The notes under the pieces were generated by a model. That model did not search any database and had not been told where the DNA came from. It saw nothing but the letters and a program-made list of their open reading frames with translations. The translations under genes and the position numbers were made by a program. Shown here piece after piece: positions 1 to 64,000 of a stretch of DNA of 64,000 nt (its first letter is position 1; each line of letters begins with the position of its first letter). This DNA comes from Streptomyces sp. PCS3-D2 (GTDB taxonomy: Bacteria; Actinomycetota; Actinomycetes; Streptomycetales; Streptomycetaceae). Where the stretch lies: assembly GCF_000612545.2 (NCBI RefSeq), contig NZ_CP097800.1, positions 6,998,001 to 7,062,000 of the forward strand, read 5' to 3'.

Positions 1-109
1 TCAGGCGGCGCTCCGCGCCCGTCCCGGGGTGGTCCACGTACACCAGGGCCTCGCGGTCCGGGACCACGTCCACGACCGACTCGAACAGGTCGGCAAGGTT
101 GTACTCCAC
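1..109 (-). CDS. fadD19: FadD19-like acyl-CoA synthetase, N-terminus only
   Basis: Only the first 36 codons are in the window; the gene runs off the left edge. The start is GTG at 109-107, preceded on the minus strand by GGAGGAACG, a strong ribosome binding site. The peptide begins VEYNLADLFESVVDVVPDRE and continues with ALVY, the typical opening of ATP-dependent acyl-CoA synthetases (DLFE...VPDREALVY). The FadD19 assignment rests mainly on context: in Mycobacterium tuberculosis fadD19 (Rv3515c) is divergent from echA19 (Rv3516), and here an EchA19-like gene lies divergently at 297. FadD19 activates the sterol side-chain carboxylate, and Rhodococcus genetics link it to C-24-branched sterols. 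The family call is fairly safe; the exact FadD number is inference. Confidence 0.6.
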   Translation of the reverse strand, partial: MEYNLADLFESVVDVVPDREALVYVDHPGTGAERRL

Positions 110-216
110 CGTTCCTCCTGACCCCGTTGTTCCCGATGGCCGGCCCCGCGGCCGGCGGCTCCGGCGGTCATTAGAGCGCCGTGGCCGGCAACTGGGAAGG
201 GCACCGCCCAAGAAAA

Positions 217-235
217 CTGACTGAGTGTCAGAAAA
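217..235. promoter_or_regulatory. Operator-like inverted repeat shared with the kstD promoter
   Basis: CTGACTGAGTGTCAGAAAA contains perfect 5-bp arms CTGAC and GTCAG around a 5-bp spacer. A sequence with the same layout, CTGATGCTAAGTCAGAAAA, sits upstream of kstD at 13227-13245. The two agree at 13 of 19 positions without gaps, all outside the central six bases. The position between the divergent fadD19 and echA19 starts suits a TetR-type repressor site. The regulator is unknown. Confidence 0.5.
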
Positions 236-259
236 CTCTTGAAGTGCACCCTCCCCTAC

Positions 260-273
260 TGCAACCTGTTCTA
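260..273. promoter_or_regulatory. KstR-box-like sequence upstream of echA19
   Basis: TGCAACCTGTTCTA fits the pattern TnnAACnnGTTnnA described for the mycobacterial cholesterol-catabolism repressor KstR. It lies 24 bp upstream of the echA19 start and in the shared promoter region with fadD19, genes that belong to the KstR regulon in mycobacteria. A single match to a short degenerate motif can arise by chance; the gene context raises its weight. Confidence 0.45.
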
Positions 274-296
274 GGTCTTGAGACGGGAGGACGGCA

Positions 297-1097
297 ATGG
301 GTGGGACGGAACACCTGACCGTGGAACGCCGCGGCGCCACGCTGGTGCTCACCATGAACAGGCCCGAGGCGAAGAACGCGCTCTCGCTGCCGCTGCTGGT
401 GGGGCTGTACGACGGCTGGCTGGAGGCGGACGCCGACGACGAGATCCGCTCCGTGGTCCTGACCGGCGCCGGCGGCGACTTCTGCGCAGGCATGGACCTC
501 AAAGCGCTGGCCGGCCGGGGCATGGCGGGAGACCGGTACCGGGACCGCCTCAAGGCCGACCCCGACCTGCACTGGAAGGCGATGCTCCGCCACCACCGGC
601 CGCGCAAGCCGGTGATCGCGGCGGTGGAGGGCCACTGCGTGGCCGGCGGCACCGAGATCCTCCAGGGCACCGACATCCGGGTGGCCGCCGAGGGTGCCAC
701 CTTCGGGCTGTTCGAGGTCAGGCGGGGGCTCTTCCCGATCGGCGGCTCCACGGTGCGCCTGCCCCGGCAGATCCCGCGCACGCACGCGCTGGAGATGCTG
801 CTGACGGGACGTTCGTACGCGGCGCAGGAGGCGGCACGGATCGGGCTCGTGGGGCGGGTCGTTCCCGACGGCGCGGCGCTCGCGACGGCCCTGGAGATCG
901 CCGAGCAGATCAACGCATGTGGGCCGCTGGCGGTCGAGGCGGTCAAGGCGTCGGTCTACGAGACCGCTGAGCTGACGGAGCGGGAGGGCCTGGCGTCGGA
1001 ACTCCTGCGGGGGTGGCCGATCTTCGACACGGCCGACGCGAAGGAGGGGGCGCGGGCCTTCACGGAGAAGCGGCCCGCGGTGTACCGGCGCGAGTAG
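297..1097 (+). CDS. echA19: Enoyl-CoA hydratase EchA19 (sterol side chain)
   Basis: A 266-residue crotonase-fold enzyme. The first oxyanion-hole segment FCAGMDLKAL lies at residues 62-71. AGGTE ends at Glu120 (the catalytic glutamate of the family) and continues as ILQGTDIRVA, a stretch characteristic of EchA19. The C-terminus DAKEGARAFTEKR is also conserved. EchA19 hydrates 2-enoyl-CoA intermediates of sterol side-chain beta-oxidation in the cytoplasm. The ATG start follows GGGAGGACGGCA, a good ribosome binding site. It is divergent from the FadD19-like gene and followed by a stem-loop, so it may be its own transcript ahead of the DUF35-ltp4-ltp3 genes. Length matches mycobacterial EchA19 closely. 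Confidence 0.85.
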   Translation: MGGTEHLTVERRGATLVLTMNRPEAKNALSLPLLVGLYDGWLEADADDEIRSVVLTGAGGDFCAGMDLKALAGRGMAGDRYRDRLKADPDLHWKAMLRHHRPRKPVIAAVEGHCVAGGTEILQGTDIRVAAEGATFGLFEVRRGLFPIGGSTVRLPRQIPRTHALEMLLTGRSYAAQEAARIGLVGRVVPDGAALATALEIAEQINACGPLAVEAVKASVYETAELTEREGLASELLRGWPIFDTADAKEGARAFTEKRPAVYRRE

Positions 1098-1102
1098 TCC
1101 GG

Positions 1103-1125
1103 TCGGGGCCCGGCCGCGGCCCCGA
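1103..1125 (+). terminator. Stem-loop after echA19
   Basis: TCGGGGCC and GGCCCCGA form perfect 8-bp arms around a 7-nt loop, 6 bp after the echA19 stop. No U-tract follows, as is usual in Streptomyces. It could end or attenuate the echA19 transcript before the next gene, which starts 125 bp further on after a very C-rich stretch. Confidence 0.5.
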
Positions 1126-1250
1126 TCGTGCGCCGGGTCCGGCGCCGTGACCGCCGCCGGGAGGCGCCCGCCCCCTGCCCCGCCCCCGCCCCCTGCCCCC
1201 GACCGCCGGCGGGGCCGAACACACCGGAACCAACCGCATCGGAGAGCCCC

Positions 1251-2216
1251 ATGACAGCTGCCTCCCCGCCGGAGGTGCTCCGCGCGCCCCTCGTCGTCGA
1301 GTTCCCGTTCACCCGCTCCCTCGGGCCCGTCCAGAGTGCCTTCCTCACCGGGCTGCGCGAGGGTGTCGTCCTCGGCGTGCAGGCCTCGGACGGCAGGGTG
1401 GTGGTCCCGCCCGTCGAGTACGACCCCGTCACCTCGGAGGAGATCCGCGACCTCGTCGAGGTCGCCACCACCGGCACCGTCACCACCTGGGCCTGGAACG
1501 ACCGACCCCGCCCGAACCAGCCCCTCGACACCCCCTTCGCCTGGGCACTGGTCAGGCTGGACGGGGCCGACACCGCCCTGCTGCACGCCCTCGACGCCCC
1601 CGGCCCCGACGCCGTGCGCACCGGCATGCGGGTACGCATCCGCTGGGCCGCCGAACGCACCGGGGCCATCACCGACATCGCCTGCTTCGAACCGTGCGAC
1701 GCCACCACCGCCCCCCAGAGCCTCCCCGCCCCGCACGACGGCATCTTCCGCGAAGCCGTCACCGGCATCGTCGCCGAGGCCCGCCTGGACTACGTCTACA
1801 GCCCCGGCCGCGCCCAGACCGGCTACATCAACGCCCTGTCCGAGCGGCGGACCGTCGGAGAGCGCTGCCCCTCCTGCCACAAGGTGTACGTCCCCCCGCG
1901 CGGAGCGTGCCCCACCTGCGGGGTGGCCACCACCGACCGGGTCGAGGTCGGCCCGGCCGGCACGGTCACCACCTTCTGCATCGTCAACATCAAGGCGGCG
2001 AACCTCGACATCGAGGTTCCCTACGTCTACGCCCACATCGCCCTCGACGGCGCCGGCCTCGCCCTCCACGGCCGGATCGGCGGCATCCCCTACGACCAGG
2101 TCCGCATGGGCCTGCGCGTCGAGCCCGTCTGGACCGAAGGCGGCCGCTACCCCGACCACTACCGCCCCACCGGAGAACCGGACGCGGAGTACGACGCGTA
2201 CAAGGAGCTCATCTGA
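1251..2216 (+). CDS. Tandem DUF35/OB-fold zinc-ribbon protein, partner of Ltp4/Ltp3
   Basis: A 321-residue protein with two DUF35-type OB-fold halves. The C-terminal half starts with a rubredoxin-like zinc ribbon, CPSCHKVYVPPRGACPTCG (about residues 205-223), followed by an OB fold (VEVGPAGTVTTF...). The N-terminal half (about residues 30-160) resembles a second OB-fold unit without the cysteines. DUF35 proteins bind thiolase-like enzymes; in steroid catabolism the DUF35 domain of ChsH2 is needed by the retro-aldolase Ltp2. The gene order DUF35-ltp4-ltp3 equals Rv3521-Rv3522-Rv3523 of M. tuberculosis. ATG at 1251 is chosen because GGAGAG precedes it; the open frame extends further upstream without such a site. 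The stop overlaps the ltp4 start (TGATG), implying translational coupling. Confidence 0.8.
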   Translation: MTAASPPEVLRAPLVVEFPFTRSLGPVQSAFLTGLREGVVLGVQASDGRVVVPPVEYDPVTSEEIRDLVEVATTGTVTTWAWNDRPRPNQPLDTPFAWALVRLDGADTALLHALDAPGPDAVRTGMRVRIRWAAERTGAITDIACFEPCDATTAPQSLPAPHDGIFREAVTGIVAEARLDYVYSPGRAQTGYINALSERRTVGERCPSCHKVYVPPRGACPTCGVATTDRVEVGPAGTVTTFCIVNIKAANLDIEVPYVYAHIALDGAGLALHGRIGGIPYDQVRMGLRVEPVWTEGGRYPDHYRPTGEPDAEYDAYKELI

Positions 2217-3289
2217 TGACCGGGCCCAGGACGACCGGGTACGCGAGGGACGTGGCCGTCGTCGCCTTCGCGCAGAGCGACCACCTGCGCCGCACCGACG
2301 AGCTCAGCGAAGTCGAGATGGTCATGCCCGTCCTCCACGAGGTGCTGGCCGCCACCGGGCTGAAGGCCGGCGAGATCGGCTTCACCTGCTCCGGCTCCAG
2401 CGACTACCTGGCGGGCCGCGCCTTCTCCTTCACCATGACCCTCGACGGGGTCGGCGCCTGGCCACCGATCTCCGAGTCCCACGTCGAGATGGACGGCGCC
2501 TGGGCCCTGTACGAGGCCTGGGTCAAGATCCAGACCGGCGATGCGGACACCGCGCTCGTCTACGCGTACGGGAAGTCCTCACCCGGATCCGTGCGCGACG
2601 TGCTCACCCGCCAGCTGGACCCGTACTACCTCGCCCCCCTCTGGCCCGACTCGGTGGCTCTGGCAGCCCTCCAGGCCCAGGCCCTCATCGACGCGGGCGA
2701 GACCGACGAGCCCGGCCTGGCCGCCATCGCGGCGCGCAGCCGGGCCGACGCCGGGGCCAACCCGCACGCCCAGCTGCGCGGTGCGGTCCCGCACGGCGAC
2801 TACCAGGTCCGGCCCCTGCGCACCGGCGACTGCCCGCCCGTCGGCGACGGCGTGGCAGCCGTCGTCCTGGCCGCCGGCGACCTCGCGCGGCAGCTGTGCC
2901 GACGCCCCGCCTGGATCACCGGCATCGACCACCGGATCGAGGCGCACGGCCTGGGTCTGCGCGACCTCACCGACTCCCCGTCCACCCGAACCGCCGCCGA
3001 ACACGCGGGCCTCTTCGACGCCCCCGTGGACACGGCGGAACTGCATGCGCCGTTCTCCTCCCAGGAGGTGGTGCTCCGCACGGCACTCCGGCTCGGCGAC
3101 GGCGTCACGATCAACCCGTCCGGCGGGGCACTCGCCGCCAACCCGATGATGGCCGCCGGACTGATCCGCATCGGCGAGGCCGCCGCCCGCATCCACCGCG
3201 GCGCATCCGACCGGGCCGTCGCGCACGCCACCTCCGGCCCCTGCCTTCAGCAGAACCTGGTCGCCGTCCTGGAAGGGGACCGCGCATGA
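2216..3289 (+). CDS. ltp4: Ltp4-like thiolase-fold steroid aldol-lyase subunit
   Basis: A 357-residue thiolase-superfamily protein of the lipid-transfer/SCP-x type, close in length to Rv3522 (Ltp4). The C-terminal half has the superfamily NPSGGALAANPMMAAGLIR segment (about residues 300-318). Where thiolases carry the nucleophilic Cys (N-x-C-A-S-G), this protein reads EMDGAWALYE, so a classical thiolase reaction is unlikely. Related proteins (Ltp2, and Ltp3/Ltp4 in Rhodococcus) act as aldol lyases that cleave sterol side chains. It starts inside the stop of the DUF35 gene and its own stop overlaps the ltp3 start (ATGA), so the three proteins are probably made in equal amounts as a complex. Confidence 0.75.
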   Translation: MTGPRTTGYARDVAVVAFAQSDHLRRTDELSEVEMVMPVLHEVLAATGLKAGEIGFTCSGSSDYLAGRAFSFTMTLDGVGAWPPISESHVEMDGAWALYEAWVKIQTGDADTALVYAYGKSSPGSVRDVLTRQLDPYYLAPLWPDSVALAALQAQALIDAGETDEPGLAAIAARSRADAGANPHAQLRGAVPHGDYQVRPLRTGDCPPVGDGVAAVVLAAGDLARQLCRRPAWITGIDHRIEAHGLGLRDLTDSPSTRTAAEHAGLFDAPVDTAELHAPFSSQEVVLRTALRLGDGVTINPSGGALAANPMMAAGLIRIGEAAARIHRGASDRAVAHATSGPCLQQNLVAVLEGDRA

Positions 3290-4497
3290 GCACCTCCGTC
3301 ACCTCCGCCACCTCCGGTTCACCGGGCGCCACCGGCAAGGAGCCGGTCGCGGTCGTCGGCATCGGCCAGACCAAACACGTCGCCGCCCGCCATGACGTCT
3401 CCATCGCCGGGTTGGTCCGCGAGGCCGCCACCCGCGCCCTCGCCGACGCCGAACTGACCTGGGCGGACATCGACGCGGTCGTCATCGGCAAGGCCCCCGA
3501 CTTCTTCGAGGGCGTGATGATGCCGGAGCTGTACCTGGCGGACGCGCTCGGAGCCGTCGGCAAGCCGATGCTGCGCGTGCACACGGCCGGATCGGTCGGC
3601 GGGTCCACCGCGCTGGTCGCCGCCGGCCTGGTGGCCGCCCGCGTCCACCGCACCGTCCTCACCCTCGCCTTCGAGAAGCAGTCCGAGTCGAACGCCATGT
3701 GGGGCCTCTCCCTCCCCGTTCCGTTCCAGCAGCCCCTGCTCGCCGGCGCCGGCGGATTCTTCGCCCCGCACGTGCGCGCGTACATGCGGCGCACCGGCGC
3801 GCCCGACGGGGTCGGCTCGCTCGTGGCGTACAAGGACCGGCGCAACGCCCTGAAGAACCCGTACGCGCACCTGCACGAGCACGACATCACGCTGGAGAAG
3901 GTCCAGGCCTCACCCATGCTGTGGGACCCGATCCGGTACTCCGAGACCTGCCCGTCCTCCGACGGCGCGTGCGCGATGGTCCTCACCGACCGGGCGGGCG
4001 CGGCCCGCTCGCCGCTGCCGCCCGCGTGGGTGCACGGCGGGGCGATGCGCAGCGAGCCCACCCTCTTCGCCGGCAAGGACTTCGTCTCTCCGCAGGCCGG
4101 CAAGGACTGCGCGGCCGACGTCTACCGGCAGGCCGGGATCACCGACCCGCGCCGGGAGATCGACGCGGTGGAGATGTACGTGCCGTTCTCCTGGTACGAG
4201 CCGATGTGGCTGGAGAACCTGGGCTTCGCAGAGGAGGGCGGGGGCTGGAAGCTGACCGAGGCGGGCGTCACCGAGATCGACGGAGACCTTCCGGTCAACC
4301 CGTCCGGCGGCGTGTTGTCCACCAACCCGATCGGCGCGTCCGGCATGATCCGTTTCGCCGAGGCCGCCCTCCAGGTGCGCGGCGGGGCCGGGGAACACCA
4401 GGTCCCCGGAGCACGCCGGGCGCTGGGGCACGCATACGGCGGCGGCGCACAGTTCTTCGCGATGTGGCTGGTGGGGGCGCAGGAACCCACCACGTGA
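3286..4497 (+). CDS. ltp3: Ltp3-like thiolase-fold steroid aldol lyase
   Basis: A 403-residue SCP-x-type thiolase-fold protein, close in length to Rv3523 (Ltp3). The N-terminal EPVAVVGIGQTKH and the C-terminal NPSGGVLSTNPIGASGMIRF and HAYGGG motifs are typical of the lipid-transfer thiolase branch. At the place of the nucleophilic cysteine it has TAGSVGG, so Cys is replaced and a retro-aldol lyase is more likely than a thiolase. In Rhodococcus, ltp3 and ltp4 are linked to removal of C-24-branched (plant sterol) side chains. It is last in the DUF35-ltp4-ltp3 unit, coupled by ATGA overlap; an imperfect GTCCGG/CCGGAC stem-loop follows at 4510-4529. Confidence 0.78.
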   Translation: MSTSVTSATSGSPGATGKEPVAVVGIGQTKHVAARHDVSIAGLVREAATRALADAELTWADIDAVVIGKAPDFFEGVMMPELYLADALGAVGKPMLRVHTAGSVGGSTALVAAGLVAARVHRTVLTLAFEKQSESNAMWGLSLPVPFQQPLLAGAGGFFAPHVRAYMRRTGAPDGVGSLVAYKDRRNALKNPYAHLHEHDITLEKVQASPMLWDPIRYSETCPSSDGACAMVLTDRAGAARSPLPPAWVHGGAMRSEPTLFAGKDFVSPQAGKDCAADVYRQAGITDPRREIDAVEMYVPFSWYEPMWLENLGFAEEGGGWKLTEAGVTEIDGDLPVNPSGGVLSTNPIGASGMIRFAEAALQVRGGAGEHQVPGARRALGHAYGGGAQFFAMWLVGAQEPTT

Positions 4498-4617
4498 ACG
4501 GAAACGGCCGTCCGGCCCGGGGCCCGGACCGGTCACGAGTGACTCACCGTGGCCTGTGCGGCACCGGCCGCGATGGTTAACCTGGCCCCCGGACGACGTA
4601 CCGGGAGGAGCACGCAC

Positions 4618-4857
4618 GTGGCCGAGAGCATGACTTCGCAGCCCCTCGCTGGCTGGGGGAAGCCGGACCTCGATCTCACCGAGGCGGACTGGCAGTCGAG
4701 CAGCCGGGGAGCGGGCGACGTCCAGATCGCCTTCGTCGAGGGCTTCATCGCGATGCGCAACAGCGAGCGCCCCGAAAGCCCCTCCCTGATCTTCTCGCCG
4801 GACGAGTGGCACAAGTTCGTGCTGAACGCCCGGGGAGGGGAGTTCGACCTCACCTGA
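4618..4857 (+). CDS. DUF397 domain protein
   Basis: A 79-residue DUF397 protein: WQSSSRGAGDVQIAFVEGFIAMRNSERPES...LIFSPDEW is the standard DUF397 layout (WRKSS-like start, VAMRDS core, F-x-x-EW end). The GTG at 4618 is used because GGGAGGAG precedes it; an in-frame ATG lies further upstream without such a site. DUF397 proteins normally sit beside an XRE-type Scr1-like regulator and act as its partner. No such regulator is adjacent here, so this copy is an orphan. The cellular role is not established. Confidence 0.85.
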   Translation: MAESMTSQPLAGWGKPDLDLTEADWQSSSRGAGDVQIAFVEGFIAMRNSERPESPSLIFSPDEWHKFVLNARGGEFDLT

Positions 4858-5022
4858 CCGCCCGCCACCGCCCGGTCCGGCCCCGCCCCGCCGGGGCCGG
4901 CGAGCGGCGGTCACCGCGGACGGGGCACTGCCGGCTGTCGCAGGAGCTGCCGCCTGCCGCGAGGCGGCGTACCGCGGGCCCGCAACCCCCGACCGACCCC
5001 GCCCGGTCGGTAGGCTGGCGGT

Positions 5023-5463
5023 ATGAACGCAGAGAGCGACCTGCGGACCCTGCTGAGCGGGATGCGGCCCGAGCTGAACGAGGGCGTGTACGTGTTCTGC
5101 ACCGTTCCGGGCGGTACGGTCCCCGCCGGAACGGCGCCCGTCGCCACCATCCTGGAACCCGAGGGCCTCACGCTCGTGCTGCGCCAGGAGGACGCCGACG
5201 CGGCCGGACTGGCCTACGACTACACCGCCGGCTGGATCACCCTGAGGATCCACTCCGCGCTCGACGCCGTCGGTCTCACCGCAGCCTTCGCCACCGAACT
5301 CGGCGCCCACGGCCTGAGCTGCAACGTCATCGCCGGCCATCACCACGACCACCTCTTCGTGGCCGCGGACCGGGCCGCCGAGGCCGTGGCCGTCCTGGAA
5401 GACCTGGCGGCACGTTCCGGACCGGACCGGTCGGCCCGGGGTCCGCACCCGGACCTTTCCTGA
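5023..5463 (+). CDS. ACT-domain protein (ACT_3/DUF2241 type)
   Basis: A 146-residue protein. DLRTLLSGMRPELNEGVYVFCTV is the signature of the ACT_3 (formerly DUF2241) family, and HGLSCNVIAGHHHDHLFV is the second ACT-like strand set. Such proteins probably bind a small amino-acid-like ligand, but no biochemical role can be read from the sequence. The N-terminus MNAESDL fits the usual family start. Monocistronic by spacing: more than 150 bp to each neighbour. Confidence 0.8.
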   Translation: MNAESDLRTLLSGMRPELNEGVYVFCTVPGGTVPAGTAPVATILEPEGLTLVLRQEDADAAGLAYDYTAGWITLRIHSALDAVGLTAAFATELGAHGLSCNVIAGHHHDHLFVAADRAAEAVAVLEDLAARSGPDRSARGPHPDLS

Positions 5464-5540
5464 ACCCGGCCGGAACCCCTTCGAAATCCGCCCACGAGCC
5501 CGCCGCGCGTCCGCCGGGAGCCCGACCGGGGCCCGTCGGT

Positions 5541-5559
5541 AAAGAAGATCGGATTCTTT
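5541..5559. promoter_or_regulatory. AT-rich inverted repeat upstream of the LAL gene
   Basis: AAAGAA and TTCTTT form perfect 6-bp arms around GATCGGA, 74 bp upstream of the LAL start. It stands out in very GC-rich surroundings and could be an operator for that gene. No regulator can be named. Confidence 0.3.
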
Positions 5560-5632
5560 CCGGCAGTGGGGCACCCCGAGATGTGCGCGGGCGTACGCTG
5601 ATCTCCCGGAACAGGCCTGGGGGGTACCAGCC

Positions 5633-7463
5633 ATGACGGACCACCGGACGCGCACACGGCGCACCATGGTCGAACGCGACGCCGAACTCGCCATCGTCGA
5701 AGAGGCCCTGGAGCGGCTCACCGGTCCCGGGCCCGACGCCGGCGGCGCGCTGCTGGCCTTCTCCGGCCCCGCCGGACTCGGCAAGACCACCCTGCTCGCC
5801 GAGCTGCGCCGCCGCGCACACGCCCGATCCTGCACCGTCCTCGCCGCCCGCGGCGGCGAACAGGAGCAGAGCCAGCCCTTCCACGTCGCCCGCCAGCTCA
5901 TCCAGCCCCAGCTCGCCGGCACCTCCGAGCCGGAACTGCGCGCCGCCCTCGGCGGTTGGTACTCCATCGTCGGCCCCGCCCTCGGACTCTGCGCCCCCGA
6001 ACAGGGCGCCCCGCCCGACCCGCAGGGCCTGCGCGACGGCCTCGACTGGATCCTCACCCACCTCGTCGTCAAGCGCGCCCCCGTCACCCTCGTCCTCGAC
6101 GACGCGCACTGGGCCGACCCCGAGTCGCTGAGCTGGCTCGCCGCCTTCGCCCCGCGCGCCGAACACCTGCCGCTGCTCCTCGTCGTCGCCTACCGCCCCG
6201 ACGAACTGCCCGCGCACGCCGACGCCTTCCGCACCCTGCCCGGCCGCGCGGGGCACCGCCCCCTGCCGCTCTCCCCGCTCACCCCGGCCGCCGTCGCGGC
6301 GCTCGTCCGCGGGGTCATCGGCGACCACGCCGACGACGCCTTCTGCCAAGAGGCCTGGAACGTCACCGCAGGCAATCCCTTCGAAGCCGTCGAACTCACC
6401 GCCAAGGTCCGCGGCAGGGGGCTGCGCCCCGTCCAGGAGAACGCTGCCCAGCTGGCCGACCTCGCCGCCGCCCAGCGCGGCAGCGGCCTCGTCGCCCGCC
6501 TCGAACGCCTCGGCCCCTCCACCGTCCGCTTCGCCTGGGCCTGCGCCGTCCTCGGCACCGCCATCCCGCAGGACATAGCCGCCAGGGTCGCCGCCCTCGG
6601 CACCGAGGAGGCAGCAGGCGCCACCGCACGCCTGCGGGACGCCCGCATCCTGTCGGCCGCCGGAACCACGCCGGGCCATGAACCGGAAACCGGACTGGAG
6701 TTCGTCCACCCCCTCATCGCCACCGCCATCTACCGCGCCATCCCCGACGCGCTGCGCGTCGCCCTGCACGGGAAGGCCGCCGCGGCCGTCGTCGACGCGG
6801 GACTGGGCTGCTCCGCCGCAGCCCGCCACCTGCTGGAGACCCACCCCGAGAACGACCCCTGGGTGGTGCGCACCCTGCGCGAGGCGGCCGCGGAGAACCT
6901 CCGCGCCGGAGCCCCGGACGCCGCCCGCCGCCAGCTCGCCCGCGCCCTGCGCGAGCCACCCGACTTCGACGAACGCGCCGCCGTCCTCTACGAACTGGGC
7001 TGCGCCTCCCTGCTGACCGAGCCCGCCAACACCGTCAACCACCTGCGGGCGGCCCTCACCGAACCCTTCGACGACCCCGCCCTGCGCCAGGGCATCGTCA
7101 TCCGGCTCGCCCAGGTCCTCGCGCACAGCGACCGCCTCGCCGAGGCCTCGGAATGCCTGGCCCGCGAGATCGCCCAGACCCCGGACGTACGGGCCCGACT
7201 GCGCCTACAGTCCGAGCAGTTCATGTGGGACGCCTTCAACGCCGCCGAGACCGACTCCCCGGCCCGGTCCCGGCGCCTCACCCGGCTCGCCGACCGCCTC
7301 ACCGGCCGCGACCTCACCGAGCGGTACGTGATCGCACTGCGCGCCTGGGACGCCTGCCTGCGCGGTGAGCCGGTCGACGTGGTGCTGCACCACGCCGGCC
7401 GGGTGCTGGAGCAGCCCTTCAGCTGGGCCCACGAGGACCGCGGCTTCGAAGTACCCGTACTGG
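5633..7463 (+). pseudogene. LAL-type ATPase regulator, N-terminal half (IS-disrupted)
   Basis: N-terminal part of a large ATPase of the LuxR-family (LAL, STAND-like) regulators. The Walker A GPAGLGKT is at residues 45-52 and the Walker B-like VTLVLDDAHWAD near residue 155, followed by AFAPRAEHLPLLLVVAYRPDEL, the usual sensor region. At 7460-7463 (CTGG) the gene is cut by an insertion sequence; the frame then reads about 19 foreign codons into the element and stops at 7522. Removing the element and one CTGG copy restores one uninterrupted 951-codon frame through 9934, so the insertion is probably recent. The fragment keeps the ATPase domain but loses the TPR-like helical repeats and the C-terminus. 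Confidence 0.85.
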
Positions 7464-7481
7464 TAGGGCTTGGTCAGGTTC
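7464..7481 (+). repeat. Left terminal inverted repeat of the IS
   Basis: TAGGGCTTGGTCAGGTTC; matches the reverse complement of 8888-8905 at 16 of 18 positions. It directly follows the CTGG target copy at 7460-7463. Confidence 0.8.
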
Positions 7482-7528
7482 AGTCTTTGGTGGCGTGTCC
7501 AGTTGAGTGGCTGTGTCGTTGATCGGGT

Positions 7529-8794
7529 GTGACGCCTGAGGACTTGGCCGCGGTGCGGTGTGATCTGGAGGATTTCGCGGCGGAGGTTTTCGAGCCGTTC
7601 GCGCGGAATGATCAGCGTCGGTGGGGGCGGGTCTACCTGCGTGGGCTGCTGACCGACGGGCAGCGCAAGTCGGTCGAGCCGATGGCCGCCCGGCTGGGCG
7701 AGGACGGGAACCGTCAGGCCCTGGCCCACTTCATCACCACCAGTCCGTGGGATCCGGCGCATGTGCGGGCCCGGCTGGCCTGGAGGATGGAAAGGGCGAT
7801 CCGGCCCACCGTGCTGGTCTTCGACGACACCGGGTTCCTCAAGGACGGCAATGCCTCGGCGTGTGTGTCGCGGCAGTACACCGGCACCGCGGGCAAGGTC
7901 ACCAACTGCCAGGTGGGCGTCTCCCTGCACATGGCTTCGGATCATGCCTCGGCGGCGGTCGACTGGCGGCTGTTCCTGCCCGAGACCTGGGCGCCCGGGT
8001 CGGTGAAGGCGGATCCGGACAAGGTCGCCCGCCGCACCGCCTGCGGTATCCCCGACGACATCGGGCATGTGGAGAAATGGCAGCTGGCCCTGGACATGCT
8101 GGATGAGACCCGCTCGTGGGGCATCGAGGTGCCGCTGGCCATTGCGGACGCCGGATACGGCGACGCCGCGGCCTTCCGGCACGGCCTGCAGGCCCGCGGC
8201 CTCAACTACGTCGTGGGCATCTCCACCACCCTCTCGGCCCAGCCCGGCCCCGCGGTGCCGGTCGCCGAGCCGTACTCCGGGACCGGGCGCCCGCCGGTGG
8301 CGAAGTACCCCGACAAGCCGCAGTCGGTGAAACAGCTGGTCATCGCGGCCGGCCGGAAGGCGGCGAAGCCGGTGCAGTGGCGTGAGGGATCCCGGCCCGG
8401 CACGGGCCGCAGCGGCTTCAAGCGGATGTACTCGCGGTTCGTGGCCTTGCGGATCCGGCCTGCCGGACGCGAGGTCCGCCAGACTGTTGACGGACCGGAA
8501 CTGCCGGAGTGCTGGCTCCTGGCCGAGTGGCCAGCAGGCCAGGCCGAGCCGGTCCAGTTCTGGCTCTCCGACCTGCCCGCCGACACCCCGCTGACCACCC
8601 TGGTCCGCCTGGCCAAGCTCCGCTGGCGCATCGAACACGACTACCGCGAGATGAAGCAGGCCCTGGGCCTGGCCCACTTCGAGGGCCGCACCTGGAACGG
8701 CTGGCACCACCACGTCACCCTCGTCTCCGTCGCGCACGCCTTCTGCACCCTGCAACGACTGGCCAGAGCCCCAAAAGACACGGCGCTGGCCTGA
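7529..8794 (+). CDS. IS701 family transposase
   Basis: A 421-residue DDE transposase of the IS701 type. VLVFDDTGFLKDG near residues 94-106 carries the first catalytic Asp, IADAGYGDAAAF near residues 208-219 the second Asp, and LRWRIEHDYREMKQALGL near residues 366-383 the catalytic Glu in the family YREMKQ context. The domain from FARNDQRRWGRVYLRGLL to the C-terminus is full length and unbroken, so the element may still be active. The start is GTG at 7529, just inside the left end of the element. Confidence 0.9.
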   Translation: MTPEDLAAVRCDLEDFAAEVFEPFARNDQRRWGRVYLRGLLTDGQRKSVEPMAARLGEDGNRQALAHFITTSPWDPAHVRARLAWRMERAIRPTVLVFDDTGFLKDGNASACVSRQYTGTAGKVTNCQVGVSLHMASDHASAAVDWRLFLPETWAPGSVKADPDKVARRTACGIPDDIGHVEKWQLALDMLDETRSWGIEVPLAIADAGYGDAAAFRHGLQARGLNYVVGISTTLSAQPGPAVPVAEPYSGTGRPPVAKYPDKPQSVKQLVIAAGRKAAKPVQWREGSRPGTGRSGFKRMYSRFVALRIRPAGREVRQTVDGPELPECWLLAEWPAGQAEPVQFWLSDLPADTPLTTLVRLAKLRWRIEHDYREMKQALGLAHFEGRTWNGWHHHVTLVSVAHAFCTLQRLARAPKDTALA

Positions 8795-8887
8795 CCCTCT
8801 ACCGGATCATCCGCGAGCTACAAACCCTTCTCGCGACATGGAACGGCGCCTGCCCCACCTGTCACCGCGACATACCCACCCCAATAC

Positions 8888-8905
8888 GGACCTGACCAAG
8901 CACTA
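8888..8905 (-). repeat. Right terminal inverted repeat of the IS
   Basis: Read on the minus strand it is TAGTGCTTGGTCAGGTCC. The second CTGG target copy follows at 8906-8909. Confidence 0.8.
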
Positions 8906-8909
8906 CTGG

Positions 8910-9934
8910 CCGCGATGGTCCACATGTACGCCGACCGACCCGGCCGCGCGGAGGAGCTGTTCGAGGCCGGTACCGCCGAGTTCGAGCGCCAGGGCTGGCG
9001 CGGGGCCCACCTGTCCTTCGCGTACAGTCTGCGCGCCTACATCCGCTACCGGCGGGGACGGCTCGTGGAGGCCGAGGAACTGGCCCGGTCCGGCCTGCGG
9101 CTCGCCGAACGGGTGGGCCGGCGCACCCCCGTCCACTGGTACGCCATCGCGATCCTGCTCACGACACTGCTCGCCCGCGGCCGCGTCGACGAGGCCTGGG
9201 AGCTGGCCCAGGAGCACGAGTTCGGCGCGCCCTTCCCGGCCGCCGTGGTCTTCCCCGACTCGCAGACCGTCTACGCCGAACTGCTGCTCGCCCGGGGCGA
9301 GGCACGGGCCGCGATCGCCGAACTGGAGGCGGTGGAGCGGCGGCTGACCCCGCGCGGGATCCAGAACCCGGCCTGGTGCCCGTGGCAGCTGCACCTCGCG
9401 CGGGCCGTCGTCGCGGACGATCCGCAGCGGGCCCGCGCCCTGGCCGCCGACGCCGTCCGGCGGGCCAGGGCCTTCGGTGCCCCCTCCGCCATCGGCCAGG
9501 CCCTCAGGGTCGCGGCGGAGGTCGCCGCCCCACAGGACCGGACAGCACTCCTCCGGGAAGCCGTCACCCTGCTTTCGGCGGCACCCGCCGGATACGAACT
9601 CGCCCGCGCCCTGAACGCGCTCGGCTACGGGCTGCGCGACGCGGACCTGCTGACCGCGGCCGTGGTCACGGCCCGGGAGTGCGGCGCGGACGCACTGGCG
9701 GAAGAGGCCACCGAGACGCTGCTGGGCCTCGGCGGCACGCTGCCCGGCGGGTCGCCCCGGGTGGACTGGGTCACCGAGGAGGAGATCCGGGCCGCGGACC
9801 GGGCCGTGCGTCACGGCAAGGACCCCGAGCCGGCGTCACCCGACTGGGTGCTGTCCGCGGCCTGCCGCAAACTCGGCACCGACCGGTCCGGGCTGCGCGC
9901 CGCACTGGAGTCGTTCGCCCGTAGCTCAACGTGA
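8910..9934 (+). pseudogene. LAL-type regulator, C-terminal half (IS-disrupted)
   Basis: Continuation of the LAL gene after the insertion sequence: joined to 5633-7463 it runs VPVLAAMVHMYADRPGRAEE in frame. The segment holds the helical TPR-like repeats usual in LAL proteins (ELFEAGTAEFERQGWRGA, RLVEAEELARSGLRLAERVG). The expected C-terminal LuxR helix-turn-helix signature (T-x-x-E-x-x-V...GxSNxEIA) is not recognisable; the end reads VTEEEIRAADRAV...LSAACRKLGTDRSGLRAAL, which may be a diverged version. A start at 8915 or later could still be translated, but without the ATPase domain the product is unlikely to work. Confidence 0.8.
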
Positions 9935-9967
9935 GCGGGGCCGCCTCCCGGCGGGCAGGGTCACCCC

Positions 9968-10718
9968 ATGGGCCACACCGACGGAGTCCCTCTGTTCCGG
10001 GCCGTGGCGGCGGCCTTCGAGGCGGCGGTCCGCCGGTCTGCGACCAGGGCGATCCGGTGCCGGAGGTTGCCGCGGGCCCCGGCTGGACGGTCACCGACCT
10101 GGTCCGCCATCTCGGCGGAGTGCACCGCTTCCTCGTGCACGTACTGCGTGGACGGCTCACCGTCCCGCCCGACCCGGCCGGGCTCGACCTCCCTGCGGTC
10201 CCCGACGCTCCGGGAGGGCCGGCCGACTGGTTCGCCCGGGGCGCCCACGAGCTCGTGGAGATCTCGCACGAGCTGGGGACGGACACCCCCGTGTGGACCT
10301 GGTCGGCGGAGCAGACCTCTGGCTTCTGGCTGCGGATGCAGTGGATCGAGCCGGCCGTCCACCGGTGGGACGCCGCATCGGCGATGGGGCCCGCTCCGCT
10401 CGCCGCCGCCGTGGACGCCGTCCCCCAGACCCTCGACGTCATGGCCCCGGCCCGTCGCGCCTGGCAGCAGGCGCCGCCGGTACGGGGGAAAGGTAGTGCT
10501 TCCGGTGTGCGGACGGTCCGCAGTCCTGGACCGTCCCCCTCTCGGGTGACCAGGTGCTGCGCGAACCCGGATCCACCGGGCCGGTCGCCGTCGAGGCCGC
10601 CGGCCCTGCCGCGGACCTGGCCCTCTTCCTCCGGCGGCGCGTCCCGCCCTCCGCCCTGCACGCCATGGGCGACACCCGCCTGCTCCGGCACTGGTTCACC
10701 CTGGTCCCGCCCGTCTGA
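9968..10718 (+). pseudogene. Maleylpyruvate isomerase family protein, two frameshifts
   Basis: The family order is readable across three frames. MGHTDGVPLFRAVAAAFEAAV starts at 9968. After a frame change near 10030-10050, GWTVTDLVRHLGGVHRFLVHVLRGRLT...TSGFWLRMQWIEPAVHRWDAA (DinB/mycothiol maleylpyruvate isomerase N-terminal domain) follows. After another near 10490-10500, VLREPGSTGPVAVEAAGPAADLALFLRRR...HWFTLVPPV ends at 10718. Each piece aligns with the normal arrangement of this roughly 240-residue family, which often carries a mycothiol-binding domain. Unless both indels are sequencing errors, no full-length protein can be made. Confidence 0.75.
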
Positions 10719-10794
10719 GGGGCCCGCCCGCGCACCGCGGCGGGATGAGGGGCCCCCGGGCCGTGAAACCCCCGCGGCCACGTACCATGGCCGC

Positions 10795-11295
10795 ATGTCC
10801 TTCCTCCGCCGCCACCGCGCCGCCACACCCGCCGGCCCGGACTTCGATGTCCTGGCCATGGACCCGGGGGACTGGCCGGGCAATCTCGGGGCCGGGCTGC
10901 TGCCCGCGCCCGACGGCAGCTGCCAGGGGGTCTTCCTCCGCTACGACCTGTTCGGCGGACGCGGCCCCGCGATGATCATCGGAAACCTCCCCGAGGGCTC
11001 CCCGGCCCGGGACCTCACCGACGGCCAGGTCCCCTTCGAGGTGGCCCAGCTCCTCGACGCGCTGGAGAACGACGAGGACGTCGAGGTCACCGGTGTCGAG
11101 GACTGCCCCGTCATGCAGGGCGACAACCTCCTCATCGTCCGGAAGATCAAGCTGTCGGAGTCCCGCATCTCCTGCGTCCAATTCGACCGCAGCGACAACG
11201 TGCTGGTCACCATCGCCAGCTGGGACCGCCCGATCACCGACGACCTCTACGCGCTCCTGAAGCCGCTCCCCGCCGAGCTCTTCCAGCAGGGCTGA
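10795..11295 (+). CDS. Conserved hypothetical protein
   Basis: A 166-residue soluble protein, starting at ATG 10795 (MSFLRRHRAATPAGPDFDVL). No signal peptide, membrane segment or familiar catalytic motif is visible. The acidic, hydrophobic-alternating sequence (DLTDGQVPFEVAQLLDALENDEDVEVTGVEDCPVMQGDNLLIVRKIKL) looks like a compact alpha/beta fold. Strong third-position GC and no frame interruptions support a real gene. Convergent with kstD. I do not recognise a function. Confidence 0.7.
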   Translation: MSFLRRHRAATPAGPDFDVLAMDPGDWPGNLGAGLLPAPDGSCQGVFLRYDLFGGRGPAMIIGNLPEGSPARDLTDGQVPFEVAQLLDALENDEDVEVTGVEDCPVMQGDNLLIVRKIKLSESRISCVQFDRSDNVLVTIASWDRPITDDLYALLKPLPAELFQQG

Positions 11296-11386
11296 CCCCA
11301 CCGGTTCCCCCGACCGGCCCCGCGGGTTCCCCGGAGCGACCCCGCGAGGCGACCGGTGGCGAGCCCGCGCGGTCGGCGCCACCCGA

Positions 11387-13180
11387 TCACGCGTCCGCGA
11401 TGTCGTTCGCCGCCACGTAGCCGAACGTCATCGCGGGGCCGATCGTCGACCCGGCGCCCGCGTAGCTGTGACCCATCACCGCGGCACTGGCGTTGCCCGC
11501 CGCATAGAGGCCCCGGATCACCGAACCGTCCGGGCGCAGCGCCCGGGCCCGCGCGTCCGTGACGATGCCGCCCTTGGTGCCGAGATCACCGGGCACGATC
11601 TTGAACGCGTAGAACGGCGGGACCCAGATCGGCGCCAGGCACGAATTCGGCTGGACGTTCGGGTCCGTGTAGTAGTGGTCGTACGCGGTGTCACCCCGAT
11701 GGAAATCGGGATCGGTGCCGTTCCACGCCTGCGCGTTGAACCGCCCCAGCGTCGCTCGCAGGGCCGCCGCCGGCACGCCGATCCGGCCCGCCAGCGCGTC
11801 CCACGTCCACGCCTTGTGCGCCGCACCCGCCTCGTACCACGAGTCCGGGAAGGGCAGCGTCGGCAGGATGTCCTTGAACAGGTACTTGTTGCGGTAGTGC
11901 TGATCCACGATCAGCCACGCCGGGATGTGCGAACCGGTCGCGCCGCGGTCCTTCTCGTACATCACGTGCACCACATCGCTGTACGGGGCCGCCTCGTTGA
12001 CGAACCGCGTCCCGTGGGCGTTCACGATCAGCCCGCCCGGGAGGGTCCGTTCGGCCAGGCAGAAGTACGGCTCCCCGGGCAGCGGGATCGACGGCCCCCA
12101 CCACGCGTCCTCCATCAACGCCAGCGACGCCCCGGCCCGCCGGCCCGCCAGGATGCCGTCGCCCGTGTTCTCCTTCGCGCCCACCGACCACTGGGTGCCA
12201 ATCGGCTGCTGCTGGTACTGCGCCCGCATCGCCGCGTTGTGCTCGAAGCCACCCGATCCGACGATCACCCCCTTGCGGGCGCGTACGACGCCGCGCGCAC
12301 CCTCCTTGTCCACCACCACACCGGTGACGGCACCCCCCTCCTGGACCAGGTCCACCAGAGGACTGTTCAGCCACAGCGGTACTCCGGCGCGCTGGAGCCC
12401 GGCCCGCAGCCCGGCCGCCAGGGCCTGGCCCATCGTCAGCGGCTTCTCGCCGCGCAGGGCCGCCTTCGTACCGCGCGCCAGACACTCGGCGGACACGGCC
12501 AGGCCCCGCGCGCTCACCGCCGCGAGGTTCAGCCACTTGTAGTCCTGGCCGAAGACCACCATCCCGGCCGGCACCGGCATGTACGCCGGGTTCAGGCGGG
12601 CCAGTTCACCGTCCAGGATGTTGCCGTCGATCTGGTCGGGCTCGATGGACCGTCCGTTCGGCAGTCCGCCCGGCAGGTCAGGGTAGTAGTCGCTGTACCC
12701 CTCCATGAAGCGGAACCGCAGCGGGCTGTTGGCCATCACGAAGTCCAGCATGCGCGGGCCGTTGGCGAGGAACGCGGCCTGGCGGTCGGCCGGTACCTCG
12801 GGCCCGACGACGGCCGCCAGGTACGTCGCCGCCTTCTGCGGGGTGTCGGGCACGCCCGCGGCCAGGATGACCGCATTGTTGGGCAGCCAGATTCCGGCCC
12901 CCGAACGCGCGGCCGACCCGCCGAACGTGGGGGCCTTCTCGATCACCAGGACAGTCAGTCCGCGCCTCGCGGCGGTGAGCGCGGCCGTCATCCCGGCCGC
13001 CCCGGAACCGACCACGACCACGTCGTACTCGCCGAGCAGCGGCTCGGTCTGGACATCCTGGGCCCGGGCCGTGCCGGACGGCAGCACGGCGGCGGCGAGC
13101 ACCCCGGCCCCGGTGCCGGCGAGGACGGCGCGTCTGGACGGGAGGGGGGCGGGGGAGGTGCGTGAAGCGCTTGCGGACAT
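11387..13180 (-). CDS. kstD: 3-ketosteroid delta-1-dehydrogenase (KstD) with Tat leader
   Basis: A 597-residue FAD enzyme of the KstD/fumarate-reductase flavoprotein family. The dinucleotide-binding motif VVVVGSGAAGMTAALTAARRG follows the leader, then GGSAARSGAGIWLPNN. The C-terminal GHSYAGAGSTIGPAMTFGYVAANDIA contains the Tyr and Gly positions of the KstD active site. KstD introduces the C1-C2 double bond in ring A of 3-ketosteroids. ATG 13180 is chosen because it is followed by SRRAVLAGTGAGVLAAAVLP and ends in ARA, a twin-arginine signal; an ATG 12 codons upstream exists but lacks a site. The leader implies an extracytoplasmic enzyme, unlike the mycobacterial KstD. The promoter region carries the element shared with the fadD19/echA19 region. 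Confidence 0.8.
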   Translation of the reverse strand: MSASASRTSPAPLPSRRAVLAGTGAGVLAAAVLPSGTARAQDVQTEPLLGEYDVVVVGSGAAGMTAALTAARRGLTVLVIEKAPTFGGSAARSGAGIWLPNNAVILAAGVPDTPQKAATYLAAVVGPEVPADRQAAFLANGPRMLDFVMANSPLRFRFMEGYSDYYPDLPGGLPNGRSIEPDQIDGNILDGELARLNPAYMPVPAGMVVFGQDYKWLNLAAVSARGLAVSAECLARGTKAALRGEKPLTMGQALAAGLRAGLQRAGVPLWLNSPLVDLVQEGGAVTGVVVDKEGARGVVRARKGVIVGSGGFEHNAAMRAQYQQQPIGTQWSVGAKENTGDGILAGRRAGASLALMEDAWWGPSIPLPGEPYFCLAERTLPGGLIVNAHGTRFVNEAAPYSDVVHVMYEKDRGATGSHIPAWLIVDQHYRNKYLFKDILPTLPFPDSWYEAGAAHKAWTWDALAGRIGVPAAALRATLGRFNAQAWNGTDPDFHRGDTAYDHYYTDPNVQPNSCLAPIWVPPFYAFKIVPGDLGTKGGIVTDARARALRPDGSVIRGLYAAGNASAAVMGHSYAGAGSTIGPAMTFGYVAANDIADA

Positions 13181-13226
13181 GGGCAGGCTCCAGCGGAGTG
13201 GGGAGGAGTGGATCACTCCAGCATGT

Positions 13227-13245
13227 CTGATGCTAAGTCAGAAAA
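13227..13245. promoter_or_regulatory. Operator-like element upstream of kstD
   Basis: CTGATGCTAAGTCAGAAAA, with CTGA/TCAG arms around TGCTAAG, 47 bp upstream of the kstD start. It matches 217-235 at 13 of 19 positions, with the arms and the AAAA flank conserved and only the centre different. Confidence 0.5.
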
Positions 13246-13358
13246 GGTGTTCGGGGGATCATGTGATGTCAAGCCATCCGGCATCCCCCATCCGGGCCCG
13301 AGGCCGGTCGCCCGGCCCGCGCCGACGGGGCCTCGCGCCGCGCCCCGGCCGTGAACGA

Positions 13359-13395
13359 GCGAAGTCCCGTGGCGGTGGGAGCCACGGGACTTCGC
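13359..13395 (-). terminator. Terminator of the phosphotransferase gene
   Basis: A perfect 15-bp stem (GCGAAGTCCCGTGGC with its complement) around the 7-nt loop GGTGGGA. It lies 19 bp beyond the stop of the minus-strand phosphotransferase gene. Confidence 0.75.
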
Positions 13396-13413
13396 GTTCA
13401 GGGGGAGAGCCGG

Positions 13414-14538
13414 TCAGCGGGTGCCCACCGCCGCGCGGACCGCTCTGCGGGCCATGCCCGCGTCGTCGTGCAGGCGGCGGAGCAGCAGTCGCTGCTCCTC
13501 CCCGGAGGACAGGGCGCCGGCCGCCAGCGGCTGGGCCGGGGCGGTCGCCAGCATCGAGCGCTGCACCGCCGTCTCGGACATCCGGATCTCCCGGGTCAGT
13601 ACCAGCATCAGGTTGATCAGGAAGGCGTCCCGGGCCACCGGGCCGGCCGACTGCGCCAGCCGGCTGATCTGGGCGCGGGCGGCGGGCGCGTCACCGAGCA
13701 CCGCCCACAGGGTGGCGAGGTCGTAGCCGGGCAGGTACCAGCCCGCGTGCTCCCAGTCGAGCAGCACCGGACCGGCGGGGGACAGCAGCAGGTTCGACAG
13801 CAGCGCGTCGCCGTGGTTGAACTGGAGAGCCGCCCCGGCCAGCTTGACCCCGCGCAGCAGCTTCTGCAGGTCGCCGAGGTCCCGGTCGGTGAGCAGACCC
13901 AGCTCGTAGTCGCGGGCGATGCGCCGCGCGTAGTTCATCGGGGTTCCGAACAACTCGGCCGGCGGCCGCCACTGGTTGACCCGGCACACCGCGCCCAGCG
14001 CGGCCCGGAGGTCGACCCGCGGCGGCGGCTCCACCGGGTGCCGCTGCAGCGCCGCGACCCGGCCCGCCATCCGCTCCACCACCAGGGTGCAGTTCTCCGG
14101 GTCGGCGGCGATCAGCCGCGGCACCCGAACCGGTGGGCGGTGCCGGACGAACGCCCGGTACGCCGCTATTTCGTGCCGGTAGCGTTCACGCCACTCCGGG
14201 GAGTGGTCCAGTAAAACCTTCGCGACGGCGGTCATCCGTCCGGTCGTGCCCACCAGAAGGACCGAACGGCCGCTGCGCCGCAGCACCTGCACCGGCGCGA
14301 ACTCCGGACAGATCCGGTGCACCGAGGCGAGCGCGGTGCGCAGTTGCGCCCCCTGCGGCCCGGAGAGGTCGATTCTTCCGCTGACGGGCTGCGATCCCGT
14401 ACCCGGCATCCGCCGCGCCCGGACAGTGCCCTGCGCCGGGGCCGACGGGCGGCCGGGGGCGAGGTAGGGGCCGCCGCCGACGGGGAGCGTGCGGTGCGAC
14501 CGGACCGGTGCGGACACGGAGGACGGTGCTGCGTACAT
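13414..14538 (-). CDS. Aminoglycoside phosphotransferase-family kinase
   Basis: A 374-residue APH-fold protein. [19 protein letters not shown] holds the ATP-binding lysine, and [37 protein letters not shown] contains the catalytic HGD...N segment followed by the metal-binding D of LDWE. The substrate cannot be read; this family also phosphorylates choline, homoserine and hydroxyl groups of antibiotics. ATG 14538 (MYAAPSS) is preceded by AAGGGA; an ATG 35 codons upstream has none. It is divergent from the large regulator at 14768 across a 230-bp gap and ends at a strong terminator. Confidence 0.75.
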
Positions 14539-14767
14539 GGTGATACGGATCCCTTCGTGCGCCGACGAGTTGCGTACGCCACCCCGCCGATCCCGTACTT
14601 CACCCTGGGGAGTTCCGCCGGTGACCGGGGCGGGGAGGCGCATTCCTACCTGACACCCGGCGCAAGGTGGCGAACCATCGGGCGTGCCCTGGCGAAGCCT
14701 GGCGAATAGTCGCTGGGCATCTGACGGGGGGCTACTGTCAACTCAGCCGAGAACCTGGGGGCTTGAC

Positions 14768-16267
14768 GTGAGCAAAGGTCCAAACACCCGCTTGAACGAC
14801 CTGTTCGGCCTGGCCGGCTGGTCGAAGGGCGAACTGGCGAGGATGGTGAACCGGCAGGCGGCGGCCATGGGCCACCCACAGCTGGCCACCGACACCTCCC
14901 GGGTGCGGCGCTGGATCGATATGGGGGAGAGCCCCCGCGAGCCGGTGCCCACGGTACTGGCAGCCCTGTTCACCGAGCGGCTCGGTCGTGTCGTGACCAT
15001 CGAGGACCTCGGGTTCGTACGGCAGCGGCGCACCTCCAGACGGCAGCCGGACGGGGTTCGCGAGAACCCCGACGGCATGCCGTGGGCGCCCGAACGCACA
15101 GCCGCGGTCCTCACCGAATTCACGGGAATGGACCTCATGCTCAACCGTCGCGGTCTGATGGGCGCGGGTGCGGTGCTCACCGCCGGCTCCGCCCTCACCA
15201 ACGCCATGTACGACTGGCTGCACACCGCCCCCGCCCCGTCGATGCGGGCCCCCGGGCGCTTCGGCGACTCCTTCCAGGCCGACCCAGCGGGATACGACCG
15301 CTACGAGGCCGCCCCGATCGGGTCCCAGGAGATCGAGGCGCTGGAGCGCTCCGTCGAGGTGTTCCGGGCCTGGGACGCCTCCAGGGGCGGCGGGCTGCAG
15401 CGCAAGGCCGTGGTCGGCCAGCTCAACGAGGTGGGCGGGATGCTCGCCTACCACCACCCCGACCACCTCCAGCGGCGGCTGTGGGGGGTGGCGGCCAACC
15501 TGGCGGTCCTCGCCGGCTGGATGTCGCACGACGTGGGACTGGAGCCCACGGCGCAGAAGTACTTCGTCATCGCCGCACACGCGGCCCGTGAGGGCGGCGA
15601 CCGCCCGCGCGCGGGGGAGGCGCTCTCCCGCGCCGCCCGCCAGATGGTCCACCTCGGCAAGCCGCACGAGGCCCTGGACCTGATGAAGCTCGCCAAGTCC
15701 GGGTCCGGCGAGCAGACTCTCCCACGCACCCGTGCCATGCTGCACACCATCGAGGCCTGGGCGCAGGCCGCCATGGGCAAGGGCCAGGCGATGCGCCGGA
15801 CCCTGGGCGAGGCCGAGGAGCTCTTCGTCTCCGACAAGGGCGATGTGCCGCCGCCGAGCTGGATGCAGCACTTCGACGAAGCGGACCTGCACGGCATGCA
15901 GGCGCTGGCCTACCGGACCCTCGCCGACCATGACGCCACGGCGGCTCCGGTCGCCGCGCGCCATGCCAAGGAGGCCCTGCGGCTACGGGGTGAGGGCTAC
16001 CAGCGCTCGCAGATCTTCGACTACATCTCCATGGCTTCCGCCTGCTTCATCGCCGACGAGCCGGAACAGGCGGACCGCTACGCGCGCCTCGCCCTGGTCT
16101 CGATGAACGAGACCTCCTCGCACCGGACGTGGGACCGGTTGCGCGAGATGTACCGGCTCACCGCGCAGTACGCCGGTTACGCGCGCATCGAGGACCTGCG
16201 TCAGGAGATCAAGCTGGCGCTCCCCGACGCCCCGGCGCCGAGTGGCCGGCCGGCCACGGGCGTGTAG
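14768..16267 (+). CDS. Large TPR-type regulator (NsdA-like)
   Basis: A 499-residue cytoplasmic protein starting GTG at 14768. Its N-terminus (RLNDLFGLAGWSKGELARMVNRQA...VRRWIDMGESPREPVP) is a helix-turn-helix-like region, followed by a stretch with LMGAGAVLTAGSALTNAMYDWL and then TPR-like helices (residues about 230-480). This arrangement is common in streptomycete regulators of development and secondary metabolism such as NsdA; whether this is the NsdA orthologue is not certain. Convergent with the SpoIIE phosphatase, with a stem-loop between them. Confidence 0.65.
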   Translation: MSKGPNTRLNDLFGLAGWSKGELARMVNRQAAAMGHPQLATDTSRVRRWIDMGESPREPVPTVLAALFTERLGRVVTIEDLGFVRQRRTSRRQPDGVRENPDGMPWAPERTAAVLTEFTGMDLMLNRRGLMGAGAVLTAGSALTNAMYDWLHTAPAPSMRAPGRFGDSFQADPAGYDRYEAAPIGSQEIEALERSVEVFRAWDASRGGGLQRKAVVGQLNEVGGMLAYHHPDHLQRRLWGVAANLAVLAGWMSHDVGLEPTAQKYFVIAAHAAREGGDRPRAGEALSRAARQMVHLGKPHEALDLMKLAKSGSGEQTLPRTRAMLHTIEAWAQAAMGKGQAMRRTLGEAEELFVSDKGDVPPPSWMQHFDEADLHGMQALAYRTLADHDATAAPVAARHAKEALRLRGEGYQRSQIFDYISMASACFIADEPEQADRYARLALVSMNETSSHRTWDRLREMYRLTAQYAGYARIEDLRQEIKLALPDAPAPSGRPATGV

Positions 16268-16416
16268 GCCCCGGCCGCCCCGCCCACGGGTTCCGCATGC
16301 CCGCCACGCCCCCCGCGGCCGGTACCAGGACGAGACCGGCAGGTCGGGACCGGGTACGCCGACGACAGCAACAGGTACGCCGCAAGGCGCTGTGCCCACA
16401 GGTACGCAGACGCGAA

Positions 16417-16440
16417 GGGCCGCGCCCTCCGGCGCGGCCC
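16417..16440. terminator. Bidirectional terminator
   Basis: GGGCCGCGCC and GGCGCGGCCC form 10-bp perfect arms around CTCC, between the convergent genes ending at 16267 and 16486. Confidence 0.65.
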
Positions 16441-16485
16441 CGAAGTCCCCACGATCGGCTCCGCGGCCGGCCGTGACCGGACCGG

Positions 16486-17907
16486 CTATCCGGCGACGCG
16501 GGCGACCAGCACGCAGGCGTCGTCCTCCCGCTCGTTCTCGGTGAACTCCTCGATCACGAGCCGCATGCAGTCCTGCGCCGACCGCGCCGCACAGAGCCGC
16601 GGCGCGAGGGCCAGCAGCCGCTCGGTCCCGTCCGCCCGGCTGAACTCGATGCTGCGCGGCGTCAGGCCGTCGGTGTGCAGGACCAGCAGGTCGCCCACCT
16701 CCAGCCGCTCCTCGGCCTGTCCGTACGAGGCCCCGGAGGTCGCGCCCAGCAGCACGCCCTCCGGCGGGGTCAGGGCGCGGCCCGAACCACGGCGGAACAG
16801 CAGGGGGGCGGGGTGGCCTGCCTGGGCCCAGGACAGTACCCGGCGCGCGGGATCGTAGCGGCAGCAGACGGCCGAGCCGAGCGCGGGCTGGACGGAGGTC
16901 TCCAGGAGCTGGTTGAGCCATCCCATCAGCGGGCCCGGCGCGATTCCGGCCATGGCCATACCGCGCAGGGCGCCCAGCATCATCGCCATTCCGGAGGTGG
17001 CCGTCACACCGTGCCCGGTGAGGTCGCCGACCGTCAGCATCGATCCACCGTCGGGGAGTTCGAGTGCGTCGTACCAGTCCCCGCCGATCAGCGCGCTGGT
17101 CGCGGAGGGCAGGTAGTGCGCGGCCACGTCCAGCGTGCCGGTGTCGCTGTGCGGGAACCGCAGGGAGCCGCGCCACGGGGGGAGCACGGCTTCCTGCAGC
17201 TCGACCGCCAGCCGGTGCTCGGTCTGCGCGATCTCCCGCTGGCGCTGCAGCGAGTCACGGGACTCGCGCACCGCCCGCTGGCTCCGGCGCAGTTCACTCA
17301 CGTCCCGCAGTACGGCCCACATGGAGGCCGCACAGCCGTCGGAGTCGAGTACCGGCTCGCCCCTCATGTGTAACGTCCGGACCCGGCCGTCGGCCCGGAC
17401 GATGCGGAACTCGCCGTCGATGGGCCTGCCGTCCACGAGGCAGGCGGTGACCCACGCGGTGAGCAGCGGCTGGTCTTCCGAGAACAGGGTGGAGCCCAGT
17501 TCGTCGAGGGGGAGCGCGCCCGACTCGGGGGACCGGCCGAAGATCTGGAACAGCTCGTCGGACCAGTGGACCTCGTCCGTCAGCAGGTTCCACTCGGCGC
17601 TGCCGACGCGGGTCTGGGCCTCAGGTGCCACGTCCGGCGCCGCCCGCGGGAACGCCACCGCCTCGGGGACCGGGGGCAGGCCCTCCTTGAGCTGACCGAG
17701 GTGCTCGCGGAGGTCATCGAGGTGGTGCACGGCGAGGTCGCACAGCGCGCGCTGCCAGCGGCCCTGGGCGTCGTCGTCGTCCACGACGGTTTCGCGGCGG
17801 ACCGCGTCCACGTCTCCCCGCAGACGCCGGGTCTGAGAGATCAGTGCGTCCACCGACCCCGGCTCCGGCGGCTGCGCGGGACGGTCCGCGAAGAGGTGGG
17901 ACGGCAT
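16486..17907 (-). CDS. PAS-domain SpoIIE-type PP2C phosphatase
   Basis: A 473-residue signalling phosphatase. The N-terminus is helical (residues 1-100), followed by a PAS/PAC domain (WNLLTDEVHWSDELFQIFGRSPESG...GEFRIVRADGRVRTLHMRGEPVLDSDG, about residues 105-210), a coiled linker and a SpoIIE/PP2C domain (residues about 235-470). The metal-binding motifs are GGDWYDALEL, VGDLTGHGV, LVLHTDGLT and the terminal DDACVLV. These proteins dephosphorylate anti-anti-sigma factors, so it probably feeds a partner-switching sigma-factor circuit. No anti-sigma or antagonist gene is adjacent. ATG 17907 is preceded by GGAGTTCTC. Confidence 0.85.
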   Translation of the reverse strand: MPSHLFADRPAQPPEPGSVDALISQTRRLRGDVDAVRRETVVDDDDAQGRWQRALCDLAVHHLDDLREHLGQLKEGLPPVPEAVAFPRAAPDVAPEAQTRVGSAEWNLLTDEVHWSDELFQIFGRSPESGALPLDELGSTLFSEDQPLLTAWVTACLVDGRPIDGEFRIVRADGRVRTLHMRGEPVLDSDGCAASMWAVLRDVSELRRSQRAVRESRDSLQRQREIAQTEHRLAVELQEAVLPPWRGSLRFPHSDTGTLDVAAHYLPSATSALIGGDWYDALELPDGGSMLTVGDLTGHGVTATSGMAMMLGALRGMAMAGIAPGPLMGWLNQLLETSVQPALGSAVCCRYDPARRVLSWAQAGHPAPLLFRRGSGRALTPPEGVLLGATSGASYGQAEERLEVGDLLVLHTDGLTPRSIEFSRADGTERLLALAPRLCAARSAQDCMRLVIEEFTENEREDDACVLVARVAG

Positions 17908-18359
17908 GAGAACTCCGATACAGGCGCGGCACGGCCAAGTCTGAAGGAAGGACCGGTAACGACTGTTGCACAGGCGGCGACACTGTGTAAGGCGTTTGGC
18001 AACATCCGCTACGTTCTTGCTTCTGACATATGCCCGAGTCCTGTCGGGCCCTTCGCGACGTGCGAACGAATCCGGTCAGAGGGGGCTCGGCGGCTCGGTG
18101 CGCAAGTCGGCCGGTGGGGCGGGTGGTGCGTCCGCGGCAGGTGGCTGGAATTCGGCCACCCATCCCCTGTGGCTCGATCAAACGCCCGATGTGTGCGAGG
18201 TGTTCACGCGGACGTGTGCCCGCGGCAGTCGGTTCAGTGCGCGCCTCGCGATACCCCCGAACGGATGACACTTTCCGAGTGGGGCGACGGTCTCGAGGCT
18301 TCCCATCGGCCCGCCCGATCGCTACTCTACGTGCCGGTAATAAACCGGAGGCGGTCCGT
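17908..18359. other. Gap without a supported gene
   Basis: About 450 bp between the phosphatase start and the iorB remnant. Open frames here lack good codon use. The phosphatase promoter should lie at its left side; the right side ends in GGAGG directly before the iorB-like sequence but with no start of the expected protein. Nothing else was recognised. Confidence 0.5.
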
Positions 18360-19207
18360 ACGGTCGTCAGCCACGCCCCGATGGAGACCAACTGCGCCGT
18401 CGCGGACGTGCGCGACGACCGCGCCGAGATCTGGTCCGGCCTCACGTCACCCGTCGTCGCCCGCCAGACCATCGCCGCCGACCTCGGACTGCCCTTGGAC
18501 AAGGTGACGGTGCACGTCGTCCAGGCCGGCGGCTCCTTCGGTCGACGGCTCTTCTTCGACGCCGCCCTGGAGGCCGCCCGGATCTCCAGGGCCTGCCGCC
18601 TCCCGGTCAGGCTGATGTGGACCCGGGTGGACGACACCCGCCATGGGCGGATGCGCCCCGCCACCCACCACAAGATCCGCGCCACGCACCTGCTGGGTGA
18701 GGTCCTCAGCTTCGAACACCGTGTTGCCGCCGCCGAGACCGACTTCCGGCACGGGCTAGGTGAGATCATCACCGCGACGGCGGCGCACCTGCCGCCCGGC
18801 ATCGGCAACGCCACCCTCGCCCAGACCCTGTTCCTGACCACCGTGAAGTCCCCGTACCACTTCGGCCTCACCACCCAGGCGCTCACCGAGGTGCAGACCG
18901 GGATCCCCACCGCCTCGTGGCGCTCGGTGTACTCCGCCAACACGCGCGGGGCCGAGGAGATCATGGTCGACGAACTGGCCGCCGCCACCGGCAGGGACCC
19001 GTACCGCTTCCGGCGCACCTTCCTGAAGACCGACGCCCAGCGCGCCGTACTGGACAAGGTGGCGGCGGAGGGCCACTGGGGGCGGGCGAGCTCGGCGTGC
19101 CCGCCGCAGTCGGCGCGATCGCCAACGCATGGGCCCGGGCCACCGGTTCGAAGCCGCGCAGCTTTCCCCTCGACTTCGACGTCGACTTCACCCCCTACCC
19201 CCGCTAG
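18360..19207 (+). pseudogene. iorB remnant (molybdopterin oxidoreductase large subunit)
   Basis: Fragments of the large molybdopterin subunit of isoquinoline 1-oxidoreductase-type enzymes (xanthine dehydrogenase superfamily). The first piece starts abruptly at SHAPMETNCAVADV and runs through GGSFGRRLFFDAALEAARIS and VRLMWTRVDDTRHGRMRPA to RRTFLKTDAQRAVLDKVAAEGHWG near 19080. A different frame then carries only the normal C-terminus, GELGVPAAVGAIANAWARAT...FDVDFTPYPR, ending at 19207. The N-terminal half and an internal stretch of roughly 200-250 residues are missing. It cannot be functional; the 2Fe-2S subunit gene downstream is intact. Confidence 0.8.
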
Positions 19208-19391
19208 TGCTGTGACCGGAAGAGTTCACCGCCTCACGGCCCCCGGCACGGCGCCTCGCTGCGTCGTCGGAGCGCGCGAGTACGCCGGGTACGAGCCGCG
19301 GCCCTCTCCGCCGTGCGATGCACCGCACCGGACGCCGCGAGCCGGCACACCCTTCCGGCCACCGCACTGGCCGCAGAGCCAGGAGTACGCC

Positions 19392-19847
19392 ATGCCGTCG
19401 CACACCTTCACCGTCAATGGGCGGAGCGTCACCGTGGAGGCGCCCGACGACCTGCCCTTGCTGTGGGTGCTCCGCGACCTACTGGGTGTACGCGGCCCCA
19501 AATACGGCTGCGGGGTGGACGTCTGCAAGGCGTGCACCAGCCACCTCGACGGGGTGGACGTCCGCCCCTGCGTGGTGTCCGTGTCCGCGTGCGCGGGCCG
19601 GGCGGTGACGACGATCGAGGGCCTCGCGAACGGGGAGGACCTCCATCCGGTGCAGGAGGCCTGGCTCGAACAGGACGTCGCCCAGTGCGGCTTCTGTCAG
19701 CCCGGTCAGATCATGGCCGCCGTCGCGCTGCTCAGGCGCACCTGCGAGCCCACGGACGAGGACATCGACGAGATCGCCACCATCTGCCGGTGCGGCACCT
19801 GCTTCAGCATCCGGGAGGCCATCCGCAGCGCGGCAGCCAGGATGTGA
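19392..19847 (+). CDS. iorA: IorA-like 2Fe-2S subunit of a molybdenum oxidoreductase
   Basis: A 151-residue small subunit with two iron-sulfur domains. The plant-type ferredoxin cysteines are C40, C45, C48 and C60; the C-terminal helical domain has C99-x2-C102 and C132-x-C134 (CQPGQIMAAVALL...ICRCGTC). Such subunits pass electrons from the molybdopterin large subunit. The ATG at 19392 follows AGGAG. All cluster ligands are present, so the gene looks intact, but its natural partner IorB upstream is a remnant; another large subunit elsewhere would be needed. Confidence 0.85.
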   Translation: MPSHTFTVNGRSVTVEAPDDLPLLWVLRDLLGVRGPKYGCGVDVCKACTSHLDGVDVRPCVVSVSACAGRAVTTIEGLANGEDLHPVQEAWLEQDVAQCGFCQPGQIMAAVALLRRTCEPTDEDIDEIATICRCGTCFSIREAIRSAAARM

Positions 19848-20017
19848 GCGGCGGATCCCGGCGCCTCCCCCGTGGTGTTTCCTGTGGACCCCGGGACCCG
19901 TCCGCTCGTGGACCAACTTATGCGGGAGAGCGCCCGTACGCAGGCTTCGACCTGCCCAGTGAGCGGGCGAGACCGGTATCACAGCGCACAGTGTGCGACG
20001 GGTGGTTGAATGCGCCG

Positions 20018-21484
20018 GTGTCACGGTCCGACGACGTACTGAAAGTCCACCGGCTCGCCCACGGCGGAGGGTCGGCCGCGCTGCTGGAATGGCTCGCCAC
20101 CCGCCTCGGCGGATGGACCGGGGTGGTGCACTCCGATCCCGCCGCCGAGCACGGCGCCTTCGCCTCGGAAGCAGCCCGGCGGGGGCAGCGGCCGCCCGAG
20201 GCCGCCGTCCGCGGCGCCGCCGAGATGAGCGCCCGCGGCGTACGGTCGGCCGTCCTGCACGGCGCCGGATCCGCCACCCTGCTGTTCGCGCTGGACGCCG
20301 GGCGCGTGCTGGCCGCCGTACTGCCCGCGTCGCACCCGCCCGACGCGCCCGCGCTGCTGGCGGACGCGGCGGTGCCGCTGGCCCTCGTGCTGCGCGCCGA
20401 GGACGCGGAGCGGCGGGAGGAGCGCGCCGCCGTCGCCGAGGCGCGCGCCCGCGAAGCCGTGCTCCATCTGCTGATGAACGGCAGGCTCTCCACCGCCCAC
20501 CAGATCGCCGAGGCGCTGCGGCCGCCGCTGCCCGACCCGATGCGGATGTACATCGCCGAGTGCCGGACCGGCCGGCGCGCCGAAGTGGCGAGGCTGTGCC
20601 AGGAGTTGACCGGAGGCCGGGCCTGGATCGTGCGCTGCCCGGTCTACGTGAGCCACCTCATCATCCTGGTGCCCGCCGACGCGGAGGCGGTGTCCGTCGA
20701 CCACGACCCCCTCGCCGGGGCGCTGGCGGCGGTGGCCCCGGACTGCGCCATCGGGGTCAGCGGGGAAGTCGCCTTGAGCCAGGCACCGACCGCCTACTCC
20801 CAGGCCTTCCACGCCCTGGCGGTCGCCCGCGGCCGCGGTGAACGGCACGCCCGCTTCGGCCCGGGCCCGGAGCTGGCGCTCGCGGCCCACGAGGCCGGGG
20901 CCGACTGGGCCGCAGCTCTGCTGGCGCCGCTGCACGCGTACGAGCCCCGGCGTCCGCAGGACCCCGGCGGGCAGGAACTGCGCGCCACCGCCCATGCCTG
21001 GCTCGACTTCGGCTCGCACGCCACCCGGCTGCTGAAGGTCCACCGCAACACCCTGTCTGCCAGGATCCGACTGGTGGAGACGCTGCTCGGACTGGACCTC
21101 GCGCGCCTGGGCGACCAGGCGGCGCTCTCACTGGCGCTGCGGCTGACGCCGGGAGCCGGGCCGGGCGGCTGCGCTCCGGCCCCGGTGGCCGCCTCCGGGC
21201 TCGACGCGGTCCTGCGCGATCCGCGGCTGACCGACTGGGCCCGTGCCCACCTGGGCAGGCTGACCGGACCGGAGGCCCCCGCCGGGGCCCGCGCGACCGT
21301 CCGCACCTGGCTGGCGCACGACGCCCGGCTCGTTCCGGCCGCGGCCGCGCTCGGGGTCTCCGTACCCGGCGCCCGCAAGCGGCTGGCACGCATCGAGGCC
21401 GTACTGGAGCGTTCGCTGCTGCAGTCCCCGAGCGTCCGGTACGACCTGTGGCTGGCCCACCGGGCCGAGGAGCTCGCCGAGTGA
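20018..21484 (+). CDS. PucR-family helix-turn-helix regulator
   Basis: A 488-residue regulator. The middle region (about residues 150-300) resembles the GGDEF-like/CdaR central domain of PucR regulators. TRLLKVHRNTLSARIRLVETLLGLDL near residue 345 is the PucR C-terminal helix-turn-helix (HRNTxxxRxxRIExLLG). A further C-terminal segment (VPGARKRLARIEAVLERSLL) looks like a second, weaker repeat of it. Members typically control purine or amino-acid-related catabolic genes. The start is uncertain: GTG 20018 is used, GTG 19991 in the same frame is possible, and neither has a clear ribosome binding site. Confidence 0.75.
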   Translation: MSRSDDVLKVHRLAHGGGSAALLEWLATRLGGWTGVVHSDPAAEHGAFASEAARRGQRPPEAAVRGAAEMSARGVRSAVLHGAGSATLLFALDAGRVLAAVLPASHPPDAPALLADAAVPLALVLRAEDAERREERAAVAEARAREAVLHLLMNGRLSTAHQIAEALRPPLPDPMRMYIAECRTGRRAEVARLCQELTGGRAWIVRCPVYVSHLIILVPADAEAVSVDHDPLAGALAAVAPDCAIGVSGEVALSQAPTAYSQAFHALAVARGRGERHARFGPGPELALAAHEAGADWAAALLAPLHAYEPRRPQDPGGQELRATAHAWLDFGSHATRLLKVHRNTLSARIRLVETLLGLDLARLGDQAALSLALRLTPGAGPGGCAPAPVAASGLDAVLRDPRLTDWARAHLGRLTGPEAPAGARATVRTWLAHDARLVPAAAALGVSVPGARKRLARIEAVLERSLLQSPSVRYDLWLAHRAEELAE

Positions 21485-21517
21485 CACAGCCCTGCAAAGG
21501 GATGTCCACCGGGGTAA

Positions 21518-23485
21518 ATGGACGATCATGCCCGAATGAGGCGAATCCATGCGAAGCGTGTGCTGGTCGGTGAACCCCTCGACACCGCACGGCTCGGCGA
21601 GACCCTGCTTCCCAAACGGCTCGCCCTGCCGATCTTCTGCAGCGACCCCCTCTCCTCGGTGGCCTACGCCACCGAGGAGATCCTGCTGATCCTGGCCCTC
21701 GGCGGGGTCGCCCTGCTCCACCTCACCTGGTACGCGGCCGCCGCCATCGTCTTCCTGCTCGTCGTCGTCATCGCCTCCTACCGCCAGACCTGCCACGCCT
21801 ACCCGGGCGGAGGCGGCGCGTACGTCGTCAGCTCCGAGAACCTCGGGCAGACCGCCGCGCTCACCGCGGCCAGCGCCCTCCTCGTCGACTACGTGATGAC
21901 CGTCGCGGTCTCCGTCGTCTCCGGGGTCTCGGCCATCACCTCGGCGATCCCCGCCCTGACCGAGCACGACGTGGTCCTGTCGGTCGCCTTCGTGGCGCTG
22001 CTCACCCTGATGAACCTGCGCGGCGTCCGGGAGTCGGGCCGCGTCTTCGCCGTTCCCACCTACGGCTTCGTGCTCGTCATCTACCTCATGTTCGCCGTCG
22101 CCGCCGTACGGCTCGGCACCGGTCAGACCATCCGCGCCGAATCCGCGGACCTGCCGATCGTCGCGGAGGGCACCTACACCGGGCTCGCCCTCGCGCTCCT
22201 GGCGATGCGCGCCTTCGCCTCCGGCTGCACCGCGCTCACGGGCGTCGAGGCGATCAGCAACGGCGTCCCCGCCTTCCGCAAGCCCAAGGCGAGGAACGCG
22301 GCGACCACCCTTGCCGCGATGGGCTTCCTCTCGGTGACGATGTTCGCCGGCATCACCGCCCTCGCGATGGCCTACGAGGTGCACGTCGCGGCCGACCCCA
22401 CCGAACTGGGCCTGCCCCCCGGGACCGCGACCTCCACCGCCCTCGCCCAGATCGGCCGGGCCACCTTCGGCAGCTGGCACTTCCTCTTCTACCTGCTCCA
22501 GGCCGTCACCGCCGGGGTGCTGATCCTCGCCGCGAACACCGCCTTCAACGGCTTCCCCACGCTCGCCTCGATCCTCGCCGGGGACCGCTACGCGCCCCGC
22601 CAGCTCTACAACCGCGGCGACCGGCTCGTCTACTCCAACGGCGTCGTGCTCCTCGCCCTCGCCGCCGTCGCCCTCATCGTGGCCTTCGACGCGGAGCTGA
22701 CCCGCCTCATCCAGCTCTACATCATCGGCGTGTTCGTCTCCTTCACCCTCTCCCAGTCGGGCATGGTCCGGCACTGGCGCAAGGCGCTCGCCTCGCCCGC
22801 CACCCCGCGCGAGGAGCGGGTCCACATCCACCGCAGGCTGGCCATCAACGCGGTCGGCGCCACCCTGACCGCCCTGGTCCTCGTCATCGTCCTCGTCACC
22901 AAGTTCACCCACGGGGCCTGGCTGGTCGTCATCGCCATGCCCCTGCTCTTCCTCGGCATGAAGGGAGTGCGCCGCCACTATGACCAGGTCGCCCGGCAGG
23001 TGGACGTCGCACCCGGTGGCACGCCGCGTCGGCCCGCCCGCCACCATGTGCTCGTCCTGGTCGCCGCCGTGCACGCGCCCACCCTCAAGGCCATCGGCTA
23101 CGCGCAGGGGCTGCGCCCCGACACCCTGACCGCGGTGACCGTCGCCGCCGAGGAGGCGGAGGCGGCACGGCTGCGCGAGGCGTGGGAGGAGTACGATCCC
23201 GGGCTGCCGCTGAAGATCCTCCACTCGCCCTATCGCGAGGTGGTGGGCCCGATCCTGGCGCACGTCGAGGAACTGGCCGCCGACCCGGCCACGGACATCC
23301 TGTCCGTGGTGATCCCGGAGTACGTCGTGGGTCACTGGTGGGAGCAGCCCCTGCACAACCAGAACGCCCTGCGGCTCAAGGCGCGCCTGCTGTTCACGCC
23401 GGGCGTCGCCGTCATCGACGTGCCGTTCCTGCTGGAGTCGGCGAGGCAACGGAAGGCGGCGGGGGCCGCCGGGCGGGAAGGGTAG
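21518..23485 (+). CDS. KimA-like APC-family potassium transporter
   Basis: A 655-residue membrane protein of the amino acid-polyamine-cation superfamily. SDPLSSVAYATEEILLILAL, SYRQTCHAYPGGGGAYVVSSENLG, ALTGVEAISNGVPAFRKPKARNA and FVSFTLSQSGMVRHW follow the KimA (YdaO) pattern closely. About twelve hydrophobic segments are followed by a soluble C-terminal domain (residues about 490-645, HHVLVLVAAVHAPTLKAIGYA). KimA imports potassium by proton symport. In many bacteria it is controlled by a c-di-AMP riboswitch, but only 33 bp separate it from the PucR-type gene, leaving no room for one. ATG 21536 is an alternative start. Amino-acid transport cannot be excluded. Confidence 0.8.
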   Translation: MDDHARMRRIHAKRVLVGEPLDTARLGETLLPKRLALPIFCSDPLSSVAYATEEILLILALGGVALLHLTWYAAAAIVFLLVVVIASYRQTCHAYPGGGGAYVVSSENLGQTAALTAASALLVDYVMTVAVSVVSGVSAITSAIPALTEHDVVLSVAFVALLTLMNLRGVRESGRVFAVPTYGFVLVIYLMFAVAAVRLGTGQTIRAESADLPIVAEGTYTGLALALLAMRAFASGCTALTGVEAISNGVPAFRKPKARNAATTLAAMGFLSVTMFAGITALAMAYEVHVAADPTELGLPPGTATSTALAQIGRATFGSWHFLFYLLQAVTAGVLILAANTAFNGFPTLASILAGDRYAPRQLYNRGDRLVYSNGVVLLALAAVALIVAFDAELTRLIQLYIIGVFVSFTLSQSGMVRHWRKALASPATPREERVHIHRRLAINAVGATLTALVLVIVLVTKFTHGAWLVVIAMPLLFLGMKGVRRHYDQVARQVDVAPGGTPRRPARHHVLVLVAAVHAPTLKAIGYAQGLRPDTLTAVTVAAEEAEAARLREAWEEYDPGLPLKILHSPYREVVGPILAHVEELAADPATDILSVVIPEYVVGHWWEQPLHNQNALRLKARLLFTPGVAVIDVPFLLESARQRKAAGAAGREG

Positions 23486-23499
23486 CGGGCGCAGGCCCC

Positions 23500-23550
23500 C
23501 GGGGGAGGCCGGAGAGGCCGGGGAGGCGGGGGAGGCGGGGGAGCCCGGAG
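23500..23550 (+). repeat. G-rich GGAGGC-type repeat
   Basis: Runs of G alternate with GAGGC units (GGGGAGGCGGGGGAGGCGGG and neighbours) between the KimA-like gene and the TetR gene. On the plus strand it could form a G-quadruplex; it contains no gene. Confidence 0.5.
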
Positions 23551-23664
23551 GCAAGGCGTCCGCTACCGTGGGCAAAGCACTGCACATGCAGTGATCCCGA
23601 GTGCCGGGAATCCGGCCGGAAGCCCGCTGGGGAGCCGGCGCCCACCGACCCAGGGAACCGCCCC

Positions 23665-24228
23665 ATGCGCCAGAACCCGCAGCGCCGCACCGCGCTGCTC
23701 GACGCCGCCATCGAGGTACTGGCGCGCGAGGGCTCGCGCGGCCTGACGCTGCGCGCGGTGGACGCGGAGGCCGCGGTGCCCACCGGCACCGCCTCCAACT
23801 ACTTCGCCAACCGGGCCCAGCTGCTGGTGCAGATCCTCCACCGCACCCGGGAACGACTGGTGCCGGACCATGCGGACCTGACCGGCCCGCTCGACACGAC
23901 GGTGCTGCTCGGGCGGCTCCTGGAGCGCATGCGGCGCGAGCGCAGCGTCCACATCGCGATGCTGGAGCTGCGGCTCGAAGGCCTGCGGCGCCCGGAGCTC
24001 CAGGCCGAGCTGGCCGCCTTCCACGGCGCGGAGCTGGAGGCGAACATCGACTGGCACCTGGGGGCCGGCCTGCCCGGCGACCGGCAGGGCGTGGTCCTGC
24101 TCTACCTGGCGATGCTGGGGCTGATCGTGGACGACCTGACCGTTCCGGCCATGCTGGAGGCCCACCCGGTGGAGGGCCTCATCGAGACGATGGTCGAGCG
24201 GCTCCTCCCACAGCGGCCCGCGGACTGA
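23665..24228 (+). CDS. TetR family transcriptional regulator
   Basis: A 187-residue regulator with an N-terminal TetR helix-turn-helix: RTALLDAAIEVLAREGSRGLTLRAVDAEAAVPTGTASNYFANRAQLL (residues about 6-53, with the tyrosine-containing recognition helix). The C-terminal ligand domain is short and helical. The ligand is unknown. The gene starts at ATG 23665 (MRQNPQRRT); longer in-frame extensions upstream do not look like protein. It is followed 56 bp later by the DUF6461 gene on the same strand. Confidence 0.85.
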   Translation: MRQNPQRRTALLDAAIEVLAREGSRGLTLRAVDAEAAVPTGTASNYFANRAQLLVQILHRTRERLVPDHADLTGPLDTTVLLGRLLERMRRERSVHIAMLELRLEGLRRPELQAELAAFHGAELEANIDWHLGAGLPGDRQGVVLLYLAMLGLIVDDLTVPAMLEAHPVEGLIETMVERLLPQRPAD

Positions 24229-24284
24229 CTATCGTGCCGGTGGGGGAAGCATCAGCGTCGCGGCAGGACCGTGGGGAGCGCAGG

Positions 24285-24905
24285 ATGACCGACATCGCCG
24301 AGAGCAGGACCTACGGGATCCAGTGGCTGGCGGACTGGGGTGAATGGTTCGCCGGCCTCACCTTCGCCCGGGGTATCGAGCCCGGCGAGCTGGCCGTGCG
24401 GCTCGGCGCGGTGGCGGGCGTCCGCCCCGGGCCGCTCGACGCGCCGGCCGCCTGGAACATGGTCGGCGAGACCGAGGACGGCGACGGCGTGGCGCGGGTC
24501 GGCAGCTGGGGCGGCTGGTCCTTCGCCGTCGAGCACGGACTGCCGGCCGGGGCGGATCGCCTCGCAGAGGTCTCCCGGGCCGGCGCCGAGGCCGTTCACC
24601 TCGACCCGCAGCCCGACCGTCCGCCGAAGCAGTTCGCGTACGCCCGGGACGGCGAGCTGGTGTGCTGCTTTGGGCTCGGCGAGGAGTGCTGGCGCGGCGG
24701 CCACCGGCCGGACTTCCTGCTCCCGGAGCTGGTCGGGGCGGGCATCCTGGGCCCCGACGGCGCCGACGCCGGAGCGGGTGATGAGCCGGACGGGGACCGC
24801 GAGCGGCGCTTCCTCGCCGTCCTGGAGCGCCGCTTCGGGCTGGCCCTGCCGCACCGCCTGATCGCGGACACCCCGCTCCCCGCGTACGTCACCCGCACCC
24901 GCTGA
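24285..24905 (+). CDS. DUF6461-like protein
   Basis: A 206-residue soluble protein. IQWLADWGEWFAGLTFARGIEPGELAVRLGA, then GSWGGWSFAVEHG, the CFGLGEECWRGGHRPDFLL segment and the terminal RRFGLALPHRLIADTPLPAYVT match the DUF6461 family known from streptomycetes. Function unknown. ATG 24285 is preceded by GGGGAGCGCAGG. It may be co-transcribed with the TetR gene before it. Confidence 0.7.
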   Translation: MTDIAESRTYGIQWLADWGEWFAGLTFARGIEPGELAVRLGAVAGVRPGPLDAPAAWNMVGETEDGDGVARVGSWGGWSFAVEHGLPAGADRLAEVSRAGAEAVHLDPQPDRPPKQFAYARDGELVCCFGLGEECWRGGHRPDFLLPELVGAGILGPDGADAGAGDEPDGDRERRFLAVLERRFGLALPHRLIADTPLPAYVTRTR

Positions 24906-25021
24906 CCGGCACCCGGGTCCGGTGATCTTATGCTCGGGTTTACGCGAGTCCGCTGGTTTTGCGGCCTGCGAAGGACTTTGATGGTTCCGCCAGGCGTCGT
25001 AACGGAGCAGGGGGACCATTC

Positions 25022-25264
25022 ATGGGGACCGACCGCATCCACAAAGACAGCACACCCACCCTGATCGGTTCCGTGCAGCGGGCCCTGCGGCTCGTGGAGG
25101 CGATGCACGCGGAGGGCGGGGCGACCGCCAAACGGCTCGCGCGGGTCACCGGGATCCCCCTGCCGACCGTTTACCACCTTCTCCGCACCCTCAGCCACGA
25201 GGGCTACGTCGAGCGGGAGGGCGGCGCGTTCCGCCTCGCTGACGATCTTCCGCTGGCTTCGTGA
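25022..25264 (+). CDS. Truncated IclR-family DNA-binding domain
   Basis: An 80-residue protein holding only the winged-helix domain of IclR regulators: LIGSVQRALRLVEAMHAEGG, AKRLARVTGIPLPTVYHLLRTL and SHEGYVEREGGAFRLADDL. Normal IclR proteins have about 250 residues with a GAF-like effector domain, which is absent: a stop follows at 25264 and no IclR effector sequence continues in any frame nearby. It may be a decayed regulator, or a stand-alone DNA-binding protein linked to the roadblock genes that begin 160 bp downstream. ATG 25022 follows GGAGCAGGGGG at some distance. Confidence 0.6.
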   Translation: MGTDRIHKDSTPTLIGSVQRALRLVEAMHAEGGATAKRLARVTGIPLPTVYHLLRTLSHEGYVEREGGAFRLADDLPLAS

Positions 25265-25424
25265 TCAATTTCCGACGCGTTCCGGCCAAGCTCTTACACG
25301 CTGAATGGCATGTTCCAGCGGAAAATGCCAGAACGCCCTTTCGCCCTGCCGAACTTGAGTAAGTTCCCTCCTGTCGCGCCGCACAACCGTGCACACCGCA
25401 CGTCCGGCCGGGAGGGGAGCCCGC

Positions 25425-25838
25425 GTGCCCGGGATCGACGAATGCCTGCTCGAAGCCATGGCCCTGCCTGGTGCGCGGGGGGCCGCGCTGGTCGACTGGA
25501 GCAGCGGGCTGGCTCTCGGCACCATCGGGGAATCACCCGTGGGGGACCACGAGACCACCGCCGCCGAGACCGCCGAGCTGGCCCGTGCGGCCGCGGAGTA
25601 CGAGTCCTTCGCCCGCGCCGAGGAGGGTCCGGCCCTCGGTGACGTGGTGGGCCCGCCCGGCCCGCCCGTCGAGGACCTGATCGTCACCACCCGCAGTGGC
25701 TACCACGTCCTGCGCTTCGTCGAGACGAGCTTCGACAGCAGCGTCTTCCTGCACGTCTGGCTCGACCGGGCCGAGGGCAACCTCGCCCTCGCCCGCCTCA
25801 AACTCAGGGCCCTGGCCGAAGGGCTGGTGCTCCGGTGA
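25425..25838 (+). CDS. Roadblock/LC7-domain protein 1
   Basis: A 137-residue roadblock/LC7-type protein. GARGAALVDWSSGLALGTIGE and the strand-rich VEDLIVTTRSGYHVLRFVETSFDSSVFLHVWLDRAEGNLALARLKL resemble the third roadblock gene of this cluster (27226). GTG 25425 is used because GGAGGGGAG lies just upstream. Roadblock proteins usually regulate small Ras/Arf-like GTPases. The stop overlaps the next start (GTGA), indicating translational coupling. Confidence 0.75.
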   Translation: MPGIDECLLEAMALPGARGAALVDWSSGLALGTIGESPVGDHETTAAETAELARAAAEYESFARAEEGPALGDVVGPPGPPVEDLIVTTRSGYHVLRFVETSFDSSVFLHVWLDRAEGNLALARLKLRALAEGLVLR

Positions 25839-26626
25839 CCACCCCGGCAACGGCCCCGAACGCCCTGGCGGCCGTGTCCCCCCTCCTCACCCGGCTCGCC
25901 GCGGAGCGGGCCACCGGTGCCCTGCTCCGCGACCGCGGCACCCTCTTCCTGGAGGACGGCCGAATAGTCCACGCGGAGAGCCCCGCCACCCCCGGTCTCG
26001 ACGTCCTCCTCACCACCGGTGGCGGCCTCGCCCCCGAACGGTGGCGCGAGGCGGTGGACCGGGCCGGGGCCCGCCGCCAGGTCGCCCGCTTCCTCGTGGA
26101 CAGCGGCGGGCTGGCCGGCGGGGAGCTCGAAATATGCCATCTCGCCGCCATCTTCGACGCCGCCTTCTTCGCCCTGTCCCCGGGGAGCGGCCCCTCTCGG
26201 TTCCGCCGAGGAGCCACCCACTGGATCGGCTCCGTCCGCTCCGTTCCGGCTGCCGCCGTCGAACGGGAGACCCGGCGCCGCCGTGAACTGCTCGACGCGG
26301 TCTGGCCGTACCCGCTGCTCGACACCGCCCCGGTGGTGCCGCGGGCGGCCGCGCCGGGTCAGACCGTCACCGCGCGGCAGCGGACCCTGCTGGAGCGGGC
26401 GGACGGTGTGCGCACCCCGGCCGACCTGGCCTGGGTACTGGGGCGGCCCGCCTTCCACACCCTGCTCGACGTACGCCGCCTCGCGGCCGCCGGACTGGTC
26501 GAAACGCCGCACAGCCCGGCCCCCCCGCCGGTCGACGTACCCCTGCCCGACTGGATGACCCAGGCCCAATCCCCGGACGTGGCGCTGCTCCGCCGGTTAC
26601 GCGACGCACTGGAGGCAAGCCTGTGA
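25835..26626 (+). CDS. PATAN/DUF4388-like protein with winged-helix-like C-terminus
   Basis: A 263-residue protein. The N-terminal LTRLAAERATGALLRDRGTLFLEDGRIVHAESPATPGLDVLL is the PATAN/DUF4388 pattern (a short effector-type domain read as 'gain of output'). The C-terminal part (TARQRTLLERADGVRTPADLAWVLGRPAFHTLLDVRRLAAAGLVE) resembles a winged helix. It overlaps the preceding roadblock gene by 4 bp and its stop overlaps an upstream GTG option of the next gene. Probably a cytoplasmic adaptor or regulator working with the roadblock proteins; no enzyme motif was seen. Confidence 0.65.
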   Translation: MTTPATAPNALAAVSPLLTRLAAERATGALLRDRGTLFLEDGRIVHAESPATPGLDVLLTTGGGLAPERWREAVDRAGARRQVARFLVDSGGLAGGELEICHLAAIFDAAFFALSPGSGPSRFRRGATHWIGSVRSVPAAAVERETRRRRELLDAVWPYPLLDTAPVVPRAAAPGQTVTARQRTLLERADGVRTPADLAWVLGRPAFHTLLDVRRLAAAGLVETPHSPAPPPVDVPLPDWMTQAQSPDVALLRRLRDALEASL

Positions 26627-26697
26627 GGCTCCCGCTGCGACCGGCCCTGCGCGCCGACCGCTCCGAGCGTAGGCAGCCCGAAAGGAGAAAGGCCGAC

Positions 26698-27117
26698 ATG
26701 AGTACGGTGCCCCCCGAGGCGGAGGCCGAGATACTCGCCGAGCTCCGCAGGCTGCGGGCCCGCGTACCCCAGCTCACCGGTGCCCTCGCCGCGAGCTCCG
26801 ACGGCTTCGTCCTCGCCCAGGACAGCGCCGCCGCCGAGGCCGAGGCCGTCGCGGCACTGACCGCCGCCGCCCTCGGCGTGGCCCAGCGGCTCAGTGACAG
26901 CACCGGTCAGGGAGCGTTCCGCGAGCTGCTCGTACGCGGCGCCGACGGGTACGTGGCCACCTACGCGGCGGGCGCGGCGGCCGTCCTGACCCTGACCGCC
27001 GAGCCGCGCGTCAACGTCGGGCGCCTCCATCTGGAGGCGCGGCGCTCCAGCGTGCGCATCGCCGAACTCATCGAACGCGTGCTCGCGCGCCGGGGCTCCG
27101 GCGCCGGGCCGGTCTGA
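26698..27117 (+). CDS. Roadblock/LC7-domain protein 2
   Basis: A 139-residue roadblock-type protein: ELRRLRARVPQLTGALAASSDGFVLAQDSA followed by ALTAAALGVAQRLSDSTGQGAFRELLVRGADGYVATYAAG...VLTLTAEPRVNVGRLHLEARRSSVRIAELI, the usual strand-helix order of the fold. ATG 26698 is chosen because AAAGGAG precedes it; a GTG 25 codons upstream, overlapping the previous stop, is an alternative. This copy is of the type found next to CvnD-like GTPases, yet no GTPase gene is in the cluster. Confidence 0.75.
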   Translation: MSTVPPEAEAEILAELRRLRARVPQLTGALAASSDGFVLAQDSAAAEAEAVAALTAAALGVAQRLSDSTGQGAFRELLVRGADGYVATYAAGAAAVLTLTAEPRVNVGRLHLEARRSSVRIAELIERVLARRGSGAGPV

Positions 27118-27225
27118 TCCGGGCACGGGCCCGACCGCACACGGGCCCCGCCGCGCGCGGGGCGACTACAGCACGTCACATCACATCGCAATCGGTTACA
27201 GCACAACGAGAAAGAGGTACCTCTC

Positions 27226-27600
27226 ATGGTCAACGTGGAGACCGCGCTCAAGGAAGCCACCACCCTCATCGAGGGCGCGATCGGCGCAGCCCTGGTCGAC
27301 TACGGCAGCGGCATGGCCCTCGGCACCATCGGCGGTGGCAAGGACCTCGACCTCTCGGTCGCCGCGGCCGGCAACACCGACGTGGTGCGTGCCAAGGTCC
27401 GCACGATGGAGCTCCTCGGCCTGAACGACGAGATCGAGGACATCCTCATCACGCTGGGGAGTCAGTACCACCTGATCCGGCTCATGAAGGGGCGGACGTC
27501 CGTGGGCTTCTTCCTCTACCTGGCGCTCGACAAGAAGCGGGCCAACCTCGCCATGGCGCGCCATCAGCTGAAGAGGATCGAGGCCGAACTGGAGATCTGA
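27226..27600 (+). CDS. Roadblock/LC7-domain protein 3
   Basis: A 124-residue protein: [31 protein letters not shown], then [52 protein letters not shown]. It is a close relative of roadblock protein 1 (shared GAALVD-x-x-SG-x-ALGTIG). ATG 27226 follows AAAGAGG. It is separated from roadblock 2 by 108 bp and may have its own promoter; a terminator follows. Confidence 0.8.
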
Positions 27601-27648
27601 ACCGGCCGCCGACCGGGACGGACAGCGTTCCATCGCAGCGTCGAAGTG

Positions 27649-27676
27649 GCGGACGGCTGAATTCTTTGCCGTCCGC
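27649..27676 (+). terminator. Terminator after the roadblock genes
   Basis: GCGGACGGC and GCCGTCCGC form perfect 9-bp arms around a 10-nt loop, 49 bp after the third roadblock gene. Confidence 0.7.
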
Positions 27677-27699
27677 TCCGGCGATCAGTTCCCGATGCC

Positions 27700-27790
27700 C
27701 CATATGGGTGGAGTTTATAGCTCTGTTACAGAGTAAGATGCTGTGAGCTGATCATCGAAAAAGCAAAAAAACGCTGGAGAAACCGCCACC
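27700..27790 (+). promoter_or_regulatory. AT-rich promoter region of the GT2-TagF gene
   Basis: About 90 bp of unusually low GC for this window, including the small inverted repeat CTCTGTTACAGAG (27721-27733) and an A-rich tract (GAAAAAGCAAAAAAACGC) before GGAGA and the start codon. It probably holds the promoter; the exact -10 and -35 cannot be fixed. Confidence 0.4.
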
Positions 27791-27791
27791 C

Positions 27792-30700
27792 ATGCCCCCG
27801 CGCCTGAGCATCGTCGTCCCCGTCTACAACGTCGAGCTCTACCTCGACGAGTGCCTGGAATCCATCGCCGCTCAGACCTTCGGCGACTTCGAGGCCATCC
27901 TGGTGGACGACGGCTCCACGGACACCAGTGCCGTCATAGCCAAGGCCTTCGCGGCGCGTGACAAGCGCTTCCGGGTTGTCATGCAGGAGAACGCCGGTCT
28001 CGGCGCGGCCCGCAACGCCGGCGCCCGCCACATCCACCCGGACAGCGAGTACCTGGCCTTCGTCGACAGCGACGACACCATGCCGGACTACGCCTACCAG
28101 CGGCTGATCGAAGCCCTCGACGAGACGGGCTCCGACTTCGCCGGAGGCAACGTCAAGCGCTTCCGCTCGGTCGGCATGAACCCGTCGTGGGGCCACCGGG
28201 CCGCCTTCGCCAGGACGCAGTTGCGGACGCACATCTCCAGGTTCCCGGCGCTGGTCACCGACCGCACCGCCTGGAACAAGGTCTACCGGCGCACCTTCTG
28301 GGACGAGCACGGCTTCCAGTACCCGGAGGGCATCCTCTACGAGGACGCCCCCGTCAGCATCCCCGCGCACTACTTCGCCTCCAGCGTCGACATCCTCAGC
28401 GACTTCGTCTACAACTGGCGCGTCCGCGAGACCGGAGAGCGCTCCATCACCCAGCGCTCCACCGACCCGGTCTCCCTCATCGACCGCGTGAAGTCCGTCC
28501 GCCTGGTCCGCGAGTCGCTCAAGGCGAAGCCGGGCGCCACGTACGAGCGCTATCTGCGCGACTACGACCACAACGTGCTGAGCGAGGAACTCCCGCTCAT
28601 CTACAAGTACGTCGCCGAGGGCGGCCCCGACTTCCGCGCCGCGTTCGTCAAGGAGGTCGGCGGTCTCGTCCGCGAGATCGGCACCGGTCCCTGGTCCGAC
28701 CTGACCGTCGCGGACCGTCTCAAGGCCTACCTCGCCGGCGAAGGCCGCGTCGAGGACTTCATCGCGCTCCTGAACCACCAGCGCGACTACAGCTACAGCG
28801 TGCCGGTCAAGGGCCTCGCCCGCCCGCAGGCCGACTACCCCTTCCTGCAGGGCCGCCCGCCGGTCCCCGCCAAGATCCTCACCCTGGGCACGCGCGAGCT
28901 CCGCGTCGTCAGCCGCCTGGAGCAGGCGGCGTGGTCCGACGGCAAGCTGCTGCTGCGCGGCTACGCCCTGCCCGGCCACCTCGGTGCGGAGAGCCGCCTC
29001 GGTTCGCGCAAGATGCTGGTCTTCCGCGAGCGCGGCAAGCGGCGCCGCTCCGTCGTCAGCACTCGTACGGTCGCCTCCCCGATGGCCACCGTGAAGTCGC
29101 CGCACCTCGCCCTCCGGCACGCCGACTGGGCCGGCTTCACCGCCGTCGTCGACCCCGCGATCTTCCAGTCCGGCGGCAAGTGGCACGACGGGACGTGGAC
29201 CACCTCCATCGCCGTCACCGGCGCCGGCGGCCTGCACCGTGCCCGCCTCCGCGGCGGTGAGCACGACACCGGCCAGAACCCGCCCCCGTTCTGGGTCGCC
29301 CCCGACGTCCGCATCGTCCCGGCCGTCTCCGGCGCCCTCACCATCCAGGTCGAGACGACCCGCGCCCGCGGGCTGGACGCCCGGCCCGCCGGTGACGACG
29401 CCGTCGAGATCATCGGCGAACTCTCCCCGGGGGTCGACGCCGGCCGCCTCAAGGCCGTCCACGTCACCACCGGCACCAGCCTCGAATTCCCGCTGGAGAC
29501 GGGCGCCGCCACCGCCGGCCCGACCCCCTTCACCGCCCGGGTCGGGCTGGCCGACCTGGCCGCCGTACCGGATGCCGCGTGCGAGCCCGGTGGGTGGAGC
29601 CCCGAGCCGTGGAGCCTCTCCGTGGTCGGTGCCGACGGCGTCGAGCACCGCCTGGCCCACGACGAGCGCGGCGGCTTCAACGGCCTCGTCCTGCCCCTGC
29701 CCGGCCAGAGCGCGGGCCGCGCCCTGTTCGTCAAGCGCGGCAACACCGGCCACCTCACCCTCTCCGTGCAGCCCTCCCCGCCGCTCGTCGACGAGGTCCG
29801 GGCCGAGGACGGCACCCTGACCCTGCGGGGCCGTTTCGCGGCGCCCGCCGACGAGCCCTACGAGCTCGTCCTGCACAACGCGCACGGCATGGAGTTCAGC
29901 TACCCCGTCACCCGGGACGGCGACGCCTTCGAGGCCACCTTCCGGCCCGTGCTCCCCCAGCCCTTCGCCGGCCGCACCACGCTTCCCGAGGGCCGCTGGT
30001 GGCCCACGCTGCGCCCGGCCGCCGAGGGCGGCACCACCGCGGGCCTGCTCGGTGTGGACCGCGGTGCCCCGGTCCAGATGTGCCCCGGGCTCCTCTTCTC
30101 CGGTCCGCACCCGGTCACCGTCCAGGGCCGCCGGATGCGCATCGAGACCCGCTTCCACGACCGCATGGCGCTCGTCGCCGACCCGCTGCTGAGCCCGCAC
30201 GACCGCTCCCGCCACGCGCAGCGCGTCGCCCGCTTCGAGACCTACCCGGCGCAGCGCGCCCTGCCGGTCAAGGACATCGTCGTCTACGACACCTTCCAGG
30301 GTTACGGCGCCGGCGACGCGCCGCGCGCCATCCACGAGGAACTGCTGCGCCGCGGCGAGAAGGTCGAGCACGTCTGGTTGGTCAAGGACGGCCGCGCCGA
30401 GGTCCCTGCGACCGCCCGCGCCGTGCAGTACAACAGCGTGGAGTCCTGGGAACTCATGGCCCGTGCCCGCTACGTCGTGACCAACGACAGCGTGCCGGCG
30501 CTGTTCCAGCGCCGCGCGGGCCAGGTGGTCGTGCAGACCTGGCACGGCACGCCGATCAAGCAGATCGGGCACGACTTCGTGCACGACTACTACACGAGCC
30601 CGGAAATCCTGGAGGGGCTCGCGCACGACAGCGCCCAGTGGTCGCTGCTGGCTTCGCCGAGCTCGTACGCGACGCCCGTGCTCAAGCGCGCCCTCGGCTA

Positions 30701-31367
30701 CGACGGAGAGGTCATCGAGGTCGGCAGCCCGCGCACCGACGCGCTGGTGAAGCCGGACGCGCAGCGGATCGCCGAGGTCCGGCGCCGGCTCGGCCTGCCC
30801 GAGGGCAAGAAGGTCGTCCTCTACATGCCCACCTGGCGCGAGAACTGCGAGGGCTGGTCCGGCGGCTACAAGCTCGACCAGCGGATCGACCTGGAGCAGG
30901 CCCGCCGCGAGCTCGGCGAGGACCACGTCCTGCTGATCCGGGGCCACCACCACGTCACCGAGCAGGTCCGCGAGGGCGTTCGTGACGGTTTCGTCGTCGA
31001 CGTGTCCCGCTGGCCCGACGCCACCGACCTGCTGCTGGTCGCCGACGTACTGATCTCGGACTACTCCTCCGCGATCTTCGACTTCGCGCTCACCGACCGG
31101 CCGATCCTGCTCTTCACGTACGACCTGGAGCACTACCGCGGCACGCTGCGCGGCTTCAACTTCGACCTGGAGGAGAAGGCCCCCGGCCCGCTGCTGGCCG
31201 ACTCGGCGAGTCTGATCGAGGCCGTGCGCAACGTGGACGCGATCGGAGCCGAGTACGCCTCGGCGCGGGCTGCGTTCCGCGAGGAGTTCTGCGACCTGGA
31301 CAACGGCGACGCCGCCGAGCGGGTCGTCGACCGGATGCTCGCCATGGGCGCGGAGCCCGCGAAGTAG
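27792..31367 (+). CDS. GT2 glycosyltransferase fused to TagF-like CDP-glycerol transferase
   Basis: A 1191-residue bifunctional enzyme for wall teichoic-acid-like polymers. The N-terminal GT-A domain (residues about 5-330) begins LSIVVPVYNVELYLDECLES and has the DXD-type DSDD in AFVDSDDTMPDY. The middle (about 400-800) is beta-rich and without a known motif. The C-terminal GT-B domain (about 830-1180) matches CDP-glycerol glycerophosphotransferases: VVQTWHGTPIKQIGHDF, VVLYMPTWRENCEG, LIRGHHHV and LLVADVLISDYSSAIFDFALTDRPILLFTYDLEHYR. No membrane segment is obvious, so it acts at the inner membrane face. GT2-TagF fusions occur in actinomycete wall-polymer loci, though no other wall genes are adjacent here. 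Confidence 0.85.
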   Translation: MPPRLSIVVPVYNVELYLDECLESIAAQTFGDFEAILVDDGSTDTSAVIAKAFAARDKRFRVVMQENAGLGAARNAGARHIHPDSEYLAFVDSDDTMPDYAYQRLIEALDETGSDFAGGNVKRFRSVGMNPSWGHRAAFARTQLRTHISRFPALVTDRTAWNKVYRRTFWDEHGFQYPEGILYEDAPVSIPAHYFASSVDILSDFVYNWRVRETGERSITQRSTDPVSLIDRVKSVRLVRESLKAKPGATYERYLRDYDHNVLSEELPLIYKYVAEGGPDFRAAFVKEVGGLVREIGTGPWSDLTVADRLKAYLAGEGRVEDFIALLNHQRDYSYSVPVKGLARPQADYPFLQGRPPVPAKILTLGTRELRVVSRLEQAAWSDGKLLLRGYALPGHLGAESRLGSRKMLVFRERGKRRRSVVSTRTVASPMATVKSPHLALRHADWAGFTAVVDPAIFQSGGKWHDGTWTTSIAVTGAGGLHRARLRGGEHDTGQNPPPFWVAPDVRIVPAVSGALTIQVETTRARGLDARPAGDDAVEIIGELSPGVDAGRLKAVHVTTGTSLEFPLETGAATAGPTPFTARVGLADLAAVPDAACEPGGWSPEPWSLSVVGADGVEHRLAHDERGGFNGLVLPLPGQSAGRALFVKRGNTGHLTLSVQPSPPLVDEVRAEDGTLTLRGRFAAPADEPYELVLHNAHGMEFSYPVTRDGDAFEATFRPVLPQPFAGRTTLPEGRWWPTLRPAAEGGTTAGLLGVDRGAPVQMCPGLLFSGPHPVTVQGRRMRIETRFHDRMALVADPLLSPHDRSRHAQRVARFETYPAQRALPVKDIVVYDTFQGYGAGDAPRAIHEELLRRGEKVEHVWLVKDGRAEVPATARAVQYNSVESWELMARARYVVTNDSVPALFQRRAGQVVVQTWHGTPIKQIGHDFVHDYYTSPEILEGLAHDSAQWSLLASPSSYATPVLKRALGYDGEVIEVGSPRTDALVKPDAQRIAEVRRRLGLPEGKKVVLYMPTWRENCEGWSGGYKLDQRIDLEQARRELGEDHVLLIRGHHHVTEQVREGVRDGFVVDVSRWPDATDLLLVADVLISDYSSAIFDFALTDRPILLFTYDLEHYRGTLRGFNFDLEEKAPGPLLADSASLIEAVRNVDAIGAEYASARAAFREEFCDLDNGDAAERVVDRMLAMGAEPAK

Positions 31368-31397
31368 GCCGTACGGTCGCATTCCCGGCCGAAGGAG

Positions 31398-31442
31398 GAC
31401 CGGCCCCGGACCCGCCGATGAATTTCGGGTTCGGGGCCGGTC
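31398..31442 (+). terminator. Terminator of the GT2-TagF gene
   Basis: A 17-bp stem with one G-T mismatch (GACCGGCCCCGGACCCG against CGGGTTCGGGGCCGGTC) and an 11-nt loop, 31 bp after the stop. Confidence 0.7.
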
Positions 31443-31492
31443 TGTATGGGTGGAGCGCTACCACCCGTCCACCCACCGGCCTGGAGGCAGAG

Positions 31493-31984
31493 ATGAGCGG
31501 CAACGGATTCACCACGTGTCTGTGGTTCGACGGCGACGCGGAAGCGGCCGCCGCGTACTACCTGTCGGTCTTCAAGGACGGCAGGCTCGGGCGGATCGCG
31601 CGCTACACCGAGGCGAACCCCGAGTCGGAGGGGTCGGTGATGACCGTCGAGTTCGAGATCAACGGGCAGCGGTTCGTAGCCCTCAACGGTGGGCCGCAGT
31701 TCCGCTTCACCGAGGCGATCTCCTTCCAGATCGACTGCGCCGACGAGTCCGAGGCCGACTACTACTACGACGTGCTGACCAGGGACGGTGGCCAGGAGTC
31801 CGCCTGCGGGTGGGTCAAGGACCGGTTCGGTGTGTCCTGGCAGGTCATCCCGCCGGGGGTCGTCGACCTGGTCAGCGACCCGGACCCGCAGCGGGCCGCC
31901 CGGGCCATGGCCGCGATGATGACGATGAAGAAGCTGGACGTGGCGCGGATGCGCCGGGCCGCCGACGCGGATCAGCCCCGCTAG
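31493..31984 (+). CDS. VOC-family PhnB-like protein
   Basis: A 163-residue protein of the 3-demethylubiquinone-methyltransferase-like (PhnB) branch of the vicinal oxygen chelate superfamily: TTCLWFDGDAEAAAAYYLSVF, EFEINGQRFVALNGGPQFRFTEAISFQI and CGWVKDRFGVSWQVIP. These small proteins are common in actinomycetes and their substrates are unknown; despite the domain name they are not methyltransferases. ATG 31493 follows GGAGGCAGAG, a good ribosome binding site. Confidence 0.85.
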   Translation: MSGNGFTTCLWFDGDAEAAAAYYLSVFKDGRLGRIARYTEANPESEGSVMTVEFEINGQRFVALNGGPQFRFTEAISFQIDCADESEADYYYDVLTRDGGQESACGWVKDRFGVSWQVIPPGVVDLVSDPDPQRAARAMAAMMTMKKLDVARMRRAADADQPR

Positions 31985-32070
31985 CGCTGTGGCCGGCAAG
32001 CCCTCCTGGTCGCGGTGCCAGGCCGTCTCTTCCGGATCTTGCCTGACGCGTAAGACCCGAAAGCGACAGC

Positions 32071-32805
32071 CTAGGCGCCGCGCTCGGCGATTCGGGTCAG
32101 CAGTGCCGGCAGCGAGGTTCCGATCGGCTCGCGCACGACCTCGTCGGCGAGGGCGTCGTACGGGGTCTCCTCCGCGTTCACGATGATCAGCCGGGCCCCG
32201 TCCTCCGCGGCCATTCCCACCAGCGAGGCGGCCGGCTGCACCTGCAGCGTCGACCCGACGGCGACAAAGATCTGGCACCCCTTCGCCACGGCCGTCGCCC
32301 GTCCCAGCACCACGGGGTCGAGCCGCTGGCCGAACATCACGGTGGCCGCCTTGAGGATCCCGCCGCACGCCAGGCAGGCGGGATCCGGTTCCCCGGCGGC
32401 CACCCGGGCCAGTGCCCGGTCCATTCCGGACCGCGCGTAACACGCCGTGCAGACCACCGACCGGGCGGTGCCGTGCAGCTCGAAAACCTTCCGTTCGGGC
32501 ATCCCGGCGCGCTGGTGCAGCCCGTCGACGTTCTGGGTGAGGACCCGGACCGGGGTGCCGGCGCGCTCAAGCCCGGCCACCGCCCTGTGCGCTGCGTTCG
32601 GCCGCGCTCCGAGGGCGCCGATCTCGGCCCGCATCAGCCAGGACCGCCGCCGGATCTCCGGATCGGCCATGTAGTACTCGTACGTCACGAGCTTCTCGGC
32701 TTCGGGTTCACGGCGCCACAGGCCCTGTGGTCCCCGGTAGTCCGCGATTCCGGAGTCCGTGGACACCCCGGCCCCGGTGAACACGGCTACGAGTGGCTTC
32801 CTCAT
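32071..32805 (-). CDS. Sir2-family NAD-dependent protein deacylase
   Basis: A 244-residue sirtuin. The NAD motifs are complete: [15 protein letters not shown] (residues 11-25), [12 protein letters not shown] with FELHGT (catalytic His), and [13 protein letters not shown]. The zinc site is formed by CTACY and CLACGG. Sirtuins remove acetyl or other acyl groups from lysines, using NAD+. The Tyr/Arg pair that marks class III desuccinylases is not obvious. ATG 32805 is the natural start ([13 protein letters not shown]). Convergent with the VOC gene. Confidence 0.9.
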
Positions 32806-32960
32806 GCCTCGACCCTACGTACGGCCGCCACCCGCCCGCGAGGCCTTTTGCGGCGCGGGGGCCGCAGGGGGCGGGCGTCTGCGGTGAATCCCGGCCCCCA
32901 CAGGAGTGAGATCCGCGGCGAGCGCTTCCGGGGGACCGACCGGGCGGGTACAGACCGGAC

Positions 32961-33425
32961 ATGACGCTGACGTCCCACAGCCTTGGTGCCCTGCTGCTGC
33001 CCCTGCTGGCGCTGCCGTTCATGCCGCCCGACCCCGCGATCGCCGCGCCCACCGTGCCCGCGGCCGTGATGCCCGCACCCGTCGCGCCCCCGGTCGCCTC
33101 GCAAGGGCACACCGCGGATCGGATCGGCCGCTTCCTCACCCGCTTCTACCGGGAGCACGGCCCGTCCGAGCACGACCGCCTCCACCACGTCTCGCAGGTC
33201 CTGCGGGACCGGCAGCAGGCGAACGCGGAACGGGACGTCCTGCTCTGCGCGCAGGGCGAACCGCAGGACATCGGCATCGGTCCGGTCACCGTCGCCCCGG
33301 CGGCCGGGGTCGGCTGGGCCACCGTCACCACCCACTGGGGCTCGGACGGCACCGACACCTTCACCGCGTACGTACGACTCGACTCCCGGCCCATCCGGAT
33401 CGACGACGTGATCTGCGCGGGCTGA
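32961..33425 (+). CDS. Small secreted protein of unknown function
   Basis: A 154-residue protein with an N-terminal signal sequence (LGALLLPLLALPFMPPDPAIA, cleaved near residue 29) and a Pro/Ala-rich linker. A compact mature domain follows, with RIGRFLTRFYREHGPSEHDRLHHVSQVL and two cysteines (VLLCAQG and DVICAG) that could pair. It has no lipobox and no transmembrane anchor after the signal. I do not recognise the family; homologous small exported proteins are common in streptomycetes. Confidence 0.6.
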   Translation: MTLTSHSLGALLLPLLALPFMPPDPAIAAPTVPAAVMPAPVAPPVASQGHTADRIGRFLTRFYREHGPSEHDRLHHVSQVLRDRQQANAERDVLLCAQGEPQDIGIGPVTVAPAAGVGWATVTTHWGSDGTDTFTAYVRLDSRPIRIDDVICAG

Positions 33426-33576
33426 GCGGTCCGTTCGGCGATCCGCCGCCGCCCCGCCAGCGCGGGCGCGCCTGCCCGCGACGGCCCCGGCGGACGGTGT
33501 CCGGTGCGCCGCCGACGAGGACGGCGGCCGATCGGGCACTCCTGCGCACATCATCCGTATCTGGTACAACACGGCT

Positions 33577-34431
33577 ATGACGGGATTCGAGATCACCGGG
33601 GCGAGCGCCGCGGACATGGAGATGATCCGCCGCTGGGCCGAGGACGAAGGCTGGAACCCGGGGGACTCGGACCGCTTCGCCTTCGCCGTGGCCGACCCCG
33701 AGGGCTTCCTCGTCGGGCGGCTCGACGGGGAGCCGGTCGCCTGCATCTCCGCCGTCCGCTACGGAGCAGGCTTCGGTTTCATCGGTTTCTACATCGCCCG
33801 CCCGGCCTTCCGGGGCCGCGGCTACGGCATCCGGCTCTGGCGTGCCGGGATGGAGCGCCTCGACGGCCGGCTCATCGGCCTGGACGGGGTCGTCGAGCAG
33901 CAGGACAACTACCGCAGGTCCGGGTTTCGTTCGGCCTGGAACAACATCCGTGTCGAAGGCGTGCCCCAGGGCGGTGACGACGCGACGAGTGAGGAAGGGG
34001 TCGAGATCGTGGACGCCGCCACGCTCCCCTTCGGCCTCCTTGCCGCCTACGACCGGCGCTTCTTCCCCGCGCCGCGGGACGCCTTCCTGTCCGCGTGGAC
34101 CGGGCTGCCCGGCCGGACCGCGCTGGCGGCCGTCCGCGACGGCCGGATCGAGGGCCTCGGGGTGATCCGCCCGTGCAGTGCCGCCCACCGGATCGGTCCC
34201 CTGTACGCGGCCACCCCGGCGGTGGCGGCGGCCCTGTTGCGGCGGCTCGCACGGCATGCACCGGGCGGGCTGGTCGCGGTGGACGCCCCGGACGCGAACC
34301 CGGAGGCGACCGCGCTCTTCAAGGGCCTCGGGCTGGTTCCGACCTTCGAGGCCGCCCGGATGTACACCGGTCCGGTCCCCGAGCTCGCCCTGGCCGAGCT
34401 GTTCGGTGTGACCAGCCTCGAACTCGGCTGA
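33577..34431 (+). CDS. GNAT-family N-acetyltransferase
   Basis: A 284-residue protein with an N-terminal GNAT domain: GFIGFYIARPAFRGRGYGIRLWRAGMERL holds the acetyl-CoA binding R/Q-x-x-G-x-G/A loop (RGRGYG). A second, diverged GNAT-like half (residues about 145-284, TALAAVRDGRIEGLGVIRPC) follows, the two-domain layout seen in YitI/YjgM-type proteins. The acceptor is unknown. Convergent with the subtilisin-inhibitor gene; a terminator lies between them. Confidence 0.85.
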   Translation: MTGFEITGASAADMEMIRRWAEDEGWNPGDSDRFAFAVADPEGFLVGRLDGEPVACISAVRYGAGFGFIGFYIARPAFRGRGYGIRLWRAGMERLDGRLIGLDGVVEQQDNYRRSGFRSAWNNIRVEGVPQGGDDATSEEGVEIVDAATLPFGLLAAYDRRFFPAPRDAFLSAWTGLPGRTALAAVRDGRIEGLGVIRPCSAAHRIGPLYAATPAVAAALLRRLARHAPGGLVAVDAPDANPEATALFKGLGLVPTFEAARMYTGPVPELALAELFGVTSLELG

Positions 34432-34453
34432 GGAGCCGCCGACTCGGGCGGTG

Positions 34454-34486
34454 GGCCGGGCGGCGGTCGCACGGCGCCGCCCGGCC
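34454..34486. terminator. Bidirectional terminator
   Basis: GGCCGGGCGGCG and CGCCGCCCGGCC form perfect 12-bp arms with a 9-nt loop, between the convergent GNAT and protease-inhibitor genes. Confidence 0.7.
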
Positions 34487-34503
34487 GGTCGCCTCACGCG
34501 GGA

Positions 34504-34947
34504 TCAGAAGCCGAAGAGGGCGCCCGTGGTGTTCCGCAGCCCGCAGGGGTTGGCGAAGGTGTACGTGTAGTGCAGCCGGCGGCCCTGCCACACCCCGTCG
34601 GCCGTCACGGTCATCGGGTCCCACTCCCTCGTGCAGACGGCGTCGGGGGCCGGCGCCGCGAGCGGGTCCAGCTGCGAGCCGACCGCACGCAGCTCACGGC
34701 ATGCGGTCAGCGGGTTCGGGTGGGTTCCGCCGGGCCGGGGCGCGCAGACGAGCGTCACCGCCCGCAGTACCGTGCCGGTGTCGGCGTCCGGGCCGGCCGT
34801 CACACTGAGCACCAGCGCGGACGGCGCGTACAGACTCTCCGTGCCGGCCGGTGCGGCGCCGGCCGTGCCGGGCCAGGCCACCGCGGTGAGCGCGGTGAGC
34901 GCCACGGCGGCGGAGCCGAGTCCGAGACCCCTTGCAATGGACCGCAT
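34504..34947 (-). CDS. Streptomyces subtilisin inhibitor (SSI) family protein
   Basis: A 147-residue secreted protease inhibitor (family I16). A signal peptide (MRSIARGLGLGSAAVALTAL...GTAGA) is followed by ESLYAPSALVLSVTAG, VTLVCAPRPGGTHP and DGVWQGRRLHYTYTFANPC, the SSI fold with its four cysteines. Aligned with SSI, where the bond cut is Met73-Val74 in CPMVYDP, this protein reads CTREWDP. The P1 residue is therefore Arg, predicting inhibition of trypsin-like proteases rather than only subtilisin. ATG 34947 follows AAGGGAG. The gene is monocistronic. Confidence 0.9.
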   Translation of the reverse strand: MRSIARGLGLGSAAVALTALTAVAWPGTAGAAPAGTESLYAPSALVLSVTAGPDADTGTVLRAVTLVCAPRPGGTHPNPLTACRELRAVGSQLDPLAAPAPDAVCTREWDPMTVTADGVWQGRRLHYTYTFANPCGLRNTTGALFGF

Positions 34948-35269
34948 TTCGAACACTCCCTTGGGTTGGTGTTTCGGATAGCGGACGCAGTCTTGCCGAC
35001 GCGGGCCGCGAACGCCCGTTCGCACCTCCAATTCTCGTCACTGATCGTGTGCGAATGACAGCAGACCGCAGCCGTGTGGGAGGGGTGACCTGTGCGGGAG
35101 CGGGTCCGCGAATCGGCCGAACACCGACCGGGACATCTCCCTGAAACATGCGGCGGCCCGCCGTAACCGGCCCGCAACGCGGCGGGGAGGGCCGCGTCCG
35201 GGGGCTTTCTGCGCCCCGGACGCAGGGGCCTCGACTGCGGCTTCCCTTCGGCGCCGTCCGGAACGCCCG

Positions 35270-35731
35270 CTAGCCGGCCGCGCCGAGACGCGGGGCGTAC
35301 AGGTCCAGCAGCCGGGTGCGGGTCTGCTGGAGCCGCATCGCGAGTACGCGGCCGACCCAGTGCCCGATCGCGGACCCGAAGGCCGGGTCGGCGTCCATCA
35401 GCATCCGTACGGCCGCCGCGTCGAACTCGTACGCGCGCACCGGCGTCATCGCCTCCGCACCCAGCTGCCACACGTACGGCGGGAAGAGCCAGGACCAGCC
35501 GACCAACTCGCCGGGGCCGAGGTTCTCCACCTGCGCCGGCCGGCGGCCGGCCACCGGGACCTCCAGGGTCACCGTGCCGGAGCGCACGATCCAGAAGGAC
35601 ACCGCCCGGTGGCCCTCGTCGAAGATCCGCGCGTTCTCCGGGAAGTTGACCTCATGGGCCTGCGCCATCAGTCGTCCACGGTGCTCCGCGGACAGCACGG
35701 CGGCGATTCGGATGGGGGAAGGTGTGCTCAC
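35270..35731 (-). CDS. Stand-alone cyclic-nucleotide-binding (Crp-like) domain protein
   Basis: A 153-residue protein that is essentially one cNMP-binding beta-roll: PENARIFDEGHRAVSFWIVRSGTVTLEVPVAGRRPAQVENLGPGELVGWSWLFPP. The phosphate-binding cassette is atypical, so nucleotide binding is uncertain. No DNA-binding domain follows; the C-terminus is a helix (HWVGRVLAMRLQQTRTRLLDL). Such single-domain proteins may sense small molecules for a partner. GTG 35731 is used because GGAGGCCGTC precedes it; the open frame extends upstream without such a site. Confidence 0.75.
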   Translation of the reverse strand: MSTPSPIRIAAVLSAEHRGRLMAQAHEVNFPENARIFDEGHRAVSFWIVRSGTVTLEVPVAGRRPAQVENLGPGELVGWSWLFPPYVWQLGAEAMTPVRAYEFDAAAVRMLMDADPAFGSAIGHWVGRVLAMRLQQTRTRLLDLYAPRLGAAG

Positions 35732-35876
35732 GACGGCCTCCGATCGGACCCCCCGCGACGCTCCTGCTGCTCCCAGTGTCGCCGAAGCGGGTCGAACGGG
35801 ACCTGGCCGCGGCGCTCCTTTCCCGCTGACGCGTGGGCCCCGGGCCGGGGCCGTGTCCGGTGGGGCAGACGCCGGT

Positions 35877-36179
35877 CTAGTCCTCCGCGTTCGCCTCCAT
35901 GCACGCCAGCTCCATCGCGTCCAGCACCGCCTCGTGGCTGCGCCCACTCAGCTCGGAGACGTTCTCGATCTGGGCCGTGGCCCAGGCCGCCAGCGTCATC
36001 ACCAGGACCCGGAGCCCGTCGGTGCCGAACTCGGCCAGGACCGCGTCGGCCACGATCATGGCCTCCTCCGGGACCTGTTCCGGCGGCTCCAGGCCGGCGA
36101 GGCCGCGCAGCATGACGAGGGTGCGCCGGGAGATCTCGGGCGTCATCCCCGCCAGCCGCATGTCCTCTTCCTCGTTCAT
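35877..36179 (-). CDS. Small conserved acidic protein
   Basis: A 100-residue acidic, helical protein (MNEEEDMRLAGMTPEISRRTLVMLRGLAGLEPP...VLAEFGTDGLRVLVMTLAAWATAQIENVSE). No catalytic or binding motif was recognised. The hydrophobic spacing suggests an all-alpha bundle. ATG 36179 is followed by a clean frame with high third-position GC; the upstream CNB gene is about 150 bp away on the same strand. Function unknown. Confidence 0.6.
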   Translation of the reverse strand: MNEEEDMRLAGMTPEISRRTLVMLRGLAGLEPPEQVPEEAMIVADAVLAEFGTDGLRVLVMTLAAWATAQIENVSELSGRSHEAVLDAMELACMEANAED

Positions 36180-36438
36180 CCCGCCCCGCCCTCCGCTGCC
36201 GAGCCCTCGTTCCCTCAGGGCACGGTAGAGGGGCGCGGCCCCATGCGGGGCCGTTTCCGCAGGGTGGCCGTGGGTGAGCGGGCCAAGGCGGCCGGATCTG
36301 GTGGTTCCGGTCCGGGCCGCGACAGCGGTGGGGCTGCACCGAACGGGTTCGGGTGTGCGACTTCCCACGGTGGCGACCCGCCGGTAACTTGACCCGCGGC
36401 AACCGCCCGGCCGGGCGGCCGGACCCGGTAGGAGCGAG

Positions 36439-38373
36439 ATGAAGAGCCTGTTACGCACCGCCCTGTGCGCCCTTCTGCTGGCGGCCGGCGCCGTGCCCGC
36501 CCAGGCCGCGCAGATCCCGGCGGCAGCCCCGGCGGCCGAGACCGTCACGGCCGCCGGTCCCGGTGACTCCTGGACCCCGCCGCTCTCCACGCGCGGCCGC
36601 TACATCGTCGACGCGCAGGGCAACCGGTTCCGCCTGCGCTCCGGCAACTGGGACGGTGCCCAGGGCTCCTGGAACGGCTCCGGCGACCGAAACGACCCCG
36701 CCACCCACCACAGCGGCCAGAACGCCAACGGGATCCCCCTCGGCCTGGACCGAGTACCCCTGCCCACCCTGCTCGCCGACTTCCGCGCCCTGGGTCTCAA
36801 CAGCGTCCGGCTGCCCTTCTCCAACGAGATGCTGCACACCACCACCCCGGTCCCGGACGCGGCCGTGGCGGCCAACCCGGCCCTGCGTGGACGCACCCCG
36901 CTCCAGGTCTTCGACGCCGTGGTCGCCGCCCTCACCGAGGGTGGTTTCGCCGTCATCCTCAACAACCACACCGTCACCACCCGTTGGTGCTGTGGTCTCG
37001 ACGGCAACGAACGCTGGAACAGCGGGCGTTCCACGGCCCGGTGGGCGGACGACTGGGTCTTCCTCGCCCGCCGCTACCGCGACAACCCGCGCGTGGTCGG
37101 AGCCGACCTCTACAACGAGGTTCGCCGGGACGTCTGGGACGACCCCAACTGGGGCCTCGGCGACAACCACGACTGGCACGCGGCGGCCCAGGAGGCCGCC
37201 GACCGCATCCTCACCGAGGCCAACCCGAACCTGCTGATCGTGGTCGAGGGCATCAACTGGTTCGGCCTGCCCGTGGACGGCTTCCCGCACGGCCGTCCCG
37301 CCCTCACCCCCGCGCGGACCCTGTCGCACACCCTGGTCGTTTCGAACAAGCTCGTCTACTCGGCCCACTTCTACGGCTACACCGGCCCCCGCCACAGCGG
37401 AGCCACCGGCATCGGCGAGACCAGCGACCTGCGCTACCAGGACATGACCGCCGCGCAGCTCGAACAAACCCTCTATGACCAGGCCTTCTTCGTGTCCGCG
37501 GAGACCGGCGCGCATTTCACCGCCCCCGTCTGGATCAGTGAGTTCGGTATCGGGGCCGACGAGACCGGTGCCGCCCCGCGCACCTGGTTCGACCGCCTCA
37601 CCGGACACCTGGCCCGCACCGACGCCGACTTCGCGTACTGGCCCCTCGTCGGCTGGAGCACCGGCGCCCACGGCGCCCCCGGCGGGGACACCTGGGCGCT
37701 GCTCCGCTACGACGAGGCCGGCCATCGCCGCGGCGTCCTGGACGCGGGGGACTGGCGCACCTCCCGCTGGTCCGGGCTCCTCGCCGCCCCCGGCCGTACC
37801 GGGTCCGTCCCCGCCGCCACGGCCTGGCACCAGTTGACCATCGACCACCGCGACCACAACGCCTCGCTGCTCACCCTGGCCGGCGGCGACTGGGACTCGG
37901 GCGCCCGCAAGGCCGTCTGCCCCGACGGCTCCCTCCTCGCGGGTCTCGCCCACACCGGGGGACGCGGCCTGTGCACCGGCTCCGGCCTGCGCGCCGCGAC
38001 CGGCGGGCACACCGTGGTCCGCGACGAGCGGTACGTCCCGGCGGGCGGCGACTGGGCCGGCGGATACACGAAGTTCCAGTGCCCGGCGGGGCAGTTCCTC
38101 ATCGGCTACAGCGTGCGCGGAGAGCGGGTCTCGGCCGCGCTGTGCGCCCCGGCCCGCACCGCCCTGCCGACGGGCGGGCGTACGCTCTGGTTCGACCGCG
38201 GTGACAACCGTCCGGAGGATGGCCCCGGCGGCGACTACGCCCTCGGCCACTACAAGGGCCAGTGCCGGCCCACGGAATACGCGGCGGGCATCGCCTTCAC
38301 GACCCGGGTCGCCTCGCGTCCCTCCCCGGCCGCCCTGCTGTGCCGTCCCCTGCCCGGCCCCGAGGCGAACTGA
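36439..38373 (+). CDS. Secreted GH5-type glycoside hydrolase
   Basis: A 644-residue secreted hydrolase. A signal peptide ends near AQAA (residue 24). The GH5-like TIM barrel spans about residues 45-420 with NSVRLPFSNEMLH, the acid/base Glu227 in ADLYNEVRRD, YSAHFYGYTGP and the nucleophile Glu368 in VWISEFGIG. The C-terminal region (about 445-640) has three repeats of the pattern GDW-G-K/CP-G-LxG...LC, each with a cysteine pair, possibly a carbohydrate-binding module. Substrate unknown; cellulose or another beta-glucan is plausible. A stem-loop follows at 38379. It precedes another secreted carbohydrate-type protein. Confidence 0.85.
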   Translation: MKSLLRTALCALLLAAGAVPAQAAQIPAAAPAAETVTAAGPGDSWTPPLSTRGRYIVDAQGNRFRLRSGNWDGAQGSWNGSGDRNDPATHHSGQNANGIPLGLDRVPLPTLLADFRALGLNSVRLPFSNEMLHTTTPVPDAAVAANPALRGRTPLQVFDAVVAALTEGGFAVILNNHTVTTRWCCGLDGNERWNSGRSTARWADDWVFLARRYRDNPRVVGADLYNEVRRDVWDDPNWGLGDNHDWHAAAQEAADRILTEANPNLLIVVEGINWFGLPVDGFPHGRPALTPARTLSHTLVVSNKLVYSAHFYGYTGPRHSGATGIGETSDLRYQDMTAAQLEQTLYDQAFFVSAETGAHFTAPVWISEFGIGADETGAAPRTWFDRLTGHLARTDADFAYWPLVGWSTGAHGAPGGDTWALLRYDEAGHRRGVLDAGDWRTSRWSGLLAAPGRTGSVPAATAWHQLTIDHRDHNASLLTLAGGDWDSGARKAVCPDGSLLAGLAHTGGRGLCTGSGLRAATGGHTVVRDERYVPAGGDWAGGYTKFQCPAGQFLIGYSVRGERVSAALCAPARTALPTGGRTLWFDRGDNRPEDGPGGDYALGHYKGQCRPTEYAAGIAFTTRVASRPSPAALLCRPLPGPEAN

Positions 38374-38378
38374 GTCCG

Positions 38379-38417
38379 GGCCGCCCCACCGCCCACCGGC
38401 GCGGAAGCGGGGCGGCC
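38379..38417 (+). terminator. Terminator-like stem-loop
   Basis: GGCCGCCCC and GGGGCGGCC form 9-bp perfect arms around a 21-nt loop, 6 bp after the GH5 stop. Confidence 0.55.
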
Positions 38418-38683
38418 TGCGGAGGCTCCCGGCCCGTTCGGGCGGCACGGGGCGAGCGGACGGGCGTCCGGGGCCGAGCGGCTCGGACGCTCGTGGAGGA
38501 CCGCACGCCAGCCCCGGTTCTGGCGTGATCTCATCGCCGAAATGCGCCAAGTGGGGTGAACCGAGCGCCGAACCGATCTAAAGTGCGCCCGTAAGCATCG
38601 TCGCGGACACCTGTTCGGCGGTTTTCGGCCATGCCTCGCCAGTGGCGCCTTCCGGCCGCACCGCACACTCAACTGGGGGGTTC
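38418..38683. other. Intergenic leader of the LamG/DNRLRE gene
   Basis: About 270 bp without a supported gene. It probably carries the promoter and the 5' leader of the next gene; a GGGGGG tract precedes its start. No operator was recognised. Confidence 0.4.
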
Positions 38684-41422
38684 ATGCGCAGATCCCGTAG
38701 GCCGGCGCTCTCTCTCGCCCTGTCCCTGGCCCTGGCCGCCACCGGAGCCGGGCTGGGCCTCGCCGTCGCCCCGCAGGCGGCGGCCGTCACCCCGCCCGTC
38801 GCCTTCACCGCCGACGCGCTGTCCGCCTGGCAGCCCAACGGCGTCGTATGGGCCCTCGCCGAGGCAGGCGGACAGGTCTTCGCCGGCGGCACCTTCTCCA
38901 CCGTGCGACCGCCCTCAGGCGGCTCCGGCAGCGAACGGGAGGCCGTGAACTTCGTTGCGCTGGACGCCGCGACGGGCACGCCGACCTCCTGCGAACTGTC
39001 CTTCACCCTGGCCTCCGGCACGGCGACGGTCCGGGCGCTCGCCCTGTCACCTGACAAGACGACCCTGTACGCCGGCGGGTACTTCGGCGCGGTGAACGGC
39101 ACCGCCGTCTCCAGCATCGCCGCCATCGACGTGGCCAGCTGCACGGTGAAGACGGGTTTCCGCCCGGCGTTCGCAGCCACCGTCCGGGCCCTCGCCGTCA
39201 CGGGCGACACCGTCTACGCGGGCGGTGACTTCCTCACCGTCTCGGGCCAGCCCCGCCGGCGCTTCGCCGCCGTGGGCGCCACCGACGGGTCCCTGAAGCC
39301 CTTCACCGCGGACGCCGACGAGCCCGGCCGCGCCGTCGAGGTCACCCCCGACGGTGAGAACGTGGTCCTCGGCGGTGACTTCTTCACCGTCAACGGCACG
39401 AACACGCACGCGCTGGCCGTCGTCGACGCGGCCAGCGGTGCGCTGACCAAGGCCTACCCCGGCTTCATCGAGACCAACTCCGTCGTCAAGGACATCGCGA
39501 CCGACGCGACCGGCTTCTACACCGCCAACGAGGGCACCGGCGGCGGCGTCTTCGACGGCCGCATCGCACTCGACCTGCCCGGCTTCGGCCAGCGCTGGCG
39601 CGACACCTGCCTGGGTGCCACTCAAGCCGTCCTGCCGTACCAGAACGTCCTCTACAGCGCCTCGCACGCCCACGACTGCGCCAGTGTGGGGGAGTTCCCC
39701 GACGGCCGGCGCCACCACCTGCTCGCCCAGCCGACCACCGCCGTCGGCAAGCTGGGCTGGTCCCCCGACACCAACGACGGCATCGGCGAGGGCATCGGCC
39801 CGCGCGTGATGACGGTCGCTCCGAAGAACGGGGTGCAGTACCTGTGGGTGGGCGGTGAGTTCACCACCGTCAACGGCGCGCCGCAGCAGAGCCTGACGCG
39901 GTTCGCCTCCACCGGCGACACGGGCGCCCCCACCGTTCCCGTGGCGAGCGCGGCGAGCTTCGCGCCGGGCGGGGTACAGGTGCGCTGGCGCACCAGTCTC
40001 GATCTCGACGACAGCGCGCTGACCTACCGGATCTACCGCAACGGCGCGGCCACCCCGATCGCCACGGTCGCTGCCGACTCGCTCTTCTTCAAACGGCCGC
40101 AGGCCTCCTGGACCGACACCACCGTTGCCGCGGGCCAGACGTACACCTACCGGGTGACGGCCACCGACGCGGCCGGCAACACCAGCGCCCTGTCCGCCAC
40201 GGCGAGCGTGACCGTCCCCACCGGGCCCGAGAGCTACCCCAGCCGGATCCGTGCCGACGGGGCCCAGCTGTACTGGCGCTACGACGACGCGATCTTGCCC
40301 TACGTCGCGGACTCCTCGGCCGGAGGGAACCAGAACGGCGTGCACATGAACGCCCCCGCCCTGCGCCAGACGCCCGGAGCGGTCTCCGGCGCGAGCACGG
40401 CGATCGGCTTCAACGGCACGGACTCCCGGATCTACGCGGACAAGCGGCAGACGGTGGGCAGCGCCTACACCGTCGAGACCTGGTTCAAGACGAACACCAC
40501 CCGCGGCGGCAAGCTCTTCGGTTTCGGGAGCAACCAGGACCGCGGCAGCTATCAGTACGACAAGCACGTCTACATGACCAACAGTGGCCGGCTGGTGTTC
40601 GGCGTCTACACCGGGGCCACCCGCACCATCACCACCAGCGGCGCGTACAACGACAACCAGTGGCACCACGTCGTGGCCACCCAGGGCCCCGGCGGCATGA
40701 CCCTCTACGTGGACGGCGTCCAGCGCGGAACCCTGGCCGTCACCGCCCACGAGAACTACTCCGGCTACTGGCACGCCGGCGGCGACAGCCTCGGAGGCTG
40801 GCCCGACCGTCCGACCAGCGATCTGTGGGCGGGACAGCTCGACGAGAGCGCCGTCTACCCGACCGTCCTGAGCGCGGCGCAGGTACAGAACCACTACGCC
40901 CTGGCCACCGCCCCCGCCGACTCGGTGGTCCAGGTCACCGCCGCCGAGGACACCTACGCCAATGCGGGCGCCCCCGGGAGCAACTTCGGCGCCTCCTCGT
41001 CGCTCGCGGTCCGTGGCACCTCCTTCTACGCGAGCTACCTGCGCTTCGACCTGCCGGCGGCGCCCGCCGGCACGGTGCTGAAGTCGGCCGTGCTCAGCGT
41101 GAAGACGAGCACGATGAGCGGCGCCGGAACGACCGACACCGTCTCGGTCCTCCCGATCACCGGCACGTGGAGCGAGAGCGGCACGACGTACAACAACCGT
41201 CCCGCCCTGGGCGGCCCCGCCCTCGGCGCCTACCCGGGAGTCCCGGACGGCTCGGCGGTGCACACCACCGCGCTGACGACGGGCTCCGTCGCAGGGGCGC
41301 TCGGAGGCAGCCTCTCCCTGGCGCTCAGCAGCTCCGGCACGGACGCCCTGTGGCTGTGGTCCTCCGAAGCCCAGGCCAACGACGGTACGCCGCAGCTGAC
41401 CCTCACCTTCGGCGCACCGTGA
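38684..41422 (+). CDS. Secreted beta-propeller/FN3/LamG/DNRLRE (CBM96-like) protein
   Basis: A 912-residue secreted protein. A signal peptide (residues 1-33) is followed by a repeat domain resembling a beta-propeller with recurring AGG-x-F-x-x-VNG motifs (AGGTFSTV, AGGYFGAVNG, AGGDFLTVSG, GGDFFTVNG, about residues 50-420). Next come an FN3 domain (about 430-520, WRTSLDLDDSALTYRIYRNG), a LamG/concanavalin-like domain (about 540-730, YTVETWFKTN, WHHVVATQGPGGMTLYVDG) and a DNRLRE/CBM96-like module (about 745-912, EDTYANAGAPGSNFGASSSLAVRG). It probably binds extracellular polysaccharide; no catalytic residue was recognised. No sortase or membrane anchor is seen. Confidence 0.8.
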   Translation: MRRSRRPALSLALSLALAATGAGLGLAVAPQAAAVTPPVAFTADALSAWQPNGVVWALAEAGGQVFAGGTFSTVRPPSGGSGSEREAVNFVALDAATGTPTSCELSFTLASGTATVRALALSPDKTTLYAGGYFGAVNGTAVSSIAAIDVASCTVKTGFRPAFAATVRALAVTGDTVYAGGDFLTVSGQPRRRFAAVGATDGSLKPFTADADEPGRAVEVTPDGENVVLGGDFFTVNGTNTHALAVVDAASGALTKAYPGFIETNSVVKDIATDATGFYTANEGTGGGVFDGRIALDLPGFGQRWRDTCLGATQAVLPYQNVLYSASHAHDCASVGEFPDGRRHHLLAQPTTAVGKLGWSPDTNDGIGEGIGPRVMTVAPKNGVQYLWVGGEFTTVNGAPQQSLTRFASTGDTGAPTVPVASAASFAPGGVQVRWRTSLDLDDSALTYRIYRNGAATPIATVAADSLFFKRPQASWTDTTVAAGQTYTYRVTATDAAGNTSALSATASVTVPTGPESYPSRIRADGAQLYWRYDDAILPYVADSSAGGNQNGVHMNAPALRQTPGAVSGASTAIGFNGTDSRIYADKRQTVGSAYTVETWFKTNTTRGGKLFGFGSNQDRGSYQYDKHVYMTNSGRLVFGVYTGATRTITTSGAYNDNQWHHVVATQGPGGMTLYVDGVQRGTLAVTAHENYSGYWHAGGDSLGGWPDRPTSDLWAGQLDESAVYPTVLSAAQVQNHYALATAPADSVVQVTAAEDTYANAGAPGSNFGASSSLAVRGTSFYASYLRFDLPAAPAGTVLKSAVLSVKTSTMSGAGTTDTVSVLPITGTWSESGTTYNNRPALGGPALGAYPGVPDGSAVHTTALTTGSVAGALGGSLSLALSSSGTDALWLWSSEAQANDGTPQLTLTFGAP

Positions 41423-41440
41423 CCCGAGGCCGACCGGGCG

Positions 41441-41475
41441 CCGGGGGCGCGGACCACTGCGGTCCGCGCCCCCGG
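41441..41475. terminator. Bidirectional terminator
   Basis: A 15-bp perfect stem (CCGGGGGCGCGGACC with its complement) around the loop ACTGC, between the convergent genes ending at 41422 and 41493. Confidence 0.75.
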
Positions 41476-41492
41476 GCGCGTCCGACGGGTGC

Positions 41493-41903
41493 TCAGTCCA
41501 ACGTGTAGGTGAAGGCGTACTCGACGGAGCCGGCGCCGTGGCGGCAGGTGAAACCGCCCGAACCCGTCAGGCCCACGAGGTCCCCGGTTCCGGAGCCGGG
41601 GACCACCTCGAAACGGCAGACGGTGCCATCGGCGTCGAAGGTGCCGCGCTCCTCCAGCACGAACCGTCCCTCGCGGCCGTCGACACGGCCCGACAACAGC
41701 TCCATCCCGCTGTAGCTCCCGGTGCTCTCGCCGGTGTACGCGATCGTGTAGTCGCAGCTGGTGCCGGTTGCCTCGACGCCGCCGGTGAAGCTGTTGGTGA
41801 CGCGGGCGTGAGCGAGCCGAGGCGCCCCCTCCGCCGCTCCGACGGCGGTCTCCTCCCAGTCGGCGAAGGTGAAGCGGCCGCGGGTCTCCACGGGTGTGGG
41901 CAT
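41493..41903 (-). CDS. DUF3224 family protein
   Basis: A 136-residue DUF3224 protein: ETRGRFTFADWEE at the start and YTGESTGSYSGMELLSGRVDGREGRFVLEERGTFDADG...GSGTGDLVGLTGSGGF fit the family, a lipocalin-like beta-barrel of unknown ligand. ATG 41903 follows GGGAGGACCTC, a strong ribosome binding site. It is divergent from the WYL regulator, and a long palindrome lies between the two starts. Confidence 0.85.
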   Translation of the reverse strand: MPTPVETRGRFTFADWEETAVGAAEGAPRLAHARVTNSFTGGVEATGTSCDYTIAYTGESTGSYSGMELLSGRVDGREGRFVLEERGTFDADGTVCRFEVVPGSGTGDLVGLTGSGGFTCRHGAGSVEYAFTYTLD

Positions 41904-41960
41904 GAGGTCCTCCCGGTGGCCGGACGGTCCCTCCGCCCGGCGCCCTGCCAGGCTGGCAGC

Positions 41961-41987
41961 CGTACCTGACACCTTCTGTCAGGTACG
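41961..41987. promoter_or_regulatory. Long palindrome between DUF3224 and WYL regulator
   Basis: CGTACCTGACA and TGTCAGGTACG form perfect 11-bp arms around CCTTC, centred in the 99-bp divergent promoter region and immediately upstream of the WYL gene. This strength and position suit an operator for autoregulation and control of the DUF3224 gene. Confidence 0.65.
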
Positions 41988-42002
41988 GCGAGAATGGGCG
42001 CC

Positions 42003-43007
42003 ATGCGTGCCGACCGGCTCCTCTCCCTGCTCCTGCTGCTGCAGAACCGCGGCCGGATGACCGCCCCCGAGATCGCCCACGCGCTGGAGGTGTCCACGCG
42101 CACCGTTTACCGCGACATCGACGCGCTCGGCGCCGCGGGCGTGCCCGTGCTGGCCGACCGGGGTCCGGCGGGCGGCTACCGGTTGGCCGACGGCTACCGC
42201 ACGCGCCTCACCGGCCTCACCGACGTCCAGGCGGGCTCGCTCTTCCTGGCGGGCGTCCCGGGGCCCGCCCAGGACCTCGGGCTCGGTGCGGATCTGGCCG
42301 CCGCCACGCTGAAGCTCCAGGCGGCGCTGCCCGCCCAGCTCGCCGGACGGGCCCGGCGGGTCCAGGACCGCTTCCACCTCGATGCGACGGCCTGGTTCCG
42401 GGACGCCGACCCCGTGCCGCACCTCGCGCGGATCGCCCAGGCCGTCTGGGACCAGCGGGTCCTGTACGCCCACTACCGTCGCTGGAGCGGTGAGGTGCGG
42501 CGCGCACTCCACCCGCTGGGCCTCGTCCTCAAGGGCGGCATCTGGTACCTGGTGGCCGGGACCGGGGCGGGGACCGGGACCGGGGCGGGCGCCGGGGGGA
42601 ACGGGGTCGACAGCGTACGGACCTACCGCGTCGCCCGGTTCCTCGGGGTGGACACCGCCGAGGACGGCTTCGAACGCCCGGCCGGCTTCGAACTCGCCGC
42701 GTACTGGAAAGAGTCCACCGGCCGTCTCGACGCAGCCCTGCACCAGCAGACCGCGCGGCTGCGCCTCTCCCCGCGCGGCCGCCGCCTGCTGCCGATGCAG
42801 TTCGGAGCGGCGGGCACGCGGGCGCTCGCCGAGGCCGGCCCGCCCGACGCGGACGGCTGGATCCGGATCAGCCTCGCGGTCGAGTCCGAGACCATCGCCG
42901 TCGGCGACCTCCTGCGCCTGGGTACGGAGGTCGAGGTGCTCGGCCCGCCCCGACTGCGCCGAGCCCTCGCCGAAACGGTGACCGCGCTCGCCGCCCGCTA
43001 CGCGTGA
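42003..43007 (+). CDS. YafY-type HTH/WYL transcriptional regulator
   Basis: A 334-residue regulator. The N-terminal winged helix (MRADRLLSLLLLLQNRGRMTAPEIAHALEVSTRTVYRDIDALGAAGVPVLADRGPAGGYRL, residues 1-60) is typical of YafY/DeoR-like WYL proteins. The WYL domain follows (about 140-230: VLYAHYRRWSGEVRRALHPLGLVLKGGIWYLVAG) with a C-terminal WCX extension. An unusual Gly/Thr/Ala stretch (GTGAGTGTGAGAGG) interrupts the WYL domain near residue 186. ATG 42003 gives the better spacing from GGCGAGA; ATG 41994 is also in frame. Probably self-regulated through the palindrome at 41961. Confidence 0.8.
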   Translation: MRADRLLSLLLLLQNRGRMTAPEIAHALEVSTRTVYRDIDALGAAGVPVLADRGPAGGYRLADGYRTRLTGLTDVQAGSLFLAGVPGPAQDLGLGADLAAATLKLQAALPAQLAGRARRVQDRFHLDATAWFRDADPVPHLARIAQAVWDQRVLYAHYRRWSGEVRRALHPLGLVLKGGIWYLVAGTGAGTGTGAGAGGNGVDSVRTYRVARFLGVDTAEDGFERPAGFELAAYWKESTGRLDAALHQQTARLRLSPRGRRLLPMQFGAAGTRALAEAGPPDADGWIRISLAVESETIAVGDLLRLGTEVEVLGPPRLRRALAETVTALAARYA

Positions 43008-43029
43008 GCGACGGCCCGGCCCGCCCCGG

Positions 43030-43485
43030 TCAGCGTGGTGGCTCCACTTCCAGAAACCGGCGCCGCCGGGCGCCCCGGTACAGCAGGCACACCCACCCCA
43101 GCTCCTCCAGCGCCGCCGCGCAGGCCGCCAGGCGCTCCCGCTCCTCCCCTGCCGCGCCTCCACCTGCTGGACCGACCCAGGTCACCTCCAGCCGTCCCGC
43201 CCCCTCTGCGACGGCGACCCGGTAGCCCGTCCGCGTACGGCGCCCGTCCGCGTCCAGCGCCGACGGCGTGATCCCGGCCGCCTCCAGTGCGAGGGCCACC
43301 GCCCGCAGCGGCTGCCGTACCTCCCAGGGCGCGGGAACCTCCGCGCCCGCGGGGCCGTTGACCAGGCGGCGGATCTGCAACAGCCCCTCGTACGCCGTGC
43401 GCACCCCGGCCTCCCGGCGCCCCGGTGGCGCTGCCGCGCCGTCGCCTGTCGCCGGTTCGAAGCCCTGCCCCGGATCCGCCGCCAC
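43030..43485 (-). CDS. Hypothetical protein
   Basis: A 151-residue soluble protein. The region RRLVNGPAGAEVPAPWEVRQPLRAVALALEAAGITPSALD and the C-terminus LEELGWVCLLYRGARRRRFLEVEPP suggest an alpha/beta domain. GTG 43485 follows GGGAGGGTGGCGG; a shorter start at GTG near 43410 is possible. No family was recognised. It lies convergent to the WYL regulator. Confidence 0.5.
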   Translation of the reverse strand: MAADPGQGFEPATGDGAAAPPGRREAGVRTAYEGLLQIRRLVNGPAGAEVPAPWEVRQPLRAVALALEAAGITPSALDADGRRTRTGYRVAVAEGAGRLEVTWVGPAGGGAAGEERERLAACAAALEELGWVCLLYRGARRRRFLEVEPPR

Positions 43486-43575
43486 CCCGCCACCCTCCCG
43501 TCTGAGTACCTCACGCCCAACGGCCTGAGTATCCGCCCCGATTCCCCGGAGCGCCGCCGCTGGTCGAATGGGGCC

Positions 43576-43893
43576 ATGAACGACGACGCCCCGCACAGCC
43601 CGACCGCCCGTCCGCGCATGCGGCAGGTGACCACCGCCGGGTCGGCCCTGGCCGGAGCTCTGGTCCCGCTCGTCGTCGGCGTCCTCTTCGCCAAGGCGAT
43701 GGCCGCCGACCCGATGACCCCGGTCAATGCCCTGATCGCGGGCGGCGGACAGCGGGCCGCCCTGCCGAGGGGAGAGTGGAAGCGGCGCGGCCGCACCACC
43801 CTGCACCGGCTGCGCACCGCGCGCCGTGACACGGCCCGGCGCTGTGCCCGCGCCCGTGCACGCCGCCCCCGCGGCCGCGTGCACGGAGGCTGA
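43576..43893 (+). CDS. Small hypothetical membrane protein
   Basis: A 105-residue frame with one hydrophobic segment (AGSALAGALVPLVVGVLFAKAMA) and a very Arg-rich C-terminus. Coding bias is fair in the first half, poor in the Arg-rich tail. It may be a real small membrane protein or partly a chance frame. Confidence 0.35.
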   Translation: MNDDAPHSPTARPRMRQVTTAGSALAGALVPLVVGVLFAKAMAADPMTPVNALIAGGGQRAALPRGEWKRRGRTTLHRLRTARRDTARRCARARARRPRGRVHGG

Positions 43894-43895
43894 GC

Positions 43896-44339
43896 TCAGC
43901 GGCCGTACTGCCGCAGGCACAGGTCGACGACCGACGGTGGTACGACACCGTCGGCGGCCGCGCACAGCTCGTCCAGGCGGGGCGGCGGCGCCGGCCGGCG
44001 GTGCGGGTGCGCGGTCGGGGCCCCGGGCAGCCGGTTGTGTCGCGGCGGGGCCGCCCGCTGCACCCGCGGCCGCTCGCCCGGCGAGGCAGGGGCGGGCGTC
44101 CGGTCCGGACCCGCAGCAGGCGCCCGGGCGGTGCCCGGGGCCGGACCGGTCCCGACGGCCGGGGGCAGTTCCCCCAGCGGCAGGGCCGGCGGCGCGGCCC
44201 GCTCGGGCCCGTCGGCCGAGGGCACGGACCCTCCTGCGCGGGAGGGAGCCGCAGCCGGGTCGTGCGGGCCGACGCACACACAGCCGGCGCTCGCCAGGAG
44301 CGCGGCGAGGGAGAGGGGCAGGGCACGGCGTAACTGCAT
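43896..44339 (-). CDS. Putative lipoprotein (paralogue of 51729)
   Basis: A 147-residue lipoprotein. MQLRRALPLSLAALLASAGC is a signal with a lipobox ending at Cys20. A Pro-rich, probably unstructured stretch follows and then a conserved C-terminus DELCAAADGVVPPSVVDLC with two cysteines. The gene at 51729-52217 has the same start (MQLRRALPL-LAAL), the same C-terminal motif and near-identical sequence around its start codon. Function unknown; it should be anchored on the outer face of the membrane. Confidence 0.6.
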   Translation of the reverse strand: MQLRRALPLSLAALLASAGCVCVGPHDPAAAPSRAGGSVPSADGPERAAPPALPLGELPPAVGTGPAPGTARAPAAGPDRTPAPASPGERPRVQRAAPPRHNRLPGAPTAHPHRRPAPPPRLDELCAAADGVVPPSVVDLCLRQYGR

Positions 44340-44823
44340 CCGACCACCTTGCCGTACCGCCGGGTGCGGTCCGCCGTCCGCCTCACGCGTCCGGGTGACG
44401 GCGGGCGTCCGGCGACACCGGGCGAGGTAGGTGTGGGGGACCGGCACGGACGTACGGGGCGGGGAGGCGCGCCACCGGCCGCCCCCGGGAGCGGAAGATC
44501 CTCCGCACGCGGATCGCCGCGCGCGGCCGCAGCGACTCCCGCTCCGCGCGGATCGCCCCCGACAGAAGGGATGGATGTGCGTGTATCGGGCGTGCGGCTT
44601 GACCCGGCCCGTGCCGGACGGCGAGAGTGCGCCCGATCAAGAACCACAGTTCGAGCCGCACCTCGGAGATACCCAGATGTCCATACCGGTTCGCTCCCCC
44701 CTCGCCCCGTCCGTGATCTGCGGTTCTCCCGCCCCCGCCGCCCGGCGGCGCAGGGCCTGACCGGCCGGGCGTGGACCGGCACCGCTCTGCCGCGCCGGCC
44801 TCCGCTCCCGCCGGGAGACAGCC
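44340..44823. other. Gap with at most one small open frame
   Basis: About 480 bp between the lipoprotein and the peptidoglycan-binding protein. A 61-codon frame from ATG 44575 to 44760 (MCVYRACGLTRPVPDGESAP...) has AGAAGGG before it but weak codon bias; I do not count it as a gene. The promoters of the flanking genes should lie here. Confidence 0.4.
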
Positions 44824-45597
44824 ATGTCCCAGGACCACGATGAGAACGGGCTCGTGCCCGACGACTCCCCGCTCGTACGCCCGTACGTCGCACACTCCGG
44901 CCCTCCGGTGGGAGCGGAGGCTCCCTCCTGGCCGCAGAGCGGCCCGTTCGCCTTCCCGGGCCCGGCACACGGTCCGACAGGCGGGCCGGCAGACGGCATG
45001 CCCGCCGGGGGGCCGACACCGCTGACCGGGCCCGTCGCGGACCCCGCGCCCGGGCACCGGGGGGCCCGGAGATCCGCGCGAGCGGGCCGCCGCAGCCGGA
45101 TCCCGGCGGCTGTGGCCGGCGTGTGCGCGCTCGGCGCCGTCGGAGCCCTCGTGCTCCTGCTGACCGGTCCCGACACCCGGCCGACCCGCGCCGACCCGCC
45201 GGCCGACCTGTCCCTGCCGGCGCTCCCGGCCCGCAGCCCGGACGCCGGTACGCACGCCCCGGGGCCGGCGCCGTCCGTCCGGTCCGCCGGACCGTCGGCC
45301 TCCGCCACCGGTACGCCGGGCGCGACGGCGAGTCCGGGGGTGAAGTCGCAGACCGCATCGAGGACGTCGGCCCCGCGGCCGTCGAGCGCGTTCGTGACCC
45401 TGCGCATGGGGGACAGCGGGCCCGAGGTGCGGGCCCTCCAGGAGATGCTCTACGGGCAGGGGTTCACGTACGTCTCCGTGACCGGCGTCTACGACGGCCA
45501 GACCAAGCGCGGTGTCGGCCAGCTCCAGCGCGACCGGTCCATCAAGGGCGACCCCCAGGGCGTCTACGGGCCGAACACCCAGGCGGCCATGCAGTAG
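44824..45597 (+). CDS. Membrane-anchored peptidoglycan-binding protein
   Basis: A 257-residue protein: a Pro/Gly-rich cytoplasmic N-terminus, one transmembrane helix (IPAAVAGVCALGAVGALVLLL, about residues 93-113), a Ser/Ala/Pro-rich extracellular linker and a C-terminal PG_binding_1 domain (FVTLRMGDSGPEVRALQEMLYGQGF...GVYDGQTKRGVGQLQRDRSI...GVYGPNTQAAM). It should bind cell wall outside the membrane; no hydrolase domain is present. ATG 44824 follows GGGAGACAGCC. A short decayed HD gene follows downstream. Confidence 0.8.
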   Translation: MSQDHDENGLVPDDSPLVRPYVAHSGPPVGAEAPSWPQSGPFAFPGPAHGPTGGPADGMPAGGPTPLTGPVADPAPGHRGARRSARAGRRSRIPAAVAGVCALGAVGALVLLLTGPDTRPTRADPPADLSLPALPARSPDAGTHAPGPAPSVRSAGPSASATGTPGATASPGVKSQTASRTSAPRPSSAFVTLRMGDSGPEVRALQEMLYGQGFTYVSVTGVYDGQTKRGVGQLQRDRSIKGDPQGVYGPNTQAAMQ

Positions 45598-45730
45598 CGG
45601 ACGCGTCGTGGCCAAGGCGGTCAGCCCGGCCTGTCCGACCCGCAAGGGCGGCACGGAGTACGAGTGACCAGGCTTCAGGGGTGTTCCTCCGGCCTTGCCC
45701 GACCGGTACGCATTCCGGCAGGGTGATCGG

Positions 45731-46020
45731 ATGCCTGCTGTGGATGCCCTGACCCGGGCGCTCGAGACTCCGGGGGAGCCGCTCGTGCGGCCCCTGCCGC
45801 AGGCCGTGGCCGGGCTGCGAACTCCTGCGGGCGCACGGATTCCCCGCGCACCTGGCCCGCTTCGCAGCCACCCACGCCACCTGGCACGGGAGCTCCGTGA
45901 GCGTCGAGGAACTACTGGTCAGCACTGCCGGCAAGGTGTGGAAGGGCAAGCGCGTCCAGGACCTGGAGGACCTCCTGACGGCCGGCCGGCCGTGTCCGAG
46001 CAGCCGGGGCGGCGGGAGCG
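45731..46020 (+). pseudogene. Decayed HD-domain phosphohydrolase
   Basis: A remnant of an HD-domain protein. The normal N-terminus is intact (MPAVDALTRALETPGEPLVRPLPQAVAG, 45731-45815). A frame change with loss of roughly 60-80 residues, including the catalytic H...HD motif, follows. Then comes the later region CELLRAHGFPAHLARFAATHATWHGSSVSVEELLVSTAGKVWKGKRVQDLEDLLT, typical of this family, ending near 46000 without the normal C-terminus. The loss of the active-site motif means no hydrolase activity. The frame junction near 45815 could be checked for sequencing error. Confidence 0.7.
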
Positions 46021-46069
46021 TGGTGGGATGGGCCGGAGCGGGGTCCACCAGCACACGGAGGTCGGGTAC

Positions 46070-47020
46070 ATGTCCGAGTCGGGCCGGAGCGGCCAGGAAA
46101 CCATGCGGGCGATGGCATACGAGACGTACGGCGGGACGGAGGTGCTCTCCGAGACCAGGCTGCCGCTGCCCAAGGTCGGCCCCGGCGAGGTCCTCGTCCG
46201 GGTCAAGTGCGCCGCCGTCAACCCCGTCGACTGGAAGATCATGGCGGGCGGGCTCGACCCTCTCATGGACGTCGTCTACCCGGTCGTCCCCTGCTGGGAC
46301 GTCTCCGGCACCGTGGAGAAGGTCGGCATCGACGTCCCCGAGTACGCCGAGGGCGACGAGGTCATCGCCTACGCCCGAAAGGACTACGTGCACGGCGGGA
46401 CATGCGCCGAGTTCGTCACCGTGCCCGTACGCGCCCTCGCGCCCAAGCCGGCCTCGCTGAGCTGGGCCGAGGCGGCCGGACTTCCGCTCGCCGGACTCAC
46501 CGCCTACCAGCTGCTCACCCGCCTCGGCACCGGCAGGGACGACACCGTCCTCATCCACGGCGCCGCCGGCGGCGTCGGCTCCCTGGGCGTGCAGATCGCC
46601 CGCGCGCTCGGCGCCCGCGTCATCGGCACGGCGTCCCCGCGCAACCACGACCGGGTGCGCGAACTCGGTGCCGAGCCCGTCGAATACGGCGACGGGCTCG
46701 CCGAACGCGTCCGCGCCCTCGTGCCCGACGGTCCCACCGTCGTCGCGGACTTCGTCGGCGGAGTGGGCGGCGTCACCCGGGAGGTCCTCCACGACGACGG
46801 CCGGCACGCGTCCATCGCCGACCCCAGCGTGCTCGGATCCGGCGGCGAATGGATCTGGGTCCGCCCCGTCGGCAGCGACCTGGCCGAACTGGGCCGGCTC
46901 GCCGACAGCGGACAGCTCAAGGTGCCGGTCGCCAAGACCTTCCCGCTGAACGAACTGGCGGCCGCCTTCGAACTCAGCCAGGGCGGCCACACCCCAGGAA
47001 AGATCATCATCGAGGTCTGA
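46070..47020 (+). CDS. NADP-dependent zinc-less alcohol dehydrogenase/quinone oxidoreductase
   Basis: A 316-residue medium-chain dehydrogenase/reductase of the quinone-oxidoreductase branch: GPGEVLVRVKCAAVNPVDWKIMAGG, PVVPCWDVSGTVEKVG, AGLPLAGLTAYQLL and VLIHGAAGGVGSLGVQIARALGARVIGTAS, the Rossmann motif GxxGxxG-like of the family. Zinc ligands are not evident. Probable substrates are quinones or enones, reduced with NADPH. ATG 46070 follows GGAGGTCGG. The gene is convergent with the RNA-repair gene, 23 bp away. Confidence 0.85.
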   Translation: MSESGRSGQETMRAMAYETYGGTEVLSETRLPLPKVGPGEVLVRVKCAAVNPVDWKIMAGGLDPLMDVVYPVVPCWDVSGTVEKVGIDVPEYAEGDEVIAYARKDYVHGGTCAEFVTVPVRALAPKPASLSWAEAAGLPLAGLTAYQLLTRLGTGRDDTVLIHGAAGGVGSLGVQIARALGARVIGTASPRNHDRVRELGAEPVEYGDGLAERVRALVPDGPTVVADFVGGVGGVTREVLHDDGRHASIADPSVLGSGGEWIWVRPVGSDLAELGRLADSGQLKVPVAKTFPLNELAAAFELSQGGHTPGKIIIEV

Positions 47021-47043
47021 CCCCGACCACCGGGGCCCGTGGT

Positions 47044-49881
47044 TCAGGCGACCAGGTCCGGTACCTCACCGCCCGCCGCCCAGGACACCTCCACCCCGCG
47101 CAGACCCGCCCGCCAGCGGTCGGCGACTTTGGCCAGCCGCGCGGAGTCCGGCGGAGCGGCGCCCAGGCCGATCGCGTACCGAGCGAGGCCCGGCCCGGAC
47201 TCGAACGGGCGGGGCCAGGCGTGCACCCCGGTGACACCGGCTTCCTCCAGCGCACCGAGGAGCGCCCGCAGCCGCCCGCGCACCCGTCCCCGCACCTCCT
47301 CGAACTCCGCCTCGGCCGCCCGCACGGTCACCACCGCCCAGGCCGCGTGCCGGTGGTGCGGCGCGGGGGCGGCCGAGGCCAGGGCGTCCACCTCCAGCCC
47401 CGACTCCAACAGCTCCCAGGCCCCGTACAACTCCTGCACCAGGAAGTCCCGCAGGCCTGGTGTCACCTGGGCGGTGCAACTGCGCACCGGTTCGGAAGGG
47501 GTGAGGACCGTGACCGGATCCGGCCCCGCGGCGGACACCCCCAACGCGACCGGCTCGCGCCAGTCCCAGGCGGCCCACCGCCCGAAGAACTCCCGCACCA
47601 GGTCGTCGGCCGGCAGGACCCCCGCCTCCCGGACCGTGCGCGCCGCGAGGACCGACCAGGCCAGCCCCGGCAGGCCCCCGAACGGCGCCGAGTCCAGACC
47701 CCTGGCCCGCGCCCACGCCTTCACCCGCCGCGCGAGCCCGGCGAACGCGGCATGCCCGGCGCCGACTGCCTCCCGTACGGCGTCCGCGTCGCTCACCGCG
47801 CTCAGCGCGACGGCGGCCGCCTCACCCAGCTCCCCGCGCCGCGCCACCGCCAGCGCCGGGTCGAGGCCGCCGGTGGGGACCACCGCCAGGTCCACGGACA
47901 GGGTCCCGACGCACAGGCGCAGGCCCGGCACCCGGGCGCCCGTCACCTCGCGCAGCCCACTGGCGCGCGGCAGCGCGGCCGCCACCCGGTCACGTACCAG
48001 GGCAACGTCAACGGTCCCCGGCAGCGCCGCCACCAGGTCCAGATCTGCTCCCGGAAGCTCGCAGCCCATCCGGCGCGAGCCGGCCACGTGCACGCGCGCG
48101 CCGGGCAGCGCGGCGCCGATCCGCGCCACCACCGCATCGGCGTGGTCGGACCCGCCTTCGGGTCGGGGCCCGGGCAAGGGCTCCGAAGCGCGGCGGACCT
48201 CACCCGTCCCCAGCGTCACCACCGCCCGCACCCGCATCGGTCCGTCCCCGCGCCGCGAGAGCACGGCGAGCTCCCCGACCCGCGCGGACACCGCCCCGCC
48301 CAGCCTCGCCGCGAACTCCCGGGCCGCCCGCTGCGGGTCGCCGCTGCGCCCCAGCGTCAGGTGCGGGGTGTAGCCCCCGGGCCCGTCGGAGCGCCCGCGG
48401 CAGCCGGGAAAGCGGTCCTCCAGCGCTCGCCGGAGCTCCTGCCACGGCGCCTCACCACCAGCCGCCGGGTCCAGCCAGAGGGTGGCCTCTTCGCGGTGGC
48501 CGAAGCTGTGCACCCCCTCCAGCCGGACGTCGAACGGAGCGGTCCCCGCAGCGACGTCGGCCAGCAGCGGGACGGCCTCGCCGAAGGAGGACTCCGGTAC
48601 GAAGCCGAAGAGCAGGTTCACGTGTGCGGGCCAGCGCCCCTGCGCCGGGTCGTGTGCGCGGCGCACCTCCCGCACCGCCTCCGGAAGGCGGGGCGGCAGC
48701 CACGCGACGGCCGTCCGCACCGTCGCCGGTACGTCGAGCCGCGCCGGTCCCGCGCCGGGCGACCCGAACTCGACCGTCGCCTCCACGCCGAAGTGGTCGG
48801 AGACGAACAGCCCGTCGGGGGCCGGGGTGGCGCCGCGCAGCGCCGCCCGCGTCACCCGGGCCGGGGTCGGGCCCAGCAGGATCCGGTCCAGCCGGGCGGC
48901 GCGCCCCGACAGGGAACCCACCGCGGCCAGCGGATTGACCGCCGGGTCGAAGGTCGGTGTGGCGTCCGCCGTCCCGTGCACCTCGCACCAGGCGTCCCGC
49001 ATGCCGAGCGCGGGTGCGGGCCCCTCGACCCCGTGGCGGCCGTCGTTGAAGTCGCCCAGCAGGGCGACACCGGCTTCGACACCGCCCAGGCCCTCCGCGA
49101 GCCGGGCCAGTTCGGCCTCCCGCCGCCCGGCCCCGTTCTCGCTGTGGTCGCTGGTCAGGTGGGTCGCGGCCACCACCAGCGGTCCGGCAGCGGTATCCAC
49201 CGCCACAGCGGTGACCGCCTTGTGCGGACGCAGGGCGTGCAGGCCCGCCTCGCGCACCGGCAGCCGGCTCAGCACCAGCAGTCCGTACGCGGCGACGTCC
49301 CGGCCGCCGGGATCCGTGCCCAGCGTGAACCCGGCCCGCACCCACGGAGCCGCCAGCAGCATGCCGAGCAACTCCGGCTCGACCTCCTGGAGGGCGATCA
49401 CGTCGGCGTCCGCGGCGGCCAGGTCGTCCAGCAGGAGCGGTCTGCGCCGGGCCGTGGCGATGCGCGTCGCGTCGTAGCGGTCCCACAGGGTGTTCCAGGT
49501 CAGCAGGCGCACCGAGGCCGGCGCCGCCGCGGCGTCCACGGGAGCGGCCGGGGCGGGCCGCCACCCGCCGCCGCCCGCCGGATCCCACGCGTACGGGGTC
49601 CGCGCGGTGAAGAAGGGGGCCCGCAGCAGGCGCGGGTCACGGACCCGGCCCGCCCCGGTCGCATCGATCAGGTCCACACCGGTGGCCCGGTCCCACACCA
49701 GCTCGCCGTCGGCCTCGACGAACAGCACCCGGTGCCAGGGGATGTCCCCGCCGGGCACGAAGGAGGGCAGCGGGACCCGCTTGGGCGCCGCCCCGCGCTG
49801 GAGCACGCCGAACACGAACCGCGCCGGATCGAACCGCGGGTCCCAGCGGACCTGGTGGTAGAGCTGCTCACTGGTGCGCAT
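47044..49881 (-). CDS. RNA-repair protein: MJ1316/DUF504 - EEP - 2H phosphoesterase - poly(A) polymerase
   Basis: A 945-residue four-domain protein. Residues 1-75 match the MJ1316/DUF504 domain (LYHQVRWDPRFDPARFVFGVLQRG...IPWHRVLFV), proposed to recognise cyclic-phosphate RNA ends. Residues about 122-375 are an endonuclease/exonuclease/phosphatase domain (RLLTWNTLWD, Glu166 in LQEVE, GDFND at 276-280, SDH at 361-363). Residues about 395-560 are a 2H/LigT-like phosphoesterase (His420 in HVNL, His507 in HLTL). Residues about 580-945 are a eukaryotic-type nucleotidyltransferase/poly(A) polymerase (GSRRMGCELPGADLDL with D613 and D615, D664, then VKAWARARGLDSAPFGGLPGLAWSV). Its start overlaps the ligase-kinase gene by 14 bp. 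The set would process broken RNA ends and re-add 3' nucleotides; individual activities are inferred. Confidence 0.85.
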   Translation of the reverse strand: MRTSEQLYHQVRWDPRFDPARFVFGVLQRGAAPKRVPLPSFVPGGDIPWHRVLFVEADGELVWDRATGVDLIDATGAGRVRDPRLLRAPFFTARTPYAWDPAGGGGWRPAPAAPVDAAAAPASVRLLTWNTLWDRYDATRIATARRRPLLLDDLAAADADVIALQEVEPELLGMLLAAPWVRAGFTLGTDPGGRDVAAYGLLVLSRLPVREAGLHALRPHKAVTAVAVDTAAGPLVVAATHLTSDHSENGAGRREAELARLAEGLGGVEAGVALLGDFNDGRHGVEGPAPALGMRDAWCEVHGTADATPTFDPAVNPLAAVGSLSGRAARLDRILLGPTPARVTRAALRGATPAPDGLFVSDHFGVEATVEFGSPGAGPARLDVPATVRTAVAWLPPRLPEAVREVRRAHDPAQGRWPAHVNLLFGFVPESSFGEAVPLLADVAAGTAPFDVRLEGVHSFGHREEATLWLDPAAGGEAPWQELRRALEDRFPGCRGRSDGPGGYTPHLTLGRSGDPQRAAREFAARLGGAVSARVGELAVLSRRGDGPMRVRAVVTLGTGEVRRASEPLPGPRPEGGSDHADAVVARIGAALPGARVHVAGSRRMGCELPGADLDLVAALPGTVDVALVRDRVAAALPRASGLREVTGARVPGLRLCVGTLSVDLAVVPTGGLDPALAVARRGELGEAAAVALSAVSDADAVREAVGAGHAAFAGLARRVKAWARARGLDSAPFGGLPGLAWSVLAARTVREAGVLPADDLVREFFGRWAAWDWREPVALGVSAAGPDPVTVLTPSEPVRSCTAQVTPGLRDFLVQELYGAWELLESGLEVDALASAAPAPHHRHAAWAVVTVRAAEAEFEEVRGRVRGRLRALLGALEEAGVTGVHAWPRPFESGPGLARYAIGLGAAPPDSARLAKVADRWRAGLRGVEVSWAAGGEVPDLVA

Positions 49882-51658
49882 CGCAACCCCCGCCCGCCGT
49901 GACCGCGCCGGGAGCGAGGCCCCCGGCCGTGTCCTCCACGTTGCCGCCCGCGCCGACGTACCACGTGCGGTGCGCCCGGCCCGCGTACGGCGGGCTGAAC
50001 CGGTGCAGCTGCGAGGCCAACACCTGCGCCGGCACCGGGTGCGGGCGCACGCCGTTGCGGCGCTCCAGCTCCCCCTCCTCGACCAGCACCACGGCCTGGG
50101 TGACCAGCGCGCCGCGGCGGCGCGCGACCGCACCGACCGGCCCGCGCTGCTGCTCGGTGAGCGAGGTGGCGTCCCACACCACCGTCCCGCCGCGGGCCAG
50201 GGCGGCATCGAGCCGGCCCAGGCCCTCGCGCAGCACGTCCGCGTTGGCCCGCTGGTCCGCACGTGAGCCCCGGGCGGCGCGCAGGTCGTCGAGGCAGACG
50301 TACGCGTCCACGCCGGGCAGGCCGCGGCCGAAGGTGCTCTTCCCGCTGCCTGAGGGGCCGCACAGCTGCACCAGCCGGGGAAACGATCCGCCGCGCCACT
50401 GCCACGTCGCCGCCACGGCCTCCTCCACCGCCGTTCCGGAGATCCTGCCGTCCGCGAACGCGCGTCGGGCCTCCGCCCAGCAGCGGTCGGCCGCGGCCGC
50501 CTCCAGCCCGGCGAGCGGATCACGCAGTGCCTCGCGCAGGCACTCCAGCGGATCCGGGCCGCCCAGCAGCTCCGCCTCCGCGGCCCACAGCGCGGACCAT
50601 TCCACGCACTCGCGCGCGCCGGGTCCGTCGGCCAGTGCCCCGGCGAGCGCGTGCAGCACGCCGAGATCGGCCGCCGCGGCCAACCGTACGAGCCCGGCCC
50701 GCCGGTCGGCGTCGGGGAACGGCCTCTGGAGGCGGGGGTACAGCCCGAGCAGGTCGCCGACGCGCCGGGCGAGCGCCATTCCGGCCGGTCCGGCCGCGAG
50801 CCGCGCCGCGACCCGGGCACGCGGTTCGCGGCGCAGCAGCGCGGCCAGCACCCCGGCCAGCCGGTCCTCGCCGGTCCTCCCCGACGCGTCGATCCGGGCG
50901 GCGGCCTCCGCCACCTCGGCCCCCGCCTCCGCACCGGGTCCCACCCCGGTGCCCGCAGCCGCGGATCCGGGCGGGCCGACGGCGGCCGACAGGGCCGCGA
51001 CATCCGGCTCGGCGCCGGAACGCACCGCCCACAACGGGGCCGCCCTCCCGAGCCCGTTGGGCACGACCTGCGCGTGCATCCAGTGCGTGTCGGTCTGCAC
51101 ATGACCGGCCCGCACCCACTTGGCCACGCACCGCCCGAAGTCCGCACGGTCGAAACCGGCGGCCGTGCGCACGACGTAGCCCTCCTGCCGGGCGGTGTCC
51201 AGCCTCAGCCTGCGCAGCGCGCGTTCGTCGAAGGTGCCGCGCCACAGCACCCGCGGGGAGGGCACACCCAGGCCGTGCAGAAACCGCACGGTCCGGTCCC
51301 AGTCGAGACAGCGCTCCCCGTCCCACACCGAGAATCCGTAGAACCAGCTGTCCAGGTCCTCGTACGGGATCGAGTGCCGGGCGTAGAGGTTCTCCCCGCA
51401 CACCCGCCATCCCGCCGGAATACCGGGGCCGATCCGCCCCTGCAGGCCCTTGACCCAGGCCCGTGAGGGGTGGTGGCCCGAGTCGAGCGAGCGGGCGTGC
51501 AGCCCGTCGGCGTACAGGGTGGTGTTCTCCCCGTCGAGCTTCTCGGTGACCACGACCTCCCGGCCGGTCAGCCCCGCGGACCCGACGGCCCGGACGTCGT
51601 CCGCCGCGGCCCCCGGCGACCAGGGAAGATGGGGCGTACGAGGATAGTGGGTGCGCAT
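49868..51658 (-). CDS. RNA ligase fused to polynucleotide kinase-like domain
   Basis: A 596-residue fusion. The N-terminal nucleotidyltransferase ligase (residues about 1-195) carries motif I KLDGENT (Lys40, the AMP site), a motif III-like WFYGFSVWD, motif IV EGYVVR and motif V VAKWVRAGH, as in T4 Rnl2-type RNA ligases. A helical linker (about 200-425) follows. The C-terminal P-loop kinase (about 426-596) has Walker A GPSGSGKST at 434-442 and downstream D-x-T (VVWDATS) and R-rich lid sequences, like polynucleotide 5'-kinases. ATG 51658 follows GGAGCGGATC. It is first in the two-gene unit and would supply 5'-phosphate and sealing steps for the partner gene product. Confidence 0.85.
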   Translation of the reverse strand: MRTHYPRTPHLPWSPGAAADDVRAVGSAGLTGREVVVTEKLDGENTTLYADGLHARSLDSGHHPSRAWVKGLQGRIGPGIPAGWRVCGENLYARHSIPYEDLDSWFYGFSVWDGERCLDWDRTVRFLHGLGVPSPRVLWRGTFDERALRRLRLDTARQEGYVVRTAAGFDRADFGRCVAKWVRAGHVQTDTHWMHAQVVPNGLGRAAPLWAVRSGAEPDVAALSAAVGPPGSAAAGTGVGPGAEAGAEVAEAAARIDASGRTGEDRLAGVLAALLRREPRARVAARLAAGPAGMALARRVGDLLGLYPRLQRPFPDADRRAGLVRLAAAADLGVLHALAGALADGPGARECVEWSALWAAEAELLGGPDPLECLREALRDPLAGLEAAAADRCWAEARRAFADGRISGTAVEEAVAATWQWRGGSFPRLVQLCGPSGSGKSTFGRGLPGVDAYVCLDDLRAARGSRADQRANADVLREGLGRLDAALARGGTVVWDATSLTEQQRGPVGAVARRRGALVTQAVVLVEEGELERRNGVRPHPVPAQVLASQLHRFSPPYAGRAHRTWYVGAGGNVEDTAGGLAPGAVTAGGGCDAHQ

Positions 51659-51728
51659 GATCCGCTCCGGCTCGACGACGTGGTGCGCCGTCACTTTAGG
51701 TATGCGCGAGCGGGTGGATCCAGCCAAT

Positions 51729-52217
51729 TCAGCGGCAGAGCGCCACGATGGCCGGTGACACCGTGCCCCTGGCCGCCTCGCACAGTGCGGTCATGTCGTA
51801 CGAACGCCCCGTGGCGGGACGGGACGTGGGCGGGACCGCCGGCTGCGGGCGGGCCTTCCCCCGGGCCGCTGGCTTCGCCGGTTTCACCGTTCTCACGGAC
51901 CTGGGCGGCTTCGCCCTGCGCGGCGGGCGCACGGGCCGGTGCGGCGCGGACGCCCGCAGGGACGCGGCTCTGTCCGACTCCGACTCCGACTCCGACTCCG
52001 ATTCCGGCTCGGGCGCTGGCGCCGGTTCCGTGGCCGTCACCGCCGGCAGCCGCCCCAACGGCAGGGCGGCAGCGGTGGGTTCACGCGGCAGGCCGCGACT
52101 CCCGGCGGCCGGCCGCGGAGTGTCCGGTGAGGTGACGGGCGCGGGACGCACCGTCACGCATCCGGAGGCCATGACGAGCGCGGCAAGGGTCAGGGGCAGG
52201 GCCCGGCGCAGCTGCAT
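51729..52217 (-). CDS. Putative lipoprotein (paralogue of 43896)
   Basis: A 162-residue lipoprotein: MQLRRALPLTLAALVMASGC with a lipobox at Cys20, a Ser/Glu and Pro-rich stretch and the C-terminus DMTALCEAARGTVSPAIVALC. The start and end match the lipoprotein at 43896-44339, and the sequence around both starts is nearly identical (GCAAGGTGGTCGG versus GCAGGGTGGTCGG before ATG). Central Ser-Glu repeats come from a hexanucleotide repeat. Function unknown. It lies 70 bp upstream of the RNA-repair operon on the same strand, so co-transcription is possible. Confidence 0.6.
   Translation of the reverse strand: MQLRRALPLTLAALVMASGCVTVRPAPVTSPDTPRPAAGSRGLPREPTAAALPLGRLPAVTATEPAPAPEPESESESESESDRAASLRASAPHRPVRPPRRAKPPRSVRTVKPAKPAARGKARPQPAVPPTSRPATGRSYDMTALCEAARGTVSPAIVALCR
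51975..52010. repeat. Hexanucleotide GACTCC-type tandem repeat
   Basis: About six 6-bp units (GACTCC, last ones diverged) inside the lipoprotein gene, encoding alternating Ser-Glu on the minus strand. Unit number could vary by slippage without shifting the frame. Confidence 0.7.
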
Positions 52218-52502
52218 CCGACCACCCTGCCGTACCGGCGGCGCGCGGACCGCGCCGATCACACGGTCGGGTGACGGTGCTCCCAGGACCCGGAACCCTG
52301 CGGAGACCGCTCCTGCACTCCCGTCCCGTGCGCCCGGCGTGCACCGGGCACACACGCTCCGTGGCGCCCGGCCGCCACGCGGGGCGACCGGGGCGGCCGG
52401 CACGGGCATCCGGAGCGGAACCGGACGATCGAACATACGATGGGCGGGAACCGGCGCGGGCGGCTCACCGCCCAGCCGGACCGGGCCGCCCCTGGGAGAC
52501 GC

Positions 52503-54175
52503 ATGACACAGGCCGCCGAACCTGCGCGGACCGTCATCCTGACCGTGGACGACGATCCCGGGGTCTCCCGTGCCGTGGCCCGCGACCTGAGGCGTCACTA
52601 CGGCGCCGGCTACCGGATCGTGCGTGCCGAGTCCGGCGAGTCCGCGCTGGAGGCGCTGCACGAGCTGAAACTGCGCGGCGACCTGGTGGCGGTCATCCTC
52701 GCCGACTACCGCATGCCGCGGATGAACGGCATCGAGTTCCTGGAACAGGCCCTGAGCGTGTATCCGGGCGCACGGCGCGTGCTGCTGACCGCCTACGCCG
52801 ACACCCACGCGGCGATCGACGCGATCAACGTCGTCGACCTCGACCACTACCTGCTCAAGCCCTGGGATCCGCCCGAGGAGAAGCTCTACCCGGTCGTCGA
52901 CGACCTGCTCACCGCCTGGCGCGCCGGCGACCACCGCCCGGTCCCCGCCACCAAGGTCGTCGGCCACCGCTGGTCGGCCCGATCCTCGCAGGTGCGGGAC
53001 TTCCTGGCCCGCAACCAGGTGCCGTACCGCTGGTACTCCTGTGACGAGCCGGAGGGACGGCGGCTGCTGGAGGCGGCGGGGGCCGACGGACAGCGGCTGC
53101 CCCTGGTCGTCACCCCCGAGTGCACGGTGCTCATCGAGCCCGAGGCGGCCGATCTGGCCGCCCATGTGGGGCTCGCGACGACACCGGCCGCGGACTTCTA
53201 CGACCTCGTCGTGATCGGCGGCGGCCCGGCCGGCTTGGGCGCGGCGGTGTACGGGGCTTCCGAGGGGCTGCGGACCCTGTTGGTCGAGCGGTCGGCGACC
53301 GGCGGCCAGGCCGGGCAGAGCTCCCGCATCGAGAACTACCTCGGCTTCCCCGACGGCGTGTCCGGGGCCCAGCTCACCGAACGCGCCCGCCGCCAGGCCG
53401 GCAGGTTCGGTGCCGAGATCCTCACCGCCCGGGAGGTCACGGGACTTGAGGCCAACGGTCCCGCGCGCGTCGTCCGCTTCTCCGATGGCTCGTCCGTCGC
53501 CGCGCACAGCGTGATCCTCGCGACCGGCGTCTCCTACCGGCAGCTGCCGGCTCCGGGCTGCGACGAACTCACCGGCCGCGGCGTGTACTACGGCTCGTCG
53601 CTGACCGAGGCCGCCTCCTGCCAAGGACACGACGTGTACATCGTGGGCGGCGCCAACTCGGCCGGCCAGGCGGCGATGTACCTGTCCCGGGGCGCGAAGT
53701 CGGTGACACTGCTGGTGCGCGGGGAGTCGCTGACGGCGTCGATGTCGTACTACCTGATCCAGCAGATCGAGGGGGCGCCGAACATCTCGGTGCGCACCCG
53801 GACCGTCGTCGGGGCCGCGCACGGCGAGGACCACCTGGAGCGGCTGGCGCTGTACGACACCGCCACCGGTGCGACGGAACTCGTCGACGCCCAGTGGATG
53901 TTCGTCTTCATCGGCGCGGCCCCGCTGACCGACTGGCTGGACGGCACGGTGCTGCGCGATGACCGCGGGTTCATCCTGGCCGGCCCCGACCTCACCCCCG
54001 ACGGTCGGCCGCCCGCGGAGTGGCCGCTGGACCGGCCGCCCTACCACCTGGAGACCAACATTCCCGGCGTGTTCGTCGCCGGCGACGCGCGGGCCCGGTC
54101 CGCGAAACGCGTCGCCTCCGCGGTCGGAGAGGGAGCCATGGCCGTGATGCTCGCCCACCGCTACCTGGAGCAGTC

Positions 54176-54179
<4 letters not shown>
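52503..54179 (+). CDS. Response regulator fused to thioredoxin-reductase-like flavoprotein
   Basis: A 558-residue fusion. Residues about 10-130 are a receiver domain (TVDDDPG, phospho-acceptor Asp68 in ILADYRMPRMNG, Lys in LLKPWD). Residues about 140-215 look like a thioredoxin/glutaredoxin fold without cysteines. Residues about 220-558 are a thioredoxin-reductase-like domain (VVIGGGPAGLGAAVYGASEG, GGQAGQSSRIENYLGFPDG, VYIVGGANSAGQAAMYL, GVFVAGDAR). The CxxC disulfide of true thioredoxin reductases is absent; only one Cys (EAASCQG) remains. It probably links a phosphorelay to flavin/NAD(P)H redox state. ATG 52503 follows GGGAGACGC; the stop overlaps the kinase start (ATGA). Confidence 0.85.
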
Positions 54180-55653
<1,474 letters not shown>

Positions 55654-55657
<4 letters not shown>

Positions 55658-56007
55658 CCGCAATCAAGGGGATCGACCCGACTGTTCCGCCGACCGGCGC
55701 CGGCTGCACCGACTGCGACGCGGTGGGCGGCTGGTGGTTCCACCTGCGGCGCTGCGCCCAGTGCGGGCACGTCGGCTGCTGCGACTCCTCGCCCGCCCGG
55801 CACGCCACCGCCCACTGGAAGTCCACCGGACACCCGCTGGTGCAGAGCTTCGAGCCGGGCGAGGAGTGGTTCTGGGACTACGACGGCGACGAGATGTACG
55901 CGTCCGGGCCCGCGCTGGCCCCGCCGGGTGAACGCCCCGCGGACCAGCCGGCCCCCGGCCCGGCCGGCCGGGTGCCGCCGGACTGGACGCGGCGACTGCA
56001 CCGCTGA
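55654..56007 (+). CDS. UBP-type zinc finger protein
   Basis: A 117-residue protein with a zf-UBP domain: CTDCDAVGGWWFHLRRCAQCGHVGCCDSSPARHATAHWKSTGHPLVQSFEPGEEWFWDY has the conserved cysteines and histidines. In eukaryotes this domain binds ubiquitin C-termini; bacterial versions have unknown partners. It starts inside the kinase stop codon, so the three genes from 52503 form one coupled operon. Convergent with the AraC gene 18 bp away. Confidence 0.9.
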
Positions 56008-56025
56008 CCCGCCCGGCGCCGACCG

Positions 56026-57186
56026 CTACGGGCGGCCGTGGCGGCGCAGGGCGGCGGGCGTGGTGCCGTACCAGCGCTGGACGGCCCGGCGCAGAGCCCG
56101 GGCGTCGGCGTAGCCGCTGCGGGCGGCGATCGCGTCGATACCCAGGTCGGTGGTGTGGAGCAGCTGTGAGACGTGTTCCCGGCGTACGGCCTCGGCCTCG
56201 GCGCTCCACGTGGTGCCGTGTTCGTCGAGGCGGCGCTGAAGGGTGCGCGGGCTGACGGCCATACGCCGCGCGACGGTGGACAGGGTCGGAGTGCCCTCGG
56301 CCTGGACGGAGGCGAGCGCGCTGCGGAAGAGGTCCAGCCAGTCGCGCAGCGGGACGGCGGTGGCGAGGGTGTGGTCGGCGTGCCGGCGGAGTACGGCGGA
56401 CAGCCCGGGTTGGGCGTGCGGTGCCGGGGCGGTCAGGTCGCCGGTGCGCAGGGTGATCGAGCTGATCGGCGCCCCGAACTCGATGCTGCGGGTGCCGTAG
56501 AGCTCGATGAGCGGCTCGTGCCGGCGGGGCGGCTCGGCGGCCAGGGACACGCGGAGGGGAACCAGGCGCCGCTGCGCGGCCGCGCTCAGCTGGCGCAGGT
56601 ACAGGCCGAGGGCGCAGGCGCGGACGGCGCAGGCCGCCTCGTGGGCCAGATCGGCCCGGTTGAGGTGGTTGAGGGTGACCCTGCCGGCGTCCTCGGTGAT
56701 CGCGAGCGTGTCCGTGCCGGTGTCGACGACGGCGGCGAGGTAGCGCGCGGCGTCCCGGATGCCTTCGAGCGGAGTGGGCGCGGAGGTGATCAGGTAGTCC
56801 CACACCCCGAGCGTCCCGATGTCCGCCTGCTGGGCCAGCAGCAGTGCCACTTCGGGCCAGGGGGCGTGGACGGTCGCCAGTTCCGCGATGCGGATGCTCG
56901 TGACGGCCGGGGGCCGGTACCGGTCGTCGTGGAGGTGCTCGGGCGCCATGCCCAAAAGGTGGGCGTACCCGGTGGGGGGTATCCCGAGCGTCCGCGCAGC
57001 ACTGACGTTCAGGCGGGCGAGCGCGGAGGACGTTGTCCCCTGGTGAGCATGCGAGACCACAGGGGGTGAGCATAGACCAGCCCGAAATGCCAGCTCATCG
57101 CCGCGTTTTGGGTCCCGATGTCCGTCATTCGGCGCGCCGGGTCCCCCCGTGGCGCGTTCGGTCCCCTTGCTGACGTCCGCTGCCAT
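56026..57186 (-). CDS. AraC-family regulator (OruR-type ligand domain)
   Basis: A regulator of about 345-386 residues. The N-terminal ligand-binding domain (YAHLLGMAPEHLHDDRYRPPAVTSIRIAELA...ALLLAQQADIGTLGVWDYLI) belongs to the AraC arabinose-binding-like group. The C-terminal AraC helix-turn-helix (LSTVARRMAVSPRTLQRRLDEHGTTWSAEAEAVRREHVSQLLHTTDLGIDAIAARSGYADARALRRAVQRWYGTTPAALR) is complete. The start is ambiguous: ATG 57186 has GGAGGG 11 nt upstream, whereas GTG 57060 gives the usual family length but lacks a ribosome binding site. Its target is unknown. Confidence 0.8.
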   Translation of the reverse strand: MAADVSKGTERATGGPGAPNDGHRDPKRGDELAFRAGLCSPPVVSHAHQGTTSSALARLNVSAARTLGIPPTGYAHLLGMAPEHLHDDRYRPPAVTSIRIAELATVHAPWPEVALLLAQQADIGTLGVWDYLITSAPTPLEGIRDAARYLAAVVDTGTDTLAITEDAGRVTLNHLNRADLAHEAACAVRACALGLYLRQLSAAAQRRLVPLRVSLAAEPPRRHEPLIELYGTRSIEFGAPISSITLRTGDLTAPAPHAQPGLSAVLRRHADHTLATAVPLRDWLDLFRSALASVQAEGTPTLSTVARRMAVSPRTLQRRLDEHGTTWSAEAEAVRREHVSQLLHTTDLGIDAIAARSGYADARALRRAVQRWYGTTPAALRRHGRP

Positions 57187-57401
57187 GGGCCGGGTATCCC
57201 TCCACGCCCTAGCTTTGTGATCGTTCTCGCGGCGCCCGGCACCCGGAGGCGCACGGAGATCCCGTCCGGTTGGAGTCCCCCCACGGGGGTGGGGGGCTCG
57301 GACCCACGGATACGAGGGAGCCGACGTGCCGGCCCCGGCCCGGATCGATCCGGTCACCGGCCACCTCTGGTACGGACCCGAACAGCTCGACGCGTCCCGG
57401 C

Positions 57402-58766
57402 CTAGGCGCGGCCGCCCACCCGCGTGGCCAGCCGCAGGGCGTGTTCCACCGGGCCGCGGCGCAGCGGGCTGTCGGCCCAGATCCGCTGCCAGGCCCACGA
57501 CAGGACGAGCGCCGCCCCGCTGAAGGCGATCCACGCCGACCAGGATGCGGCACCGTGGGCCGGGCCGGCCAGCACCAGCGCGTGGGCGACGTACGCGCTC
57601 AGCGCCATCGCCCCCAGTACCGCCAGCGGCCGCAGCAGCCGGGCGCCGACCGCGTGCCGCGCGGCCAGGGCGCACAGGCCGATGAGGGCGCAGCCGACCC
57701 CCGCGTTGCCGAGGGTTTCCAACGGGGTCTGGCTGTAGGGGTCGGCCAGCAGCAGCCAGTGCCAGGACGTGCTCGGCACGGCGCCGAACTGGCCGCCCAG
57801 CACCTCCCGCACCGGGTCCGCGGCGGCCGACGCCTCCGGATGATGGACGGCGATCGCCTCCAGCAGCCGCTGCCGAGTGCCGAACACACGGGTGGCCAGC
57901 CAGGCCGACCCGTACCCGGCGACCGCGGCCGCCGTCCCCCACAGCGCCATCCGCCGGGCCATCACGCGCCGGCGCACGTCGCACAGCCGGGCGAGGGCCA
58001 TTCCGGCCAGGACGTACGGGAAGTACGTGGCCAGGGGGTACGCCCCGGTCAGCAGCAGCTCGCACACGGCCGCGCCCAGTCCGGGCCAGCTGGTCAGATC
58101 CGCGGCCTCGGGGACCAGGCCGCGCCCGGAGGACCCGTACCCGAAGAGCGGGCCCAGCGCGAACGACAGCAGCGGCCCCGCCACGACCGACGCGCCCGCC
58201 ACCGCGGTCAGCACCGGGGTGGAGAGCCGGGTGAACGGCTCGGCCGCCAGGAAGTACACGGCGAAGAAGGCGAGGATGACCAGGATCCCCGGCCACAAGG
58301 AGGCCAGGAGCAGGCCGAGCAGGGCCAGGACGGCGCAGCGGATCAGCAGGGGCCGCCACCGCGACGCCCAGCCCTCGGGGCGCCGCGCCGGGTCCGTGCC
58401 ATGCTGCGCGAGGACCAGGGAGAAGCCCGCGAGGAGGGTGAAGAGCGCAGGCGCCCGCCCGTCGGCCGCGACGAGGAGGTAGCCGGCGCCCTCGGGCCTC
58501 GGGCCGGGACCCACATGCACGGCGAACATGCCGAGGACGGCGATGCCGCGCACCGCGTCCACGCCGGCCAGCCGGCCGGAGCCGCCGTCCGGCCCGCGCC
58601 CCTCCGCTCCGTTCCCGGCACTGGCTCCGATGCCTGTCCCGGGCCCGGTCCCCGCCGCTGTCCCCGCCACTGCCGTTCCCGCTCCGCCCCGAAGTTGGTC
58701 GGACCGGCGGTGTTCATGCCGCCAGTCCGCTCCGGCACCGTACCAACGACGGCGTAACCCGTTCAT
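57402..58766 (-). CDS. Heparan-acetyltransferase/DUF418-like membrane protein
   Basis: A 454-residue polytopic membrane protein with about ten helices: RLAGVDAVRGIAVLGMFAVHVGPGPRP opens the HGSNAT/DUF1624-like family (D-x-x-RG-x-A-x-x-GM), followed by APALFTLLAGFSLVLAQHG and RCAVLALLGLLLASLWPGILVILAFFAVYFLAAEP; the C-terminal half fits DUF418 (LRPLAVLGAMALSAYVAHAL). It probably transfers or handles acyl groups at the membrane, but no substrate is known. ATG 58766 has only a weak ribosome binding site; the N-terminal 70 residues are low-complexity and the start is uncertain. Confidence 0.75.
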   Translation of the reverse strand: MNGLRRRWYGAGADWRHEHRRSDQLRGGAGTAVAGTAAGTGPGTGIGASAGNGAEGRGPDGGSGRLAGVDAVRGIAVLGMFAVHVGPGPRPEGAGYLLVAADGRAPALFTLLAGFSLVLAQHGTDPARRPEGWASRWRPLLIRCAVLALLGLLLASLWPGILVILAFFAVYFLAAEPFTRLSTPVLTAVAGASVVAGPLLSFALGPLFGYGSSGRGLVPEAADLTSWPGLGAAVCELLLTGAYPLATYFPYVLAGMALARLCDVRRRVMARRMALWGTAAAVAGYGSAWLATRVFGTRQRLLEAIAVHHPEASAAADPVREVLGGQFGAVPSTSWHWLLLADPYSQTPLETLGNAGVGCALIGLCALAARHAVGARLLRPLAVLGAMALSAYVAHALVLAGPAHGAASWSAWIAFSGAALVLSWAWQRIWADSPLRRGPVEHALRLATRVGGRA

Positions 58767-58882
58767 AAGGACGTACGGGGCGGCGCCGCGGTCGCCCGGC
58801 TGCGGCCCGGCGCCCGGCGTAACCCGCGGGCCGTGCCCGCTGTTGCACAGGCGACGGGTCCAACCAGGTGAACGGAGTCCCG

Positions 58883-59908
58883 ATGCCGCAGCTGACCGAC
58901 CACAGCGCGACCGACGAGCGTGAGTGCGCCGCGGGGACCTGGATGACCCCGGAGGACTACGGCGCCTCGCGCGCCGCGCTCTGGACCGCGGCCGTCGTCC
59001 TGGTGACCGACACCGACGGCCGGATCCTCGTACAGAGCGTGGACTACCGCTCCGACCGGCTGCTCCCCGGCGGGGCGGTCGACGCGGGTGAGGCGCCGTC
59101 CGCCGCGGCCGCCCGCGAGCTGCGCGAGGAGCTCGGCGTCGACGGCCGCTACCCGCGCGGCCTGGCCGTCGACTGGATCCCCGCCGACACCCCCGGCTTC
59201 CCGCCGGAGATGCGCTTCCCCGGCGAGGTCCTGCACGTCTACGACGGCGGGACCTGGACACCGGAGCGGATCGAAGCCGTCCGCCTCCCGGCGCAGGAGA
59301 TCACCGGCATCCACTTCGCCGAGCCCGCCGACCTGCCGGCCCTGATGGACCCCGGCGACGCCCGCCGCGCCCTGTCCGCCCTGCGCGCCCGCATCAACGG
59401 ATGCGGCGCCGCGCTGCTGGAGGACGGCCGCCCCACCGCGCCGACCGCCCTCGACCGGCTCGGTGTGCTCAGCACCCGGCGGATCCCGCAGCGCGGTGGC
59501 TGGCACCGCGGGCCGGTCCCCGCCGAACTGCCGGTACGGGACCTCTCCGCCTGGCTGTTCGCCCCCGACGGCAGGGTGCTGCTCCTGATCGCCCGGGGCA
59601 CCGGCACGGCCCACCTCCCGCCCCCGAACACCCCGGCCGCCACGGGCTCGGCCCCGCTCGGCTACCGGTACGGCGAGGAGGGCGCCCATGCCCGCGTCGC
59701 GGCCCGCCTCACCGGCCTCCCACCGGCCGCGGACCCGGCGTACGCCCGGCTGCTCGCCACTCCCGAACAGGTCCGCGAGCTCAGCGACTGGGGCCCGGCC
59801 GGTACGGACGAGCTCACCGCGGTCCACGAGGCCCGGGCCCGGCTGGGCCTCCCCGCCCCCGCCCGCACCCCGCTGGTGGAGGTCCCCGAGGAGGGCGTGC
59901 GCTGGTGA
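58883..59908 (+). CDS. NUDIX hydrolase with C-terminal NUDIX-like half
   Basis: A 341-residue protein. The N-terminal NUDIX domain (residues about 30-165) contains the signature GGAVDAGEAPSAAAARELREELG. A second NUDIX-like half (about 200-330, LSAWLFAPDGRVLLLIARGTG) lacks the box and may only bind substrate. NUDIX enzymes cut nucleoside diphosphates linked to another group. ATG 58883 is preceded by GGAG; a start 5 codons earlier is possible. Divergent from the membrane acyltransferase-like gene. Confidence 0.8.
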   Translation: MPQLTDHSATDERECAAGTWMTPEDYGASRAALWTAAVVLVTDTDGRILVQSVDYRSDRLLPGGAVDAGEAPSAAAARELREELGVDGRYPRGLAVDWIPADTPGFPPEMRFPGEVLHVYDGGTWTPERIEAVRLPAQEITGIHFAEPADLPALMDPGDARRALSALRARINGCGAALLEDGRPTAPTALDRLGVLSTRRIPQRGGWHRGPVPAELPVRDLSAWLFAPDGRVLLLIARGTGTAHLPPPNTPAATGSAPLGYRYGEEGAHARVAARLTGLPPAADPAYARLLATPEQVRELSDWGPAGTDELTAVHEARARLGLPAPARTPLVEVPEEGVRW

Positions 59909-59985
59909 CCCGGGGCGGGGCCGCCCGCCGTCGCCGTGACCGGGAAATCCGCCGTCCGCGGACCACGGTCCCGCAGCATGGGGCC

Positions 59986-60504
59986 ATGAGCGACGACAGC
60001 GCGATCACCTACACCCTCTACGTCCAGGCCGATCCGTCCAGGGTCTGGCAGGCCCTCACCGACCCGGCCCTCACCCGCCGGTACTGGGGCCTGAGCTTCG
60101 AGACCGACTGGGCGGTGGGGTCGGCGATGGACTGGGTCGAGCGGGGGGCCCGCACCAGCGACCCCGGACAACTGGTCCTCGGCTGCGTCCCGGACCGCTT
60201 GCTGTCCTACACCTGGCACACCTTCAGTCCGCAGTGGGCGGCCGCCGTCGGGATCGGCGAGGAGCTGCGGTCGGAGCTGGCGAAGGAGCCCCGTACGAAG
60301 GTGACGTACGAGATCGAGCCGGTCGGCGACACCCTCGCCCGGCTGACGATCCGCCACGAGGGATTCGAGCCGGGCGGCACCCTGATGGGCATGTGTCGCC
60401 AGGCCTGGCCGATGCTCGCGTCGAGCCTCAAGACCCTGCTGGAGACCGGGGCGGCGCTCCCCGGCCCCGGCCCCGGCCCCGGCCCGGGGCAGGGGCAGGT
60501 CTGA
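59986..60504 (+). CDS. AHSA1/SRPBCC-family protein
   Basis: A 172-residue SRPBCC (START-like) protein: YTLYVQADPSRVWQALTDPALTRRYWGLSFETDWAVGSAMDWV, followed by PDRLLSYTWHTFS, KVTYEIEPVGDTLARLTIRHEGFE and GWPML-like SSLKTLLETG is the AHSA1/activator-of-Hsp90-like arrangement. The C-terminus is a run of Gly-Pro repeats from a CCGGCC tract. Such proteins bind hydrophobic ligands; many actinomycete members sit beside ArsR regulators, which is not the case here. Confidence 0.85.
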   Translation: MSDDSAITYTLYVQADPSRVWQALTDPALTRRYWGLSFETDWAVGSAMDWVERGARTSDPGQLVLGCVPDRLLSYTWHTFSPQWAAAVGIGEELRSELAKEPRTKVTYEIEPVGDTLARLTIRHEGFEPGGTLMGMCRQAWPMLASSLKTLLETGAALPGPGPGPGPGQGQV

Positions 60505-60760
60505 GGCGCACCGCTCCTCCGCCCCTCCCGAACGCTGCTCGACGCCTCGGCCGAAAGGCTCCGCCCGCCGCCGGCGGCACGGTCCCGGTGCCGCGCTTGT
60601 CGGTGCCCCGCGTACCACCACCGCTCCGCCGCCCGGCGGCCCGCCGCGGGAACGCCGGGGAGCCGGCGCACAGGGCGGGATCCCGTCATCCGGTGCTCCG
60701 AGAGCGCCGGAAGGCACCCTGGCCACCGGCCGAGCGCGGTGATCGTGTGGAATGGATGCC
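60505..60760. other. Gap without a supported gene
   Basis: GC-rich sequence between the AHSA1 gene and the next small frame, with inconsistent coding signal in all frames. Nothing was recognised. Confidence 0.4.
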
Positions 60761-60901
60761 ATGCGGACAGGCAAGGAACAGCGGCGAGCCGACACCGGGA
60801 CGCCGGCGGGCGTGCCCGCCATACCTGCGGGCACGGGCCCGGCCGGGACCGACACGGGTGCCGGCCCGACGGCGCGCGCCGGCGGGGGAGACTCCCGATG
60901 A
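60761..60901 (+). CDS. Possible 46-residue leader peptide gene
   Basis: ATG 60761 opens a 46-codon frame (MRTGKEQRRADTGTPAG...) whose TGA overlaps the next gene's ATG (ATGA at 60898). The low-complexity Gly/Ala/Pro content and the absence of a clear ribosome binding site make it doubtful, but the coupling geometry is that of a leader peptide gene. Confidence 0.25.
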   Translation: MRTGKEQRRADTGTPAGVPAIPAGTGPAGTDTGAGPTARAGGGDSR

Positions 60902-61383
60902 GCCTGCCCGGCCCCGACACGCCTCCCGAGCACTGGCGCTACGCCCGCTACCTGGAGTCCCTGGCCGCGGTGCCGTGCGGCGATGCCCAGGCCGAGGCCG
61001 AGGTGGTGACCGCGGTACTGGGCGATCCCGACCGCGTGATGGCCGAGAGCGCGGTGGTCACCCACCTCGACCGCCGGGCCGCGGCCCTGCTCGCCGACGA
61101 CAGGTACACCGTCTGGGCGCGGGCCATGTCCGGGGTGCTCGCCGGCCGGGTCTTCCCCGAGCGCAGGCTGCGGGAGTGGAGCCTGCTCACGGCGGTCACC
61201 CGTGGCGAGCCCTGGTCCGCGGCCGATCTGACCGGCGCCTCCGACTGGTGCCAGCGCACCGCGGTTCGGCTGCTCACCTGTCACGAGGCGTTGGAGCTGC
61301 TGGCCGCCGGGGCCCGCACCCGGCGGGTCCGCAATGCCGCCGCCGAGCGTCTTCGCCGGCGCACCGTCCCCTCGTCGCGGTGA
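60898..61383 (+). CDS. Conserved hypothetical protein
   Basis: A 161-residue helical protein (MSLPGPDTPPEHWRYARYLESLAAVPCGDAQAEAEVVTAVLGDPDRVMAESAVVTHLDRRAAALLAD...RREWSLLTAVTRGEPWSAADLTGASDWCQRTAVRLL). The repeated A-x-x-H-L-R-A pattern resembles HEAT-like helices. No catalytic motif was recognised. ATG 60898 follows GGGGGAG. The C-terminus ends in an Arg-rich tail. Function unknown. Confidence 0.6.
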   Translation: MSLPGPDTPPEHWRYARYLESLAAVPCGDAQAEAEVVTAVLGDPDRVMAESAVVTHLDRRAAALLADDRYTVWARAMSGVLAGRVFPERRLREWSLLTAVTRGEPWSAADLTGASDWCQRTAVRLLTCHEALELLAAGARTRRVRNAAAERLRRRTVPSSR

Positions 61384-61491
61384 CCGTCGTGGCCCGGCGG
61401 CCCGGGCCCTGACGCCGAAGCCCTGACCGACCCGAGGCGTCCGGCACCACCTCGCGCCGGGCGCCGTCCGCTGCGGAACGCATCCGACCGC

Positions 61492-61518
61492 GCTGACCGA
61501 GCTGACCGCGCTGACCGG
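61492..61518. repeat. Three tandem 9-bp units
   Basis: GCTGACCGA, GCTGACCGC and GCTGACCGG follow each other between the convergent genes ending at 61383 and 61529. Confidence 0.6.
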
Positions 61519-61528
61519 GCGCGTGCCC

Positions 61529-63016
61529 TCAGATGCCGCGGCGCACCCTGGCGGCACGGCGCGCCTCGGCCTGCTGACGGGCCTCCAACGTCTTGCGGGA
61601 CTCCTTGCCCTTGCCGGGCCGACCCGGCCGCGTGCCGATGCCGCGGAATCCGAGCTCCGTACCCGACGGCCGGCCCTTGGCATCGGTCGGCGCCGAGCCG
61701 GCCAGCGGCACTCCGGACGGGGCCTTCGCGCCGGTGATCCGGCTGAGCGCGGCCTCACCGGAGCGCACCTGCGTGATCGTCGGCCGGATCCGGGCGTCGG
61801 ACAGCAGCCGCACCATGTCCCGGCGCTGGTTGGGGGTGACGAGGGTGACGACCCGGCCGGACTCCCCGGCCCTGGCGGTCCGGCCGCCGCGGTGCAGGTA
61901 GTCCTTGTGGTCGGCGGGCGGGTCGACGTTGACGACGAGGTCGAGGTCGTCGATGTGGATGCCGCGCGCTGCGACGTTCGTCGCGACCAGTACGGTGACC
62001 GCTCCGGACTTGAACTGGGCCAGGGTGCGGGTGCGCTGCGGCTGCGACTTGCCGCTGTGCAGGCCCTCCGCCCGTACGCCCATCGCCCGCAGGTGCTTCA
62101 CGAACTGGTCGACGCCGTGCTTGGTGTCGAGGAACATCAGCACCCGGTTGTCGCGGGCCGCGATCTCCGTCGCCGCCGAGATCTTGTCGGCGGCGTGGAT
62201 GTGCAGGACGTGGTGGTCCATCGTCGTCACCGCGCCCGCCTGCGGGTCGACGGACGACGAGACCGGGTCCTTGAGGTAGCGGCGCACCAGCTGGTCGACA
62301 TTGCGGTCCAGGGTCGCGGAGAAGAGCATCCGCTGGCCCGCGTGGTGCACCTGGTCCAGGATTTCCGTGACCTGCGGCATGAAGCCCATGTCGCACATCT
62401 GGTCGGCCTCGTCGAGCACGGTGATCCGCACCCGCTCCAGGTGCACGTCGCGCCGCCCGACCAGGTCGCTGAGCCGTCCGGGGGTGGCCACGACGACCTC
62501 CGCTCCGGCTCGCAGGGCGCTCACCTGCCGGCCGATCGACAGTCCGCCGACCACCGTGGCCATCCGCAGCCGCAGGGCCGCCGCGTAGGGCTGGAGTGCC
62601 TCGGTCACCTGCTGGGCCAGCTCGCGCGTCGGTACGAGGACCAGCGCCAGCGGGCGCTTGGGATCGGCCTGCCGTCCCGCCGTGCGCGCCAGTAGGGCCA
62701 GGCCGAATGCCAGGGTCTTGCCGGAGCCGGTCCGCCCGCGCCCGAGGACGTCGCGCCCGGCGAGGGCGTTCGGGAGGGTCGCTGCCTGGATCGGGAACGG
62801 CTGGGTGACCGACAGGGAGGTCATGGTCTCCACCAGCTCCACGGGCAGGTCGAGCTCGGAGAACGACTCCACCGGCGGCAGCGCCGGCGACTTCGGCTCG
62901 GGCATCGCGAACTCGCCCTGTGGCCCGATGCTCCGGGGGGCCTTGGTACCGGTTCGGGAACCGGCCTTGGCGCCACCCTTCACACCGAAGCGGCCATGAG
63001 CTGACGGGTTCCTCAT
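61529..63016 (-). CDS. DEAD-box RNA helicase (RhlE-like)
   Basis: A 495-residue DEAD-box ATPase. The Q motif (VTQPFPIQAATLPNALAGRD), Walker A GRGRTGSGKT, PTRELAQQ, VVATPGR, DEAD (ITVLDEADQM), SAT (FSATLD), ATNVAARGIHI and HRGGRTARAG (HRxGRxxR) are all present. The Arg/Gly-rich C-terminus is typical of RhlE-type helicases, which remodel structured RNA and help ribosome assembly, particularly in the cold. It is divergent from the cold-shock protein gene. Its leader carries an inverted repeat able to hide the ribosome binding site. ATG 63016 is preceded by GAAAGGTCCTGC. Confidence 0.9.
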   Translation of the reverse strand: MRNPSAHGRFGVKGGAKAGSRTGTKAPRSIGPQGEFAMPEPKSPALPPVESFSELDLPVELVETMTSLSVTQPFPIQAATLPNALAGRDVLGRGRTGSGKTLAFGLALLARTAGRQADPKRPLALVLVPTRELAQQVTEALQPYAAALRLRMATVVGGLSIGRQVSALRAGAEVVVATPGRLSDLVGRRDVHLERVRITVLDEADQMCDMGFMPQVTEILDQVHHAGQRMLFSATLDRNVDQLVRRYLKDPVSSSVDPQAGAVTTMDHHVLHIHAADKISAATEIAARDNRVLMFLDTKHGVDQFVKHLRAMGVRAEGLHSGKSQPQRTRTLAQFKSGAVTVLVATNVAARGIHIDDLDLVVNVDPPADHKDYLHRGGRTARAGESGRVVTLVTPNQRRDMVRLLSDARIRPTITQVRSGEAALSRITGAKAPSGVPLAGSAPTDAKGRPSGTELGFRGIGTRPGRPGKGKESRKTLEARQQAEARRAARVRRGI

Positions 63017-63022
63017 GCAGGA

Positions 63023-63061
63023 CCTTTCGAGGCGGGGGGAGAAGAAGGAAAGGAGGTGGTC
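63023..63061 (-). promoter_or_regulatory. 5' leader hairpin with 16S 3'-end mimic
   Basis: On the helicase transcript the leader contains GACCACCTCCTTTC (63061-63048), which matches the 16S rRNA 3' end GATCACCTCCTTTC at 13 of 14 positions. Its CCTTTC can pair perfectly with the Shine-Dalgarno GAAAGG at 63028-63023, leaving a 19-nt loop. This could act as a cis thermosensor or autoregulatory element on helicase translation. Confidence 0.5.
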
Positions 63062-63396
63062 AACCGCCCATGGTACCAGCGGGGGGCCGGGCCGCCGGGG
63101 CGTCCGGCCGCCCCTCCGAGCCGCCCCGGCCGCGCGGGCGGGGCAGCTCGGGACCGGAGGGCCGTGACGTCGCGGCCCGCGCGGGGTGCACCGGCGGTCC
63201 GGGTCGCCGGGGGTGGGGCGCCCGATCCCGTGCCGGGCGGGCCGGCTCCCCCGTATCGCGGACAAGGCGACCACACGTGCGAACGTGCGACGCGCCCCGG
63301 TTGGCCGCGTCCGGCGTGTGCCGCGGGGGGCGGTTGGGCAGGATTGAGGCGGCCGCGTGTGCGGCCCGCAGTGGACCGTTGTGAAGGATCAGCAAG
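63062..63396. other. Divergent promoter region of helicase and cspA
   Basis: About 330 bp between the helicase leader and the cspA start, with no supported gene. It holds both promoters; a long leader for cspA is likely, as in other cold-shock genes. A cspA ribosome binding site GAAGGA lies 9 nt upstream of its ATG. Confidence 0.45.
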
Positions 63397-63600
63397 ATGG
63401 CAACAGGTGTCGTGAAGTGGTTCAACTCGGAGAAGGGGTTCGGCTTCATCCAGCAGGACGACGGCGGTCCTGACGTGTTCGTGCACTTCTCGGCGATCCA
63501 GACCCAGGGGTTCAAGTCGCTGGACGAGAACGCGCAGGTCGAATACACCGTCACGCAGGGTCCGAAGGGCCCCCAGGCGGAGAACGTGGTCCCCCTCTAG
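63397..63600 (+). CDS. cspA: Cold-shock protein CspA family
   Basis: A 67-residue cold-shock domain protein: [33 protein letters not shown] contains both RNP1 (KGFGFI) and RNP2 (VFVHF) motifs. Such proteins bind single-stranded RNA and prevent structure formation, often under cold stress. It is divergent from the DEAD-box helicase, a functional partner in the same process. The ATG at 63397 is preceded by GAAGGATCAGCAAG, and a terminator follows at 63629. Confidence 0.95.
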
Positions 63601-63628
63601 CCACCGCCACGAGCTGTGCCGTGAACGA

Positions 63629-63654
63629 GGCCCCGCCGGTCCGCCGGCGGGGCC
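63629..63654 (+). terminator. Terminator of cspA
   Basis: GGCCCCGCCGG and CCGGCGGGGCC form perfect 11-bp arms around TCCG, 29 bp after the cspA stop. Confidence 0.75.
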
Positions 63655-63670
63655 TTCCGCGTCCTCGGCC

Positions 63671-64000
63671 CTATGGTCCGGCCGGTACCGCCCGGTGCAG
63701 GGCCAGGAGCAGCAGCCACAGGTGATCCGCCAGGGCGGCCGGATCCGCCGGGATCTCCTCGTGCAGCCAGTCCGCGAGGATCCCGGTGAAGGCCGCGGCG
63801 ACCGCGGAGGCGACGAGCTCGGGCTGGGGTGCACCCACCGCGACGCGCTCGTCGCGGGCGCGAGCGCGCAGCTCCCGGTGCAGGCGGTCGCCGAGGGGGC
63901 CGCCGCCGCCCGGAAGGAGCAGCGTGCGGTAGAGCTGCGCCCGGCCGGCCGCTCCCGTCAGGAAATCGGCCAGCGCGGCCGGGGGCCGTGCCGGGGGGAG
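63671..64000 (-). CDS. TetR-family regulator, C-terminal part
   Basis: The 3' part of a minus-strand gene that runs off the right edge; 109 codons are visible. LADFLTGAAGRAQLYRTLLLPGGGGPLGDRLHRELRARARDE and AAAFTGILADWLHEEIPADPAALADHLWLLLLALHRAVPAGP, ending TAG at 63671, match the ligand-binding half of TetR-family proteins. The DNA-binding domain is outside the window, so the call depends on this half alone. Confidence 0.6.
   Translation of the reverse strand, partial: LPPARPPAALADFLTGAAGRAQLYRTLLLPGGGGPLGDRLHRELRARARDERVAVGAPQPELVASAVAAAFTGILADWLHEEIPADPAALADHLWLLLLALHRAVPAGP

Follow-up and report, generated by a model that had tools for sequence, protein, structure and literature searches.

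Two overlapping genes in the genome of Streptomyces sp. PCS3-D2, with counterparts in Streptomyces and related soil bacteria, are predicted to encode a complete RNA-mending toolkit, one part of which is a polymerase of the type responsible for poly(A) tailing in human cell nuclei. The composition of both proteins hints at the way in which an older repair enzyme was remodeled. By its sequence, the first protein (P1) is a fusion of two proteins known from a Deinococcus operon, the ligase DRB0100 and the HD phosphatase-kinase DRB0098, a relationship new to this analysis; its middle part is a decayed HD domain, which the preliminary description of the locus had overlooked. The decay may explain the phosphatase-type domains of the second protein (P2). 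The pair probably (at about 0.7) forms a dedicated repair machine for RNA with 2',3'-cyclic-phosphate/5'-OH ends, in which P2 would have taken over the healing role of the HD domain.

Organization and distribution of the gene pair

The window, i.e., the whole stretch of DNA analyzed (64,000 nt), contains both genes exactly where the preliminary description had placed them. The predicted features are as follows:

51690..51728, minus strand: conserved bipartite promoter-like element 5' of P1 (block CCTACAGTGAC)
49868..51658, minus strand: P1 (596 aa), RNA ligase, degenerate HD domain and 5'-OH polynucleotide kinase
51044..51658, minus strand: ATP-dependent RNA ligase domain of the DRB0100 type, P1 residues 1-205, adenylylation Lys40 (PF09414)
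50384..51043, minus strand: shrunken HD domain with most ligand positions gone, P1 residues 206-425 (hhalign)
49988..50374, minus strand: polynucleotide kinase with P-loop GPSGSGKS, P1 residues 429-557 (PF13671)
49868..49881, minus strand: 14-nt overlap of the P1 end and the P2 start
47044..49881, minus strand: P2 (945 aa), MJ1316-EEP-2H-PAP
49687..49881, minus strand: MJ1316 RNA cyclic-end recognition domain, P2 residues 1-65 (PF04457)
48793..49503, minus strand: EEP nuclease/phosphatase, P2 residues 127-363 (PF03372, Exo_endo_phos)
48244..48696, minus strand: 2H phosphoesterase with H420 and H507, P2 residues 396-546 (PF13563, 2_5_RNA_ligase2)
47053..48150, minus strand: nuclear-type poly(A) polymerase (PAP) with D613, D615 and D664, P2 residues 578-943 (4lt6)

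Among 75 complete pairs, the P1/P2 junction was a 1-nt overlap in 54 and a 14-nt overlap in 3. With up to two mismatches, the block CCTACAGTGAC was found in 59 of 91 regions of 200 nt upstream of P1 (50 shuffles: mean 1.6, maximum 4), and the strict two-block pattern of the element has a single site in the window's genome. The dN/dS values ranged from 0.06 to 0.48 in every domain (nine pairs), which argues that the cassette is not a chance arrangement. All domains earlier named for the pair were borne out by Pfam matches over the cut-offs and by profile matches, and the catalytic residues described as intact (K40, H420, H507, D613, and D615) are present. The observation of an RNA-repair cassette is thereby confirmed: as a prediction from sequence, RNA repair by the pair is the most economical reading of the domains.

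The comparison covered 296 genomes of the class, an alignment of 91 P1 proteins, and an alignment of 88 actinobacterial P2 proteins. Thirteen of the 296 genomes encode full-length P1; the same 13, and no others, encode full-length P2, always adjacent to P1, which upholds the pairing noted before. The scan retained 80 P1 loci, all of them with P2 as a neighbor (five of these P2s are incomplete), and in one genome (G032) both genes persist though unlinked. MJ1316 was detected in 14 of the 296 genomes, namely the 13 with the cassette and one with a stand-alone MJ1316-2H gene. Only eight plasmid records contain P2, none of them from Deinococcus or Pseudomonas.

The 40 largest neighbor clusters of 92 loci were surveyed by eye. 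No toxin, immunity, defense, or stress-regulator genes were recognized among these recurrent clusters, so the colicin-type trigger proposed earlier found no support there; nor was a Hen1 gene recognized. A Trl1/Tpt1 route, which leaves a 2'-phosphate, was considered and set aside as uninformative: Tpt1/KptA is encoded in 12 of the 13 cassette genomes, yet also in 17 of 21 cassette-less genomes of the same genus. The idea of another RNA ligase gene near the cassette of the window was rejected, since positions 41994-43007 encode a WYL regulator and the genome has no match to that ligase.

Ligase, decayed HD domain and kinase of P1

Residues 33-182 of P1 match RNA_ligase (PF09414) with an E-value of 1.6e-32 and 113 bits against a cut-off of 27. 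The residues K40, D42, G43, E89, N90, E159, G160, and K180, which represent ligase motifs I, III, IV, and V, are unchanged in all 91 P1 proteins. Residues 1-205 share 58.7% identity with the ligase of the D. radiodurans MP1 plasmid, and the adenylylation Lys40 of DRB0100 occupies the same position as in P1. A phage origin of the whole cassette was rejected, because the viral matches examined cover only the N-terminal, ligase-bearing end of P1: 276 viral relatives were found, the 80 kept match only within residues 1-236, and of 32 phage records the 25 listed do not extend beyond residues 1-213. A search for viral or phage relatives of P2 found none.

The experiments described for DRB0100 report adenylylation on K40, no sealing of DNA or RNA by the protein on its own, and no sealing of DNA in combination with DRB0098 and DRB0099 (PMC1997131). 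Later, DRB0100 was reported to show activity only when complexed with DRB0098 and PprA, the activity of the complex being listed as that of a DNA ligase (PMC5128194); this dependence fits the fusion of ligase and HD-kinase in P1.

The kinase domain (residues 429-557) matches AAA_33 (PF13671, E 8e-19). Its PDB profile matches included 4jst (2.5e-8), T4 polynucleotide kinase 1ly1 (1.5e-5), and Pnkp1 4xrp (1.1e-3), and the residues G434, G439, K440, S441, D457, and R460 are present in 91 of 91 proteins.

The middle of P1 aligned by hhalign with the N-terminus of the Deinococcus HD-Pnk (E 4e-9, score 64, with none of 50 column shuffles scoring above 25), and P1 from approximately residue 209 to the end of the kinase aligns with HD-Pnk over nearly its entire length. 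The HD set of DRB0098 presumably comprises H43/H51, H81-D82, H107, H138-H140, and D173, the ligand roles being taken from conservation. Equivalents of H43, H51, H107, H138, H140, and D173 were found in none of the 91 P1 proteins, and a His equivalent to H139 is retained in 49. Some residual HD role in P1 may persist, given that the HD pair retains its His in 73 of 91 proteins, although the Asp, and with it the full pair, remains in only 8. None of the 50 P1 proteins scanned matched Pfam HD at 0.1. The unfused HD-kinases beside a DRB0100-type ligase (four from Deinococcus, one from Pseudomonas, and four from actinobacteria) have an intact HD motif in nine of nine cases, none being adjoined by P2; the seven scanned all matched Pfam HD at 0.01, one below the curated cut-off. 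Since the HD domain is decayed in P1 proteins accompanied by P2 and intact in unfused HD-kinases lacking it, EEP and 2H of P2 are the probable replacement for the lost 3'-phosphate removal; this is a correlation drawn from few independent HD-intact lineages.

Domains of P2

The MJ1316 domain (PF04457) was matched with an E-value of 6.2e-18 and 65.7 bits against a cut-off of 26.3, and in 45 of 45 P2 proteins scanned at 0.001. MJ1316 is described as a recognizer of 2',3'-cyclic ends fused to RNA repair domains, credited to Burroughs and Aravind 2016 (PMC6514570).

The EEP domain (PF03372, E 3.8e-16) keeps N130, E166, H241, D277, N279, D362, and H363 in all 88 actinobacterial P2s and in Calothrix. 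Its nearest PDB profile is TDP2, a tyrosyl-DNA phosphodiesterase (1.8e-13), followed by beta-hemolysin, and the match to the CCR4 type, a family with the EEP fold, was weak (1.7e-4). ANGEL2, a member of the CCR4 family, is reported to hydrolyze 2',3'-cyclic phosphates on RNA (PMC9525292) and serves as a precedent for the role proposed here for EEP.

The 2H domain (PF13563, E 3.4e-34) is missing from 8 of the 88 P2s, and EEP and PAP from none. Each of the 80 proteins with the domain has both H420 and H507. The family is defined by two HxS/T motifs (PMC5283653); all 80 P2 domains have HxN as the first motif, a deviation absent from the preliminary description, and 79 have HxT/S as the second. 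Compensation for the lost 2H by a stand-alone MJ1316-2H protein was rejected, as this protein occurs in one of eight 2H-less genomes versus 2 of 20. A weak 2H match (36% identity, E 5.8e-7) was obtained in another of the 2H-less genomes. S. lavendulae CCM 3239, which has the cassette, encodes a stand-alone MJ1316-2H protein as well.

The C-terminal region contains PAP_central (residues 716-794, E 4e-8) and matches PAP gamma (4lt6) with an E-value of 3.3e-53 over profile positions 15-329, the catalytic, central, and C-terminal parts all being aligned. As in nuclear PAP alpha/gamma, the catalytic Asp triad (D613, D615, and D664) is kept, in 88 of 88 actinobacterial P2s, whereas the Tyr of the IYSN stretch is replaced by Asp730 in 86 and the Asn by Ala732 in all 88. 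In nuclear PAPs, this Tyr and Asn are adenine-site residues contacting ATP; their replacement had gone unremarked in the preliminary description. The re-addition of CCA suggested there is not supported, since nuclear poly(A) polymerases are the closest relatives of the domain and their Tyr and Asn are replaced in it. The rarity that the preliminary description ascribed to the eukaryotic-type enzyme in bacteria was supported in the sampled genomes: PF04928 was found in 13 of the 296 genomes, exactly those with the cassette, and in none of 14 control genomes. A Calothrix plasmid encodes a protein with the same domain order as P2 (30% identity), in which the catalytic residues given above for EEP, 2H, and PAP are conserved and the PAP retains both Y and N.

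Proposed repair pathway, alternatives and related systems

From the domains, catalytic residues, co-occurrence, HD homology and decay, and the natural absence of 2H, we infer every activity of the pair and the sequence of the steps, that the substrate is RNA, and that P2 replaced the HD phosphatase. MJ1316 would dock the 3' end of a broken RNA, 2H would open the cyclic phosphate, and EEP would then remove the remaining phosphate, probably performing both steps in P2s without 2H. PAP may lengthen 3' ends that have been shortened, the kinase of P1 would phosphorylate the 5'-OH, and the ligase would seal the RNA as the last step. In evolution, P1 would have arisen by fusion of the ligase with the HD-kinase encoded in a Deinococcus-type operon, its HD phosphatase would have decayed, and P2 would have assumed 3'-end healing. 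Speaking against this reading are the failure of DRB0100 alone to seal RNA and the listing of its complex as a DNA ligase, the affinity of EEP to TDP2, the alteration of PAP at two conserved positions, the incomplete decay of HD, the loss of 2H without a stand-alone MJ1316-2H substitute in seven of eight genomes, and the lack of recognized toxin, defense, or stress-regulator genes among the neighbor clusters surveyed.

The TDP2 relationship would suit a unit mending DNA or mixed DNA/RNA strand breaks, with a TDP2-like EEP cleaning DNA ends. It is consistent with the induction of the Deinococcus operon by radiation and its designation as a putative operon for DNA repair (PMC1997131), and with DRB0100, DRB0098, and PprA being described together as an active DNA ligase (PMC5128194). 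Such a function is considered unlikely, because MJ1316, 2H, and PAP each indicate RNA; LexA boxes and RecA-NDp-type motifs were also found in 0 of 91 regions upstream of P1, a weak argument, as these patterns also matched just 2 and 0 of 455 control stretches. In a second alternative, the pair would clean and tail RNA 3' ends in the course of decay or quality control, and the ligase would act on one special RNA only. This would agree with the selection on PAP residues and with the situation in Streptomyces, which lack PAP I but have RNA tails, ascribed to PNPase (PMC5872136). The presence of the cassette in just 13 of 296 genomes is too patchy for general tailing, and full P1 was always co-inherited in that sample, which makes this role quite improbable. 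Finally, the folds of 2H and EEP include 2'-5' oligonucleotide phosphodiesterases, which was counted in favor of a defense or signaling unit whose PAP-like nucleotidyltransferase makes oligonucleotides that 2H and EEP degrade. The PAP part of Calothrix does match an oligonucleotide-cyclase model weakly (1.9e-7), but nuclear PAP is matched much more strongly (3e-53) and as far as its C-terminal part, P1 and P2 of the window had no PADLOC match at 0.01, and no effector gene was recognized; signaling thus appears very unlikely.

Among the systems nearest to the cassette is the DRB0100-DRB0099-DRB0098 operon of Deinococcus radiodurans (ligase, PARG macrodomain, and HD-Pnk), which shares the ligase clade and the kinase of P1 but differs in its separate genes, intact HD domain, interposed PARG, and lack of an adjoining MJ1316/EEP/2H/PAP protein. 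The fungal and plant tRNA ligases Trl1/AtRNL presumably resemble the cassette in having a ligase followed by a kinase and a 2H phosphodiesterase in the system; the cassette departs from them in the PF09414 ligase of P1, the location of 2H in P2, and the additional MJ1316, EEP, and PAP. The bacterial Pnkp1-Rnl-Hen1 complex, as described in PMC4411300, is likewise a multi-enzyme system for RNA healing and sealing with a related kinase fold, composed of domains other than those of the cassette. MJ1316-associated RNA repair systems (Burroughs and Aravind 2016, according to PMC6514570) have MJ1316 in common with P2, and the MJ1316-EEP-2H-PAP/P1 architecture may already be listed in that work (NAR 44:8525).

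A tentative and rather doubtful extension is that the cassette handles RNA repair completely, from break to seal, that HD was replaced by the MJ1316-EEP-2H-PAP protein as a rebuilder of 3' ends, whose altered PAP would restore lost nucleotides ahead of sealing, and that DRB0100-type ligases, long orphans, need such ends. If true, the need for prepared RNA ends would account for the failure of DRB0100, when tested by itself, to seal any substrate. The only PF04928-type PAPs of the sampled class sit inside an apparent RNA repair unit, and the pair suggests that one phosphatase fold was naturally exchanged for others. With two proteins, the whole course from end recognition through healing and possible extension of the 3' end to phosphorylation of the 5' end and sealing could be tested together, and the old puzzle of which substrates DRB0100-type ligases join would become open to direct assay.

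Gene layout, conservation and co-occurrence

The cassette and the element that precedes it lie at the following window positions.

49868-51658, minus strand: P1, RNA ligase, degenerate HD domain and 5'-OH polynucleotide kinase, 596 aa
47044-49881, minus strand: P2, MJ1316, EEP, 2H and poly(A) polymerase (PAP) domains, 945 aa
51690-51728, before P1: candidate bipartite promoter-like element

P1 and P2 together occupy 47044-51658, with P1 overlapping the start of P2 by 14 nt. Pfam matches above the curated cut-offs were RNA_ligase and AAA_33 in P1 and MJ1316, Exo_endo_phos, 2_5_RNA_ligase2, LigT_PEase (overlapping 2_5_RNA_ligase2), and PAP_central in P2. The nearest solved structures were identified by profile comparison. 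The P1 kinase was closest to 4jst (2.5e-8), listed as a metallophosphoesterase and taken by us to be the clostridial Pnkp kinase, and matched T4 polynucleotide kinase at 1.5e-5; no ligase structure was found for P1 at E 0.1 or better. For P2, the EEP domain was closest to TDP2 (1.8e-13), with beta-hemolysin next (7.9e-8) and CCR4 types weaker still (1.7e-4); the best match of the 2H domain was B. subtilis BSU11850 (2e-5), and the PAP domain matched nuclear poly(A) polymerases best, PAP gamma first (3e-53). Between the Pfam and structure-profile matches, all domains of the two-gene set proposed in the preliminary description (RNA ligase, kinase, MJ1316, EEP, 2H, and PAP) were recovered.

A genome-collection scan with P1 yielded at least 540 relatives, of which the best 80, all titled as actinobacteria, were used. 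P2 adjoins P1 in 80/80 of these best loci (of at least 540) and is complete in 75; the other five, cut by a contig end or lying in two frames (L033, L054, L077, L083, and L099), were excluded from the P2 counts. Of the 75 complete pairs, 54 have a 1-base overlap. The scan loci, the window, and its relatives gave a residue set of 91 P1, 88 actinobacterial P2, and one Calothrix P2. The listed ligase, kinase, EEP, and PAP catalytic residues are invariant except in the P-loop of P1, where position 436 is Ser or Ala and positions 437 and 438 show single departures. In each of the nine pairs compared, no domain reached a dN/dS of 0.5.

Of the 296 genomes sampled from the class, 13 carried a full-length P2, and these were also the ones with a full-length P1, always adjacent to it; neither full-length gene occurred without the other. 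PAP_central occurred in exactly these 13 genomes and in 0/14 controls, in line with the proposed bacterial rarity of eukaryotic-type PAP. MJ1316 was found in 14/296, comprising the 13 cassette genomes, one of which also has a stand-alone MJ1316-2H gene, and one genome with a stand-alone MJ1316-2H gene. The 40 relatives of the window include two in which P1 and P2 are separated, both genes being retained each time. In genome G032, they are on different contigs, with P2 internal to a 121-kb contig; in genome G012 (single contig; L015 6624-10369 and L235), P1 is split, its ligase part lying 2.8 Mb from the kinase part, which still adjoins P2. Given this joint occurrence and retention even when parted, P1 and P2 look like a functional unit with a patchy distribution.

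Domain changes in P1 and P2

The P1 ligase part is 58.7% identical to the ligase of the D. radiodurans plasmid MP1 (tblastn, plasmids), where the gene order is ligase, PARG macrodomain, and HD-plus-kinase, named DRB0100, DRB0099, and DRB0098 (PMC11833690). The ligase and HD-kinase genes abut in three further Deinococcus plasmids. P1 is alignable with the Deinococcus HD-kinases from about residue 209 on, and residues 206-418 alone matched the HD half (E 4e-9, score 64), whereas 50 column shuffles scored 25 at most. The ligase and HD-kinase are separate genes with an intact HD domain in the Deinococcus operon, whereas in P1 they are fused and the HD domain is degenerate. Equivalents of DRB0098 H43, H51, H107, H138, H140, and D173 occur in 0/91 P1; the His of the HD pair is kept in 73/91 and both residues in 8/91, and no Pfam HD match at 0.1 was found in the 50 P1 scanned (of 91). 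The motif is intact in all nine unfused HD-kinases adjoining a ligase like that of P1 (four Deinococcus, one Pseudomonas, and four actinobacteria), which represent few independent lineages. P2 was absent from their flanks as read, from the four actinobacterial genomes concerned, and from plasmid records of Deinococcus or Pseudomonas. The simplest account is that the P1 phosphatase decayed after P2 assumed its task. A three-gene unit of another actinobacterial genus (L217 4512-8468, L218 5121-8589, L219 5307-8539, and L220 6528-9886) encodes a DUF2786-type protein (by Pfam in L217, by eye in the others), an RNA ligase, and an intact HD-polynucleotide kinase.

The 2H domain is missing from 8/88 P2, all of which retain MJ1316, EEP, and PAP; on an 86-row tree, its distribution needs three or more changes. 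A stand-alone MJ1316-2H substitute was absent from seven of the eight genomes with 2H-less P2, although one of these seven has a weak 2H match and other 2H enzymes may be present. Of the two domains, it is therefore EEP that is probably essential for 3' healing. Stand-alone MJ1316-2H proteins occur in Streptomyces (L026 5730-6767, L027 5109-5915, by Pfam, and L028 5749-6612), and human LENG9 has the same two domains. A precedent for EEP healing is ANGEL2 (CCR4 family), which hydrolyses RNA 2',3'-cyclic phosphates in vitro (PMC9525292).

The PAP Asp triad is invariant in the 88 actinobacterial P2. The Tyr and Asn of the PAP gamma IYSN stretch, which contact the incoming ATP in nuclear PAP, are replaced by Asp (86/88) and Ala (88/88), respectively; Calothrix P2 retains both. 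The P2 PAP is thus nuclear-type by descent, and owing to these replacements neither poly(A) specificity nor the CCA re-addition suggested earlier can be assumed. The Calothrix homologue (L191 5995-8970), on a plasmid typed as conjugative, has the same domain order, no adjoining P1, and a dynamin-family gene nearby. According to PMC5872136, Streptomyces have no PAP I, and their RNA tails are attributed to PNPase.

Gene neighbourhood and promoter-like element

No recurrent toxin, immunity, or dedicated regulator gene was recognized by eye among the listed neighbour clusters, which leaves the suggested colicin-type trigger without a genomic counterpart there. Two settings recur, with genes named by sequence recognition.

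Near the S10 ribosomal operon, one Streptomyces clade: L069, L072, L077, L080, L081, L082, L086, L087, L088, L090, L091, L097, L098, L102, L105, L110
Beside lepA (often rpsT too), another family: L016-L024

The S10 gene is upstream on the opposite strand in 16 loci (within 1.6 kb in 14), and lepA is within 1.5 kb in nine, seven of which also have rpsT. The promoter-like block CCTACAGTGAC precedes P1 in 59/91 cases (up to 2 mismatches; shuffle mean 1.6) and is absent in 32. Across 41 genomes, only the window's genome and G012 contain a site of the strict two-block pattern, one each, in both cases ahead of a P1 start; the other cassette-bearing relatives do not match it. The ligase part of the split P1 in G012 retains the element. 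LexA and RecA-NDp-type motifs were found in 0/91 P1 upstream regions, a weak test given that the patterns used also matched just 2 and 0 of 455 control stretches.

Two similar ORFs starting MQLRRALPL, lipoprotein-like by eye, flank the cassette (43896-44339 and 51729-52217; 36% identity, E 4e-7), and a DUF3224 gene adjoins an opposite-strand WYL-domain regulator at 41493-43007. In ten loci (L031-L036, L041, L042, L045, and L053), a second RNA ligase gene lies 1.1-3.9 kb downstream of P2; that of L053, the one tested, shares 37% identity with DraRnl across its length (E 1.8e-57). In D. radiodurans, too, the DraRnl-type and DRB0100-type ligases lie close together. The second ligase had no match in the window genome.

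Proposed reactions and relation to known systems

From the observed domains and residues, we infer that MJ1316, described as an RNA end recogniser (PMC6514570), would recognize RNA cut to 2',3'-cyclic phosphate and 5'-OH ends, 2H and EEP would heal the 3' end, which PAP may optionally extend, the P1 kinase would phosphorylate the 5' end, and the P1 ligase would seal the RNA. DRB0100 was adenylylated at K40, yet by itself sealed none of the DNA or RNA substrates tested (PMC1997131); a later report describes activity, that of a DNA ligase, only for its complex with DRB0098 and PprA (PMC5128194). By analogy, the ligase-kinase fusion in P1 would agree with such a complex. The same DNA-ligase report favours a unit for DNA (or mixed DNA/RNA) strand-break repair, which we consider improbable for this cassette.

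The HD decay, the optional 2H, the PAP change, and the promoter-like element come from the present analysis. No account of a ligase/decayed-HD/kinase fusion paired with a four-domain healer turned up in the literature searched, but the most relevant prior paper may well include it. Systems that heal and seal RNA ends are already known from bacteria, and the P1 fusion with the four-domain P2 healer is a variant of them.
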